Below are positions 1-64,000 of a stretch of DNA of 64,000 nucleotides, piece after piece (within the stretch, counting starts at the first letter, position 1; each line of letters begins with the position of its first letter). The DNA is taken from NCBI GenBank assembly GCA_028280845.1, contig JANQKZ010000031.1, positions 1 to 64,000 on the forward strand, written 5' to 3'. Below the pieces are notes generated by a model, which searched no databases, had not been told where the DNA came from, and was given only the letters and a program-made list of their open reading frames with translations. The stretch comes from Opitutales bacterium (lineage in GTDB: Bacteria; Verrucomicrobiota; Verrucomicrobiia; Opitutales; JABSRG01). The translations under genes and the position numbers were made by a program.

Positions 1-8
1 CTTAGCCC

Positions 9-293
9 TTAGACCCCCAGGATTGGGGCTGCCTCGACAACGCGAACCAGGCGGAAGCGTTTCATCTTACTGAGGGGGCGGGTTTCCATGATTTCCACCT
101 TGTCACCAACCTTGGCTTCGTTCTTTTCGTCGTGAGCATGCACAACGGTTTTGCGTTTCACCTCTTTGCGGTAGGTGGGGTGGGAAATTTTGTATTCGAA
201 GGCCACCTTGATGGTCTTGTCGCCACTTACCGTGGTGACGACCCCAAGGATGTCTTTTCTCCGATTACGGGCTTCTGCGGGTTTGTCGCTCAT
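9..293 (-). CDS. rpsQ: 30S ribosomal protein S17
   Basis: 94 aa ORF with S17 sequence (RRKDILGVVTTVSGDKTIKVAFEYKISHPTYRKEV) in S10 operon order. Confidence 0.96.
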   Translation of the reverse strand: MSDKPAEARNRRKDILGVVTTVSGDKTIKVAFEYKISHPTYRKEVKRKTVVHAHDEKNEAKVGDKVEIMETRPLSKMKRFRLVRVVEAAPILGV

Positions 294-318
294 TCGGTGT
301 AATGCGTTAAATGGGTTC

Positions 319-522
319 TTAGGCTGCCGTTTCGGCCTGCTTCTTTTCGGCCAGGATGGTTTCCAGGCGAGCTACGTCGCGGCGAAGGGTGCGCAACTCA
401 TCTGGGCGCTCGACCTGCCCGGTTTGCTTGCGCATGCGCAACTGGGTCAGCTCGTCGCGTGTGTCGCGGATCTTTTTTTCAATCTCCTGGACGGAAAGTT
501 CTCGGATATCGGCGGATTTCAT
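319..522 (-). CDS. rpmC: 50S ribosomal protein L29
   Basis: 67 aa, typical L29 length/sequence, between rplP and rpsQ. Confidence 0.95.
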   Translation of the reverse strand: MKSADIRELSVQEIEKKIRDTRDELTQLRMRKQTGQVERPDELRTLRRDVARLETILAEKKQAETAA

Positions 523-524
523 GA

Positions 525-944
525 TTATTGGGCCTCCTCGCGGGATAGGAAACGGCAGTGGAAGGGCAGCTTGGCATCAGCCTTGCGGAAGGCTTCACGG
601 GCGACGGACTCGGGGCACCCGGATACTTCAAAGAGCACGGTGCCAGGCTTAATAACGGCAGCCCAGTATTCTACATTACCCTTACCTTTACCCTGGCGGG
701 TTTCCGCCGGTTTTTTGGTGATGGGCTTGTGAGGGAATACGCGAATCCAGACCTTACCCCGGCGTTTCAAAGTACGGGTGATGGTCACACGAGCGGCTTC
801 GATCTGACGTGCGGTCATGCGGCCACGGGTTAGCGATTGAATTCCATAATCCCCGAAATCCAATTTGTTGTTGCCCTTGGCGTTTCCGCGGATGCGGCCC
901 TTGTGGACTTTGCGATATTTAGTTCTGGAAGGTAAAAGTGGCAT
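525..944 (-). CDS. rplP: 50S ribosomal protein L16
   Basis: 139 aa, [38 protein letters not shown]. Confidence 0.97.
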
Positions 945-986
945 GACTCAATTCAGTTGAAAGGGTTTGGGGTCCCCGGAAGGAAA

Positions 987-1616
987 TTAAAACTCGGGAT
1001 CGTCGAGGCAAATCCAACACTTCACACCGATCACACCATAGGTGGTGTGGGCTTCTGAAAAGCCGTAGTCGATGTTTTCGCGAAGGGTGTGCAGCGGCAC
1101 ACGTCCGGCGCGCTGTTGCTCTGTCCGTGCAATATCAGCCCCCCCTAAACGACCGGAAACTTGCAGGCGAATGCCATTGGCACCCATGGACATCGTGGTT
1201 TGCACCGCCTTCTTCATGGCGCGGCGGAAGGAGATCCGGCGCTCCAACTGCAGGGCGACAGACTCGGCCACCAACTGGGCACATAGATCCTGGCGCTTGA
1301 TTTCATGGATGTCTACCAGCACCTCGCGGTCCAGCAGTTTGGACAGATCGGCCTTAATTTTCTCCAGCTCAGACCCCTTCTTTCCGATCACGATACCAGG
1401 ACGGGCGGTGAAGATCTTCACCCGGATCCGATTGCTGGCGCGCTCGATGAAAATCCGGGGCACGGAGGCGTAGCGAAGCTTATCACCCAGATACTTCCGG
1501 ACGCGGTGGTCGTCAGCAATGTACTGGGGGAAGTCCTTCTTGTTGGCATACCAACGCGATTCCCAGTTGCGTTTAACCGAGAGGCGAAAACCGATTGGAT
1601 TGATTTTTTGTCCCAT
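987..1616 (-). CDS. rpsC: 30S ribosomal protein S3
   Basis: 209 aa, MGQKINPIGFRLSVKRNWESRW and KH domain. Confidence 0.97.
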   Translation of the reverse strand: MGQKINPIGFRLSVKRNWESRWYANKKDFPQYIADDHRVRKYLGDKLRYASVPRIFIERASNRIRVKIFTARPGIVIGKKGSELEKIKADLSKLLDREVLVDIHEIKRQDLCAQLVAESVALQLERRISFRRAMKKAVQTTMSMGANGIRLQVSGRLGGADIARTEQQRAGRVPLHTLRENIDYGFSEAHTTYGVIGVKCWICLDDPEF

Positions 1617-1634
1617 ATTTAAAAGTGGTCGGAG

Positions 1635-1994
1635 TTATTCTGCTGCTGCGGGGGTGGCAGGCACCTCGTCCGACAGGACGATGCGGATGTGGCTGGTGCG
1701 CTTCTTGAAAGGGTGGGCCATCCCGCGGGCAGCGGGGCGGAAACGACGGAAGGCGGGACCCTCTTCGATTACGGCCTTCTCCACCGTCAATACATCGCTC
1801 GTCACGTTGTTATTGTTTTCAGCGTTGGCGATGGCGCTCTTCAGGGTCTTCGCCAGGAGACGCGCTCCTTTACGGGGAATTACGTTGAGCAACTCGAGGG
1901 CCTGGGCCGCGTTGCGTCCTTGGATCTCGCGGGCTACTTCGCGAACTTTCTTCGGAGAAATCCGGGCGTATTTGGTGTATGCTTGTACTTGCAT
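1635..1994 (-). CDS. rplV: 50S ribosomal protein L22
   Basis: 119 aa, L22 sequence (ARISPKKVREVAREIQGR). Confidence 0.96.
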   Translation of the reverse strand: MQVQAYTKYARISPKKVREVAREIQGRNAAQALELLNVIPRKGARLLAKTLKSAIANAENNNNVTSDVLTVEKAVIEEGPAFRRFRPAARGMAHPFKKRTSHIRIVLSDEVPATPAAAE

Positions 1995-2005
1995 GGCAAT
2001 ATCGC

Positions 2006-2392
2006 TTATCGGGTAAAATCGGTTACAGGCCGGGTCTTGATCCGTAGGGTGTCACCCGCCTCGAGGGATTGATTTGGTTTCAGGTTAAGGATGAGGGCCG
2101 CGCTGGATTCGGGGCTGACTTCGATGAGGATGACTTCCCCCACCACGCTGCTACTTTGAAAGACTTCACAGACCATACCTGCCCGGAATCCCTGGCTGGC
2201 GCCGCCCTCAATAAAGACGATGTCCAGGCTGGATACCGCTTCGATTGCTTGAACACGACCTGCCTGGACATTGAAAAATGGGCGATTGGTAAATTCCGGG
2301 TTGGCTTTGACCGGACACACACTACCCCATCCTGCCAGCATCATTACGCTGGCAAGTCCAATAAGGGCAAATCTGTTGTGTGCGGGTGCCAT
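2006..2392 (-). CDS. Hypothetical secreted protein inserted in the S10 operon between rpsS and rplV
   Basis: In-frame start MAPAHNRFALIGLASVMMLAGWGSVCPVKA|NPEF gives a Sec-type signal peptide; mature part has a small beta-rich pattern (GGASQGFRAGMVCEVFQSSSVVGEVILIEVSPESSAALIL...GDTLRIK). Gaps of about 34 bp to rpsS and 11 bp to rplV. ORF track start 2530 overlaps rpsS and is less likely. Confidence 0.75.
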   Translation of the reverse strand: MAPAHNRFALIGLASVMMLAGWGSVCPVKANPEFTNRPFFNVQAGRVQAIEAVSSLDIVFIEGGASQGFRAGMVCEVFQSSSVVGEVILIEVSPESSAALILNLKPNQSLEAGDTLRIKTRPVTDFTR

Positions 2393-2426
2393 GAAATCGT
2401 ATTTCTTAAATACAGATCGGGGTCGG

Positions 2427-2699
2427 TTACTTCTTCTGGGTGTGAGCACTATGCCCCTTAAAGGTGCGGGTCGGGGCGAATTCACCCAGTTTGTGGCCCA
2501 CCATGTTTTCCGTGACATAGACGGGGACAAAGCCCTTGCCGTTGTGCACGTTGAGGTTCAACCCAACGAATTCGGGAGTGATGGTGGAACGACGGGACCA
2601 GGTCTGAATCGGGCGGCGGTCATCTTTTTGCTGGGCGACGGTCACCTTGTTCATCAGGCCGGGGTCAACGAAAAATCCTTTTTTAATAGAACGTGCCAT
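2427..2699 (-). CDS. rpsS: 30S ribosomal protein S19
   Basis: 90 aa, [16 protein letters not shown]...[46 protein letters not shown]. Confidence 0.97.
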
Positions 2700-2729
2700 G
2701 GTGCAGATCTCTTTCGATTATCAAATATG

Positions 2730-3572
2730 TTATTTCTTCATCTTGCGGCCGTTGCGGCGGACAAGGATGTCGCGGTTGGAAGCCTTGGACTTCTGGCGGG
2801 TCGGGAATCCCTTGGAGAGCTGGCCCCAGGGAGACATGGGATGGCCACCACCGGAGGTGCGACCTTCCCCACCACCCATCGGGTGATCGACCGGGTTCAT
2901 CGCTACACCACGAACACGGGGACGACGCCCTTTCCAACGGTTACGGCCGGCTTTGCCCAGCTTTTCCCGATTATGTTGGGTGTTGCCCACTTCACCAATC
3001 GTGGCGCGGCACTTGGAATTGACCATGCGGATTTCTCCGGAAGGCATCTTGATCGTTGCTTTGCCCTTATCTACGGAGACCAACTGAGCAGCATTTCCAG
3101 CAGAGCGGACCATCTGAGCACCGCGCCCAGGGTGAAGCTCGATCGAGTGGATCTTGGTCGCGGGGGGAATAATAGCCAGCGGCATGTTCCAACCAGGATG
3201 GAAGTCGCGGGCCTCATTCACGCTCATCAGGGTATCCCCTGTTTTGACTCCACGGGGAGCAATAATGTAGCGCTTTTCACCATCTCGGTAGAACAACAGG
3301 GCAATGTGGGCGCTGCGGTTGGGATCGTATTCGATCGCCTTGACGGTGGCAGGCACACCAATCTTTTCGCGACGGAAATCAATCTGACGGTAGAGGCGCT
3401 TATGGCCCCCTCCCCGGCGACGGGAAGTGATGCGACCATGTGTATTTCGGCCCTTGGGGTCGTGCTTATTCTTGGTCAGACGGCGTTCCGGGCGCTTCTT
3501 GGAAACCTGAGTCTTATTCAGTTCCAGAAAACGTTGTCCGGGGGTGACAGGTTTGTGCGATGCGATGGGCAT
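2730..3572 (-). CDS. rplB: 50S ribosomal protein L2
   Basis: 280 aa L2 with GRITSRRRGGGHKRLYR and VAMNPVDHPMGGGEGR. Confidence 0.98.
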   Translation of the reverse strand: MPIASHKPVTPGQRFLELNKTQVSKKRPERRLTKNKHDPKGRNTHGRITSRRRGGGHKRLYRQIDFRREKIGVPATVKAIEYDPNRSAHIALLFYRDGEKRYIIAPRGVKTGDTLMSVNEARDFHPGWNMPLAIIPPATKIHSIELHPGRGAQMVRSAGNAAQLVSVDKGKATIKMPSGEIRMVNSKCRATIGEVGNTQHNREKLGKAGRNRWKGRRPRVRGVAMNPVDHPMGGGEGRTSGGGHPMSPWGQLSKGFPTRQKSKASNRDILVRRNGRKMKK

Positions 3573-3596
3573 GGAAAGGTTCTCCAGTTATGCGGG

Positions 3597-3887
3597 TTAG
3601 ACCAGTTCGATGGCTTCACCCTCTTTCAGGGTGACCACTGCTTTCTTAAAGCCGGATTTTTTCCCGAGGTTTCCGCGGCGCATGCGGTCCCGCTTCAGGG
3701 TCGGCTTAGTATTCATGATGTTCACCCGGGCAACTTTTACGCCGAAGGTCTGCTCCACGGCCTGCGCGACCTGGTAGCGATTGGCTTCGGTAGCCACCTC
3801 GAAGGTGTATTGGTTCAGGTTAGCCGCCAGGTCGGAAGCTTTTTCCGTGATGCGGTATTCCTTAAGAATTTTGCTGGCATCAATCAT
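3597..3887 (-). CDS. rplW: 50S ribosomal protein L23
   Basis: 96 aa L23, in operon order. Confidence 0.95.
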   Translation of the reverse strand: MIDASKILKEYRITEKASDLAANLNQYTFEVATEANRYQVAQAVEQTFGVKVARVNIMNTKPTLKRDRMRRGNLGKKSGFKKAVVTLKEGEAIELV

Positions 3888-4522
3888 TACTCAGATCCTC
3901 CTTTGCTGCGGGAAATCACGGTGTTGAGGCCGTTTTCCGTTACAATAATCCGATCGAAGCGGACCAGGTCCCAGCTGTTCAGACTGTCGGACGCGGTGAT
4001 GGAAACACGCTCGATATTGCGGGCGGCCAGGGTGGTGTTGTCTTCGAAGTTGTCGTCGACGATGAGCACCTTGCCCTTGGGAGCAATCTTGCCGATCACG
4101 TCATTGATCAGACGGGTTTTCGGCTCGGCCACTTCCCACTTCTCGATGACGTCGATTTCACCTTCGGACGCGCGATCAAAGAGAGCACGCTGCAGAGCGA
4201 GCTGGCGCATCTTTTTATTGATCTTCTGCGTATAGTCGCGGGGTTTCGGACCGAAAGCCACGCCACCACCATAGTGCTGGGGTCCGCGCTTAGTGCCCTG
4301 CCGAGCCATACCAGTTCCTTTTTGACGGAAGGGCTTTTTGCCGGTACCGGCTACTTCTGCTCGGGTCTTGGTGCTGGCATTCCCCTGGCGCTTGTTCGCC
4401 TGGTAGGCCAGAACGACCTGGCGAAGGGCTTCGACACCCTTACTGTCTTCCAATACAGGAAAGTGGTTGAAGTCTTTTTCGGTGCTAGTTGCACCATCCG
4501 GAGTATAAACTTTCAGTTTCAT
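3887..4522 (-). CDS. rplD: 50S ribosomal protein L4
   Basis: 211 aa L4 (KKPFRQKGTGMARQGTKRGPQHYGGGVAFGPKPRDY). Confidence 0.97.
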   Translation of the reverse strand: MKLKVYTPDGATSTEKDFNHFPVLEDSKGVEALRQVVLAYQANKRQGNASTKTRAEVAGTGKKPFRQKGTGMARQGTKRGPQHYGGGVAFGPKPRDYTQKINKKMRQLALQRALFDRASEGEIDVIEKWEVAEPKTRLINDVIGKIAPKGKVLIVDDNFEDNTTLAARNIERVSITASDSLNSWDLVRFDRIIVTENGLNTVISRSKGGSE

Positions 4523-4524
4523 GA

Positions 4525-5175
4525 TCAGGCTGCCGCTCCTTTCTTCTGCTTGATCGCGGGGCGAACGGAAACGAGGCTGCCGTTGTATCCGGCAATGCTA
4601 CCTTTCACGAGGAGAAGGTTCTTCTCCGCGATGATCTTGACCACGCGAAGGCTTTGGGTCGTGCGGCTCTTATCCCCCATATGTCCGGGCATTTTCTTGC
4701 CCTTGAGAACCTCACCGGGCCATTGGCACATCCCGTAAGATCCCCCGCGACGGTGGAACATCGATCCGTGGGAGGCAGGACCCCCGGCAAATCCCCAGCG
4801 TTTCACAACACCTTGGAATCCGCGGCCTTTGGTCGTGGCGATGACATCGACCTTTTCAACACCTTCAAATTTATCCACGGTCAGGACATCGCCTACATGG
4901 TAAGCATCGCCCTCGCCATTGGTGCGGAACTCCTTCAGGTGATTCAACGGCTCAATGCCGGCTTTCTTCAGGTGGCCGACTTCAGGACGGCTCACGCGGT
5001 GTTCCTTGTTGGGCCCGAAACCGATCTGGACGGCATTATAGCCCTCCTGTTCATCGGTCTTGATTTGGGTGACGGGGCATGGCCCCACTTCGATGACGGT
5101 GACAGGCACCAGACGATTGTTTTCGTCATAGACCTGCGTCATCCCTACTTTTTTTCCTAATAATGTAAAACTCAT
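4525..5175 (-). CDS. rplC: 50S ribosomal protein L3
   Basis: 216 aa L3 (LLGKKVGMTQVYDENNRLVPVTVIEVGPCPVTQIKT; GRGFQGVVKRWGF). Confidence 0.97.
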   Translation of the reverse strand: MSFTLLGKKVGMTQVYDENNRLVPVTVIEVGPCPVTQIKTDEQEGYNAVQIGFGPNKEHRVSRPEVGHLKKAGIEPLNHLKEFRTNGEGDAYHVGDVLTVDKFEGVEKVDVIATTKGRGFQGVVKRWGFAGGPASHGSMFHRRGGSYGMCQWPGEVLKGKKMPGHMGDKSRTTQSLRVVKIIAEKNLLLVKGSIAGYNGSLVSVRPAIKQKKGAAA

Positions 5176-5395
5176 GGTGCTAAGAGGCAGGTGGAAGGGT
5201 CTTCCCGGAGGCTCCAGTTGAAGACCTGCGTTAGTCTTTTGGGTTAGGGATTCGTTCTATATGGAATCTGTAACTTAAAGGGCTTGGGTTAAATCGCGTT
5301 CCCAGGGCTTAATTTCAGAGCTTTCGAAATCAGTTCAGTGGGAATTGGCGGGGAAATGGTGAAAGAGATAAAAAAACGGAAAGTTTGGATCTGGT

Positions 5396-5704
5396 TTAAA
5401 CGTTGATTGTAATTTCTACGCCAGCAGGCAGGTTGAGCTTCTTCAACTCGTCGACGGTGGCCGCAGTGGGTTCCAGGATGTCGATCAGACGCTTGTGGGT
5501 ACGGATTTCGAATTGGTCCATCGACTTCTTGTCAACGTGGGGGGACCGGTTCACGGTGAACTTCTCGATACGGGTGGGCAGTGGAACCGGGCCGGACACG
5601 CGGGCGCCGGAGCGCTTGGCAGTTTCCACAATTTCGGAAGCGGATTGATCGATAATCCGGTAATCAAACCCTTTCAGGCGGATGCGTATGCGTTGCGTAG
5701 ACAT
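5396..5704 (-). CDS. rpsJ: 30S ribosomal protein S10
   Basis: 102 aa S10 ([41 protein letters not shown]). Confidence 0.98.
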
Positions 5705-5742
5705 TAAGATTCAAAGAACAAGTGGTGGGAGAAGGCGCAAAC

Positions 5743-7890
5743 TTAGCTTCTGGCCGGTTCGCGCGAGGAGGATTCAACAATTTTCGGAAGGAGGCTCTGC
5801 GGAACCTGCTCAAAGTGGGAAGGTGTCATCGCGTAAGATGCACGGCCCTTGGAAAGGGAGCGAACGTCGGTCGCATAACCAAACATCTGCTCGAGGGGAA
5901 CGTGGGCGGTGATGATGGTCATGTTACTTTTGGACTCCATGCCCTGGATCTGGCCGCGGCGGCGATTCAAGTCGCCCATGATATCCCCCTGATATTCATC
6001 CGGAGTCGACACTTCGACCGACATCACTGGCTCCAGCAAAACCGGGCCCGCCTTAGCCATGGCGTCTTTGAAGCCAAAGATACCGGCCATTTTAAAAGCC
6101 ATTTCGGAAGAGTCGACCTCGTGGAAGGACCCGTCGAACAACTCAATCTTGAAGTCGACCACCGGGTAGCCGGCAACGGTGCCATTGTTGGAAGCTTCCA
6201 TCACACCGTCAAAGGTAGGTTTGATGTATTCCTTGGGAATCACCCCGCCAACGATCTTGTTGTCGAGCTCAACACCCTTCCCCTTATCCTGCGGGATAAT
6301 CCGCATCACGCAGTGGCCGTATTGACCACGCCCCCCGGACTGGCGGACAAACTTACCCACCCCTTCAGCCGGTTTGGTGATGGTTTCACGGTAAGCGATT
6401 TGCGGGCGACCGGCTTCGGCTTCGACTTTAAATTCCCGGAAAAGACGGTCGCGAATAATGTCGAGGTGGAGCTCACCCATGCCGGCAATGATAGTCTGGC
6501 CGGTTTCTTCATCGGAACGTACCACAAAAGTCGGGTCCTCCTCAGCCAGGCGCTGGAGCGCGAGGGACATCTTTTCCTGGTCGGCCTTGGTATTCGGCTC
6601 AATCGACATGGAGATCACCGGCTCGGGGAAACTCGGGGGCTCCAGGCGGATATCCAGGTCACGGGTGCAAAGGGTGTCTCCGGTCACGACATCTTTCACC
6701 CCGATCAGGGCACAGATATCTCCAGAATAGGCCACGTCGATGTCTTCGCGGGAGTCAGCCTTCATCACCATCAGGCGGCTGATCCGTTCCGTCTTACGGG
6801 TCCTTGGGTTGTAAAGGGCGGTGCCCTTCTTGAGCGTACCTTGATAAATGCGGAAGAAGACGAGCTTCCCCACATAAGGGTCGGTCATCAGCTTGAAAGC
6901 CAGGCCGGCCACGTCGGCAGCGTCATTAGGCTCGACAACGGTTTCTTTCTCTTCGTCGTCGTAGGCCTTCATTGGGGGCAAGTCAAGCGGTCCGGGCAGG
7001 TAGTCCACCACGGCATCCATCAGCATTTGCACCCCCTTATTCTTAAAGGCAGATCCGGGAATCACTCCGGTGAAGTTCAGGCTCAGGATCGCTTTCCGAA
7101 TGGCGAGTTTCAACTCGTCCTGGGCAATCTCCTCTCCTTCGAGATACTTCATGGCCAGCTCGTCGTCGAAATCACAAACGGCTTCAATCAGGCGTTCGCG
7201 ATATTCTGCGACTTGGTCCACCATGTCGGCAGGAATATCGACCACATTGAACCCGATACCGGATTCGTCCGATTCGTCGTAGATGTAGGCCTCTTCTTTA
7301 ACCAGGTCGATCAATCCCTTGAAATTTTCTTCAGAGCCAATGTTGAGGAACAGGGGATGGGCATTGCCTCCCAGCTTGGTCTTGATGCTCTCCACCGCAC
7401 CCAGGAAGTCGGCGCCCATACGGTCCATCTTATTAATGAAGGCCAGGCGCGGGACGTGATACTTGTCCATCTGGCGCCACACCGTTTCGGACTGGGGCTG
7501 CACCCCTTCTACCGAGGTAAATACGGCAACCGCTCCATCCAGAACCCGGAGGGAACGCTCCACCTCAGCGGTGAAGTCCACGTGGCCGGGGGTATCGATG
7601 ATGTTGATCCGGTGCTCAATGTTGGCGAAGGGACCATCTTTGGTGGTCCAACCGCAGGAAATCGCAGCAGAAGTAATTGTGATTCCACGCTCGCGCTCTT
7701 GCTCCATCCAGTCAGTAACAGCGCTACCTTCGTGGACCTCACCCATCTTGTGCACCACACCAGAGTAGAATAATACCCGCTCAGTCGTCGTAGTTTTACC
7801 AGCGTCAATATGCGCAGCGATACCAATATTCCGTGTATACTCTAACGGAAATTTTCTATCTGCTGAATTTGCTGAGGAAAGGTCGGCCAT
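5743..7890 (-). CDS. fusA: Elongation factor G
   Basis: 715 aa; G1 [29 protein letters not shown]. Confidence 0.98.
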
Positions 7891-7941
7891 GCTCTTGTTC
7901 GAAGGGGGGTTTGTCAGTCAGTCGTTGTCAGAAAAAAGCAA

Positions 7942-8415
7942 TTACCAGCGAAGGTGAGCAAATGCACGGTTGGCCTGAGCCATTTTATGGGTGTCTTCCT
8001 TCTTCTTCACCACACCCCCCGTGCCATTATAGGCATCGATGATCTCAGAGGCGAGGGCCTCTCCCATCGGCATACCCTTGCGACCGCGGGCGGAAGTCAC
8101 CATCCAGCGAAGGGCCAGGCTCTGCTGGCGTTCGAAGGAAATTTCCACCGGCACCTGATAGGTCGCCCCACCCACACGGCGGCTTTTGACCTCCAACTTC
8201 GGGCGGGCATTTTCCATCGCACCGAGAAGAATGTCGACCGGATCACCCTTTTCCAGTTTCTCGGAAACCCGCTCACAAGCACCATAAACGATGCGCTGGG
8301 CTACGGATTTCTTCCCACGGTTCATCACCGTGTTGATCAGGGAGGCTACGAGCGGGCTGCCATAACGGGGATCCGGATCGGCGACTCTCTTTTCTGCTCT
8401 ACGTCTACGAGACAT
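7942..8415 (-). CDS. rpsG: 30S ribosomal protein S7
   Basis: 157 aa S7 ([10 protein letters not shown]...[32 protein letters not shown]). Confidence 0.97.
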
Positions 8416-8439
8416 CTTATTCTATATATAAATGGTTAT

Positions 8440-8817
8440 TTATTTAGCCTTCGGACGCTTCACCCCGTATTTCGAACGGCTGCGGCGGCGCTTTTCCACA
8501 CCCACGGCATCCAGAGCACCGCGCACAATGTGATAACGCACACCGGGGAGGTCCTTCACACGACCACCGCGGACCAGCACGATGCTGTGCTCCTGGAGGG
8601 TGTGGCCCTCATCAGGGATGTAGGCGATCACTTCGTAACCGGAGGTCAGGCGGACCTTCGCTACTTTCCGAATGGCGGAATTCGGTTTTTTGGGTGTGCG
8701 GGTCATGACCTGGACGCAAACACCCCGCCGAAAAGGACAGCTTTTCAAAGCCGGAGACTTTGATTTTCCTTTGATCAGCTTACGCGGATTTCGAACTAAC
8801 TGGTTAATCGTGGGCAT
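8440..8817 (-). CDS. rpsL: 30S ribosomal protein S12
   Basis: 125 aa S12 ([51 protein letters not shown]). Confidence 0.98.
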
Positions 8818-8929
8818 GGTTTCGTTTAAAATATGAACGGATCCACATGCCCCTGGGTAAGCGGCAAGGATCCTTCAAAATGGACTGGCTCTGAGTTTAG
8901 ACAACTGGATTAGAGCGAAAGAGAAGGAA

Positions 8930-8990
8930 AATGAAGCTCCCCCACAGCTCTGGCAAGTTTTTTTATAAAAATTTTTGCCTGTTTTTTCAT
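8930..8990 (-). promoter_or_regulatory. Candidate str-operon promoter region with UP-element-like A/T tract
   Basis: Minus strand reads AAAAATTTTTATAAAAAAACTTGCCAGAG: A/T tract directly upstream of a TTGCCA (5/6 match to -35) about 130 bp upstream of rpsL; the -10 is weak. Confidence 0.3.
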
Positions 8991-9716
8991 TGGTTTTCAC
9001 CTGAAAACTGGAAATCGGAGAAATCCAAGTTTCCCAAAGCTGAAATAGACTACAGTCATTGCCAAGACCCGCTCAAAGAGCCCAAACACCAGGTTCGCGG
9101 CAGGGGTTTCAGCAGTCTATCATCTGAATCCCGCAACCTGTAAGCCATAGCCTTTGGTGAAGGACTGAAAGGCGGATCAAAATTCAAGAGGCACACCCTC
9201 TTGCCCCTGGGGGAGAGGATCGATTGATGGGGCGTTCCCAATCGCCCCATAAAACCGGATCGCATGCCCCCCAATATACAGTTCCGCACCCCCTGTCCGG
9301 TCAGACGGTGCACCCAATCTTAGGCCAATATTGGAGGGTCATCGGATGGGCTATCCCAGACAAAGCCAAAGAACCCAAACTCGCCTGTTGTATAAAATTC
9401 AAGGAGACCGAATCGGTGCAATCCTGGATAGGCGGCTCCTTCTACAAAACTACCTGCAAAGCTAAATGCGAAGGAGTTCAGGCGTCGAGGACCACATCGT
9501 CCTGCCAGAGTCCGCCCTCGATCATCGCGAGGTTGCCATCGCCTTCAAACCCAGAGAAGAGTGGCCCAAGTCATTCAAATTTTACAAGCTATACAAATAG
9601 ACCACAGCCGGTTACCAATCCCACTATCATTTTCACCTTCGCCACGTCCAAAAAGAAATCGACCATCTCAAACTCGCATCCCGCAACCCAGATCCACTCC
9701 AAACGCCCCCTTAACT

Positions 9717-11141
9717 TTGAACGCAAAACTCCTGCTCCTGCTCTCAGTCGCCTTGGGACTATCGCCTTTATCCTCTACCGCGGTAGACGCCCCCCTTCCC
9801 AATATCCTCCTCATTTGCGTGGATGACCTCAGGCCGGAGCTGGGCTGCTACGGCGTCCGCTATATCCACTCTCCTCATATCGACGCCCTCGCCTCGTCCG
9901 GCCGGACCTTTCAGCGTCACTACGTCCAGGCCCCTACCTGCGGGGCATCCAGATATGCGATGCTGACCGGTCGTTATGGCCCAACCAACAACAAAGCGCT
10001 GTTCACTCGAGCGGCGGAGCTTGCCCGGGAGAAGAAATCCGTCTCTCCCAGTATGCCCGCCTGGTTTCGCAAATATGGCTATACCACGGTTTCCGTGGGC
10101 AAAGTCTCCCATCACCCCGGCGGTTGGGGAGGATCGGATTGGGATGATCCAAACGAGCTGGAAATGCCTTATTCGTGGAATATGACCCACATGCCATCCG
10201 GCCTCTGGCAGCATCCCCGCGGCGCTATGCACGGATTGGCCCATGGTGAGATCCGGTCGAAGGCAGGCGGGATGGATGTATATCAAACCGTGGACGGACC
10301 GGATTCCACCTATCCCGACGGGTTGATTACGGAAACTGCCCTTGAGGAATTGGAGACCTTATCTACGACCGGAGCTCCCTTCTTCCTCGCCGTTGGATTC
10401 ATTCGACCGCATCTCCCCTTCGGTGCTCCCGCTCAATACTTCGATCCTTACTCCGACGCCGAGCTTCCCCCTATCCCTCATCCCGAAAAACCGACCGGCC
10501 AAACCACCTGGCACGCCTCGAGTGAATTCATGAAGTATAATCGCTGGGGACAAGACCCCAACATGGATCCTGACTTTGCCCTCGAAGTTCGCCGCCATTA
10601 TGCCGCCAGTGTGACTTACGCAGACGCCCAGGTCGGACGCTTGCTCAGAAAACTTCAGGACCTGGGGTTGGACCGGAACACCATTGTGGTCCTCTGGGGA
10701 GATCACGGCTGGCACCTGGGCGAACACGCCATCTGGGGCAAGCATAGCTTGTTCGAAGAGTCGCTGCGCTCGCCCCTCATCATCCGATCGCCCCAAGAAC
10801 CGGCACCCGGTGAATCGACCAACGCGATTGTTGAATCGATCGATATCTTCCCCACCCTCTGCGAACTGGCTGGACTGCCGACTCCCGAGACCCTTCACGG
10901 CAGCTCTCTCACCAGACATTTGAAGGACCCTTCCCTCCCCGGGCATACCGCGATATCCTATGCTAGAAAGGACACCACCATTCGGACCGATTCCTATCGG
11001 CTCATTGCCCATGATGATGGGCATCTGGAATTATACGACCACACCTCAGCCGAAGGAGAAACCCGTAACATCGCCAACCGTTCACCCGAAATCACGACCC
11101 GCCTCCTCCATCAGATACAAGAACGACTCCAAACCGAATAA
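9717..11141 (+). CDS. Sulfatase (arylsulfatase / iduronate-2-sulfatase-like), secreted
   Basis: Sulfatase motif [12 protein letters not shown] (C-x-A-S-R-x3-LTGR), [39 protein letters not shown]. Probable TTG start at 9717 followed by signal peptide [21 protein letters not shown]; the track start is 9561. Confidence 0.9.
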
Positions 11142-11202
11142 AAGCGTTCAACTCCCCTAAAAAACACCTCCGACATTCAATTTTAAATCATAAACCTCCC
11201 CT

Positions 11203-12426
11203 TTGAAATCCCTCCTCACTATTATCCTCCCCGGCTTTCTTGTGGCCGCCACGGGCGTCGGCGCAGGCGACCTGGCCACGGCCAGCTTCACTGGTAGCCA
11301 GCTGGGCCTGGCCGTGCTCTGGGCAGTCGTCGTAGGCGGTGTCTTCAAATTCACCCTCACCGAGGGACTCGCCCGCTGGCAGCTCGCCACCGGAAAAACC
11401 TTCCTTGAGGGCGTCGCACATCATTTCAGCCCGATCGTGGGCTGGCTCTTCCTCCCCTACCTCTTCCTCTGGTCCTTCTTTGTCGGTTCGGCCCTCATCA
11501 GTGCCTGCGGGGTGACCTTGCACGCCATTTTTCCGGTCTTTGGGGACGCCTCACAAGCTAAGATCGTTTTTGGCTTCCTCTCCAGCCTGGCCGGACTCGG
11601 CCTTGTCCTTGCCGGTGGTTTCAAACTCTTTGAAAAAACCATGAGCATTTGCGTGGGGGTCATGTTCATCACCGTCGTGGTCACTGCCATCCTCCTCCAG
11701 CCTAACCTGCTCGAGGTGTTGTCGGGATTGGTCATCCCGACCATCCCGGACCGCGACGGCTCTGGCATCAGCTGGACGCTCGCCCTCATGGGGGGTGTCG
11801 GCGGCACACTGACTATTCTGTGTTACGGCTACTGGATCCAGGAGAAGGGCCGGACCGATGCGAGCTGGATCAACATCTGCCGCATCGACCTCGCCGCCGG
11901 ATATGGCATGACCATCCTCTTTGGGATCGCCATGGTCATTGTCGGCAGCGCCATCCAGGTCGACGGCAAAGGCGCCGGCCTCCTTGTCGCCCTATCCCAA
12001 AGCCTCGAGCAAACCTTGGGCCCGGTCGGCCGATGGATTTTCCTCATCGGCGCCTTCAGCGCGATCTTCAGCAGTCTCCTCGGCGTCTGGCAGGCCGTCC
12101 CCTACCTTTTCGCCGACATCTGGGGATTATTAATGAACAAGCAGAGTCGAAAGACCGATCTCACCCAGACCCTGCCCTATCGCATCTTCCTCATCGCCCT
12201 CGCCCTGGTCCCCCTCCTGGGCCTCTTCATGAGTTTCAAGGAGGTCCAAAAACTCTATTCCATCATCGGTGCCTGCTTCATGCCCATGCTCGCCCTCGCC
12301 CTCCTCATCCTCAACGGACGCCAGGCCTGGGTTGGCCAACACACCAACAAGCCCCTCACCCTCACCGCCCTCCTCGGCACCCTCCTCTTCTTCGCCACCC
12401 TGGCTGTCCTCAGTTGGACCGGCTGA
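11203..12426 (+). CDS. Nramp-family divalent metal ion transporter
   Basis: 407 aa polytopic protein, LLTIILPGFLVAATGVGAGDLATASFTGSQLG (Nramp-like TM1); TTG start. Confidence 0.85.
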   Translation: MKSLLTIILPGFLVAATGVGAGDLATASFTGSQLGLAVLWAVVVGGVFKFTLTEGLARWQLATGKTFLEGVAHHFSPIVGWLFLPYLFLWSFFVGSALISACGVTLHAIFPVFGDASQAKIVFGFLSSLAGLGLVLAGGFKLFEKTMSICVGVMFITVVVTAILLQPNLLEVLSGLVIPTIPDRDGSGISWTLALMGGVGGTLTILCYGYWIQEKGRTDASWINICRIDLAAGYGMTILFGIAMVIVGSAIQVDGKGAGLLVALSQSLEQTLGPVGRWIFLIGAFSAIFSSLLGVWQAVPYLFADIWGLLMNKQSRKTDLTQTLPYRIFLIALALVPLLGLFMSFKEVQKLYSIIGACFMPMLALALLILNGRQAWVGQHTNKPLTLTALLGTLLFFATLAVLSWTG

Positions 12427-12539
12427 AACCACAGGTCCGGAATACAAGGTGTGAGGTGCAGGTTGCAAAGATCAGTGGATTAAGCGTCGTGGGCCCTTGT
12501 CGTGGAGGCAGCAGTTTTAAGGGAACTTTGGGAAGCCAC

Positions 12540-12656
12540 AAGATTTGGGTTTGGACTGTTTATGTATATGAAGCAGGAGCATTGAACGGAGTTTTTGCTG
12601 TCGCAGCCAAAACCGGAACAGCTTATCCAATATACCCCAAAGAAAAAGACAACTAG
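12540..12656 (+). pseudogene. Possible C-terminal remnant of a small gene (GSHKIWVWTVYVYEAGALNGVFAVAAKTGTAYPIYPKEKDN*)
   Basis: Tail of track ORF 11820..12656; upstream part is an out-of-frame shadow of the transporter, but the tail after the transporter stop has protein-like composition and ends just before an attC-like repeat. Confidence 0.3.
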
Positions 12657-12715
12657 CTAGCAGGTGGAGTTAACGGTGACCATCGGCTCCGCTACGTTGT
12701 TCAACGAAAATAGAA
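12653..12715 (+). repeat. attC-like repeat A (CTAGCTAGCAGGTGGAGTTAACGGTGACCATCGGCTCCGCTACGTTGTTCAACG)
   Basis: Shares CAGGTGGAG core with repeats at about 13199 and 13641; contains AACG...CGTT inverted arms and CAACG; precedes a small ORF. Confidence 0.4.
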
Positions 12716-13192
12716 ATGAACTTATTCATGAGCGCATCCCAAGGCATTCGAGTAGATAATCTCGATAAGCTACAAAAGATGGTGGCAAGCAATAATGGGA
12801 GGTTGGTTGCTTACACCATGGTAGTTTCCTGCATTTTCATCTCAGCAAGGAATTACCATATTAAATGGGTTTCATCGGAGAAATATTCAGTAAGCTCTGG
12901 TTTCCCTGCTACTATCGTAAGTATATTGTTGGGCTGGTGGAGTCCATATGGTCCTTATTGGACCTTGTCCGGGATAATTTGGAATTTTAGGGGAGGAGTT
13001 GATATTACAAATTCTTTGATGAAGGCATCCCCGGGGTGTCCTGTTGTTCTAGATTATAGCGACCAATCTGCTCTAAACGATTTTCAAACGAGAGCCAATA
13101 AACCTGCCCTAATCATTCTTTGTTCGTCGCTTATAATTTTGGTTGGGTTAATCACCCTGTGGCTTATTCAATTTCCATCGAATACAACTTAA
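12716..13192 (+). CDS. Hypothetical membrane protein
   Basis: 158 aa, two hydrophobic segments (VAYTMVVSCIFISA; ALIILCSSLIILVGLITLWLI); AT-richer than surroundings. Confidence 0.55.
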   Translation: MNLFMSASQGIRVDNLDKLQKMVASNNGRLVAYTMVVSCIFISARNYHIKWVSSEKYSVSSGFPATIVSILLGWWSPYGPYWTLSGIIWNFRGGVDITNSLMKASPGCPVVLDYSDQSALNDFQTRANKPALIILCSSLIILVGLITLWLIQFPSNTT

Positions 13193-13221
13193 ACGATTCG
13201 TCCAACAAACAGGTAGAGCCA
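13193..13221 (+). repeat. attC-like repeat B (AACGATTCGTCCAACAAACAGGTAGAGCC)
   Basis: AACAAACAGGTAGAGCC, near-identical to repeat C; lies between two same-strand small ORFs. Confidence 0.4.
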
Positions 13222-13232
13222 AGGAGTGAAAA

Positions 13233-13637
13233 ATGAGAATAGTTAAAATGCTAGCGGCTATGACCCTTTCTGTGGGCTTTTCCGTGTTCCTACATGGGGC
13301 AGCGAAGGAAGATTTCAAAAAATCACTCGGCAATACAATCTACAGATTTATCATAGAAGAATCCACTGATATTCAGCGGATTGAGAATACGCAGTTTCTC
13401 CAAATCACATCCGAGAATGAGGAACATGAGGTTAGAATTAGAGTCTTGCCGATAGGCAGGCTCCAATCGATTACCAAAAAGGTTAGTGGCCCCCATAGGG
13501 TATCCGATAAATTTATCACCGTTTTATTCGAGCCCGTGAAAGAAATTAGCGGCGGAGAAATCAGCTATAGTTCCGTTGAACTCATAATTGACCAGGAGTA
13601 TCTCACGCTTGAGGAGGTAATTGAACTATTCAAATGA
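13233..13637 (+). CDS. Hypothetical secreted protein
   Basis: 134 aa, N-terminal signal peptide MRIVKMLAAMTLSVGFSVFLHGAA; no family recognised. Confidence 0.6.
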   Translation: MRIVKMLAAMTLSVGFSVFLHGAAKEDFKKSLGNTIYRFIIEESTDIQRIENTQFLQITSENEEHEVRIRVLPIGRLQSITKKVSGPHRVSDKFITVLFEPVKEISGGEISYSSVELIIDQEYLTLEEVIELFK

Positions 13638-13640
13638 AAC

Positions 13641-13693
13641 AATTAACAAACAGGTGGAACCCACACAGTCCGGCCTGCCGGGTGAAGATTCAG
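13641..13693 (+). repeat. attC-like repeat C (ATTAACAAACAGGTGGAACCCACACAGTCCGGCCTGCCGGGTGAAGATTCAG)
   Basis: AACAAACAGGTGGAACC core plus CCGG-CCTG-CCGG mini-hairpin; precedes the next ORF. Confidence 0.4.
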
Positions 13694-13694
13694 C

Positions 13695-14018
13695 ATGCTT
13701 AAGAAGCTTCTGGCATTTCTATTCGTTGGGGCAATTCCCCCGCCCCAGGATGAGTTCACTGTCACACCTCCTCCAAATGAGGATGAAGATGAAGACGGGC
13801 TGACTCTGTATGGCACCTTTGGTTTACAAGATGGGCATGCCATCGCAAGTGATTTGAAGCGGCATAACATCCCCTTTAAGGTCTCCATGGATTCGGGAAT
13901 TGACCAGGTGGATCCCCGTTTTGGAAGCGGGGGCAGTTGCGCTGAAATGTCACTCTACGTAGCAGAGGATAACTGGGAAATTGTGAACGACATCATCGAG
14001 GTCCGATATCCGCGATGA
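13695..14018 (+). CDS. Hypothetical protein, possible DUF2007-like putative signal transducing protein
   Basis: 107 aa; LYGTFGLQDGHAIASDLKRHNIPFKVSM...SLYVAEDNWEIVNDIIE resembles DUF2007 pattern. Confidence 0.5.
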   Translation: MLKKLLAFLFVGAIPPPQDEFTVTPPPNEDEDEDGLTLYGTFGLQDGHAIASDLKRHNIPFKVSMDSGIDQVDPRFGSGGSCAEMSLYVAEDNWEIVNDIIEVRYPR

Positions 14019-14050
14019 TGGCGGAACAGTCATAGAGATCTCGCCAAGTC

Positions 14051-14422
14051 ATGAAACTGGATCATATTCAACTGGCCATGCCCAAAGGCATGGAAGCACA
14101 AGCCAGGGCCTTCTTCTCTGGTGTTTTAGGCATGCAAGAAGAAGCGAAACCGTATCCGCTTAATGAACGAGGGGGATGTTGGTTCAGAAAGGATGAAGTT
14201 ATTCTCCATGTGGGCGTGGAAGATCCATTTATCCCCCAGAAAAAAGCCCATCCTGCCTTTCTAGTTGCCGACCTGAAAGTGCTTGAACTCCAGTTAATCG
14301 AAGCAGGATATCCTGTTACCTGGGATGCTGCACTCCCCGAGCGAACCCGCTTTTACACCGCAGATCCATTTGGCAACCGGATCGAGTTTCTGAAGGATGG
14401 AGATGGTTTTGGGCAGAAATAA
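14051..14422 (+). CDS. VOC-family (glyoxalase/bleomycin-resistance-like) protein
   Basis: 123 aa; MKLDHIQLAMPKGMEAQARAFFSGVLGMQE...FYTADPFGNRIEFL. Confidence 0.85.
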   Translation: MKLDHIQLAMPKGMEAQARAFFSGVLGMQEEAKPYPLNERGGCWFRKDEVILHVGVEDPFIPQKKAHPAFLVADLKVLELQLIEAGYPVTWDAALPERTRFYTADPFGNRIEFLKDGDGFGQK

Positions 14423-14465
14423 AAAAAAGTCCAACAAGTCGGGGAGTTTCGAAAAAAAAACTGAA

Positions 14466-14486
14466 AGCGGGAAACCTCTTCCCGCT
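14466..14486. repeat. Inverted repeat AGCGGGAA-acctc-TTCCCGCT
   Basis: Perfect 8 bp arms between the VOC gene and the GH28 remnant. Confidence 0.5.
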
Positions 14487-14500
14487 GAAGCGCGGCAGAC

Positions 14501-14725
14501 CGGGACGACCAGCTCGATCATTCCCGTCAGGTAGTCACCGGGAGGAAAGAGGACCTTACCCCCGGTAATGGAGCAAGAATCAATCGCTGCCTGAACCGCA
14601 AGCGTGTCATCGGTCTTCCCATCCCCGACAGCTCCAAACTCCCGGACATCGTAAGTTGGGCCGCCGGTAAGTGAGACCAGCAAAAGGAAACCCAGGGCGA
14701 TCGGAGATAACAGAAGGAGCCTCAT
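14501..14725 (-). pseudogene. N-terminal remnant of a GH28 polygalacturonase-like gene
   Basis: MRLLLLSPIALGFLLLVSLTGGPTYDVREFGAVGDGKTDDTLAVQAAIDSCSITGGKVLFPPGDYLTGMIEL is a typical GH28/pectate-lyase-3 N-terminus, then similarity ends abruptly. Confidence 0.65.
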
Positions 14726-14842
14726 AGCCATACAGAAAATTTCCAAACTAGAGGAAGCGACATTATATGCAGGAATGAACGTTGATGCCTCAACAACCGA
14801 AAATAGCTTTCCTTTTACCTCACCCCACCAAACAATTGCGCC

Positions 14843-15991
14843 ATGCAGCGCCGTCAGTTCCTTACCCTTTCCACCGCGCTGGGAGGGGGAATGCTATTAA
14901 ATCCCATGAACATGCCCCTATCTGGCTCTGAAAAGACCTCCGGATCCTCATCGTTTTTTTCCCTTGAACAACGCAAAGGGCGTTGGTGGTTGATCACTCC
15001 GGAGGGGAGCCCCTTCTTTTCCATCGGACTGAACCACATCGATCCGGCCAGTTTACGCTACCCGGAAAACATCCATATCTGGCAGGAGAAATATGGGGGC
15101 AGCACGCTGAATTGGCTGAAAAACTCGGTTCGCCCTAACATGGATAAATGGGGATTCAATACCCTGGGTTGGGAGCAGGAAGTAACCGTGCGCCAATGGC
15201 AACATTCTCGCTCATTCACCTACGACGAATACCAGGCCCTGGGCTTACCCTACTGCAATATGCTGCCCTTTACCGAAGCCCACCAATGGGAGCAGCACAC
15301 CGTCCACTATGACTTCTTCGATTCCGAGTGGATCGATTGGTGCGATTATGTAGCTCGGTCCCAATGTGCCGAACTGAGCGGAGATCCCAAATTGATTGGA
15401 TACTTCTTCAGCGATTGCCCCACCTGGATTCACACCCGACCCCACAACACCTGGCGGGGGCCGATTTTTGATCCTGAGCAGCTCAAAACGGCAGCGGGTC
15501 GAAAGGAACTCAGCAGGCTGGCCCACCAATACTATAAAACCACCCACGATGCCATCCGTCGGTATGACAAACACCACCTCATTTTAGGTGACCGCTACGA
15601 GGCCAATGCCCCCATTGCCATGGAAGTCATCGAAGCCGCCCTTCCCTACGTCGACGTCCTCAGTTTCCAGGACTTTCGCGATCCGATTAAAAACATGGCC
15701 GAATGGCACCAGAAAACGGGCAAACCCGTTCTCCTTGCCGACTCTGCCAACATCAAATGGATGACTGAGCCCGGGGAGTTCACCCGCAACAACGGGCAAT
15801 GGTATGCCAAAACCCTACTCGAACTCTATAAAAATCCAGGCTGCATCGGCTTTCATCTCTGCGGCGCCTACCAGCGCAACAAGGCGCGTCGCTATGGCCT
15901 CCTCGACGAACTGGAAAACCCTGATCAAGAAAACGTGGACCTCATCTCCGCCGCGAATCATCAGGTCCTCGAATGGGTAGCTGCCTTGTAA
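14843..15991 (+). CDS. Tat-exported glycoside-hydrolase-like TIM-barrel protein (agarase/GH50-like architecture)
   Basis: 382 aa; MQRRQFLTLSTALGGGMLL Tat-like signal; GRWWLITPEGSPFFSIGLNHIDP and SFQDFRDPIKNMAEWHQKTGKPVLLADSAN. Confidence 0.6.
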   Translation: MQRRQFLTLSTALGGGMLLNPMNMPLSGSEKTSGSSSFFSLEQRKGRWWLITPEGSPFFSIGLNHIDPASLRYPENIHIWQEKYGGSTLNWLKNSVRPNMDKWGFNTLGWEQEVTVRQWQHSRSFTYDEYQALGLPYCNMLPFTEAHQWEQHTVHYDFFDSEWIDWCDYVARSQCAELSGDPKLIGYFFSDCPTWIHTRPHNTWRGPIFDPEQLKTAAGRKELSRLAHQYYKTTHDAIRRYDKHHLILGDRYEANAPIAMEVIEAALPYVDVLSFQDFRDPIKNMAEWHQKTGKPVLLADSANIKWMTEPGEFTRNNGQWYAKTLLELYKNPGCIGFHLCGAYQRNKARRYGLLDELENPDQENVDLISAANHQVLEWVAAL

Positions 15992-16010
15992 TCGGTGAAA
16001 CTCCCAAGTG

Positions 16011-16035
16011 GTGTATTGACACAGTGTCAATACAC
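16011..16035. repeat. 25 bp inverted repeat GTGTATTGACAC-A-GTGTCAATACAC upstream of the GNAT gene
   Basis: Perfect 12 bp arms, 1 bp spacer; arms related to the palindromes at 45979 and 47951. Confidence 0.8.
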
Positions 16036-16069
16036 CCTTGCCTGAGCATTCCCAAAACAGAGTCCGAAC

Positions 16070-16654
16070 ATGAACCCCCTCGAAAGTGACCGCTTGCTTA
16101 TCCGGGAGCTGGAAGCAACCGACTTCGAGGCCTGTCAGGCCCTTCTCACGGTGGAGTTTGACTATTACTACGGGCCCTTTGACGAAGACCCGGGCTTGGA
16201 GCACCGCTTTACTTGGATTCATTCGCTGACGAAGTGGGATTCTGCGGGCCGACTCTACGGCGACCACGCCATCTTCCTGAAAGAGACGCAAGAGCTGATC
16301 GGGCTCTGTGGCATCGACCCCTGGGTATGGAAATCCCGAACTAAGCGTTTGCTCCCGGGACTGTTTCCCGAGGCGCAGTCTGGAGTCCCCTGCACCACGA
16401 TCGAATTTGAATTGGGTTATGCGCTCAAGGAGCCCTTTAGAGGTAAGGGCTACGCCACCGAGGCCGTCGTCTGCATGATCCAGTGGGCATTCGAGGAAGC
16501 CGAGATCGCAGAAATCTATGCCCGGACCGACATGAGCAACCACCGCTCCATCGCTATGATGCAACGCATCGGCATGGAGACCTGCTCCAGCGAGGAATGG
16601 GGCGGAACCGCCGGGCGGATTCGCAATCCAAAAGGCCTCCCAAGAGGAACTTGA
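16070..16654 (+). CDS. GNAT-family N-acetyltransferase
   Basis: 194 aa; LIRELEATDFEACQ... ELGYALKEPFRGKGYATEAV...NHRSIAMMQRIGM. Confidence 0.88.
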   Translation: MNPLESDRLLIRELEATDFEACQALLTVEFDYYYGPFDEDPGLEHRFTWIHSLTKWDSAGRLYGDHAIFLKETQELIGLCGIDPWVWKSRTKRLLPGLFPEAQSGVPCTTIEFELGYALKEPFRGKGYATEAVVCMIQWAFEEAEIAEIYARTDMSNHRSIAMMQRIGMETCSSEEWGGTAGRIRNPKGLPRGT

Positions 16655-16759
16655 GATTCTCGATAGCCCATTCGGGGTGGTGGGATACAAGCCACACCGA
16701 GTTCAGCTTGCAAAGCCGTCACCTTCCTCATCGGGTCACGCGGAACCTCTAACAAGATT

Positions 16760-16831
16760 TGTAGGAGCGAGCTTGCCTCGCGATAGAATCGCCAATCATC
16801 ACTACCATCGCGAGGCAAGCTCGCTCCTACA
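16760..16831. repeat. REPIN-like inverted repeat (TGTAGGAGCGAGCTTGCCTCGCGAT / ATCGCGAGGCAAGCTCGCTCCTACA)
   Basis: Perfect 25 bp arms separated by 22 bp, intergenic. Confidence 0.85.
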
Positions 16832-16856
16832 TAGGTTTTAATCCATCTCCCCCCAA

Positions 16857-16886
16857 AAAAAGCCGGAGTGTTTCCACTCCGGCTTT
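16857..16886 (-). terminator. Rho-independent terminator downstream of rpoC
   Basis: AAAAGCCGGAGTG-tttc-CACTCCGGCTTTT hairpin with T-run on the minus strand. Confidence 0.9.
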
Positions 16887-16917
16887 TGGGTTAAAGGATT
16901 TAACAAATCTATAAGCC

Positions 16918-19900
16918 TCAGCTGACTTCTTCAGTAGGGGCTTCGGCTTCCTGTCCGAACTCGGCACCGAGGGTATCGATCTTCAAGCGGCGGTAGGTCG
17001 GCAGACCGGTTCCGGCAGGAATCAGGTGACCCATGATCACGTTTTCCTTGAAGCCGTTGAGGCGGTCGACCTTACCCAGGGTGGACGCTTCGGTCAGCAC
17101 CCGCGTGGTTTCCTGGAAGGACGCTGCGGAGATGAAGGACTCGGTCTCGAGCGATGCCTTGGTGATACCCAGGAGAATGGGTTCCCCTTCGGCAGGCTGA
17201 CCACCAGCGTCGATGATGTTTTCGTTCTGCTCGAGGAACTCGTGGCGATCCACTTGCTCACCCCAGAAGAACTCACCGTCACCCGGTTCGGTGATACGTA
17301 CCTTCTTCAGCATCTGGCTGATGATCGTCTCGATGTGCTTGTCGTTAATCGGCACCCCTTGCAGACGGTAGACCTTTTGGATCTCGGTCAGGAGGTATTC
17401 GTGACAGACACTCGGTCCAAGGATATCGAGGATTTCATGCGGATCGGCAGCACCTTCCGTCAGGTGTTGTCCCTTGGTCACGACATCGCCGGGCTGCACA
17501 ATGATGTGCTTCCCGTGCGGGATGAGGTGCTCTTCGCTGTTGTCCTCTTCATCAGTCACCACCAGGCGCTTCTTGCTGCGGACGGTTCCCTGCAGGGAGA
17601 CCACCCCGTCGATCTTGGCCATTTCAGCGGCTTCTTTCGGACGGCGGGCTTCAAACAGCTCGGCCACGCGGGGAAGACCACCAGTGATGTCCTGGGTTTT
17701 GGAGGCCTGACGCGGGGTCTTGGCCAACATAGCACCTGGAGAAATCGTATCCCCTTCATTGACAACTACCTGCGCGCCGGTCGGAATCGGGTGAGAGGAA
17801 ACCACCTTGCCGCTGACATCCTTGATGTCGACGGTCGGATTGAGATCTTCCTTGTGCTCGATAACGGCGGTGGCAATAGAACCGGTGGCTTCGTCCAGCT
17901 CACGCTTAACGGTGACACCCGGGATCATGTCGCGGAAGGCGATTTCACCCTGCTTCTCGGCCAGAATCGGGATGTTGTGCGGGTCCCACTGGACCAACTT
18001 TGAATTCTTCTTAATTTCCTCACCGTCACCGGCAAAGAGAACAGATCCTGCCGGAATCTGGTGAGACTCGAGCTCGCGATCATCTTCGTCCACGATCTGG
18101 ATAGAACCGGTCTTGTTGAGGACGATATTGATACCTTCGGCGGTTTGCACCAGGCGGAGGCCGCGATACTTCACCAAACCGGTGTGACGCACCAGGATTT
18201 CCGGTTTCTTCGTGATCTGGCTGGCGATTCCCCCGATGTGGAAAGTCCGCATGGTCAGCTGTGTACCAGGCTCACCGATAGACTGGGCGGCGATAATTCC
18301 GACGGCGGAACCCACCTCAACCAACGCGTTGGTCGCGGGGTCGATCCCATATTCCTTGGCCGTGATGCCGTTGCGGCGGCGGCTGGTCAACGGAGACATG
18401 ACCTTGACACGCTCGATGCCAATGTCCTCGATCTGCTTCGCCTTTTCTTCGGTGATAAGTCCGCCATTTTCAACCAGGAGCTCATCCGGGTTCAGCGGGT
18501 TGAAGATATCGTTGGAAGAGAAACGACCTACGATCCGCTCATAGAGGGAAACGATTTCGTCGTCCCCTTCATAAATGGCCGTCTTCCACACCCCGTCGCG
18601 GCGGCCATCATCGTTTTCCGTGATGATGACATCCATGGCGACATCACAGAGCTTACGGGTCAGGTAACCAGCATCCGCCGTTTTCAAAGCGGTATCAGCC
18701 AGACCTTTCCGGGCACCGTGTGTCGAGATGAAGTATTCCAACACGCTCAGACCTTCGCGGAAACTGGAGAGAATTGGGCGCTCAATAATTTCACCGGAAG
18801 GTTTGGCCATCAGGCCTCGCGTTCCACAGAGCTGACGCACCTGTTGGCGGTTACCACGGGCACCGGAGTCCATCATGATGAAGACCGGGTTCACGTGTTC
18901 CTTACCTTCATTCTCCTTGAGATTTGTGAAAACCGACTTGGCAATTTCGTCGGTGGCCCCGGTCCAGATGTCGATGATCTTATTGTAGCGCTCACCGGTG
19001 GTGATCAGCCCCTTCTTGTACTGGCCTTCCACCTCGGTGATCTTCTTCCGGGCTTCCTTCACGATATCCGGCTTGTCGTCCGGAATAATCATGTCGTCGA
19101 TACCGATTGATATACCGGCCTGGGTAGCCGTCTTGAAACCAAGCTCTTTCAGTCGGTCCAGCATCTCAACCGTTTCATCCTTACCGGCCACCTTGTAGCT
19201 TTGCAGGATGAGGTCACCCAACTTACCCTTAGCCACAGGGAAGTTGACGAAGCCCATGCCCGCAGGCCAGATGGTATTAAAGATTACCCGGCCAACGGTG
19301 GTGCGGATCACCTTCTTGTCAGGATTCCCGAAAACGGTTTCCTGTCCATAGTCGGGATTCACATAGTCGACCCAGGTGTGCTTGTTAAAATCACCTTCGA
19401 TTTCACCAACGAGGGCTTCATCAACCGTGGTCAACAGGGGAACCCGTTTGCCCTTGGGGGCCTTGGTGCGCGGTTCTACCGTCAAATAATACATTCCGAG
19501 AACAATGTCCTGGGAAGGAGTCAGAATCGGCTTACCGGAAGAGGGGCTGAAGATATTGTGAGTGGCCATCATCAGCATCTTGGCTTCCATGATCGCTTCC
19601 ACTGAAAGGGGAACGTGGACAGCCATTTGGTCACCATCGAAGTCCGCGTTATAAGCAGTACAAACGAGGGGATGGACCCGGATGGCGTTCCCTTCAATCA
19701 AGGTCGGCTCGAAAGCCTGGATGGAAAGACGGTGGAGGGTCGGCGCACGGTTCAGGAGTACGGGATGTCCCTTGGTGACTTCTTCCAGGATATCCCACAC
19801 TTCGGGGGAGCGCTTTTCAATCATCTTCCGCGCACCACGAACGGTATGGACAAAACCCAGCTCCTTCAGACGCCGGATAATGAAGGGTTCAAACAGGACC

Positions 19901-21024
19901 AGAGCCATCTTTTTGGGAAGACCACACTGGTTCAGCTTCAGGTCCGGACCAATCACGATGACGGAACGGCCGGAGTAGTCCACACGCTTACCGAGCAAGT
20001 TTTGGCGGAAACGGCCTTGCTTACCCTTCAGCATGTCACTCAGGGATTTAAGGGGACGGTTGCCGGCACCGGTCACCGCCCGACCATGGCGGCCATTGTC
20101 GAACAGGGCGTCGACGGCCTCCTGCAGCATGCGCTTCTCGTTGTGGATGATGACATCCGGAGTCTTGAGCTGAAGGAGGTTCTTCAGGCGGTTGTTCCGG
20201 TTGATCACCCGGCGGTAAAGGTCGTTCAGGTCACTCGTGGCGAAGCGACCACCCTCGAGGGGAACCAGCGGGCGGAGGTCCGGCGGCAGCACGGGCAACA
20301 CTTCCAGCACCATCCACTCGGGGCGGGTACCGCTGTCGATGAAGCCGTTGATGACCTTCAGGCGTTTGGCCAGCTTCTTCTTGATCTGCTTGGAGCGGGT
20401 GGAGTGCATCTGCTCCTGGAGCTCGCCCACGAGAGGCTCGAGGTCCATCTTACCCAACACTTCACGGATAGCTTCGGCACCCATCTGGGCTTCGAAGGAA
20501 TCTTCACCGTATTCGTCCTGGGCTTGGAGGAACTCCTGCTCGGTCAGCAGCTGCTTTTCTTCGAGCGGGGTCCGGCCCGGGTCGGTCACCATGTAGTTTT
20601 CATAGTAGACGACGCGCTCCAGGTTACGGGCAGTGATGTCGAGGAGGAGACCCAGACGGCTGGGCATGCTCTTGAGAAACCAGATGTGGGTCACGGGCAC
20701 GGCCAGTTCGATGTGGCCCATGCGCTCGCGGCGGACCCGGGCGACGGTGCACTCGATCCCGGTGCGCTCGTCGATCATGCCCTTGTATTTGATTCCTTTA
20801 TACTTCCCCGCTTCATAGTCACGGACAGGTCCGAAAATACGTTGGCAGAACAATCCGCCCGGCTCCGGCTTAAACGTCCGGTAGTTGATCGTTTCCGGGT
20901 TCTTTACTTCACCGTAAGACCAATCCCGGATAGTATCCGGGGAAGAAATTGAGATGGAGACGGCGTCAAAGGCTTGATCCTTGTCAAAGCCCAGGGCCTG
21001 CTTGAATTGAGTGCTCGTACTCAT
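16918..21024 (-). CDS. rpoC: DNA-directed RNA polymerase subunit beta'
   Basis: 1368 aa; [40 protein letters not shown]. Confidence 0.98.
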
Positions 21025-21052
21025 TGTCTAATATTCCCTTCTCTGTTCGCGA

Positions 21053-24000
21053 TTAATTAAAGCTGAGAGCGTCTTCCTTCTGGAGGCGGACGTCCAAACA
21101 TAGGCTCTGCATTTCCTTCATTAACACGTTGAAGGACTGCGGTGTACCGGCTTGCAGGCTGTTGTCACCCTTAACCAGTTGTTCATAAATCTTGGTGCGG
21201 CCATTTACGTCGTCACTCTTCACCGTCAGGAGTTCCTGCAGGGTGTAAGCCGCGCCGTAGGCTTCGAGGGCCCAGACTTCCATTTCCCCGAAGCGTTGAC
21301 CCCCGTATTGGGCTTTGCCACCCAAAGGCTGTTGGGTGATGAGGCTGTAAGGTCCAACCGCACGGGCATGAATCTTGGAAGCCACGAGGTGGTTCAACTT
21401 CATCATGTAGATGTAACCGACAACGACGTCCTGATCGAAGGGGATCCCCGTCCTACCGTCGAAGAGGCGGCTCTTACCCGAGTGCGGCAAGCCGGCCTCC
21501 TGGAGGTATTCCCGGACCCGCTTTTCGCTGATCCCATCAAAAACCGGGGTGGCCACGTTCAGGCCGAGCTTTTTACAGGCCCAGCCGAGGTGGGTTTCCA
21601 ATACCTGCCCGACGTTCATTCGGGAGGGCACTCCGAGCGGATTCAAGCAGATTTCAATGGAAGTGCCATCCGGCAGGTAAGGCATGTCTTCTTCCGGAAC
21701 AATTCGGGCAACCACGCCCTTGTTCCCGTGACGACCCGCCATTTTATCACCGACTTCCAGCTTACGCTTGGTGGCAATATAAACCTTTACGCTCTTGATC
21801 ACGCCTTGTTCGACGCTTTCACCAGACTCGATGCTGGCAATCTTGCGCTCGCGGTCACCTTCTATCTCATCGAACTTCGCCTGGAAACTCTCGACAATCT
21901 CCATGATCTTAATGCGAACCGGAGAGGGATCGATCTCGATATCCTTGGAGACCGCAGCCAGACGGCGCAGGAGGGTTTTCGTGATCTTGCGATTGGCCGG
22001 GATGATGGTCTCGCCGGTATCGCTGTTCTTCACATCCAGGGGAATCTTTTCACCCAGAAGGATATTGGAGAGCGCTTCGGTCAACTCATCGCGGAGCTTG
22101 TCATTCTGGGAGCGGAATTCTTCGTTGATCTTCTTGATCTGACGGCGACGATCACTTGGAGAGAGCTTTTCCTTTTCACCGTCGATACGGCTGGACACCT
22201 TCACGTCCATAACGATACCGGTTACACCGGATGGAACCGTCAGGGAGGAATCCTTCACGTCGGCTGCTTTTTCACCGAAAATAGCACGAAGGAGTTTTTC
22301 TTCAGGAGCTAACTCCGTTTCGCTCTTCGGAGTAATCTTACCCACCAGGATGTCGCCAGGTTTCACCTCGGCACCCACGCGGATCACCCCCTCGTGATTG
22401 AGGTTTTTCAGCGCCTCTTCACCGAAGTTCGGAATGTCCCGGGTAATTTCTTCAGGACCGAGCTTGGTGTCACGGGCGGTAACCTCGAATTCTTCAACGT
22501 GAATGGAAGTATAAACATCTTCCTTAATCAGCTTCTCGGAAATCAGGATAGCATCCTCAAAATTATATCCATTCCAAGGCATGAAGGCGACGAGAACGTT
22601 GCGGCCCAGGGCCAGATCGCCCTTGTCGGTGCATGCACCATCCGCAAGGACGTCACCGGCCTTTACTTTATCCCCCTTCTTCACAATGGGGTGTTGGTTA
22701 AAGCAGGTGCCGGCATTTGACCGCATGAATTTACGCAGATGGTGGACGTAGATGCCCTTTTTCTCATCGGTCCTTGGATCCCGTTCAAAATTCTTCGGCA
22801 AACTGCCGTCTTCGGTGATGACGATCCGTTTCGCATCGCAAGAGGCGACCACACCGTTAATCGGGGACACCTCTACGGTTTTGGAGTCGCGAGCCACGCG
22901 GGCTTCCATACCGGTTCCGACAAAAGGAGCCTCAGTCCGGAGCAAGGGAACCCCTTGGCGTTGCATGTTCGATCCCATAAGGGCGCGATTCGCATCGTCG
23001 TGCTCAAGGAAGGGGATCAGGCCCGCAGCAACGGAAACCAGCTGTTTCGGCGACACATCCATGTACTGTACTTTGTCCCCTTCTACCTCGAGAATCTCGT
23101 CGCGGAAGCGGCAAGTGACTTTGCCAACAAGCTTGTTGCTCTTGTCCAACTCGGAGTTGGCCTGAGCCACCACGTGGGGCTCTTCCTGGTCTGCCGTGAG
23201 ATAGTCTACTTCATCTAGCACGATCCCATCCTTCACAATCCGGTAGGGAGTTTCGATGAAACCAAATTCATTCACTCGGCTGTAGGACGAAAGCGAGTTG
23301 ATCAGTCCAATATTAGGCCCTTCCGGCGTCTCAATCGGACAAATCCGGCCATAGTGGCTCGGGTGCACATCGCGCACTTCGAAGCCGGCGCGTTCCCGGT
23401 TGAGGCCTCCGGGGCCAAGCGCGGAAAGACGACGCTTGTGGGTCAGCTCCGCCAGCGGATTGATCTGGTCCATGAACTGGCTCAGCTGAGAGCGGGCGAA
23501 GAAGTCGCGAATCACGGTGCTCAATGCCTTCGGATTGATGAGCTTCTGCGGCGTAATGGAATCAACGCTTTGATCGTAAAGGGTCATGCGCTCTTTGACC
23601 AGACGCTCGGTCCGGGCCAGGCCGATTCGGCACTGGTTAGATAGCAGTTCTCCGACGGTCCGCACACGACGACTACCCAAGTGGTCAATATCGTCGACGT
23701 AGCCGTCGCCACGTTTCAACTTGGTCAAATACTTGGTCGCTTCGACCACATCTTCGACTGTGATGATGCGGTGCTCGATGTCAGTCTGGAGGCCCAGCTT
23801 CTGGTTGATCTTATAACGCCCGACCCGGCCGAGGTCGTAACGTTTAGGATCCTGAAAGAGACGCTTCAGGAGTGCACGCGCATTGGCAATTGTAGGAGGC
23901 TCGCCGGGGCGGAGGCGCTTGTAGATGTCCTTCAAGGCTTCCTCTTCATTCCGGGTGGGATCCTTCTTCATGCAACGGATGATAGCTCCTTCATCGATCG

Positions 24001-24826
24001 TTGTATCGATCACGCGAACCTCGGAAATACCGGTCTTCTCGATGGAGCGAATGATCGTCTTGGTCAGCGGCTCAAAGGCCCGGGCCAAAACCACGCCCTT
24101 TTCGGCATCGACCATGTCTTCCACCAGCACGAGGTGAGACACGTTATCTTCCTTCAGCATGGTGCTGAGCTTCATGTCTTGCAGCTCGTAGAAAAGGGAT
24201 AGAATTTCGTTGTCAGAGCTGTAACCCAGGGCGCGCAACAGGGTCGTGATGAGGAATTTACGGCGGCGGCGGCGGCGGTCGAGGTAGACGTAGAGCAGGT
24301 CGTTCTGGTCAAACTGCACTTCCAGCCAGGTGCCACGATCCGGAATGATGCGGAAAGCGTGCAGGATCTTACCGCTAGTGTGCGGAGTTTCCTCGAAGGC
24401 CAGACCCGGGGAGCGGTGCAGCTGGCTTACGATAACGCGCTCAGCACCGTTAATGATGAAGGAACCCCGCTCCGTAATATGCGGAAGCTCGCCCATATAT
24501 ATCTCTTCGTCTTTGATCTGGTCTTCCTCACGGAGGCGCAGCTTGACGTAGAGGGAAATGGAGTAGGTCACGCCCTCACGGATACATTCCAGCTCGGACA
24601 TCTTGGACGGGGTAAGGGAGTAGCTCAGGTATTCGAGGACACAGCGACCATCGTAGCTTTCTATGGGAAAGACTTCGCGAAACACGGCTTCCAGGCCGAC
24701 ATTCGTTCTCTGGCTTGGCGCGGTATCGATTTGCAGAAACTCCTTAAAGGATGTGATCTGATTCTGAATAAGATTGGGAGGGGAAATGACTTCCCTCAGT
24801 TGGCCGAAGTTTTTGCGCTCAGACAT
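21053..24826 (-). CDS. rpoB: DNA-directed RNA polymerase subunit beta
   Basis: 1257 aa; [61 protein letters not shown]. Confidence 0.98.
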
Positions 24827-25061
24827 GGATGATTCTTGGGTTCAGTTACTGCTCTATAAAGTCAGGAGCCAGGAAACGAGTAGCGAAGGCGGGACTCGGC
24901 TACGGGCTGCGGACTATGTCGATGAAAGTTTCGGATGAATTCGCCGGCTCAGAGATCCTGCCCCTACTCGGGTTGAGGAAACCGGTAGGCGCGGTATCCG
25001 GCGCGGCGGAATTGGGCTAGGGTTGAAAGGGGGTTTTATAAACAGCGAAAGCAGCATGGCT

Positions 25062-25084
25062 GCTCTGCCGTTTTCGGGCAGAGC
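25062..25084 (-). promoter_or_regulatory. Hairpin in the rplL-rpoB spacer (possible attenuator/processing site)
   Basis: GCTCTGCC-gttttcg-GGCAGAGC perfect 8 bp stem in the 310 bp spacer; no clear U-run. Confidence 0.4.
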
Positions 25085-25136
25085 AACCAAACTGCGTAAA
25101 GGAATAAAAGACTGTGAAATCTCTTGTTCGATAAGC

Positions 25137-25526
25137 TTACTTGAGTTCGACTTTGGCGCCGGCTTCCTCGAGCTTCTTCTTGGTTTCTTCAGCGTCGTCC
25201 TTGGAAACTCCTTCCTTAACTGGCTTCGGAGCACTTTCCACCAGTTCCTTGGCTTCTTTCAAGCCGAGGCCGGTAATTTCGCGGACAGCTTTAATGACGG
25301 CGATCTTGTTGCCCCCCATTTCAGCAAGAACGACGTCGAATTCGTCCTTTTCTTCAGCGGCGGCAGCTTCTCCTCCACCTGCTCCGGGAGCGGCGGCGGC
25401 GACGGCCACGGGCGCAGCGGCACTGACACCCCATTTTTCTTCGAGGTCTTTTACGAGACCGGCTACTTCGAGAACGCTTTGGCTGGAAAGCCAATCGATA
25501 ACTGCTTCTTTCGTGATGTCTGACAT
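25137..25526 (-). CDS. rplL: 50S ribosomal protein L7/L12
   Basis: 129 aa; [49 protein letters not shown]. Confidence 0.97.
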
Positions 25527-25665
25527 GGTGTCTCCTTGAATGGTTAGTTGGGGATCATTCCCCTGGTTTAAGGACCGAAGCCCCTAACCTGATTCCTTAG
25601 AGTTGGATGTGTTCGATTATTGGTTTGAGATTGTTTCGAGAAACAAAAAGGATTTATAAAAAAGT

Positions 25666-26181
25666 TTAACCTTGATCGGCGTCCACCTTGGCTTGCAAAA
25701 CTTGAACCATAGCCCGCGGCACGGCGGCTAGAACCTGGACCATTTGCGAGGCGGGCTGGTTGAGGAGGCCCAGCAATTGAGCGCGAAGGACTTCGAGGCT
25801 CGGCAGTTCAGCCAGCTCGGAAATTTCTTCGGGAGTGAGGAGGCGATCTTCAAGCACTCCGGCTTTCAGCTCGACCTTCTCCTTTTCCTTGAAGAACCCC
25901 TTCATGACCTTGGCCACACCGGAGGGATTGTTTCCACCCACGATAATGGCAACCGGGCCGGTCAGGTGCTCACCCAGGTCGGGCATTTCCCGCTCCTTCG
26001 CGGCCACGTTCAGGGCGCTGTTTTTGACAACGTGGAACTCGGCTCCCTCGTTGCGCAGCTTGGCGCGCAATTCAGCGGTTTCGTCTACAGTGATTCGGCT
26101 GTAATTTGCCAGGTAAACATAATCACTTTTACCCAGGTGATCACTGACTTCGTCTACGAGATATTTTTTCTCAGGTCTCAT
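25666..26181 (-). CDS. rplJ: 50S ribosomal protein L10
   Basis: 171 aa; MRPEKKYLVDEVSDHLGKSDYVYLANYSRITVDETAELRAKLR, between rplA and rplL. Confidence 0.95.
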   Translation of the reverse strand: MRPEKKYLVDEVSDHLGKSDYVYLANYSRITVDETAELRAKLRNEGAEFHVVKNSALNVAAKEREMPDLGEHLTGPVAIIVGGNNPSGVAKVMKGFFKEKEKVELKAGVLEDRLLTPEEISELAELPSLEVLRAQLLGLLNQPASQMVQVLAAVPRAMVQVLQAKVDADQG

Positions 26182-26197
26182 GGTCGTGTCCTCCGGG

Positions 26198-26890
26198 TTA
26201 CATACTGGCGAAGTGTTCGCTGGAAAGGCTCACACCCGGGCTCATGGTTGCAGAAATGGACATGTTCTTAATGTAACGTCCACGGAATGCCTCTGGGCGT
26301 GCCTTCCCAATAGTCTCAATAATGACTTGGGCATTTTCCAGGAGGTGTTCCTTGGGGAAGGATTTCTTCCCGCAAATCACGTGCAGATTGGCAGTCTTGT
26401 CCATTTTGAACTCCACTCGACCGGCTTTGACTTGCTGGATTCCTTCGGCCACATCATCGGTCACCGTTCCGGACTTCGGATTGGGCATCAACCCGCGCGG
26501 GCCGAGCACCCGGGCAATCTTCCGCACCTCTTTCATGGCAGAAGGAGTGGCGATGGCCACGTCGAAATCCATCCAACCGTCCTGGACCTTCTTGATGAGA
26601 TCTTCCAAACCGGCATGCTCAGCTCCGGCCGCGAGGGCCTCATCGGGCTTGTCGGTAAAGACAACAACCTTCACGGTCTTACCGGAACCATGGGGGAGAG
26701 CCACGGTGCCACGAACCATTTGGTTGCTCTGACGGGGGTCCACCATTAACTTGGCGGACAGTTCAACGGTTTCGTCAAACTTGGGCGAAGGCATTTGCTG
26801 TAGCAGAGCAATTGCTTCTTCCAGATTGTAAGCCTGCGTCAGGTCTCCGACCTCCGCGGCTTTCTGGTATCGTTTTGACTTCTTTTTCAT
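26198..26890 (-). CDS. rplA: 50S ribosomal protein L1
   Basis: 230 aa; GPRGLMPNPKSGTVTDDV; ETIGKARPEAFRGRYIKNMSISATMSPGV. Confidence 0.97.
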   Translation of the reverse strand: MKKKSKRYQKAAEVGDLTQAYNLEEAIALLQQMPSPKFDETVELSAKLMVDPRQSNQMVRGTVALPHGSGKTVKVVVFTDKPDEALAAGAEHAGLEDLIKKVQDGWMDFDVAIATPSAMKEVRKIARVLGPRGLMPNPKSGTVTDDVAEGIQQVKAGRVEFKMDKTANLHVICGKKSFPKEHLLENAQVIIETIGKARPEAFRGRYIKNMSISATMSPGVSLSSEHFASM

Positions 26891-26947
26891 TGGGTTACTT
26901 TTGGGGGTTGGGGAACCGGAATAGTTCCCGAAATTTATTTAGCGCAC

Positions 26948-27382
26948 TTAGACGTCCACACCTTCGACCACGATGCCCATGCTCCGGGCAGTACCGGCAA
27001 TGATCTTGATGGCGGCTTCCTCGTCATTCGCATTGAGATCGTCCATCTTCGTTTTGGCAATTTCCAGAACCTGGTCGCGTGTCACGGAACCTACTTTTTC
27101 CTTGTGGGGAACGCCAGAGCCCTTAGCCAGTCCTGCGGCCTTCTTCAAAAGCACCGCCGCGGGGGGGCTCTTCATGATGAAGCTGAAGGACCGGTCAGCA
27201 TAGACGGAAATAACAACTGGAAGAATGAGTCCGGCCTTGTCCTGGGTCCGGGCATTAAATTCCTTACAGAACCCCATGATGTTAACACCATGAGCACCCA
27301 GAGCCGGACCGACCGGGGGAGAGGGGTTTGCCTGACCGGCGGGAAGTTGAAGCCGGATTTGTCCTACTACTTTCTTAGACAT
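26948..27382 (-). CDS. rplK: 50S ribosomal protein L11
   Basis: [46 protein letters not shown]; internal ATG at 27382 preferred over the track start 27559. Confidence 0.96.
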
Positions 27383-27449
27383 ACGTGAACGGGATAAATG
27401 GGATTGGGAAAAACTAAAACTATCGGGTTGGAGGGGGAGAACATTAAGC

Positions 27450-28025
27450 CTAGTCCTCGGCTCGTTCCACTTGCCAGTATTCCAACTCAACGGGGGTAAA
27501 CCGGCCAAAGATGGATACGGAGACCTTAAGCTTGCCGCGCTCAGGGTCGATTTCATCAATGCGACCCATCAGATTCATAAACGGCCCATCGGTAATCTTG
27601 ACCTCTTCCCCGATTTCGAACTGAACCTTTGGCACTTCTTTGCCGTCTGCCTCTTTCACTTGGTTGAGGATACGTTCAATTTCGGAAGGCTTCAGTGGCA
27701 CAGGAGAATCTCCACCAACGAAGTTGATGACGCCTTGCGCTTCCCGGACAAAATACCATGGCCCCTTGAGGAGCTGGCCTTCATCATCGAAGAGACGCAT
27801 GTGAACAAACAGGTAGCCCGGATAAAATTTGCGCTTCTTCTGAGTCTTTTTGCCACCCTTGATCTCGGTGACGGTTTCCTCGGGCATAACCACCTCGAAG
27901 ACAAAGTCACCCATTTCTTCAATTTCGATAAACTTGTCCAGGTACTTCTTTGCCTTTGCCTCCTGATTGGAGAGGCACTGGATCGCATACCATTGCGGGC
28001 CGCTGATTGAGCTCGTGCTTGCCAT
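27450..28025 (-). CDS. nusG: Transcription termination/antitermination protein NusG
   Basis: 191 aa; [27 protein letters not shown] region [34 protein letters not shown]. Confidence 0.95.
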
Positions 28026-28044
28026 AGGTTGTCGGAATGGAGAC

Positions 28045-28248
28045 TTAGCGTACTAGGTCCGTGAAGAACTGGACGATGTTCAGCAGGGCATAATCCGACA
28101 GGGCGGTAAAGGATCCCAGCAAGACAGAAGCAATAATTACCACAATGGTCATGTCGCGCAGCTCAATGCGAGTCGGCCAGGAGGCCTTTTTCAATTCTAC
28201 CATCATTTCTTGCCAGAAATGGCGGACCTTGCGGAATGGATTACTCAT
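28045..28248 (-). CDS. secE: Preprotein translocase subunit SecE
   Basis: 67 aa; FWQEMMVELKKASWPTRIELRDMTIVVIIASVLLG. Confidence 0.93.
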   Translation of the reverse strand: MSNPFRKVRHFWQEMMVELKKASWPTRIELRDMTIVVIIASVLLGSFTALSDYALLNIVQFFTDLVR

Positions 28249-28315
28249 GGATGCTGTTGTCGGAGAACGCTGATCCTTTAGCTTTGGCAGGACCAGATGG
28301 AATAATGACTGAACG

Positions 28316-28391
28316 TGGCAGGAGAGGAGGGATTCGAACCCCCAACTTGCGGTTTTGGAGACCGCTGCTCTACCAATTGAACTACTCTCCT
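28316..28391 (-). tRNA. tRNA-Trp (CCA anticodon)
   Basis: Cloverleaf AGGAGAG...CTCCAAA anticodon loop...GGTTCGAATCC...CTCTCCTGCCA with encoded CCA. Confidence 0.95.
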
Positions 28392-28480
28392 ATGGGGAGA
28401 TAAATGGGCTATTAAAAATGGGGAAGCCGAGGGCCATAAAACAGGCCCTCGGCGAAGGAAAAATGAGTTGGAAATTAGAA

Positions 28481-29671
28481 TTACTCGACGATCTCGGTAA
28501 TCCGGCCGGCACCGATGGTGCGGCCACCTTCGCGGATGGCGAAACGCTGCCCAACTTCCATAGCAGAAGCCTTCTGCAGCTCGATGGTGATACTCAGGTT
28601 GTCCCCGGGCATCACCATTTCGACGCCTTCCGGCAGCTTGCAAATCCCGGTCACATCAGCGGTGCCAAAGAAGAACTGCGGACGGTATCCATCAAAGAAA
28701 GGTGTGTGGCGACCCCCTTCATCCTTGGACAAAACGTAAAGCTCAGCGCCGGCCTTGGTGTGCGGGGTGATCGAACCGGGTTTGGCGATCACCTGACCCC
28801 GCTCAATAGCGGTTTTTTCAATACCGCGAAGGAGCAGGCCGACATTGTCACCAGCTTGACCTTGGTCCAGCATCTTACGGAACATTTCCACACCGGTAAC
28901 GGTAGTCTTTTGCGTGTCCTTGAGGCCAACGATCTCGACTTCTTCCCCGACCTTGATCACCCCACGCTCGATACGGCCGGTAGCAACAGTTCCGCGTCCG
29001 GTGATCGAGAACACGTCTTCCACGGACATGAGGAGGGGCTTGTCAGTTTCGCGGGCTGGTTCCGGGATTTCAGTGTCAATCGCATCCATCAGTTCGCCGA
29101 TCGCATTGACCCACTTCTCTTCATTGTTAAGAGCTCCGGTAGCAGACCCGTGCACGATCACAGCATTGTCACCGTCATAGTCATACTTGGATAGGAGGTC
29201 ACGGACTTCCATCTCAACCAGTTCCACCAGCTCTTCGTCGTCCATCAGGTCAACCTTGTTGAGCCAGACAACGATTTTCGGCACACCGACCTGGCGGGCC
29301 AACAGGATGTGCTCGCGGGTTTGCGGCATCGGGCCGTCTGCGGCGGAAACAACGAGGATAGCACCGTCCATTTGAGCTGCACCGGTGATCATGTTTTTCA
29401 CAAAGTCGGCGTGACCGGGGCAATCCACGTGTGCGTAGTGACGATTGTCCGTTTCATACTCAACGTGAGCCACGTGAATGGTAACGGTTTTAGTTGAGTC
29501 ACGCACGGTTCCGCCCTTAGCGATATCAGCGTAGGCCTTGACCTCAGCTAGTCCTTTTTGGGCCTGAACATGCAGGATAGCTGCCGTGGTGGTGGTTTTG
29601 CCATGGTCGATGTGACCAATGGTTCCCACATTTACGTGCGGTTTAGTTCTTTCGAATGTTTCCTTAGCCAT
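28481..29671 (-). CDS. tuf: Elongation factor Tu
   Basis: 396 aa; [32 protein letters not shown]. Confidence 0.98.
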
Positions 29672-29723
29672 GGAAGGTTAAGTTTGGTTAGATTTGTTGA
29701 ATGAAGGGTTGGGTTGTTTTAAA

Positions 29724-29799
<76 letters not shown>

Positions 29800-29933
29800 A
29801 TCATCAAAGATAAGAAAGGGTGTAATCAAGGAGCCAAGCCGTTAAGCTTATGGAAAAGTGTAGAAATTGATTTGTGAAAGGGAGACCGTCAATCCCAAAA
29901 AAGGAAAAATATTGAGCCTTTTTTTGCCGGAAC

Positions 29934-30692
29934 TCAAGGCCCAATTTCCACCCGGTAGTACCCCGGGCTGAGCCGCCTGATGACGGGCATTCCAGTCAAC
30001 CAATCCTTCCAGATCGAATCAACTTCATCATTCGTTGAATTCCGGCTGAGCAGGGGTTCTCCTACCCGCCCAGTCCGATCTATTAACAAGAGAAAGTGTA
30101 TCGGTCTCCAATCCCCGGAAACCGCAGAAAAATCGGACTCTGGAAGGGTTACTTCTTCCCCGGTTATTATGGATCCAGAGGGGAGTTGTATGACTTCCAG
30201 ATAGCCGGACCGTTCGGATAGCCTGGGCAAAGGCACGGAATCCCGGCCCATCTCCTCGAAAAAGGACCAGTTTTGAGGCGAAAGGAAATCCGCCTCAGAC
30301 CGAATGCTGATCTCACTCAATGAACCCAGTTCATCATAATCCATGGATTGAATGGCCAGGGCGGGCTCAAACGACTCAAAAAGCGGGTCCAGAACGGGAT
30401 CGGAGTAACCGCGTAGATCCTGATTACTCAGATAGTTCCACTCCGTGGGTAGAAATAGAGGTGCAGAGTCAAAGAGGAGGGCCTGCTCCATCATGAGGGC
30501 ATCCCGAACCCCACCATCCGGCATGGGGAATTGCACAAATGCCTCCTTTTCAGGAATATCCTGAAGTGGGTTGAAGAAACTGGAAATCAGGCTGTAGCCG
30601 GAAAAGTGGACCAGGACGCCTAGCAAAACAATCACCACCACCAGGGGGGTCAGGGGGAGCTTGAATGAGGTTTTATCCGGTTTTGGCCGCAT
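29934..30692 (-). CDS. TonB-like energy-transducer-type protein (divergent)
   Basis: 252 aa, single N-terminal TM, C-terminus RPIHFLLLIDRTGRVGEPLLSRNS...PGYYRVEIGP TonB-C-like; adjacent to exbD/exbB. Confidence 0.5.
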   Translation of the reverse strand: MRPKPDKTSFKLPLTPLVVVIVLLGVLVHFSGYSLISSFFNPLQDIPEKEAFVQFPMPDGGVRDALMMEQALLFDSAPLFLPTEWNYLSNQDLRGYSDPVLDPLFESFEPALAIQSMDYDELGSLSEISIRSEADFLSPQNWSFFEEMGRDSVPLPRLSERSGYLEVIQLPSGSIITGEEVTLPESDFSAVSGDWRPIHFLLLIDRTGRVGEPLLSRNSTNDEVDSIWKDWLTGMPVIRRLSPGYYRVEIGP

Positions 30693-30698
30693 TGGAGA

Positions 30699-31232
30699 TC
30701 AGGGCTCTTCGTTCAGGATGCCCCTGGCTCCCTCTGCCGACCTGGTCGCGATCTGGACATTTGCAAACCCAGCTGATCTCGCAATTTCGCATACGGAGAG
30801 AAAGCCCTGCATTTCGACATTTTTATCCAACTTGACCAGCAACACATGCTCCCGCTTCGGAAACCGGCTGCTTTGGCGTTGAAGATAAGCCACGAGTCCG
30901 CCCTCCAGGTTTTGCAGGCTGTATCGATTTCCATCAAAAAGCACCATATTCCGCCGGAGCGTAAGCACAGCCGACGAAGATACGCCTTCGACCAGTGCCG
31001 ATTGGCTGGTGGGCAAGTCAATGGACAGTCCTGGACTGAAAACAAACTCAGACTTTAGCATTCCGAAAAGGAGGGCTACTATGCAGAGGTCCAGAAAGGG
31101 CACAAAGTCGAGATGGATTTCCGGCCGCAACACCCTCCCCCGCAAATCGAGAGGACTGGACAGCGAACCGACCCCGATAGATTCCGCCTCTGACGACAGA
31201 TTGCCTACGTAATCACTGCGCTGGTCGTCCAT
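30699..31232 (-). CDS. ExbD/TolR-family biopolymer transport protein
   Basis: 177 aa; EIHLDFVPFLDLCIVALLFGMLKSEFVFSPGLSIDLP. Confidence 0.85.
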   Translation of the reverse strand: MDDQRSDYVGNLSSEAESIGVGSLSSPLDLRGRVLRPEIHLDFVPFLDLCIVALLFGMLKSEFVFSPGLSIDLPTSQSALVEGVSSSAVLTLRRNMVLFDGNRYSLQNLEGGLVAYLQRQSSRFPKREHVLLVKLDKNVEMQGFLSVCEIARSAGFANVQIATRSAEGARGILNEEP

Positions 31233-31235
31233 GAC

Positions 31236-31940
31236 TCAGGATCCCGAAGCCGTGGCAGGGCTTTGAAGGTCGTTTTCGAGGGGCTCAAGATTTTGGGCTC
31301 CCTCCTCGAATTCAGTCTCGGTCAAATCTTTGAGGAGAAATTGCATGAGGTGGTGCCCTACAAATTCAATGTCATGCACCAGGGCCCGCACCCGACCATG
31401 CAGGAAATAGAAGGCAACCTGCGCCAGAATGCCCACCGCAATTCCGGCGGCCGTAGTGATCAAGGCCTGCGCCATGAGGCCGCTGTAGAGCGCACTATTG
31501 GCGTAGGCACCCGCTTCATTCATTTGAAACAAAATCTGGATGGCAGCTACGATGGTCCCCAACAGGCCGACCAGCGGAGAGATCCGAGCGATCACGGCAA
31601 TGGTGTTGATCCGGCGTTCCAGCACTGGAATTTCAACCATGGCCGCCTGCTGAATTGCGCGCCGCATCTCATCCTCCGGTTTATTATAATGGAGCAGGGC
31701 CGACTTCACAATATGTGCCAGGGGGCCCGGAGTCTCCTCGCAGACGGTCAAGGCCTCGACCAGGCGGCGTTTCCTCAACAGGTTTTTGATCCCGTCGATA
31801 AAATCCATCGAACGGATCTGCCCCCGGTGGAGGAAGAGGGTCCGTTCTACAAAAATGACAAAACCGATGATGCTAAGCAGGAGCAACACCCACATTATCG
31901 GCCCACCCTGTTGGAGCAGTGTTAAATTAAAGATTTCCAT
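31236..31940 (-). CDS. ExbB/TolQ/MotA-family proton channel protein
   Basis: 234 aa; QQGGPIMWVLLLLSIIGFVIFVERTLFLHRG; ISPLVGLLGTIVAAIQIL. Confidence 0.92.
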   Translation of the reverse strand: MEIFNLTLLQQGGPIMWVLLLLSIIGFVIFVERTLFLHRGQIRSMDFIDGIKNLLRKRRLVEALTVCEETPGPLAHIVKSALLHYNKPEDEMRRAIQQAAMVEIPVLERRINTIAVIARISPLVGLLGTIVAAIQILFQMNEAGAYANSALYSGLMAQALITTAAGIAVGILAQVAFYFLHGRVRALVHDIEFVGHHLMQFLLKDLTETEFEEGAQNLEPLENDLQSPATASGS

Positions 31941-32003
31941 GCAGGTTTGACCGATTTGAGAGAATTGACGCTGTCAACGCAATGGTTTTGATAGGGTCGG
32001 CCA

Positions 32004-34769
32004 TCATGGCGTACTGGCGGTAGTCGCGGTAGCGGGAGGTCGCCCCAACCGGACCAGGTGGGTTTCCGCCAGGGTGCGACCCGGCAGCTGAAATTCAATA
32101 ATGGATTGGTATACCTGGGCGGCCGCGCCGAGATCCCCCTCCTCCTCAAACAATTGCCCCAAATCGAGGGCGGACCGGGAAAGCCAGTATCGCCCGGAAC
32201 TCCCCAGGCTCTGGGCTACGGTGCCATCCAAAAGGAACCGGGTCAAAGCCTGGTAATAGGCTGATTTGGCCCGTTCCTTATTCCCTTGCCGGTTGAGAGC
32301 CGAGGCTAATTTATTCCCGGCTTCAGCTCGCAAATCAATGGGAAGGTCGGAACGCTCCATGAGGCTTTCATAGGCAGAAACAGCTTCGGCAAGGTTAGTC
32401 GGATTTGGATTTCCCGATCCCAAACTACTGAGGGAATCTGCGCGCCCCATTTCAGCGAGGTATCGCTCTGGGTGATCCGGAAAGGTGGTGATCAGGCTCT
32501 CATATATCCCCTGCGCAATTCCAAACCGAAAGAGATCCCTTGCAATATCTCCCTGTTTGAGACGAGCGTAGAAGAAGAGTTCTCTATTTTCACCGTATTC
32601 TTCAGTTAACCGGCGAAGCAGTCGAACAGGCTCCGAACTCTCAAGGTCGATGGTTTCCAGATCCAAATCTTCAAGGTATATCAGGTTCACCGCGTTGATC
32701 GCTGCCTCATAGAGGGCAATGGGCGCAAATTTACTGCCCTGCTTCTGAGCAAGCTCTAAGTAGCGCTGCTGAGCATCGACCGCAATCCCCAATCCGGCAA
32801 AGTAGCGGGCCTCTTCAAAAAGGGACAAGTCCGCCGGTTCGGAGCCGGGAAACCGGTCACGCAGCTCCTGAAAGATGGCTAATCCTGCCTCGGCTTCGGG
32901 CGATAGCCCCGAAATATCCAAGTCGGTGTAGCTGAGCCCCAGCAGCGCCTGACCTTTCAGAAATAACGTGCGGGCCTCTACTTCCGCAACCATGGCCGCC
33001 TCCAGACCAAGGGGAACCTCCCCCGACTGGACCATTGCGAGGATACGGTCCGCCAGAACCGGAACCTGTTCCACATTGCCAGATTCCATAGCAAGAACAG
33101 TCTCCAACCAGAGCAGGCGGAGCTGCAGAGAGGGTGGCATCCGATTAAATGCTTCCGATTCCCCGATCGCATCCATGCGGGCAAACGCCTCGGCTTCCCT
33201 CCCCGCTCTCCGCATTTCCATGGCGAGGTTCCACTCTGCCTGCCATCGAAAGGCCTGGCCTAATTCCGTGGTGGGGAGCCCCGCGTCGTTGAGAGAAACA
33301 ATGGCTAAATCGAGGTCCCCGGTGTTCATTTTGGCCAGGACCTGCTGGTAGAGGATCTGCTCTTTTAAATTTCCATCGGGAAGGGTCGACCGGATTGCCG
33401 CGTAAGCCGACGCGGCCGTTTCGTAGTCTCCATTGATAAAATAACAGTCTGCCAGGAAAACCGAGGCCGAATCGCGTTCAGGCCCTGCGGGAAGGGCATC
33501 GCGGAGCTGCGTAAAAATATCCGCGGCGGTCCGATAGGCCTGTTCTTCCCATGCCAGGAAAGCCTGAAAGCGCAAGGCTTCCACTGCATTGGCTGATCCA
33601 GGAAACTCGGAAAGAATTCGGTCCAGGGCAAGTTTCGCCACCTCATGGTCTTCAATGCGGTAGGCCAGCACACTTTGTGCATACAGGATTTCACTGATCA
33701 GCGGATGATCGGGAACCTGCTCCAGAAGATCGTTGAGGTAAACAAAAAGTTCGGCCTCGCGGTCCCCTTCCTCCGCGAGGATGAGCAGATTGCGCAGGGC
33801 CATCTCCTGATACGCACGATCTGACCCTCGAGTCAGGATCCACTCATAGGAGGTCTGTTTTTGCCCGCCTGAAGATGGTATGAGAAGAGCAATGAGATAA
33901 TAAAGCCGATCCAGCTGATCATCATTTCCCGGGAGACTGGCCAGAATCTGGGCCTCCAGGGCCGCGAGCGCCGCCCCAGGGTCACCTTCGCGGAAATGGG
34001 CAATGGCTAGCTGTTCCGCATATTGGGCTTGGATTCGAGTGCCCGCCGCCTCATTGACCAAATTCTCCAACGCTTCAATGGTATCTTCTTCCAGCTCTCC
34101 CACCAGGAGCTGATTTCGCTGGATCAGGGAGTTCAGGGTGGCCTGCTGAAATGGGTTGGGGCTCACCGCTTGAGCCTCTCCGAAATACCCTGCTGCCTTA
34201 TCCATATAGCCCAGTTCTTCTTCCAGCAACCCGAAGGTGATCAGGGACCAGGCTTGAATTTCATTCGACAGGGCCGCGCCCTCCAGGGATTGCAGGGCCA
34301 GGCGCGCATCCTCATAATTTCCCTGACCATACTGAGCGACCGCGGACAAGACTCTCAGGGTGTCTTCTTGCGCAGGGGATCTGCCAAGCCCCTCCTCTTC
34401 CAGGGCTCTAATCTGGTCGGCTGCATCCTCAAATTGGCCTGAAGCCACCAAGGCTTCAATGAGGGACAAATTGAGATCTACCCGTTCGTTTGAAGACATA
34501 ACACCGGTTTCTAAGAGCTCCCGGAACAATTCGGCGGCGAGGGGCAGTCCAAGTTTGAGAGCTCGCTCCGCTGCCAGTATTTTCCACCGCAAGGATATTC
34601 GGCTCTCAATGTCATTTCTCGAATCCAAAAGCAGAGGGCTTTCCAAGCCTCCCCCATTCGCCGTCACGACCGATTCGCCAAAAAGAATATTCAAACCCAG
34701 GCTACCCCCTACCAGGATACCCAAAGTCGAAAACCATAACCGACCAGTCGCTCTGTACAGCTTTTTCAT
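32004..34769 (-). CDS. Large tetratricopeptide-repeat protein
   Basis: 921 aa, signal-like N-terminus, many TPR-like helices (GNYEDARLALQSLEG; GDYETAASAYAAIR); upstream of exbB. Confidence 0.8.
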   Translation of the reverse strand: MKKLYRATGRLWFSTLGILVGGSLGLNILFGESVVTANGGGLESPLLLDSRNDIESRISLRWKILAAERALKLGLPLAAELFRELLETGVMSSNERVDLNLSLIEALVASGQFEDAADQIRALEEEGLGRSPAQEDTLRVLSAVAQYGQGNYEDARLALQSLEGAALSNEIQAWSLITFGLLEEELGYMDKAAGYFGEAQAVSPNPFQQATLNSLIQRNQLLVGELEEDTIEALENLVNEAAGTRIQAQYAEQLAIAHFREGDPGAALAALEAQILASLPGNDDQLDRLYYLIALLIPSSGGQKQTSYEWILTRGSDRAYQEMALRNLLILAEEGDREAELFVYLNDLLEQVPDHPLISEILYAQSVLAYRIEDHEVAKLALDRILSEFPGSANAVEALRFQAFLAWEEQAYRTAADIFTQLRDALPAGPERDSASVFLADCYFINGDYETAASAYAAIRSTLPDGNLKEQILYQQVLAKMNTGDLDLAIVSLNDAGLPTTELGQAFRWQAEWNLAMEMRRAGREAEAFARMDAIGESEAFNRMPPSLQLRLLWLETVLAMESGNVEQVPVLADRILAMVQSGEVPLGLEAAMVAEVEARTLFLKGQALLGLSYTDLDISGLSPEAEAGLAIFQELRDRFPGSEPADLSLFEEARYFAGLGIAVDAQQRYLELAQKQGSKFAPIALYEAAINAVNLIYLEDLDLETIDLESSEPVRLLRRLTEEYGENRELFFYARLKQGDIARDLFRFGIAQGIYESLITTFPDHPERYLAEMGRADSLSSLGSGNPNPTNLAEAVSAYESLMERSDLPIDLRAEAGNKLASALNRQGNKERAKSAYYQALTRFLLDGTVAQSLGSSGRYWLSRSALDLGQLFEEEGDLGAAAQVYQSIIEFQLPGRTLAETHLVRLGRPPATATTASTP

Positions 34770-34966
34770 TCACATAAATTATCAAGGTCTAAGAGAGGCA
34801 GACCTCTCCTGGACATTGACCTTCAAAAAGGCTGAGGGTTCACTTCTGCTTTGACCACTATAAAGTGTTTTTTGACTCTACCGCACCTTCTCCGCAAAAT
34901 CCGGATTGTCAGCTGATCGTTTCCGTCTCAAGATGAGCTGAACAGACGGAATCCTTTTCAAAAACC

Positions 34967-36094
34967 ATGAAAAAAATCCATGCAGCGAAAGCTGCGAATG
35001 ATACTGAAACGAGAACCCCGCTTACCCCGGAGACCGCAACGAAACTGATTCAGTCAGGATTTGAAGTTTCTGCTGACCCGGGGATCGGCCTGAGCGCTGG
35101 CTACAGTGACGCAGCTTTTAAGGATGCGGGTGTGTCCTTGGTAGGCGAACAGGATGCCGGACCTGATATTGTGATTCGCATCCAAAAACCGGATACAGAA
35201 GAGATAAACCGCCTTAAAGCGGGAACCCTCCACGTCAGCTTTCTCGATCCTTTCAACGAGAAAGAACTGATCGGGCAGATGGCCACAGCCGGGATCAGCT
35301 CCATCAGTCTCGAAATGATTCCTCGCACAACCCTGGCTCAGAAAATGGATGTCCTCAGTTCTCAGGCAAACTTGGCAGGCTACTTTGCCGTGATCAAGGC
35401 AGCTGAAATGTTGGGCAAAATTCTTCCCATGATGATGACCCCAGCCGGCACGATCGCTCCTGCTCGGGTTTTTATCGTTGGCGTGGGAGTGGCCGGGCTT
35501 CAAGCCATTGCCACTGCCAAACGCCTCGGAGCTCAAGTAGAAGCATTTGACACCCGGCCAGTCGTCGAAGAACAAGTCAAATCCCTGGGTGCTAAATTCC
35601 TCAAAATTGATCTGGGGGAGACCGGCCAGACCGATCAGGGCTATGCCAGGGAACTGACCCCCGAACAAATCCAAAAGCAGAAAGACGGAATGAAGAAAGC
35701 CTGCGCCAACGCCGACATTGTAATCACGACGGCGAAACTTTTCGGTCGGCCCGCCCCGAAAATTGTGGACGCTGATATGGTGACGGCCATGCGGCCGGGC
35801 AGTGTAATCGTCGACCTTGCTGCCGAAACCGGCGGTAACGTAGAGGGAACCCAGGTCGGACGGAATATCGTGACCGAGAACGGCGTAAAAATCATCGGCC
35901 AGGGCAAGCTCGAAGGGGCCGTGGCGAAGGATTCCAGCCAGATGGTGGCCTCCAATTTTCAAAACCTCCTCCTTCATTTCTGGAATAAGGAGGCAGAGGC
36001 ACTGAAGATCGATCTCGATGATGAAATCATGAAGGGCTGCCTCATCACACACGACGGGGCAGTTGTTCACGAGCGCTTCAAAGAAGACGCCTGA
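34967..36094 (+). CDS. pntAA: NAD(P) transhydrogenase subunit alpha, part 1
   Basis: 375 aa; ETRTPLTPETATKLIQSGFEV; VFIVGVGVAGLQAIATAKRLGAQVEAFDTRP. Confidence 0.93.
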   Translation: MKKIHAAKAANDTETRTPLTPETATKLIQSGFEVSADPGIGLSAGYSDAAFKDAGVSLVGEQDAGPDIVIRIQKPDTEEINRLKAGTLHVSFLDPFNEKELIGQMATAGISSISLEMIPRTTLAQKMDVLSSQANLAGYFAVIKAAEMLGKILPMMMTPAGTIAPARVFIVGVGVAGLQAIATAKRLGAQVEAFDTRPVVEEQVKSLGAKFLKIDLGETGQTDQGYARELTPEQIQKQKDGMKKACANADIVITTAKLFGRPAPKIVDADMVTAMRPGSVIVDLAAETGGNVEGTQVGRNIVTENGVKIIGQGKLEGAVAKDSSQMVASNFQNLLLHFWNKEAEALKIDLDDEIMKGCLITHDGAVVHERFKEDA

Positions 36095-36137
36095 GCCCGC
36101 TTTTCACTTTCAATTTTCAACTTTCGATTTCCCCAAA

Positions 36138-36425
36138 ATGGACCTGATCACCTTACTTTTCATTTTCACCCTGGCAGTGTTTCTGGGCTTTGAGCTAATT
36201 TCAAAGGTTCCTTCCCAGTTGCACACCCCGTTAATGTCGGGCTCGAATGCTATCAGCGGCATCACCATCGTCGGAGCGCTTATCTCCTCCGGCAGCGGGC
36301 AAAACGACCTGGCCCAATGGCTGGGACTTGCTGCCTTGATTCTGGCCACCGTGAATGTGGTCGGTGGCTACCTCGTAACTGATCGCATGCTTGGCATGTT
36401 TAAAAAGAAAGGAGGAGACCAGTAA
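36138..36425 (+). CDS. pntAB: NAD(P) transhydrogenase subunit alpha, part 2
   Basis: MDLITLLFIFTLAVFLGFELISKVPSQLHTPLMSGSNAISGITIVGALI; ATG at 36138. Confidence 0.93.
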   Translation: MDLITLLFIFTLAVFLGFELISKVPSQLHTPLMSGSNAISGITIVGALISSGSGQNDLAQWLGLAALILATVNVVGGYLVTDRMLGMFKKKGGDQ

Positions 36426-37819
36426 TGCCTGACCAGATCCTCCCTCTTACCTATATTGTTTCCGCGGTTCTGTTTATCTTTGGCATCAAAATGCTGGGGT
36501 CGGCTACTACGGCCCGCAAAGGAAACCTCCTCTCCTCCCTCGGAATGCTCCTGGCCATTGTGGCAACGCTGTTCCACCAGGAAGTGTTAACCTATCAATG
36601 GATTATCGTCGGCCTGGTGGCTGGGGCGGTTATCGGTGCTTTTGCCGCAAGGATCGTCCAGATGACGGCCATGCCCGAGCTTGTGGCTCTGTTCAACGGC
36701 TTTGGCGGAGCAGCCAGTATGCTCGTCGGCTGGGCAGAATTCGCCAAGGTCACAGACCCGACTGGACAACACCTGACCTTTCAGGCCTTTGTTATCTTCC
36801 TCGCGATCTTTATTGGAGGGATCACCTTCACCGGTAGCGTTATTGCCTGGGGCAAGCTCTCCGGAAAAATAAGCGGGAGTCCCATGGTCTTTCCCGGGCA
36901 GAAATTCATGAACGCCGGTTTGATTCTGGGCACCTTCGCCGTGGGCGTGGCCTTTTCCCTCGTTCAGGATCAGCCACTTGCAGGAACGCTGCTGTATGTA
37001 TTTTTGGGGCTGTCCCTGCTGCTTGGCGTCCTCGCCGTGATCCCCATCGGTGGCGGCGATATGCCGGTTGTCATTTCCCTCCTGAACAGCATGTCCGGTT
37101 TGGCTGCCTGCGCCGCTGGCTTTGTCATTCAAAACACTGTCCTGGTAGTAGCCGGAAGCCTGGTCGGCGCCAGTGGGTTAATCCTTACCGTCATCATGTG
37201 TAAGGCCATGAATCGCACCCTGCTCAATGTCGTCCTGGGAGGCTTCGGCGGCACCAAGAGCAGCGGAGCAGCAGGCGAGGGAGGTGAAATGAAGCCAATG
37301 TCAGTCGAGGATGCCTACTACGTCCTGGAGGCCGCCAGCAAAGTGATGGTGATTCCAGGTTACGGGATGGCCGTAGCTCAGGCCCAGCACGCCGTGAAGG
37401 AGTTGGCCGATCTGCTGGAGTCCAACGGATGTGAAGTCACTTTTGCGATCCACCCGGTAGCGGGCCGCATGCCCGGGCATATGAATGTGCTCCTCGCAGA
37501 AGCTGACGTCCCCTACGAACAGCTGCAGGAAATGGATGATGCCAACCCGCAGCTGCCCATCACTGATGTGGCGATCGTTATTGGTGCCAATGATGTGGTA
37601 AACCCGGCTGCAGTCGAGGATGAGGGGAGCCCGATCTACGGGATGCCGATCATCAATGCTCACCATGCCCGCACCTGTTTCTGTTTGAAGCGCGGTCAGG
37701 GCACCGGCTTTTCCGGCCTGCAGAATAAGCTCTTCGGCATGGACAATGTTCGCATGATTTATGGCGACGCTAAGGCCACCATCACTGGACTGGTAACCGA
37801 ATTTAAAGAGTCCAGTTAA
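36425..37819 (+). CDS. pntB: NAD(P) transhydrogenase subunit beta
   Basis: 464 aa; VIPGYGMAVAQAQHAVKEL; VAGRMPGHMNVLLAEADVPYEQLQEMDDAN. Confidence 0.96.
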   Translation: MPDQILPLTYIVSAVLFIFGIKMLGSATTARKGNLLSSLGMLLAIVATLFHQEVLTYQWIIVGLVAGAVIGAFAARIVQMTAMPELVALFNGFGGAASMLVGWAEFAKVTDPTGQHLTFQAFVIFLAIFIGGITFTGSVIAWGKLSGKISGSPMVFPGQKFMNAGLILGTFAVGVAFSLVQDQPLAGTLLYVFLGLSLLLGVLAVIPIGGGDMPVVISLLNSMSGLAACAAGFVIQNTVLVVAGSLVGASGLILTVIMCKAMNRTLLNVVLGGFGGTKSSGAAGEGGEMKPMSVEDAYYVLEAASKVMVIPGYGMAVAQAQHAVKELADLLESNGCEVTFAIHPVAGRMPGHMNVLLAEADVPYEQLQEMDDANPQLPITDVAIVIGANDVVNPAAVEDEGSPIYGMPIINAHHARTCFCLKRGQGTGFSGLQNKLFGMDNVRMIYGDAKATITGLVTEFKESS

Positions 37820-37897
37820 GCCTGGAACCATACGTGATTTTCATTCAAGCCCTCCTCGGGTCTCTGCGCTGGGCTTTTAAATTTTCGTGAAAAACCC

Positions 37898-37920
37898 AGG
37901 AAGGTTGCCCTTCCTGTTCT
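37898..37920 (+). terminator. Possible terminator after pntB
   Basis: AGGAAGG-TTGC-CCTTCCT hairpin followed by GTTCTTTC. Confidence 0.4.
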
Positions 37921-37939
37921 TTCAGTTGTCTTAGTATCC

Positions 37940-38461
37940 ATGCAAAAAATGTATTTGCAGGATCCGGAGACAGAGGCACTTCTAGGCCCCTTCACCATGG
38001 ATCAATTCCGGGAGCTGGCGGAAGTTGGTGCCCTGACCAACGTGTCCAAGGTCACACTCAGCCCCTTGGATCCGCCACTCGAGCTTTCGGAATACCCCGG
38101 GCTTTGCGAACGGCTCCTGATCGTTCCGCGAGAGCTCCATTTAAAAGCTTCGCAAACCAGCCCAAGCGAGGAGGTGGAAGCCGTCGATATAGCCCCGGTA
38201 TCCGTTGACACGATCCTGCAGGAGAACCTGGCTCGAGAACAGGAACTTCGCGGAGACGCCATGGAGCCGATTATACAGAGGAGACGGGGACGCAGAACCC
38301 GCGACTACATCGTACTCATGCTCGTTGGGTGGACCCTTGTGGGGACTGCTATATTTGTGCTAGGCGCCAACCCGATGACCCTCGTCTTTGGCATCAGCCT
38401 GATTACCCTATATACCATAGGAACAGCTTGGCTCTTGTTTGGCGTGATTAATCGATATTAA
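37940..38461 (+). CDS. Hypothetical membrane protein with GYF_2-like N-terminus
   Basis: 173 aa; MYLQDPETEALLGPFTMDQFRELAEVGALTNVSKV resembles GYF_2; two C-terminal TM segments. Confidence 0.6.
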   Translation: MQKMYLQDPETEALLGPFTMDQFRELAEVGALTNVSKVTLSPLDPPLELSEYPGLCERLLIVPRELHLKASQTSPSEEVEAVDIAPVSVDTILQENLAREQELRGDAMEPIIQRRRGRRTRDYIVLMLVGWTLVGTAIFVLGANPMTLVFGISLITLYTIGTAWLLFGVINRY

Positions 38462-38727
38462 TTGGGGATTCCCCCCTTCCTGAAAAGCCTTTTGACCCCG
38501 AGGGTGCGGTTGATACGCGAAGTCAATCTCGCAATACGCGCTCCTTGTTTAAAGATGATTCGACTCGGTTTTTCAGTCATTCTCAGGATATTCGAACTCC
38601 CTGGGACTTTTGGGTATAGCCGATCACTATTCAGGCAGGTGAATCCATCCTCGCCTTACCCCGGACCCGTTTCCGCCATATGCGGGAGACCGATACCTTT
38701 GAGTTGGAAGACGCTATCTAGAGCGCC

Positions 38728-40473
38728 TTATTTCTTTCTTGGCTGAAAGCGATTAAATCGGCCCCGTTCTGCGTTTTCCTCTGTTTCCGCTCCTCTTAAA
38801 CGCCGGATGGTGAGGCCAACTCTCGGCAACTCCCTGGACACTGCCGCCTCCCGGTCGAACTCCGGAACTTTTCTATAAATCACCCAGGCGATCCCTGCGA
38901 AGAGGAGGCTGACCGCCACAAACCAATCCCCGTAACGGGTGTAGAAGGACAACCCCTGACTGTAGACCCGATCACGATAGACATTTAAAACCGCACCGCC
39001 CTGAAAATAAATATTCCCCGAGACATCCGTCACCACATGTCGGATCTGGCCGCGTTCATCGATATAGCCACTCCAGCCGTCATTTCCGCACCGAATGATC
39101 GGGCGACGGTTCTCCACTGCCCGTAAAACGGAATGGGCAGCTTGCTGGTAAGCTGCTGCCTCAGGTCCATACCATCCGTTATTCGTAGCCACAAACAGGA
39201 ACTCAGCTCCCGCTTTGGTCTGACTCCTGGCCAAGCCAGGAAAAATATCCTCGTAACAGACAAGTCCCCCGACCTCCCAGGTCTTCTGACGTATCTTCAA
39301 AGGAATCGTCTGAGCCTCTTTCCCCGGGGTAAAGTCTCCGTCCAAGGGGACAAACTTTCCAATAAAAGGGAATACTTTTCGTAGCGGAACATATTCCCCA
39401 AACGGAACGAGTTTGCGCTTTCGATAATAGATCGGTACCATCCCCGTAGTGGGATCGACTCCAAAAATTCCATTATACCAGATGTCATTGGCAGAATCTT
39501 CCTCTGCAATATTTCCCATCAACAATGGCGTTCCCCACGCTTTGGTCCTTTCTTCGATCCATCGACCCAAGTTGGGGTCACCAATCACAGGGAGCGGGGT
39601 AGCCGACTCCGGCCAGAGTAATAAATCCGGGCTCAGAGCATTGACCAGATAGGTTTGCCGCTCGAGCGTTCGCAGATTCGCCTGGGCCTCTCCCACGTCC
39701 CATTTATAAAATTGGGGAATGTTAGGTTGGACCACCCCAGCTTCAAACATGGGAATAAATTGCCCTGATTTGGGAACCGTCCGGAAAAAGAGGATCAACG
39801 CCCCAAATAAACAGAACAGCGCTGCATAAAATTCAGGACAAAGGCGCTCCATCCAACGCATCCCTCGTTTCATCGTAAATATTTTCCAGAGATAGGCCCC
39901 AATCCCGAGGTTCATCAAGATGAGGAGAAAGGATACCCCGTAGGCCCCTGTCCAGGCAGCAACCTGCAATACCACCGGCCGTTGCCATTGGCTGGCTGAC
40001 AACGGCAGCCAGGGAAACCCAAAGATGAACCAGGTACGCACCCATTCAAAAAAGACCCACAGTCCTGATAACCCCAGGTAAGCGAGCATCCGGAGGTTGA
40101 ACGCTTTATCCGGCAACTTCGGGATAACCCAACGTAAAGCAAGTAGACAGGCGGTCCCAAACATCGAAACCAGGAGAGAGACCACCAGGACCAGAAACAT
40201 CCCCACTACCAGTGGCATTGCCATGCCTGCCGCTTCCGGCACATTCCGAAGCCAGATTAGCAGAAGGATCCAAGCCACCCATTGGGATATGAAAGCCGTA
40301 ATCCCGTATACCTTCCAACGGGGTTGCGTGTAGCACCAGAGTATAAAGGGAATCAGAAATATATAAGCCGCCTCGGCCGCATCAATCGAAGGAAAAGCCG
40401 CCACATACAGACCCGTTCCCAAGCCACCCACCAGGATCGGAGTCAAGGGTTTGGAGAGCTCGCTTATCTTCAT
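38728..40473 (-). CDS. lnt: Apolipoprotein N-acyltransferase
   Basis: 581 aa, multi-TM N-terminus plus nitrilase-like domain (LLWPESATPLP; GGLVCYEDIFPGLARSQTKAGAEFLFVATNNGWYGPEAAAYQQ). Confidence 0.9.
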   Translation of the reverse strand: MKISELSKPLTPILVGGLGTGLYVAAFPSIDAAEAAYIFLIPFILWCYTQPRWKVYGITAFISQWVAWILLLIWLRNVPEAAGMAMPLVVGMFLVLVVSLLVSMFGTACLLALRWVIPKLPDKAFNLRMLAYLGLSGLWVFFEWVRTWFIFGFPWLPLSASQWQRPVVLQVAAWTGAYGVSFLLILMNLGIGAYLWKIFTMKRGMRWMERLCPEFYAALFCLFGALILFFRTVPKSGQFIPMFEAGVVQPNIPQFYKWDVGEAQANLRTLERQTYLVNALSPDLLLWPESATPLPVIGDPNLGRWIEERTKAWGTPLLMGNIAEEDSANDIWYNGIFGVDPTTGMVPIYYRKRKLVPFGEYVPLRKVFPFIGKFVPLDGDFTPGKEAQTIPLKIRQKTWEVGGLVCYEDIFPGLARSQTKAGAEFLFVATNNGWYGPEAAAYQQAAHSVLRAVENRRPIIRCGNDGWSGYIDERGQIRHVVTDVSGNIYFQGGAVLNVYRDRVYSQGLSFYTRYGDWFVAVSLLFAGIAWVIYRKVPEFDREAAVSRELPRVGLTIRRLRGAETEENAERGRFNRFQPRKK

Positions 40474-40483
40474 GGACGGGAGA

Positions 40484-43400
40484 CTAGGACTTTGGCGCCT
40501 GGGCTCTATCCAGAACCCACCCTTCGCTTTGAATTAAGACCTCCGCCTTTTTAAATTTCATCTGCCGAACCTCACCACCACGACGGATCGTGACCAGTTC
40601 GTTTCGGCCAATTTTGGGGAGCTCACGGCGAACCGGCTCCAACTTCGGAAGCGGGCGAGCTCCTCCAGCCTGTCCGGGTTCCCCTCCAGCCTGTTGTTCA
40701 TGATGGGCCCGAGCCTGAGCCGCGGCCTGTGCAGCCGCCCCCACCAAGTGGAAGGACTCCCCTTCGCTTGGGCCTTGGACTTTGGCTCGCTGGTTCATCA
40801 AAGCCAGCATGTTCTGGAAAGTTTGAATATTTGATGCAGTCCGGAAGAACCCAGAGGATATCTCAGTCCGCACCTTCCCCATCATTTCATCAAAATACTT
40901 AAAGGCCTCACTCTTGTATTCACTAAGCGGATCTTTCTGACCATAGCCGCGGAGGCCGACGGCCCGCCGGAGCTCCTCCATCTCTGTTAGGTGATCCTGC
41001 CAATGACGATCAATCGGGCGTACAATAACTGCCCGCTCGAGCACGCGGATGGCTTCCGGATCTTCCAGTTCCTCTTTATTCTGGTAGGCTTTCCGAATCC
41101 GTTCCAGTGACAGATCATAAATTCCGCGCTCATCCAGATCTGTCAACTCGTCAACTTTCAGCCCAATGGGGAATGCTGTATTCACCCAACCGAGGTAGCC
41201 TTCAATGGCGTCCTGCTTCTGGTTCCCCTCCCACTCATACTCGCCTAAGCGTTCTTCCAGTTCTTCTTCCACCATCTCCAGAATGATATCCCTCGGCGTG
41301 TCCGAGTGAATGGCGTCATTCCTAATCCCATAGATCACCTCCCGTTGCTTGTTCAGGACATCATCGTATTGGAGCAGACGTTTCCGCACCGAGTAATTCT
41401 GCTGCTCAACCTTCTTCTGTGCATTTTCAATGGACCAGTTTAAAAGGGGGTGCTGCAATTCCTCACCTTCGACGAACGATTTTTCAAGAATAGTGGAAAT
41501 CTTGCCCGCGTTGGCGAACAACCGCATCAGGTCATCCTCCAGCGAAATAAAAAACTTGGTGTGCCCCGCGTCACCCTGCCGGGCACATCGACCACGCAAC
41601 TGCCGGTCAATGCGCCGCGATTCATGGCGCTCAGTGCCAAGGACCAGCAAGCCGCCAAGGCCTTCTACTCCCTCACCCAGTTTAATATCCGTCCCACGGC
41701 CCGCCATGTTGGTCGCGATTGTAACAGCACCCCGCTGGCCGGCCCGGGCGACAATCTCGGCTTCCTGCTGGTGATACTTAGCATTCAACACCGTGTGTGG
41801 AATATTCACCCGCTTTAGCATGCGGCTGAGCACCTCACTGGCCTCGACCGACGCCGTTCCCACGAGAACCGGTTGTCCCTTTTTATGGGCCTCTTGAAGG
41901 TCCACTAGGACAGCGTTGTACTTCTCGCGACGGGTTTTCCATACCACATCATTCGAATCAATCCGGATATTTTCTTTGTGGGTCGGCACTACCATCACCC
42001 GCATTCGATAAATATCGAAAAATTCGCCTGCCTCCGTTTCCGCCGTTCCGGTCATACCAGCCAGCTTCTCGTATTGGCGGAAATAGTTTTGGATCGTGAT
42101 GGTGGCGTAGGTCTTGGTCTCCTTTTCGATAGTGACCCCTTCCTTGGACTCAACCGCCTGGTGCAGCCCATCGCTCCAGCGACGTCCGGGCATCAGACGA
42201 CCCGTATTCTCATCAACGATCATAACCTTGCCATCCTGGACCACATACTCTTTGTCCTTCTCATACAGGCTGTAGGCCCGCAGCAACTGACTAATCGTGT
42301 GAATCTCCTCGCTGACTTTCTGGAACTGCTCTTCTTCCTTCTGCTTTTTCTTTTGCTTATCCTCAGGCGATAGATCTTCTTTCTCGATTTCTGAGAATAT
42401 CTCAGGAAGGTCTGGGAGTAAAAAGGCGTCGTCCCGACCCGGAGCCAGGAAATTGCGCCCCTTTTCCGTCAGGTCTGCCTGAGACTGCTTTTCGTCGATC
42501 TGGAAGTAGAGTTCCTCTTTGAGTTCATACTTCTTCGCTTTTTGGAAATCACTGGTCATTTCCAGATCCCATTTCTCCAGCTTTTTGCGATACTCCGGGT
42601 TCTCCATCAGGCGCATCAGCTGTTTGTTTTTCGGCATCCCCCAGCGCACCTGGAGCAGAGTAAGATAGGCCGATTCCTCCTGTTCCTGGTCTCCCGATTC
42701 CAGCACTTTGCGGGCTTCGGTGATGAAGCTGTTACAGAGCTTTTCCTGCGCCCGGACCAGGCGCTGGATCAGTGGTTTCATCGCCGAAAAGGGAAGCGGA
42801 GTATCCTCCTGCATCGGCCCACTAATGATAAGCGGTGTTCTGGCCTCATCCACGAGGATGGAGTCTACTTCGTCGATAATACAGAAGTAATGATCCCGTT
42901 GGACTTGGTCTTCAGCCCGGGAAGCCATACCGTTATCCCGTAAATAATCAAAGCCAAACTCACTCGCCGTCCCATAAGTCAGGTCACAACTGTAGGCCTC
43001 CCGCTTCTCCATTGGTGGTTGCTGGTTGCGAATCACTCCAACTGTGAGGCCCAACATCTTGAAGATGTGACCCATCCACTCCGCGTCCCGGCGGGCGAGA
43101 TATTCATTCACGGTCACCAGGTTCACATTTTTGCCCGTGAGCGCATTCAGATACAGGGGGCAGGTCGACACCAGGGTTTTACCTTCCCCCGTCTGCATTT
43201 CAGAGATCATGCCCCGGTGCAAAGCAACCCCACCCTTCAGCTGAACGTCATAGTGGACCATATTCCACTCCTGCTCCTGGCCGGTAAACTCGACCGTGCG
43301 CCCACACAGGCGACGGGCTGCATTTTTCACGGCAGCAAAAGCTTCGGGCAATATCTCCTCAAGCGAGGTCTTGTCTTGTTCCTGTAAAGCTTCGGTCAAC

Positions 43401-43618
43401 CGTTCCAGAGATACTGACTTCCCGAGCTTGTCGCGGACGGCTTCCCGGTTGGCCTCAACACGCGCTTTAAATTCGTCCGTTTTCCCTCTCAGTTGATCTT
43501 CAGTCAGGGATTGGTACTCCTTCTCAATCGCGTTGATTTTTGCAACGATTGGATCACAGGATTTGAGGAACTTCCGGTAATGGCGCCCGGAGAAGGATTT
43601 TAAAAGATTACCAAACAT
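40484..43618 (-). CDS. secA: Preprotein translocase subunit SecA
   Basis: 1044 aa; [59 protein letters not shown]. Confidence 0.98.
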
Positions 43619-43789
43619 GAATTGCTAATGGATATGAATTTGGGCACAGGTGTTCCCAAACCCGTAGACGTAAAATGTCCAAAACCGGTCAGGTTACGGA
43701 TATCTCGCGCAAAAGAAAACGTTTAGACCATGCAAAAGGCCCCGGGATAATCAACCCCAAACACGGGCTTACCTTTCCGGTTCCGAAGA

Positions 43790-44731
43790 CTAATCCAATC
43801 CCAAATCCTTACGAAAATATGCGATCGTTTCTTTTAATCCTTCCTCGAGTGGTACTTTGGGCTCCCAATCCAGATGCTCCTTGGCCAGGGAAATATCTGG
43901 CTGCCGCTGCAACGGATCATCCGAGGGTAAAGGTTCGAAAATGATTTTGGAATTGGTCCCTGTCAGCTGGATGACCTTTTCGGCCAACTCCAGGATAGTG
44001 AATTCCCCCGGATTTCCCAAGTTGATCGGTCCGACTATCGCATCCTGATCCATCATGCGCAAAAATCCATTGATCAGGTCATCAACGAAACAGAAGGACC
44101 GGGTCTGCGACCCGTCCCCGTAGACCGTGATATCCTCCCCCCGCAAGGCTTGAACGATAAAGTTGGAGACCACTCGGCCATCGTCCGCGTTCATCCGCGG
44201 GCCATAGGTGTTGAAGATCCGAACCACCCGGATATCAACGCCATTCTGTCGGTGATAATCAAAGAACAGGGTTTCCGCGCACCGTTTTCCCTCGTCATAA
44301 CAGGCACGAATGCCAATCGGATTCACACTGCCTCGATAGCTCTCCGGTTGGGGATGCACTTCGGGATCCCCGTAAACCTCGGACGTAGAGGCCTGAAAAA
44401 TGCGGGCATTGAGCCGCTTTGCCAGGCCGAGGCAATTGATCGCCCCCATGACCGAAGTCTTGATCGTCTTGATTGCGTTATATTGGTAATGAATCGGAGA
44501 TGCCGGACAGGCCAAATTGAAAATTCGGTCTACCTCTGCCTTGTAGGGATCTACAATGTCATGTCGGACAAATTCAAAATTCGGATTCGTCCAGTGATGG
44601 CTGATATTGGCTTTTCCCCCCGTAAACAAATTATCCAGGCAGATAATTTCATTCCCCCGCTCAAGTAATCGATCACAAAGGTGGCTTCCGAGAAAGCCCG
44701 CACCGCCGGTGACAAGAATACGCATGATCAA
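43790..44731 (-). CDS. NAD-dependent epimerase/dehydratase, UDP-glucuronate decarboxylase-like
   Basis: 313 aa; [76 protein letters not shown]. Confidence 0.9.
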
Positions 44732-44764
44732 GTGTTAAGGAGACCGCTTCCCTCACTGACAAGC

Positions 44765-45907
44765 CTATTTCCCCTGCCCCGCCTCAAAACGGGCTGCCCA
44801 TTCCCTGTGCCAGATCCCGAAATCGCCTGCCTCAATGTGTTCTCGCGCCTGGCGCATAAGGTCTAAATAGAAATGCAAGTTGTGCAGGGTAAGCAACATT
44901 CCACCAAGCGGCTCGTTCGATACGACTAGATGACGAAGATACGCCTTGCTGAAGTGGGTGCAGGTATAATTGTCCATCCCTTCTACAAGGGGCCCTTCAT
45001 CGCGCTTCCATTGCTCATTTTTCATATTCAGGCGCCCATCCGGAGTGTAGGCTGTCCCGTGCCGAGCTGCTCGGGTCGGCATAACGCAATCAAACATGTC
45101 CGCGCCAAGAGCAACCATCTTGAGCAGCTGGGCCGGGGTACCTACCCCCATCACATAGCGCGGTTTCTCTTCGGGAAGAAGGGGCGCCGTAAACCCGACT
45201 TGCTTCATCATCTCTGGTTCGGATTCCCCCACGCTTACCCCACCAATCGCATACCCGGGAAAATCCATCTCTACCAATCGCTCCGTACATTCCTTGCGTA
45301 ACGCATCATACTGCCCTCCCTGTACAATGCCAAACACATGGTGCCCCTGGTCCAGGAAGCCCGTATCGGACGCATGCTGTTTGGACGCATGGGCCCAATC
45401 TAAAGTCCGTTCCACCGCATCCCGGGTCTCGGCCTCCGTCGCTTCCTGTGACGGACAGACGTCCAGCACCATGGCGATGTCCGAGCCAAGGTTGATCTGC
45501 ACATCCAGGGATTCCTTGGGCCCGAGAAAAATCTTCGCCCCATCCAGGTGCGACCGAAAATGCACCCCTTCTTTTGTAATACGTCGAAGACTCGACAGGC
45601 TGAATACCTGAAACCCCCCGCTATCAGTCAGTATTGGCCTGGACCATCCCATGAAACGATGGAGGCCTCCCAAGTCTCGAATCAACCCACTGCCAGGCCG
45701 GATGTGCAGATGATAGGTGTTTCCCAATATAATCTGAGCATCCACCTCCTCCAGGGTGTGGGGAAAGGTAGCTTTGACCGTAGCTTGGGTGCCCACCGGC
45801 ATAAAGATAGGGGTCTCCACCGTTCCGTGAAGCGTCGTCACCCGACCACGCCGCGCAGCCGTGGCAGTGTCCGCCTGGATAAGTTCATATACCGGGATCT
45901 GGGCCAT
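44765..45907 (-). CDS. tgt: Queuine tRNA-ribosyltransferase
   Basis: 380 aa; [65 protein letters not shown]. Confidence 0.96.
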
Positions 45908-45978
45908 CCATTTTCACCAAAGTTCATGCCCCCTCATTTTGCACGCCATTTCTTCCTTACCCGGCATTTTAGCCCCCA

Positions 45979-46018
45979 GGTGTCAATACACAGTGTATAT
46001 ACACTGTGTATTGACACC
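45979..46018. repeat. 40 bp perfect palindrome GGTGTCAATACACAGTGTAT|ATACACTGTGTATTGACACC
   Basis: Direct reading; sits in the divergent tgt/pabA intergenic region. Confidence 0.92.
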
Positions 46019-46124
46019 CCGCAGACCCAATATGTGGGGCGGGTTGGTGAACATAGGGGCACATATAGCGCACTTGACCCGCTCCATTCGGCTCCTAAGG
46101 GTAGGTGAACTTATATCCACACCT

Positions 46125-46703
46125 ATGCTTCTAGTCATAGACAACTACGATTCATTCACCTACAATCTTGTCCAATATTTCGGGGAGCTGGAAGTAGACC
46201 AACAGGTCTATCGCAACGATTCGATTACGCCAGAGGCCGCGTGGGCTTTAAATCCTGAGCGGGTCCTCCTCTCACCTGGCCCCTGCACACCGGACGATGC
46301 CGGGGTGAGCCTCGATATGGTTGAAGCCTTCGCTGGCAAAAAGCCGCTCTTCGGGGTCTGCTTGGGCCATCAGTGTATCGGCCAGCATTTTGGTGGAAAG
46401 GTCATTCGCGCGCCGCGCCTCATGCACGGGAAGACCTCCCCCATCCGTCACGACGGAACAGGTTTGTTTGCCGGCATCCCCAGCCCTTTTCAAGCGACCC
46501 GCTACCATTCACTTCTGGTCGAAAGGGATAGCTTTCCCGACTGTCTTCGGATTACTGCAGAAACCGAAGAAGGGGAAATCATGGCACTGGAGCACAGGGA
46601 GTTACCCATCTGGGGAGTCCAATTTCACCCGGAATCACTCGCTACTGAACATGGGCACCAGATCCTGCGCAACTTCCTCAAATTGAAAATGGAGGTAATT
46701 TAA
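46125..46703 (+). CDS. pabA: Glutamine amidotransferase component of anthranilate/aminodeoxychorismate synthase
   Basis: [48 protein letters not shown] at 46125. PabA versus TrpG cannot be settled from sequence alone. Confidence 0.88.
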
Positions 46704-46705
46704 CC

Positions 46706-47164
46706 ATGCAGTGTCCCCGCTGCAGCAGCGTTCGAAGCAAGGTCGTCGACTCGCGAACCTCCAAAGATAATCGCACCATTAAGCGGCGTCGTGAATGCCT
46801 CGACTGTGCCCACCGCTACACTACGGTCGAAAGTATTCTTGGGGAAGACCTGCCTGTTCGCAAACGCGATGGGACCAGCCAGGAGTTCGATCGCGAAAAA
46901 ATCAAATTCAGCATCCTCAAAGCTGTCGAAAAGCGATCGGTTGACGCGGAACAGCTGGAACTCATGGTCAACCAGATCGTAGAGAATCTTCGGCAAGAAT
47001 ACGTCCTCGAAATACCGAGTGAAGCCATCGCCGAGAAGATCATGGGCCAACTGAAAAAAGTTGATAAGGTCGCCTACGTTCGATTTGCTAGCATTTATAA
47101 GGACTTCACAAAATTGGAGGAACTTGAGGCAGAAATTGCCCATCTGAGATCCGGAACATTTTAA
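46706..47164 (+). CDS. nrdR: Transcriptional repressor NrdR
   Basis: 152 aa; MQCPRCSSVRSKVVDSRTSKDNRTIKRRRECLDCAHRYTTVE zinc ribbon plus ATP-cone. Confidence 0.95.
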   Translation: MQCPRCSSVRSKVVDSRTSKDNRTIKRRRECLDCAHRYTTVESILGEDLPVRKRDGTSQEFDREKIKFSILKAVEKRSVDAEQLELMVNQIVENLRQEYVLEIPSEAIAEKIMGQLKKVDKVAYVRFASIYKDFTKLEELEAEIAHLRSGTF

Positions 47165-47188
47165 ACGAAATCATCTAGATGACAGGCC

Positions 47189-47689
47189 ATGGCGATATTC
47201 GACAAAGATCCTTACGAAAACCTGGCCGCATTGAATGCCATGGTCTCGCTCGCCACCGGCACCGACCAGTTCCAGTCTGACCAGATTCAGGCAGCCATCC
47301 AGTTTTGCCGGAATCAGGCCGAAGTCGTTTCCAGCAGCAAGAGTCAGCAGGCCATGGAAACCTCCAAGGCCTATACCGATATCGTCGACCGGCTGGTTAA
47401 GCTTCATGTTGAGGAAGGGTCCTCCTTCGGGTTCGGACACTGGAATCTGGGGCACCATGAATACGACCCACTGTTCATCCGTGCCCATCTGATCAAAGAA
47501 CTGAAACGGATCAGCGGATTTGAAGAGGCGCTCCTCTTGATTACCGGTCTACGGGAAGCGCTCTGCCCGCCCGGGAAATACTGGACCCAGAAACGGTCGA
47601 CCCGCTACCAGGAAGCCATCTCTTATATCGAGAGCCTGGCCGTCCAATATAAGACACCTAAAACCAAACTCAGCCTCCTCTTTGTCTAG
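47189..47689 (+). CDS. Hypothetical protein
   Basis: 166 aa, compact ORF with good coding character; no family recognised. Confidence 0.65.
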   Translation: MAIFDKDPYENLAALNAMVSLATGTDQFQSDQIQAAIQFCRNQAEVVSSSKSQQAMETSKAYTDIVDRLVKLHVEEGSSFGFGHWNLGHHEYDPLFIRAHLIKELKRISGFEEALLLITGLREALCPPGKYWTQKRSTRYQEAISYIESLAVQYKTPKTKLSLLFV

Positions 47690-47690
47690 C

Positions 47691-47948
47691 TCACTCCCCC
47701 GGTTGTAGCCAGTCCAGCATCAGGGCCTTGATCTGGCGCTGGTAACTTAAACCCTTCAGCTCACATTTCGCCTTAAAGGCATCCAGCAGCGGTTCCGGCA
47801 CCCGCATCGAAATCATCCGGGACGCCACTTCCGGTCCACTGTGCTGTGAACGATACTCACTTCCCTTTTCCACAGCAAAACGCCCCAACTCCACAGCGAC
47901 CTCTACCGCATCCCGCACCCGTTTTTCATGCACATTTATCGAATCCAT
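47691..47948 (-). CDS. Orphan ribbon-helix-helix (CopG/BrnA-like) protein
   Basis: 85 aa; C-terminal ISMRVPEPLLDAFKAKCELKGLSYQRQIKALMLDWL resembles RHH antitoxins; no toxin ORF adjacent. Confidence 0.7.
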   Translation of the reverse strand: MDSINVHEKRVRDAVEVAVELGRFAVEKGSEYRSQHSGPEVASRMISMRVPEPLLDAFKAKCELKGLSYQRQIKALMLDWLQPGE

Positions 47949-47950
47949 GA

Positions 47951-48002
47951 AGCGTCAATACACAGTGTATATACATTGTGTCAATACGCTGTGTATATAC
48001 AC
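47951..48002. repeat. Two direct copies of a 24 bp unit (CGTCAATACACAGTGTATATACAT / TGTCAATACGCTGTGTATATACAC) abutting the RHH start codon
   Basis: Copies begin at 47953 and 47979; unit matches one arm plus centre of the 45979 palindrome. Confidence 0.88.
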
Positions 48003-48058
48003 CTGCGGATTGAGATGTAACTGGTTCGGGTGCGGTGGGAGGAGGAGAAGGGGTAAGA

Positions 48059-48430
48059 TTAGACGTGCTGGTCAACGAGGATGGGGTTTCCATCCGGATC
48101 CGAGATGACGAAGCTGGCAGGGCCGGTGGAGGATTCATCGGCCTCTTCGCTAAATTCAATCCCCTGGGCTTTTAACTCCTGTTGGAGTTCACGGACATCC
48201 TGGAAGGATTCCAGGTGGTTACAATCCTGATCCCAGCCGGGGTTAAAGGTGAGGATATTCTTATCAAACATCCCTTGGAACAAGCCAATGATGTGATCGG
48301 CATTTTTGAGGATAAGGTAGTTATGATCCATTTCACCAGCGATGACCTGGAATCCCAATTTTTCATAGAAGGCCTTAGAGGCCCGAAGATCTTTGACAGC
48401 TAAGCTGACGGAGAATGCACCTAATTTCAT
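48059..48430 (-). CDS. VOC-family (glyoxalase-like) protein
   Basis: [43 protein letters not shown]...[13 protein letters not shown]; start at 48430 preferred. Confidence 0.88.
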
Positions 48431-48541
48431 ACAATCCTTTCTGAGGTGGGAATTGTGGGCGCCCTTTTCTCTGGTTACCATCCTAATTCATCGAAATATA
48501 TTTAGCTCGAAGCGGTATTCGAGCTCCCTCAAACTGACAGG

Positions 48542-48886
48542 ATGTCTGAATCCACTATTTTTGAAAAAATAATAGCGGGGGAAATTCCCGCCACGATTGA
48601 GCATGATGACGAGCACTGTGTGGCGATCCGGGATATCAATCCGCAGGCGCCGGTCCATGTACTCCTCATCCCGAAAAAGCGGATCACTCGTCTCAGTCTG
48701 GCGGAACCCGAAGATCACCGGGTCATCGGACATCTCCTGATGATGGCCAAGGCGGTGGCAGCCAAACTTAAATTGGACGAGGGGTATCGGGTGGTCATCA
48801 ATAATGGCCCAAATGGTGGGGAGGAAGTCCCCCATCTCCACGTCCATTTGCTAGGTGGCAGGCAAATGGCCTGGCCTCCGGGATGA
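48542..48886 (+). CDS. HIT-family protein
   Basis: 114 aa; MSESTIFEKIIAGEIPATIEHDDEHCVAIRDINPQAPVHVLLIPKKRI; HLHVHLLGGR. Confidence 0.93.
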   Translation: MSESTIFEKIIAGEIPATIEHDDEHCVAIRDINPQAPVHVLLIPKKRITRLSLAEPEDHRVIGHLLMMAKAVAAKLKLDEGYRVVINNGPNGGEEVPHLHVHLLGGRQMAWPPG

Positions 48887-48894
48887 TTCTTTCC

Positions 48895-48928
48895 CTCGAA
48901 AAGGCTTGATTAAGCCTTCAGGATCGAG
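48895..48928 (+). promoter_or_regulatory. Hairpin in the HIT-RRM spacer (terminator or 5' UTR element)
   Basis: AAGGCTT-GATT-AAGCCTT inner stem with outer CTCGA...TCGAG. Confidence 0.45.
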
Positions 48929-49054
48929 GAGACCAAAGCCTGAACAGACATCTTGGTTCTACTCGCAGAATCCTTGGTGTTCAATTACCAGCAGGATCCG
49001 GATTTCGCCATTAGCCGTTCCTGCCACAACACCAATGGCGATTATTAGAATCAA

Positions 49055-49447
49055 ATGGACATCTACGTTGGGAATCTTCCCTACAGCGCAACTGAAGACG
49101 AATTGCAGCAAGCGTTCGAGCAATTCGGACCTGTTGACACAGTAAAAATCGTTAAGGACTTCGAAACCGGCCGTTCAAAGGGCTTCGCTTTTGTAACCAT
49201 GAGCGGCAATGAGGATGCGGAAAAAGCCATCGAAGAAATGGATGGGGCTTCTCTTGGAGGCCGCCCGCTTAAAGTAAATGCGGCCCGTCCGCGTGAAAAC
49301 CGTGGACCCCGCCCTGGAGGCGGCGGCGGATTTAAACCCCGCGGCGGCGGTGGTGGGGGCCGAGGCGGCTACCAAGGTGGAAATCGTGGCGGCGGAAGTC
49401 GCGGCGGTTATGACCGCGGCGACCGTGGCAGCCGAGACCGTTATTAG
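49055..49447 (+). CDS. RNA-binding protein: single RRM plus Gly/Arg-rich (RGG-like) tail
   Basis: MDIYVGNLPYSATEDELQQAFEQFGPVDTVKIVKDFETGRSKGFAFVTM then [38 protein letters not shown]. Confidence 0.95.
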   Translation: MDIYVGNLPYSATEDELQQAFEQFGPVDTVKIVKDFETGRSKGFAFVTMSGNEDAEKAIEEMDGASLGGRPLKVNAARPRENRGPRPGGGGGFKPRGGGGGGRGGYQGGNRGGGSRGGYDRGDRGSRDRY

Positions 49448-50589
49448 GCTCGCATTTCAAAGCGACCATCCGCGCGTTTGACTAAAAAACGCTGAAGCTC
49501 CAGCAGCATCAGGGTGGAAGCGACTTGGGATGCCTCTAAGTCCGATTGCTCTGCAATTTCGTCCAGTCCGAGGATCTGACCTCCTTCGAATAGACGATAC
49601 ACTTTCAGCTCAGCTTCCCCTTCCGGAAGCTGGGCTTTTTCTTTGTCTGGTTCGGGAACCCCCGGTGCACCTGTACCGAAAAGACCCATTTGACGGAGGG
49701 TTTGCTGATAACCCATCTCATCCAAAAAGTCATCAACGGAAGTCAGCATAGTGGCTCCATCTTTAATCAACTGTAAACAACCGGCGCTGCTTGGCATATC
49801 GATTCGACCTGGAACGGCAAAGATCGGCTTTCCCTGATCCCCGGCAAACCGGGCGGTGATCATGCTCCCACCCTGGAGATCGGTCTCCACTACGATGACC
49901 GCCGAAGCCATGCCGGAAACCACGCGGTTCCGCATGGGAAAGGTTGTCCGATTAGCTCGTTTCCCAAACGGAAACTCACTCAAAATGGCTCCGTTCTTTT
50001 TGATCTCTTGATAGAGATCTACATTTTCCGGTGGATAAATAATATCCAGACCATTGCCAAACACGGCAATGGTTTTACCATCCACCTGCAGCGCTCCCTC
50101 ATGAGCCGCCCGATCAATCCCTCGGGCCATTCCGCTGATAATACAGAACCCCATGGAGGCCAATCGACCGGCAACGGATTTCGCCACTGACAGGCCGTAG
50201 AGCGTCGCCTTCCTGCTGCCGACAATGGCAACACCTGGACGATCCAATTTGTATTTACCCAGGCAATACAAACCAATAGGCGGGTCATAAATCTCCTTCA
50301 GCCTATCCGGGTAGGCATCGTCTTCAGCATGGATAAAGCGAGCACCAGTTTGCTCCAATTTAAGCTCTTCTCTATTCACATCAAAATGGTTTGCCCAATT
50401 CGTGATACAATCGGCTACAGCCGGCCCCACGTCCTTAACCTTCTGCAAGGATTTGGCATCCGTGTTCAGAATACGGACCGGGTCTTGTTCAAAATGATAC
50501 AGAAGCCGATTCAGGGTGATTGGCCCCATGAGGGGCAGCCCGTTTAGCACCAATAATGCCTGCCGAGGGGTCAATTCGTCTTCACTCAT
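49444..50589 (-). CDS. dprA: DNA-processing protein DprA
   Basis: 381 aa; VAIVGSRKATLYGLSVAKSVAGRLASMGFCIISGMARGIDRAAHEGAL. Confidence 0.95.
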   Translation of the reverse strand: MSEDELTPRQALLVLNGLPLMGPITLNRLLYHFEQDPVRILNTDAKSLQKVKDVGPAVADCITNWANHFDVNREELKLEQTGARFIHAEDDAYPDRLKEIYDPPIGLYCLGKYKLDRPGVAIVGSRKATLYGLSVAKSVAGRLASMGFCIISGMARGIDRAAHEGALQVDGKTIAVFGNGLDIIYPPENVDLYQEIKKNGAILSEFPFGKRANRTTFPMRNRVVSGMASAVIVVETDLQGGSMITARFAGDQGKPIFAVPGRIDMPSSAGCLQLIKDGATMLTSVDDFLDEMGYQQTLRQMGLFGTGAPGVPEPDKEKAQLPEGEAELKVYRLFEGGQILGLDEIAEQSDLEASQVASTLMLLELQRFLVKRADGRFEMRA

Positions 50590-52084
50590 GGAGTAACCCC
50601 TCTGGAAGAAAATCCAGTAACCCCGTAGTCCTCACCCCGGTTGACCCTCGGGCTCGGGCCCATTCGTCAGCTGCCCGACCATGCCAGGCTACCCCTTCAC
50701 ATGCCGCCCGCATCGCTTTGGCTGCAGGCTTCGCCAGTCGAGCTCCAATAATCCCGGATAAAAGATCACCGGTTCCTCCCCTCGCCAGAACAGGACCACC
50801 AAACGGACTGTAAATGCACCGATCACCGGCGTATACCCGGGTCAATGGCCCTTTCAGCACCATCGTGAGACCGGATTCGCTGACAAACGACTCGGGAGAT
50901 TCACCATTCCCAATACGGCGGTACTCTCCGGCATGTGGAGTCAAGATGACTTCACCCTTCGTTGGCTCGCGGTTGGCCGCCGCCTGAACGATTTCCGATT
51001 GGAGGGCGTCCGCGTCCAGGAGTACAGGAACCGGCACGGTCCGGACAAGATCCTCAATCAACCGGGCAGTTTCCTCATCCTTTCCGATTCCGGGACCGAT
51101 CACCAAGGCGGTGGCCTTATCCATACGTGAGAGAATTTCCAGCCGGCTCTCCAGGGCGATCGTGCCCTGTGGGGTTTCCGGGACCGGAACCCACATGGCT
51201 TCGGGCAATGAACTGATCAGGTAAGAATACACCGACTCGGGAGCAAATACGGTCAACAGGCCAACTCCAGCCGTAGCCGCGGCTTGGGCACACATCAACA
51301 TGGCTCCGGGCATTTGACGTGAACCAGCGAGAACAAAGAGATGCCCGTGTTGGCGTTTATCGCTTAAGGGGTGCCGTAATCCACGGATACCGCTCAGTAC
51401 ATCGACCGTTAGCAAGCTCTGTCCAGAGGGCACTATTTCCGCTTCCTCAAAGAATCCGATATCCAGGTAACGCAGCCGCCCGACTTTTCCTGCATGCTCT
51501 GAGTTAAACACCACCTGCTTAGCAATCCCAGTAGCATACGTCAGGTCCGCGCGAAAAGCATCCCCATCCCCCAATCCACTCGGAATATCAACGGCGGCCC
51601 GAAAGTGAATATACGGGTTGGCATTCACGACTTGAAACAGATGGCGAGCCTCATCACGAAGGGGTGGCTGAAACTGCATGCCAAAAACGCCATCGAGACA
51701 GATGTCAAAGGTCTCCTCTCTGACAAATTCCAACTCCGCTACCCGTACCCGATCCGCAATCAGGTTAAACGCCCGCCGGGTCAACGGACGCATATCAGGT
51801 TCCGGGGACAGCGTATAGATGAAGACCTCGGCCTCCGGCATATGGCCAAGGAGGACGTTAGCTGAGAGGCAAGCGTCCCCGCTGTTATGACCTTTTCCGA
51901 GGAGGAGAAGGATGCGCGGATTAGCGGGAAAGGGGCCAACCTCGTTATAGTCTCGAAAGATCCGATGCCCCAAGGCAGTTCCAGCGGAAGTCATCGCCTC
52001 CCAAGCCTCTTCCTCACTACCCAAAAGGTGGTCCTCAAAGGCAAGGGCTTCCTCGCAGGACAAAATGGGATGAGCAAATGCCAT
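50582..52084 (-). CDS. Bifunctional NAD(P)H-hydrate epimerase/dehydratase
   Basis: 500 aa; ILLLLGKGHNSGDACLSANVL (YjeF_N-like) and VILTPHAGEYRRI...GGPVLARGGTGDLLSGIIGA (carbohydrate-kinase-like domain). Confidence 0.9.
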   Translation of the reverse strand: MAFAHPILSCEEALAFEDHLLGSEEEAWEAMTSAGTALGHRIFRDYNEVGPFPANPRILLLLGKGHNSGDACLSANVLLGHMPEAEVFIYTLSPEPDMRPLTRRAFNLIADRVRVAELEFVREETFDICLDGVFGMQFQPPLRDEARHLFQVVNANPYIHFRAAVDIPSGLGDGDAFRADLTYATGIAKQVVFNSEHAGKVGRLRYLDIGFFEEAEIVPSGQSLLTVDVLSGIRGLRHPLSDKRQHGHLFVLAGSRQMPGAMLMCAQAAATAGVGLLTVFAPESVYSYLISSLPEAMWVPVPETPQGTIALESRLEILSRMDKATALVIGPGIGKDEETARLIEDLVRTVPVPVLLDADALQSEIVQAAANREPTKGEVILTPHAGEYRRIGNGESPESFVSESGLTMVLKGPLTRVYAGDRCIYSPFGGPVLARGGTGDLLSGIIGARLAKPAAKAMRAACEGVAWHGRAADEWARARGSTGVRTTGLLDFLPEGLLHE

Positions 52085-52097
52085 GGCGTTCCCCCGG

Positions 52098-52859
52098 TTA
52101 GCGCCGGTATCGCAGCATGATCTGCTTCATTTCGCGAACTGCTTCTCCCATGCCCACAAACACCGCCCGACTGATGATGCTGTGGCCAATATTCAATTCG
52201 TGAAGGTGTGGTACCCTCAATAGGCTCAAAATGTTGTGATAGTTGATCCCATGGCCTGCATTCACCAGCAAACCAAGGTCATTCCCAAGATTGGCCGTGC
52301 TCACCAAGCGGATCACTTCGTCCTCAATAGCCGACCGCGAATGGGCATGAGCAAAAGGGCCCGTATGCAATTCGACCATAGTCGCCCGAGCATCGGCGGA
52401 CGCGCGGATTTGCTCCTCATCCGGATCGATAAACAGACTCACCTCGATGCCAAGACCCTGGAGTTCCTCCACCGTTGAAACCACCCGATCCATCTGCCCT
52501 GCAACGTCGAGCCCTCCCTCAGTGGTCACTTCCGTACGCCCTTCGGGAACTAAGAGGACACATTCAGGAAGGATTTCTTTGGCAAACGCCACCATTTCCT
52601 CAGTACAGGCCATTTCCAGATTCATCCGGGTAGTTTTACAGACCCTAAGCCGTCGCACATCTTCATCCTGGATGTGTCGGCGGTCCTCGCGCAGATGCAA
52701 GGTAATGGCGTCCGCCCCAGATCGCTCCGCCAATTGAGCAACAGCGACCGGATCCGGTTCAATATTTCCGCCCACCGTAGCCGATTCTGTGCGATAACGA
52801 GCCTGGCGAATAGTAGCGGAGTGATCGATATTTACCCCAAGTAAAAGTTCCTGGACCAT
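52098..52859 (-). CDS. pdxJ: Pyridoxine 5'-phosphate synthase
   Basis: [64 protein letters not shown]. Confidence 0.95.
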
Positions 52860-52920
52860 ATGCTCAAAATGGCGGCGAGCCGCACAAATGGAAATCAAAA
52901 AGGCGATTCACTTTTTAAAA

Positions 52921-53676
52921 TCAAATCAGCGTCAAATTCTGCGGCGAAATCACAGGCGAATCCTTCGATACCGGGTGAAGTATTTTTTTCAGGAAACTAG
53001 ACCGGTGAGCTGGCGTCGGCCCAAACTGCTTCAAGCAATTCAAGTGAGAAGGCGTGCCATACCCTTTATGCCCTCCAAAATGAAATTTGGGATAGGATTG
53101 CTCTGCCACACGCATAATTCTATCCCGTGTCACCTTTGCCGCAACAGAAGCCATGGCGATGGCCAATGACCGGGCGTCCCCTTTGACCAATCCGGTGTGG
53201 ACAAATGGAAAGGGTTTTAGTGGCCGACCATCGACCAATACTCTGGCCGAAGCTCCAGGATGCGAGCTTGCACCCCAAAGGCCTTGTTCCTCCACCCGCG
53301 CCAGTCGCCAACCTCCACGGTTCCGCGCTTCCAGGGTGACCAGGGCGCGCAGCATGGCTAAACGCGTGGCTCCCAGTATATTCAACTGTTCAATTTCCGG
53401 CACGGAGGCCATCCCGGTCGCAAACGCAAATTGTTTGGGATCCTTACGCCGCTCCATCCCCTCAAGGAGGGATTCTCTCAAAGGCTCCTGGAGCGCTTTA
53501 GAGTCATTCACCTGAGAGGTCCAACGCAGCCCGGTTCGACTGAAGAGAAGATTTTTTGAAATAACGACGGCACCGGCAACAACGGGTCCGGCCAGGGCTC
53601 CTCTCCCTGCTTCGTCAACCCCGATCAACCAAGCATATTCTTCGATCTGAGACCGGTCAAAGTGCTTCAACGAAGC
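52921..53676 (-). CDS. rnhB: Ribonuclease HII
   Basis: LIGVDEAGRGALAGPVVAGAVVISKN; AMASVAAKVTRDRIM. Confidence 0.93.
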   Translation of the reverse strand, partial: ASLKHFDRSQIEEYAWLIGVDEAGRGALAGPVVAGAVVISKNLLFSRTGLRWTSQVNDSKALQEPLRESLLEGMERRKDPKQFAFATGMASVPEIEQLNILGATRLAMLRALVTLEARNRGGWRLARVEEQGLWGASSHPGASARVLVDGRPLKPFPFVHTGLVKGDARSLAIAMASVAAKVTRDRIMRVAEQSYPKFHFGGHKGYGTPSHLNCLKQFGPTPAHRSSFLKKILHPVSKDSPVISPQNLTLI

Positions 53677-53678
53677 CA

Positions 53679-54656
53679 TTAGTATGGGGCCCATCCGGGT
53701 TTTTCAGGGGGAGCCAGCCCTTGAGCTTCATAGGCGGTCTTAAAATGCATCTTGGCCACCTGCCTAAGTAGCTCCCGGCCCCCTCTCTCAAAAATATCAA
53801 TCGCTTGCTGCTTTACTCCCGCTCCAGCCCCCTTGAGCAGGCTCTCCCCTGTGAGGTCGTTCAGCTTTTTCATCTGCCGCAGAAACTCAGCGCGCGCAAT
53901 TACCGAGGCCGCCGCCACAACTGGATCCGCTTCCGCCTTGGTCTGCATTTTGAGCTCAAATCCCTCGCGGTCCTTCACATGTTTCTGTGTGAGAGGTTTC
54001 TTGGAAAACTGGTCCACCATCCCCCAGGGGACAGCCCATTCATCGAGGGCCGCATTGAGCGACTTTCCATGTAGCCACGCCAGGAGCAGGTTGAGATTGG
54101 CTTTGGGTTTGCCCATTAATTCATTGTAGCGGGCCATCCCACAAAATGAGACTTTTGCGACAGCCCCGTCGGTCTCCTTGATCAGTTTTTCCAGTTTAAG
54201 AATCTTGGTATCGGCAATTTTTTTGGAATCCTGAAGCCCGGCCTCCACCCACGTGCGCACCATATCTCCATCCGCAATGACCGTGGCGGACACCAGTGGC
54301 CCAAACAAATCCCCCTTGCCCGATTCATCCACCCCGGCATGGGGCTCATAATATTCGGGGTTATAAAATTCCTCATACCCCAGACGGGGCTCGCCGGTGA
54401 TCTCGGCCTCCAGGATATTCTGAACAAAGTCCTCGGTGTTTTTCCCCTGGATCACCAACTTTCCGCTCGTATAGCCAACCACATTTACGCGCTCGCCTTT
54501 AAAGGCGAACTGGGCGTAATCCACCTCGTAAGGCTCCCAATCCCGCAGGTTCAAAAGGTCGTCCAACTTTTGCATCTGGGCCTCATTCAATTTAAGGGTA
54601 TAAATCGTCTTCTTCTTAGGCCCCGAATCTTCCGTCTTTTTTTTCTTAGCTGCCAT
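53679..54656 (-). CDS. rnhC: Ribonuclease HIII
   Basis: 325 aa with TBP-like N-terminal domain and HAGVDESGKGDLFGPLVSATVIADGDMV. Confidence 0.92.
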   Translation of the reverse strand: MAAKKKKTEDSGPKKKTIYTLKLNEAQMQKLDDLLNLRDWEPYEVDYAQFAFKGERVNVVGYTSGKLVIQGKNTEDFVQNILEAEITGEPRLGYEEFYNPEYYEPHAGVDESGKGDLFGPLVSATVIADGDMVRTWVEAGLQDSKKIADTKILKLEKLIKETDGAVAKVSFCGMARYNELMGKPKANLNLLLAWLHGKSLNAALDEWAVPWGMVDQFSKKPLTQKHVKDREGFELKMQTKAEADPVVAAASVIARAEFLRQMKKLNDLTGESLLKGAGAGVKQQAIDIFERGGRELLRQVAKMHFKTAYEAQGLAPPEKPGWAPY

Positions 54657-54688
54657 TCCCTGTAACGTTTTACGATGATATCGCTAGT

Positions 54689-55786
54689 TTGAAATCCAAG
54701 AGCACCACAACAAAAACGCAATCCGTATCCAACTCCCTTTCCTTTTCTCAGGAGCAGATAAATCACTTCCGAGAACAGCTTCTGGATTGGTATACACGTG
54801 AACAGCGCCCGCTTCCGTGGAGAACGGATCCAAGTCTTTACAAGACCATTCTTTCAGAGTTCATGCTACAACAAACCCAAGTAGCGACGGCCCTCCCCTA
54901 TTTCCACCGTTGGCTGGAAACGTTTCCCACCTTTCAAGCCTTGGCTGATGCGGATGAAGGGCAAGTGCTAAAGCAATGGGAAGGCCTGGGATATTACTCA
55001 CGGGCAAGGAACCTCCATAAACTCGCCAAAACCCTGGTGGAACTCAATGCCCTCCCATCCCAACCTGAAGAGTGGCAAAAACTGCCAGGTATCGGACCCT
55101 ATACGGCAGCTGCCATAACATCTCTCGAGTTTGGGTATCCCTCGGCCGTGGTAGATGGCAATGTGGTGCGGGTACTCACTCGTCTGACCGGCGATGCCAG
55201 GGAGTTTCGGGATTCACCCTCTGCTGCCCGGGCATTAAAGTCTCTGGCTGATTCGCTGTTAGCCAGGGAAAGCCCAGGAGAGTATAATCAGGCCATTATG
55301 GAGCTGGGAGCTACTATTTGCCGGCCAAAATCCCCGCTCTGCACGGTCTGTCCTGTCGTTCAGCTTTGTCATGCGGCTGGGAAGGGAGATCAGGATCGCT
55401 ATCCCCGCTTTACTCCCAAAAGGGTGAAACAGATCACAATCCCTCGCGGCTGGCTCTTCGATCCAGAGACACGATCTATGCTACTTCATAAAATTCCTTC
55501 CGATGCGAAGCGACTGGCCGGACAGTACCAAATCCCGGCGCTTGCCGACCTAGGCCTCCAGCTTCCCCTTCGGGACCCGGTTTTAAAGCGAAAACGAGGC
55601 ATCAGTAATCAGCAAATTACGGAGCCCATATTTAAATATTCCGCAGATTCAGTTCGCAGAACCATCCCAGACACGCAGTGGGTCCCCGTGGAGAAACTGG
55701 ACGAGATCGTGATCAATGGCCCACACCGCAAATGGATTCAACACCTGCTTGAAGCGGAAGGCTACCCTAACAAATCTTCAAGGTAG
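54689..55786 (+). CDS. mutY: A/G-specific adenine glycosylase
   Basis: 365 aa; RPLPWRTDPSLYKTILSEFMLQQTQVATALPYFHRW; Fe-S motif CRPKSPLCTVCPVVQLC; TTG start. Confidence 0.94.
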   Translation: MKSKSTTTKTQSVSNSLSFSQEQINHFREQLLDWYTREQRPLPWRTDPSLYKTILSEFMLQQTQVATALPYFHRWLETFPTFQALADADEGQVLKQWEGLGYYSRARNLHKLAKTLVELNALPSQPEEWQKLPGIGPYTAAAITSLEFGYPSAVVDGNVVRVLTRLTGDAREFRDSPSAARALKSLADSLLARESPGEYNQAIMELGATICRPKSPLCTVCPVVQLCHAAGKGDQDRYPRFTPKRVKQITIPRGWLFDPETRSMLLHKIPSDAKRLAGQYQIPALADLGLQLPLRDPVLKRKRGISNQQITEPIFKYSADSVRRTIPDTQWVPVEKLDEIVINGPHRKWIQHLLEAEGYPNKSSR

Positions 55787-56727
55787 CGCCTGGATGCCAC
55801 GATCGCCTCAGGGGTTAAGCGGGGGCTCAGTTCCAGAATGAACCGATGCTTGGCGGGGTCCAGATAGCGCTTCAACCGCGAGTAATCAATGGTCCCCATG
55901 CCGAGGGGCATATGATCTTTCCCAGTTAGATCGACATCGTGAAGGTGAAATCCGGCCAGGTGATCGATATTGGTGGACAACAATTCCTCATGATCAATCA
56001 CCCCTTGCAGGTGCTTGATCTGGGCGTGCCCAAAATCATGCCAGTAGCGCACACGGTCGGTTTCACCGATACCCTTAAGGTAATCGGGAAACTCACGATC
56101 GAGGGGTAGCTCTAACAAACTCTCCCGGTTTTCCAGGCAAAGATAAACATCCTTTTCCTCCGCCAGCTCCAGCAAATCATGCATGCCTTTCTGGAGTCTT
56201 GGCATCAGGCGCTTAGATTTCCCTGCCATGGTCTTCAACACCCGCTTCAGTTCCTTCTGATATGCCTCATCCTCCTTGAGGTGAGTGATATCTTTCCCTT
56301 CCTCGTCCAAAACTTGCTCCTCGAGCTCATTCAGTTTTCTGTGCGGTTTTCCCCAAAAGAAATAGGCACTTCCCGAATGCATCACAACATGACGAGCGCC
56401 TACCTGACAGGCAAACTCCAGAGATTTCCGCGAATAGGTATTCCAGAGGGTGCGTTCACCATGCCCAGGGGCCGTGGGTTGATAAAAGTTGGGGGCAGCG
56501 TGCTGCACACCAGAGGGAAGCGGACAGAAATTGTGTGTGCTGGAAATTTTGATGATGCCTTCCTCAAAGGCCCTCAAAATCCCGCTCACCAGCGTCATGC
56601 GAATCCCATGGCTCAACTCCACGTATTCAAACCCCAACTCCCGGAGTTCCACAATCATCTCATATCCGTCGATGTGCCGGGCCGAATTCCAGCAGCTTGA
56701 AACCGAGATGATAGCGTCTTCTCTCAT
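55762..56727 (-). CDS. Sugar phosphate isomerase/epimerase (xylose-isomerase-like TIM barrel)
   Basis: 321 aa; GARHVVMHSGSAYFFW; YLCLENRESLLELPLDREFPDYL; RYWHDFGHAQIKHLQG. Confidence 0.8.
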   Translation of the reverse strand: MREDAIISVSSCWNSARHIDGYEMIVELRELGFEYVELSHGIRMTLVSGILRAFEEGIIKISSTHNFCPLPSGVQHAAPNFYQPTAPGHGERTLWNTYSRKSLEFACQVGARHVVMHSGSAYFFWGKPHRKLNELEEQVLDEEGKDITHLKEDEAYQKELKRVLKTMAGKSKRLMPRLQKGMHDLLELAEEKDVYLCLENRESLLELPLDREFPDYLKGIGETDRVRYWHDFGHAQIKHLQGVIDHEELLSTNIDHLAGFHLHDVDLTGKDHMPLGMGTIDYSRLKRYLDPAKHRFILELSPRLTPEAIVASRRYLEDLLG

Positions 56728-56749
56728 ATATGGGATCCTGAAAACAAAA

Positions 56750-56785
56750 AAGCTTTTCCCGCTCGTAAAAGCAAAGGAAAAGCTT
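56750..56785 (-). terminator. Rho-independent terminator downstream of rpsU
   Basis: AAGCTTTTCC...GGAAAAGCTT followed by TTTTTGTTTTC on the minus strand. Confidence 0.8.
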
Positions 56786-56820
56786 GATTAGCAAAAGTTT
56801 ATAAAGTCTATAGAAGACGC

Positions 56821-57021
56821 TTATTGATTGATGTAACGCTGCCGGATCATGTTGTTAAAGGCAGCCATCTTATTTTTCCGGCGCTTAATCTCGGAAGGCT
56901 TTTCAAAATAACGCTTCGCCCGCACATCACGGATCACACCTTCACGGTCGAGACGCTTCTTTAACCGGCGCAGTGCGCGCTCCATGGGCTCTCCTTTACG
57001 GATTTTTACTTCAATGGACAT
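56821..57021 (-). CDS. rpsU: 30S ribosomal protein S21
   Basis: MSIEVKIRKGEPMERALRRLKKRLDREGVIRDVRAKRYFEKPSEIKRRKNK; internal ATG at 57021. Confidence 0.94.
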   Translation of the reverse strand: MSIEVKIRKGEPMERALRRLKKRLDREGVIRDVRAKRYFEKPSEIKRRKNKMAAFNNMIRQRYINQ

Positions 57022-57086
57022 AACAAATTGGAAACTGGTTTTGGCACAAAGAGGAAGAAGAAGACATAGGATGCCCACTCGGTCAA

Positions 57087-57485
57087 TCAGAATATTTCAT
57101 TTAGGTGGGCGGATTCGGGCCCATTCACGACGGGTGCGTTGACCGATCGAACGTCATTTTGGTCGTCAACAAAGACCAACTGCGGCTGGTGGGTCCGTAT
57201 TTCCTCCTCAGCATACTGGGCGAAGTTGGCGATAATCACTTTATCTCCGGGCTGGGCTTTTCGGGCGGCAGCCCCGTTTAAGCACACCTCTCCCGGTCCC
57301 CCCAAAATGACATAGGTCGAAAAACGCTCGCCATTGTCGCAATTATAGATGTCCACCTGTTCAAACTCCATAAGGTCCGCCGCCTCAATCAGGGCAGGAT
57401 CTAAAGAGATGGATCCTTCATACTTGAGGTTAGCCGAAGTCACGGTTGCCCGGTGGATTTTCGATTTCAACAGGGTGCGGTTCAT
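57087..57485 (-). CDS. panD: Aspartate 1-decarboxylase
   Basis: 132 aa; [54 protein letters not shown] with the G-S processing site. Confidence 0.95.
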
Positions 57486-57494
57486 GGTTTCGTA

Positions 57495-58289
57495 TCAAAG
57501 TTGTTGGAATTTCTTTTGAGTATTCAGTTGAGTCGCAAACAAGACGCCCTTCAGCACGAGGTCGGTCTCGATCACATCGAACAGCGCCTCATCTTCAAAA
57601 AGTTTCGAGTACCCTCCGGTCCCAATCACGAAACAGTCCGGGTCATCGTCAAACGCTTCTTTTTTCAGGCGGGGAAGTACTTCCCGAATCAGTCCGACAT
57701 GTCCCAGATACAGACCAGCTTGGATATTGGTAATTGTGGAGCGCCCCAAAGCTTCCTTCATCGCCACAATATCGACGGGGGGCAGTTTAGCTGTATTCAT
57801 CGTCAGCGCCTCCATCGAAATTCGCAACCCAGGCGCAATCACCCCCCCAAGGAAGGACCGATCCTTGCTAATGCAATCGAAGGTCGTGGCGGTCCCCTGA
57901 TCAACCACAATCAGATTCTTGTCAGGATGGGTGCCCAAGGCGCCTACGCAGTTGGCGATTCGATCGGCTCCCACTTCTTCCGGGGATTTTGTCCGTATCT
58001 TTAGTCCGGTTTTTGCACCAGGTTGAAGCACGAAGGGCTTAAGTCCCAGATAGCCCACAATACCATCCACCATCGCCTGGGTTAATGCTGGCACCACGGA
58101 AGCCAGACCGACCGCAGTCAGATGGCCGGGGCTCACTCCCTGCTCTCTTAAGATCTGCAAAAGAAACAGGCCAATTTCATCACTCGTCGCCCGCGAAGTT
58201 GTCGCCTTACGAAATTGAAACCGTAAGCGCCCTTCATCAAAAACACCTCCATGGATCTGGGAGTTCCCTACGTCTAGCGCCAGGATCAT
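57495..58289 (-). CDS. coaX: Type III pantothenate kinase
   Basis: 264 aa; MILALDVGNSQIHGGVFDEG; GADRIANCVGAL; IVVDQGTATTFDCIS. Confidence 0.93.
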   Translation of the reverse strand: MILALDVGNSQIHGGVFDEGRLRFQFRKATTSRATSDEIGLFLLQILREQGVSPGHLTAVGLASVVPALTQAMVDGIVGYLGLKPFVLQPGAKTGLKIRTKSPEEVGADRIANCVGALGTHPDKNLIVVDQGTATTFDCISKDRSFLGGVIAPGLRISMEALTMNTAKLPPVDIVAMKEALGRSTITNIQAGLYLGHVGLIREVLPRLKKEAFDDDPDCFVIGTGGYSKLFEDEALFDVIETDLVLKGVLFATQLNTQKKFQQL

Positions 58290-59140
58290 GACATTAAGCC
58301 CTCTCCATTTTTCGAGTGTTTAGTAAACTTTGTCTGGAATGCGTTATCATCGGTTAGGGGCGCGGTTGAACCGATCGATTTCAATGAAACGTTATCAATC
58401 AACCGGACATCCCCCAGCCGTACTGCCCCAAATCTCCGGTCAAAATGCTCTTCGATGTACTCTACTTCGAAACCCGCTTCGATCAGGCGGGTCTTGACCT
58501 CCTTCAAGCTCAGGCTTGTCCGCAGGATCTGGGGAAAAGCCCCAGCCAGTTGACGATCAGCTTTGCTGAGCAGGGCATTGCGGGAACTGTAAGCTAACCC
58601 ATCCGCTTCTCGGATTGTCGCGCAGCCAATAATTTCGGTTTCTGATAAAAAGGCTTCTGCCATCCGACGAACTAACTCAAGTTGCTGAAAGTCCTTCTTG
58701 CCAAAGTAAGCCCGAGATGCCTGAACCACGTTCAAGAATTTCAGGATAACCGTGAGGACCCCATCAAAATGTCCCGGCCGATGCACCCCTTCCATCATGG
58801 TAGAGAGATCAGATTCGGTAACCCGAAACTGATACCCGTCCGGATACATGTCTTCATAGCTCGGCATGAACACCACATCTATTCCCATCCACTCAGCCAT
58901 TTTTAAATCATCCTCCAGGTTTCCCGGATAGTGGGCCAGGTCTCTGGGATCATTGAACTGAGTTGGGTTTTTGTAGATACTAAGGACGACAAGATCGTTT
59001 TCCTCGCGCGCTCGCTCGAGGAGAAACTGATGACCGGCATGCAAGGCCCCCATCGTCGGGACGAAACCGATGCTGCCTTGGGCCCTGGCAGGGTTTTGCA
59101 TCCAAGCGCGATAAGCGGAAATCGTTTTGATCAATTTCAT
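58286..59140 (-). CDS. panC: Pantothenate synthetase
   Basis: 284 aa; IGFVPTMGALHAGHQFLLERAREENDLVVLSIYKNPTQF. Confidence 0.95.
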   Translation of the reverse strand: MKLIKTISAYRAWMQNPARAQGSIGFVPTMGALHAGHQFLLERAREENDLVVLSIYKNPTQFNDPRDLAHYPGNLEDDLKMAEWMGIDVVFMPSYEDMYPDGYQFRVTESDLSTMMEGVHRPGHFDGVLTVILKFLNVVQASRAYFGKKDFQQLELVRRMAEAFLSETEIIGCATIREADGLAYSSRNALLSKADRQLAGAFPQILRTSLSLKEVKTRLIEAGFEVEYIEEHFDRRFGAVRLGDVRLIDNVSLKSIGSTAPLTDDNAFQTKFTKHSKNGEGLMS

Positions 59141-59931
59141 GACATATAGCTCTCGTCAAGTGTCGGAAACGCCGACTGCTTTACATCCGCCGCAAACTGC
59201 GCAAGGGCGCCTCCGACCAGGCTCGCGCCATCCAGATATTTGCGGACAAAAACAGGATTAAAGTCTTTGGACAGCCCCAACATATCCTGAAGCACGAGAA
59301 CCTGGCCACTGGTTCCCGGACCAGAGCCAATCCCGATCGTCGGAATCGACACGCTTTCCGTGATATTGGTAGCGATCTGTTCAGGAATACATTCCAGGAC
59401 AATGGCGAAGCAACCCGATGCCTCTAATCCCTTTGCCTGGTTCATTAAGCGGCGGGCATCCTCATCTGTCTTTCCCTGGACCCGGTACCCCCCCAAGCCG
59501 TGGATAAATTGCGGGGTTAGCCCAAGATGTCCCATGACGGGAATGCCAGACTCCACAATGTGCTGGACGATGTCGAGATGTCCGTCCGCGCCCTCCAGTT
59601 TTACGGCACTAGCCCCGGCCCGTGACAATCGTTCAACCGCCGTCATGGCCGACTCCAGACCCTTGCGATGGCTCAAAAAGGGCATATCTCCCACGATGAA
59701 GGTTTGAGGAGCTCCCCTTTTAACTGCGCGCACATGCATTTCCATCATATCTAGATCCGCCCCAAGGGTAGATTCTGCTCCATGCATAACCATCGAGGCG
59801 CTGTCGCCGACCAGAATACAGTCAACGGGAGAATCTGCGATCAATCGAGCCGACCAGGCATCATAACTGGTCACCATGGTGATCTTTTCCCCTTTGCGGT
59901 GAGCCCATCTGAAATCGAGAACCGACTTCAT
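59137..59931 (-). CDS. panB: 3-methyl-2-oxobutanoate hydroxymethyltransferase
   Basis: KITMVTSYDAWSARLIADSPVDCILVGDSASMVMHG; ATG at 59931 preferred. Confidence 0.95.
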   Translation of the reverse strand: MKSVLDFRWAHRKGEKITMVTSYDAWSARLIADSPVDCILVGDSASMVMHGAESTLGADLDMMEMHVRAVKRGAPQTFIVGDMPFLSHRKGLESAMTAVERLSRAGASAVKLEGADGHLDIVQHIVESGIPVMGHLGLTPQFIHGLGGYRVQGKTDEDARRLMNQAKGLEASGCFAIVLECIPEQIATNITESVSIPTIGIGSGPGTSGQVLVLQDMLGLSKDFNPVFVRKYLDGASLVGGALAQFAADVKQSAFPTLDESYMS

Positions 59932-60255
59932 CCCGCACCTCCTTCCCTGAAATAGGGCCCAGAAGCCAACTGCTTGCACTCAAGCAGTGGCGAAAACCTT
60001 GTGAATAACTGGAGAATTATCATTGGGCGTACCTGTCGCATAGGATCAAGTCGTCCTTTCTATTCTTTAATTATAGCTGAATTATGGTTGTTTTATCTCA
60101 TTTAAGTCGCAGCCATGTTACAGGTATACGCTTTAATGATGGAGTACTCTTAATTCCCAATGCTGCTACAGGCAATTAGAAATTATTGAGCTTTGGGTAT
60201 AACCTGTGAGCAACAGACGCTTGCAGGTATTCCCCGCCTTTCCTTTCTTAATTTA

Positions 60256-63200
60256 ATGGCCTCCCCTTCATCGACCGATTTTGTCCATTTGCACGTCCAT
60301 ACGGACTACAGTCTTCTGGATGGGTGCTCGCGGACAGACCGCCTGTGTAACCGGGCAAGGGATCTCGGAATGTCGGCTATCGCCATGACCGACCATGGTA
60401 ACCTCTTCGGAGCCATAGACTTCTATAAATCTGCCAAGAAGGCGGGGATCAAACCCCTCATCGGGTGCGAAGTGTATCTCGTGCATGACCACTCGATGCG
60501 GGAGCGCCCAAAACGGGAGCGCAAACGGAGTGATGACATCGACGACGTGCCCGATGACTACATTCCTTCACCAGAGGACTTCCCCAAATACCAGATTCAC
60601 CATAAAGGCCTGATCGCAAAAGACTTCGAAGGTTATCAGAACCTCAGTAAGCTGGTATCCATGGCCCACACCGAGGGGGTCTACTACCGTCCTCGAATCG
60701 GGCTTGAGGAGCTGGCTCAATACAGTAAGGGCCTGATCGGCCTCAGCGGCTGCATGAATGGGGTCGCCCCACAATACCTGATTTATAACAACTACGTCCG
60801 GGCCCGCGAAGTCATTGGACAGTTCATCGATATTTTCGGAAAAGAAAACTACTTCATCGAGCTGCAGGACCACGGCATGCCCTTCCAAAAACGGATTATC
60901 CCGGATCTGCTCAAGCTGGCCAAGGAGTTCGACCTCAAGGCGATTTGCTCAAATGACGTCCACTACGTCTACCGGGAGGACTCCGCCCCTCATGACGCCC
61001 TGCTTTGTATTCAGACGGGAAAACTGCTTTCTGATGAAAACCGGATGAAGTATCCCAGCCAGGAGTTTTATCTCAAAAGCAGAGAGGAGATGGGGCAGAT
61101 TTTCAAAGAAGCTCCGGAGTCTCTCGACAATACCCTGGCCGTGGCCGAGATGGTAGATCTCACGATTCCTTTCAACGAAAACCATTACCCGGTCTTTGAA
61201 AAAACCATTGAGATAGATACCCAAAAAGACAAAGCGACCTTGGATCGGATTCTCGATGTATACACCATTGAACAAAATCGGGTCAACGAACAGAACAACA
61301 AGGAGGAACGCTGTGAACTAAGCCGGGCGCAACGTGACGCCTTCGCCGAAAATGGTTTATTCCTGTTTGACTTGTGCAAGCAGGGGCTGAAAGAGCGGTA
61401 CGAGATCGACTATGATGTTGTCCGGACCACCAAACCTGTCCCTACCCCCGAAGAGACCAAGGAAAATGCCAACCCGCCCAAAAGTGCACAGGAGAGCGAG
61501 GACTTCGACTGGATGGTCTGCAACAAGCTGGACTACGAGTTTGCCATCATAACCGGCACGGGATTTGTTGATTATTTTCTTATCACTTGGGACTTTATCG
61601 ACTGGGCCCGCCGCCAGGGCATCCCCGTCGGCCCCGGCCGTGGTTCCGGAGCAGGCTGCCTCGTATCCTTCCTTTTAAAAATTACAGATATCGACCCCCT
61701 TCGATTCGGTCTGCTGTTTGAGCGTATGCTCAGCCTCGAGCGGGTGTCTCCCCCGGACTTTGATGTCGATTTCTGCATGCGCCGCCGTGACGACGTGGTC
61801 AACTATGTCCGCGACAAATACGGACACGACCGCGTGGCCAACATCATCACCTTCGGCACCTTTGGCGCAAAAATGATTGTCCGTGACCTGGCCCGGGTGA
61901 ACGACATTCCCTATGCCGAAGCAGACCGGATCGCCAAGATGGTGCCTGACGAACTTAATATTTCCCTAGAGGACGCAGTCAACAAATCCGGCGAACTCCT
62001 CACCGAGGTAAACACCAATCCAGTCGCAAACACCATCATCGAACACGGAAAAGTAATCGAAGGCATGGTTCGCAATACGGGGAAACACGCCTGCGGAATC
62101 ATTATCGGTGACCAACCGCTGACTAACCTGGTCCCCGTTACCCTACAGGAGGGGGATCTTACCACCCAGTTTCCCAAGGGTCCGGTGGAAGACCTCGGGA
62201 TGCTCAAAGCTGACTTTCTCGGTTTAAAAACACTGACCGTCATTTCGGATGCCCAGGATAATGTTCGGCGTACGCGTAATCGAGCCGACTTCGATATTGA
62301 AAAGGTGTCTCTGGATGATGAAAACACCTACGCCCTGCTCAATAGTGGGAAAACCACTGGCGTGTTCCAGCTGGAATCTGGTGGCATGCAGGCACTTTGC
62401 CGCCAGATCAGCCTCAGTTCTTTTGAGGAAATCATCGCCTTAATTGCACTCTACCGCCCAGGTCCCATGCAGTTTATCCCCAACTATGTGGCGGGAAAAA
62501 AAGACACCTCGAAAATTGATATCCCACACCCCTTGCTCAAGGAGCTCGTCACCGAAACCTACGGGGTCTTGGTCTACCAGGAGCAAGTCATGGAAGTTGC
62601 GAGGATCATTGCCGGATACACACTCGGCGGTGCGGACATCCTCCGTCGAGCTATGGGGAAGAAGATCGCCTCGGTCATGGCGGAGCAAAAAGAAATCTTT
62701 GTCAGGGGGGCCAAGGAGCAGCACGGCCTCACCAAAGATGATGCCAGTCGCATTTTCCAAATCCTGGAAAAATTTGCCCAATATGGTTTCAATAAGTCCC
62801 ACTCAGCCGCCTATGCCATGCTGAGCTACCGCACCGCCTATTTAAAGGCCAACTTTCCGGTTGAATTCATGGCTGCGGTCCTCTCCAGCGAGCTGGGCAA
62901 CTCTGATAAGGTCGCCCATTTTATCGAAGAATGTGCCTCCATGGGGGTGCCGGTCCTGAGCCCGGACATCAATGAATCCCGTGAACGCTTCACTCCGGTG
63001 ATCAACCCGGACAAGCCACCCATCCATCACGGCACCCTGGTCATCGACGGTGAAATCCGATTTGGGCTGGCCGCCATCAAGGGAGTCGGGGACTCCCCAT
63101 CTCAAGCGATCCTTGAGATTAGAGATAAGGATGGCCCCTTCAGCAGTTTCGACGATTTCCTCAACCGAATTGATTTACGCCAGGTCAATAAACGCACAAT

Positions 63201-64000
63201 AGAGTGCCTCGTAAAGGCTGGGGCATTTGATGGATTAGGGGAGGACCGGTCCGATCTCATTGCTGACCTTGAAGCCGCCATAGGCCGTGCGCAATCCGCC
63301 CAAAAGGACAAGGAGCGGGGGCAATCCGGTTTCTTCGATCTATTGGAAGCCGCTCCTGCCGCCTCACCCGGAAATGGCAATGGCCACCATCGCCCGAATG
63401 GTCCCAGGTTGCCGCAATCGGAAATCCTTAAATTTGAAAAAGAGCTCCTCGGGTTCTATGTGAGCGGACACCCACTCGATAGGTTCGGCAAACTGGCCGA
63501 CGCCCTGAACAGTTTTCAGGGAGAAGACTACAACCAGTTCACGGACCGCACCCCTTATCGGCTCTGTGGCGTAGTTTCCAGCATAGTGAAACGTCTCACC
63601 CGGCGGGACAACAAACCGTGGGCACAATTTGTTCTCTCCACCCGAAAGGCATCCTACCACTTGACTATGTTTAATGATGCCTACGAAAAGATGGGACATC
63701 ACCTGGTCGCGGAGAAACTCGTGGTTGTTCACGGGTCTAGCTCTGTTCGTGACGGGGAGATCTCTCTGCGTGTGAATGAAGTCCATTCCCTCGAGCGGGC
63801 TCTCAATCCGATGATTGAAAAAATCACCTGGGTTCTGAATGGAGGGAAGCTCGAGGAAACCGAAGACTTCCTCAAGGCATTCAGGCAGGACCTTGACACC
63901 AGCCGCGGAGACGTAGCCATCGAGTTTGGATTCCAGCAAAAAAATAAAGCAATCTCCGTTTCTGCCATTGCCGGATCTCTTCGTTGGGGGATTTCACCGG
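60256..64000 (+). CDS. dnaE: DNA polymerase III subunit alpha (partial, runs off the window)
   Basis: [33 protein letters not shown] domain; [42 protein letters not shown]; absent from the ORF track because no stop lies in the window. Confidence 0.97.

Follow-up and report, generated by a model that had tools for sequence, protein, structure and literature searches.

An Opitutales genome carries private arrays of palindromic boxes at a 13-bp period, the only four-box array lying at the start of an RHH-like gene

Does the repeated, operator-like sequence in front of a small RHH-like gene mark its product as the master of a regulon? The question is raised by the window, that is, the whole stretch of 64,000 nucleotides analyzed here (contig JANQKZ010000031.1 of an Opitutales bacterium, positions 1 to 64,000), and we treat that role of the RHH-like protein, put forward in the original prediction, as a hypothesis. 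The sequences concerned are real, lineage-private, modular and binding-site-like arrays with a putative binder. We favor, with a probability of about 0.4, the plausible, unproven reading that they are binding platforms, most likely for the RHH-like protein, which would repress its own gene and bind the other 20 arrays.

The RHH-like gene and its four-box array

The array unit is a 12-bp dyad box, GTGT-NNNN-ACAC, plus one A/T base, which gives a 13-bp period. The box formula is GTGT(CAAT/ATAT/ATTG)ACAC, and its three kinds of center are named C (CAAT), C' (ATTG, its reverse) and P (ATAT). The RHH-like gene (47691..47948, minus strand) encodes 85 amino acid residues, of which the C-terminal residues 43-77 resemble CopG_antitoxin PF12441 with an E value of 2.4e-5 and 25.4 bits, below the curated cut-off of 28. 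The lone-sequence AlphaFold model has a pLDDT of 63, with two C-terminal helices and no strand, and was too weak for a fold search; no credible relative of solved structure was found.

A C-P-C-P array of 51 bp (47952..48002), the genome's sole four-box array, stops 3 bp short of this gene's ATG at 47948, so that the units lie right upstream of the start codon, as originally described. Its boxes are GCGTCAATACAC (47952-47963), GTGTATATACAT (47965-47976), GTGTCAATACGC (47978-47989) and GTGTATATACAC (47991-48002). The two tandem 24-bp copies first noted here are present at 47953-47976 and 47979-48002, 26 bp from start to start with 2 bp between them; the true unit is 13 bp, each copy being two boxes joined by one A/T base. 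The four boxes at 13-bp period sit at the gene's own start, a statement that does not imply a location relative to a mapped promoter, and a scan scored no sigma-70 promoter within the array. Since the ATG is 3 bp from the array and shows no evident Shine-Dalgarno sequence, the annotated start codon may be wrong.

The relatives reported elsewhere in the window are also present: one at 45981, in a C-P-C' array (45980..46017) whose 38 bp form a perfect palindrome and which separates the divergent tgt and trpG-nrdR, and the other a C'-C array (16011..16035) of opposite box order, located 19 bp past a stop codon and 34 bp ahead of a GNAT gene. The lack of a partner toxin was likewise borne out, as the RHH-like gene is flanked by a conserved orf with no assigned function and by a VOC/glyoxalase-superfamily gene (48059..48481, minus strand, the same as the RHH-like gene; caller's preferred start 48430) that belongs to a lineage-specific block. 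With no adjacent toxin gene and no PADLOC match, a type II toxin-antitoxin locus was ruled out.

Grammar of the arrays

A pattern search of the genome (4.79 Mb in 62 contigs; 2 or 3 mismatches allowed) found 21 arrays of two to four boxes, with 55 boxes and 34 spacers in total. Nine box arrangements, direct and inverted, were found: C-P-C' in nine arrays, C-P in three, C-C' and P-C' in two each, and P-P, C-P-P, C-P-C, C'-C and C-P-C-P once each, P-C' being C-P on the opposite strand. All nine keep the 13-bp register, and therefore it is box identity and phase that are conserved, not one fixed sequence. Outer half-sites read GTGTCA in 30 of 42 cases and inner half-sites GTGTAT in 64 of 68, while the inner GT of the half-site is invariant (110/110) and the 16 changes at positions 1-4 all fall at positions 1-2; some of the variable positions were already degenerate in the second search pattern, but arrays with up to two changes elsewhere were still detectable. 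The spacer bases divide evenly into 17 A and 17 T; G and C never occur.

C-P-C' and C-C' form strong hairpins, C-P and C-P-C weak ones, and a hairpin is thus no property common to all arrays. The two spacers are complementary to each other in nine of the 11 three-box arrays, a pattern that could stem from symmetry of the whole palindrome or from common descent. The 25-bp array core holds 38.6 bits of information, twice the 18.8 bits required to pick 21 sites, an excess that fits recent copying of sites or two proteins reading the arrays.

These two features are expected from the strongest competing explanation, that the arrays are a species-specific intergenic palindromic repeat of REP-like behavior, spread by recent copying, with 13-bp units gained, lost or inverted. 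The array at the RHH-like gene would then be one more insertion with no regulatory role. We regard this as possible but somewhat unlikely. Near-identity over 25-38 bp at unrelated loci, together with the information excess and the paired spacers, speaks for it; however, decay of one palindrome would hardly yield arrangements such as C-P-C, C'-C and C-P-C-P, two positions take up most of the changes, spacers are A/T only, and nothing is common to the loci outside the array. Array flanks share only weak matches, among them a 65-bp likeness between two loci, and show no per-locus inverted arms, and a larger mobile element or MITE was rejected.

Genome-wide number and placement

In this genome the true patterns had 35 to 70 matches and their reversed controls 0 to 5, and the window itself has four matches compared to none in its shuffled versions. 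Under a third-order Markov model, one given 25-bp two-box array should turn up about 1e-10 times in a genome; the 21 observed, not hundreds, agree with the small set of sites first supposed. The contig with the RHH-like gene (C62) carries five of them, at 16011, 45980, 47952, 85888 and 111306, and its four arrays besides the RHH array exceed the 0.8 expected (p 0.008). Isolated single boxes outside arrays number 14, almost all inside genes. Exact isolated copies of GTGTATATACAC occur five times outside arrays (loci L080, L081, L083, L087 and L088) in relation to about 0.04 expected under the same model; four of the five are in genes and three read as the codons GGT GTA TAT ACA (Gly-Val-Tyr-Thr).

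Genes were called with our own hexamer caller, trained on 464 kb (86.6% coding), on which the background statistics also rest; the caller errs in places, for instance in preferring a spurious reverse ORF (48488-48847) over the HIT gene. By these calls all arrays are intergenic except one, which lies inside a low-scoring, doubtful ORF. Six arrays (including the one in the doubtful ORF) are between divergent genes, two between convergent genes and 13 between tandem genes, and divergent pairs do not significantly outnumber convergent ones (p=0.18). The distance to a start codon is 85 bp or less in 13 of the 21 arrays, a proportion close to the gap-uniform null of 0.60 and above the gap-length-weighted null of 0.34. 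Placement between genes is thus well established, placement at promoters is not; across the 21 arrays the start distances show no promoter preference beyond intergenic position.

The functions of the genes beside the arrays are mixed and incoherent. They include DNA polymerase B, putA/dapF, comEC/GNAT, an ADP-ribosylglycohydrolase, a cNMP-domain protein, GNAT/SDR, cytochrome c assembly/hemH, clpS/nrdG, cysS, YHYH/PQQ dehydrogenase, GFO-IDH/sulfatase, a molybdopterin oxidoreductase, ADH/GH43, SMP-30, trpF, a glycosyltransferase, argS, macB/rplT, tgt/trpG-nrdR and GNAT, where dapF, hemH, nrdG and rplT are names that we presume from reading the translations. The small regulon of the original prediction is therefore upheld in its number (about 20 sites, essentially all intergenic), whereas the expected promoter enrichment and a coherent set of neighbors did not appear. 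Positions that fit a random choice of intergenic gaps, next to incoherent neighbors, favor a repeat family.

Placement between genes with no promoter bias would also suit an architectural protein, and a second alternative is that another protein, with its gene elsewhere, binds the arrays and that the RHH-like gene is merely one target; such a binder could be a transcription factor or act in the nucleoid or in segregation. The site grammar does not name its binder, and adjacency to the RHH-like gene alone is weak evidence. We nevertheless consider another binder unlikely, as the sole four-box array is at the RHH-like gene, 3 bp from its start codon. A role as transcription terminators or 3'-end hairpins is very improbable: they are palindromic, several lie 12-19 bp past stop codons and two arrangements form strong hairpins, but a T4 tract occurs within 12 nt in only one of the 21, the hairpins of C-P and C-P-C are weak, and six arrays lie between divergent genes.

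Distribution and history of the locus

The two-box pattern with one mismatch matched one of 373 genomes of the order, which is this genome, and the 372 others are without an array. A looser pattern, GTGTNNNNACAC-N-GTGTNNNNACAC, matched two of 390 genomes of the phylum; the second match, at a single place in genome G162 and with unrelated centers, is about what chance allows. No array turned up when GTDB species genomes and viral contigs were scanned for exact matches, in collections from which records very near this genome were possibly left out. Homologs of the RHH-like protein at E<=1e-3 were absent from the 389 other genomes of the phylum, with values of 0.008 or worse among genomes of the order, and none was found in GTDB, viral or plasmid collections. 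The palindrome was also sought in genomes lacking the RHH-like gene, and none was found. Motif and protein are each present in one genome only, which agrees with a link between them, although a single co-occurrence cannot prove it. The absence of arrays from relatives speaks for a recently copied repeat and against a binder encoded elsewhere, since a conserved regulator should leave arrays in relatives and none was seen.

In the sole other genome found of the same family (G001), trpG, nrdR, an orf and the HIT gene are contiguous (L092, 7994-9924). Here, a block containing the RHH-like gene, its array and the VOC gene (47690..48541) interrupts the trpG-nrdR-orf166-HIT row after 47689, with both genes of the block on the strand opposite to the row. 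This block was either gained in the present lineage or lost in G001. The orf at 47189-47689, between nrdR and the HIT gene, encodes a conserved 166-residue protein with no Pfam match, and a 158-residue orf resembling it occupies the same place in G001. The heme cluster of G001, considered as an empty site, was uninformative, its gene order being different.

Proposed binding by the RHH-like protein

What is established is the grammar of the arrays, their number, their position between genes and their confinement to one genome. Beyond this, we infer that the arrays are read by a protein, that the RHH-like protein is this reader, and that its binding alters transcription. The preferred reading, arrays as binding platforms, supposes that the symmetric 12-bp boxes would be bound cooperatively at 13-bp period by a sequence-specific DNA-binding protein. 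Boxes in shuffled order, a fixed register and A/T-only spacers suggest such a cooperative, symmetric binder, and the RHH-like protein of 47691-47948 is the natural candidate because its gene adjoins the longest array, the only one of four boxes. Each box could be taken as an RHH operator in format, with the half-site GTGT, a 4-bp A/T-rich linker and the half-site ACAC. In the operators of AmrZ, Arc, CopG and omega, the half-sites flank a short linker at which the minor groove is narrowed (PMC3325190), and omega binds cooperatively to arrays of direct and inverted repeats (PMC4803016). By occupying the four-box array next to its start codon, the RHH-like protein would act as a repressor of its own gene, and it would also bind the other 20 arrays.

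Several observations point to the RHH-like protein: arrays are essentially all intergenic while isolated boxes are mostly in genes, four extra arrays are on its contig, no strong rival transcription factor gene directly adjoins those other arrays at which the two nearest genes were examined, and motif and protein are private to the same genome. Against it are the lack of promoter enrichment beyond intergenic position, the incoherent neighbors and the 38.6 bits in relation to the 18.8 needed; the PF12441 match below cut-off, the lack of a solved relative, the pLDDT of 63 with no strand and the doubtful start codon; and the fact that about one array would, by our own estimate, stand next to some regulator gene by chance, a coincidence that is not improbable. 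A further-reaching version, which we hold to be doubtful, is that some 20 modular, cooperative 13-bp arrays across the chromosome are read by a lineage-private RHH protein with no recognizable relatives, encoded inside the otherwise conserved trpG-nrdR-orf-HIT row; these arrays would not chiefly be promoter operators but a small, recent regulatory or architectural platform whose sites were spread by copying.

If the RHH-like protein reads the arrays, they would represent a regulon or platform at a very early stage, with regulator and sites confined to one lineage, and the origin of a set of binding sites, by copying or by point mutation, would be directly testable. If it does not, they are a repeat of palindromic modules, held to a strict 13-bp grammar, which matches none of the tested families.

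Comparison with known systems

REP sequences of the GTAG/CGTC superfamilies, whose definition includes a terminal GTAG or CGTC tag, are like these arrays in being short, palindromic and intergenic, in belonging to one genome and in having multiple units per locus (PMC3733652). The arrays differ in that they lack a conserved GTAG/CGTC tag, occupy only 21 loci, keep a strict 13-bp register and have no box near Y1 transposase genes. Tagged REP with RAYT largely fails as an identification, as the tag or its complement lies within 12 nt of two of the 21 arrays. Its absence from the other 19 weighs against the repeat family, as does the lack of any box within about 1.5 kb of the Y1_Tnp (RAYT-type) matches in this genome, of which there are four (L093-L096).

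NrdR boxes share ACAC/GTGT half-sites and an A/T-rich center with the arrays, of which one lies upstream of trpG-nrdR and one beside nrdG; however, the half-site order is different. The best match to the NrdR box ACACWATATWGTGT in the arrays has four mismatches in 14 positions, a separate box with two mismatches lies upstream of nrdD, and a relative with NrdR has no arrays, so that this reading was rejected. The near-consensus NrdR box upstream of nrdD (L028, about 6555-6602) reads CCACTATATATTGTGT on the minus strand, with a weaker second one about 30 bp off.

Type II toxin-antitoxin operators with a CopG-family antitoxin resemble the locus in having an RHH-like candidate autoregulator and palindromic sites at its start, whereas here no toxin gene is adjacent and about 20 further arrays lie elsewhere. 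The omega heptad arrays of pSM19035 and the AmrZ, Arc and CopG operators likewise have short half-sites, direct and inverted, with A/T-rich linkers (PMC4803016, PMC3325190). Autorepression by a small RHH protein, as in the omega/RHH operators, is putative here, and the arrays differ from those operators in their 12-bp box, 13-bp period, half-site and dispersal as about 20 chromosomal arrays.
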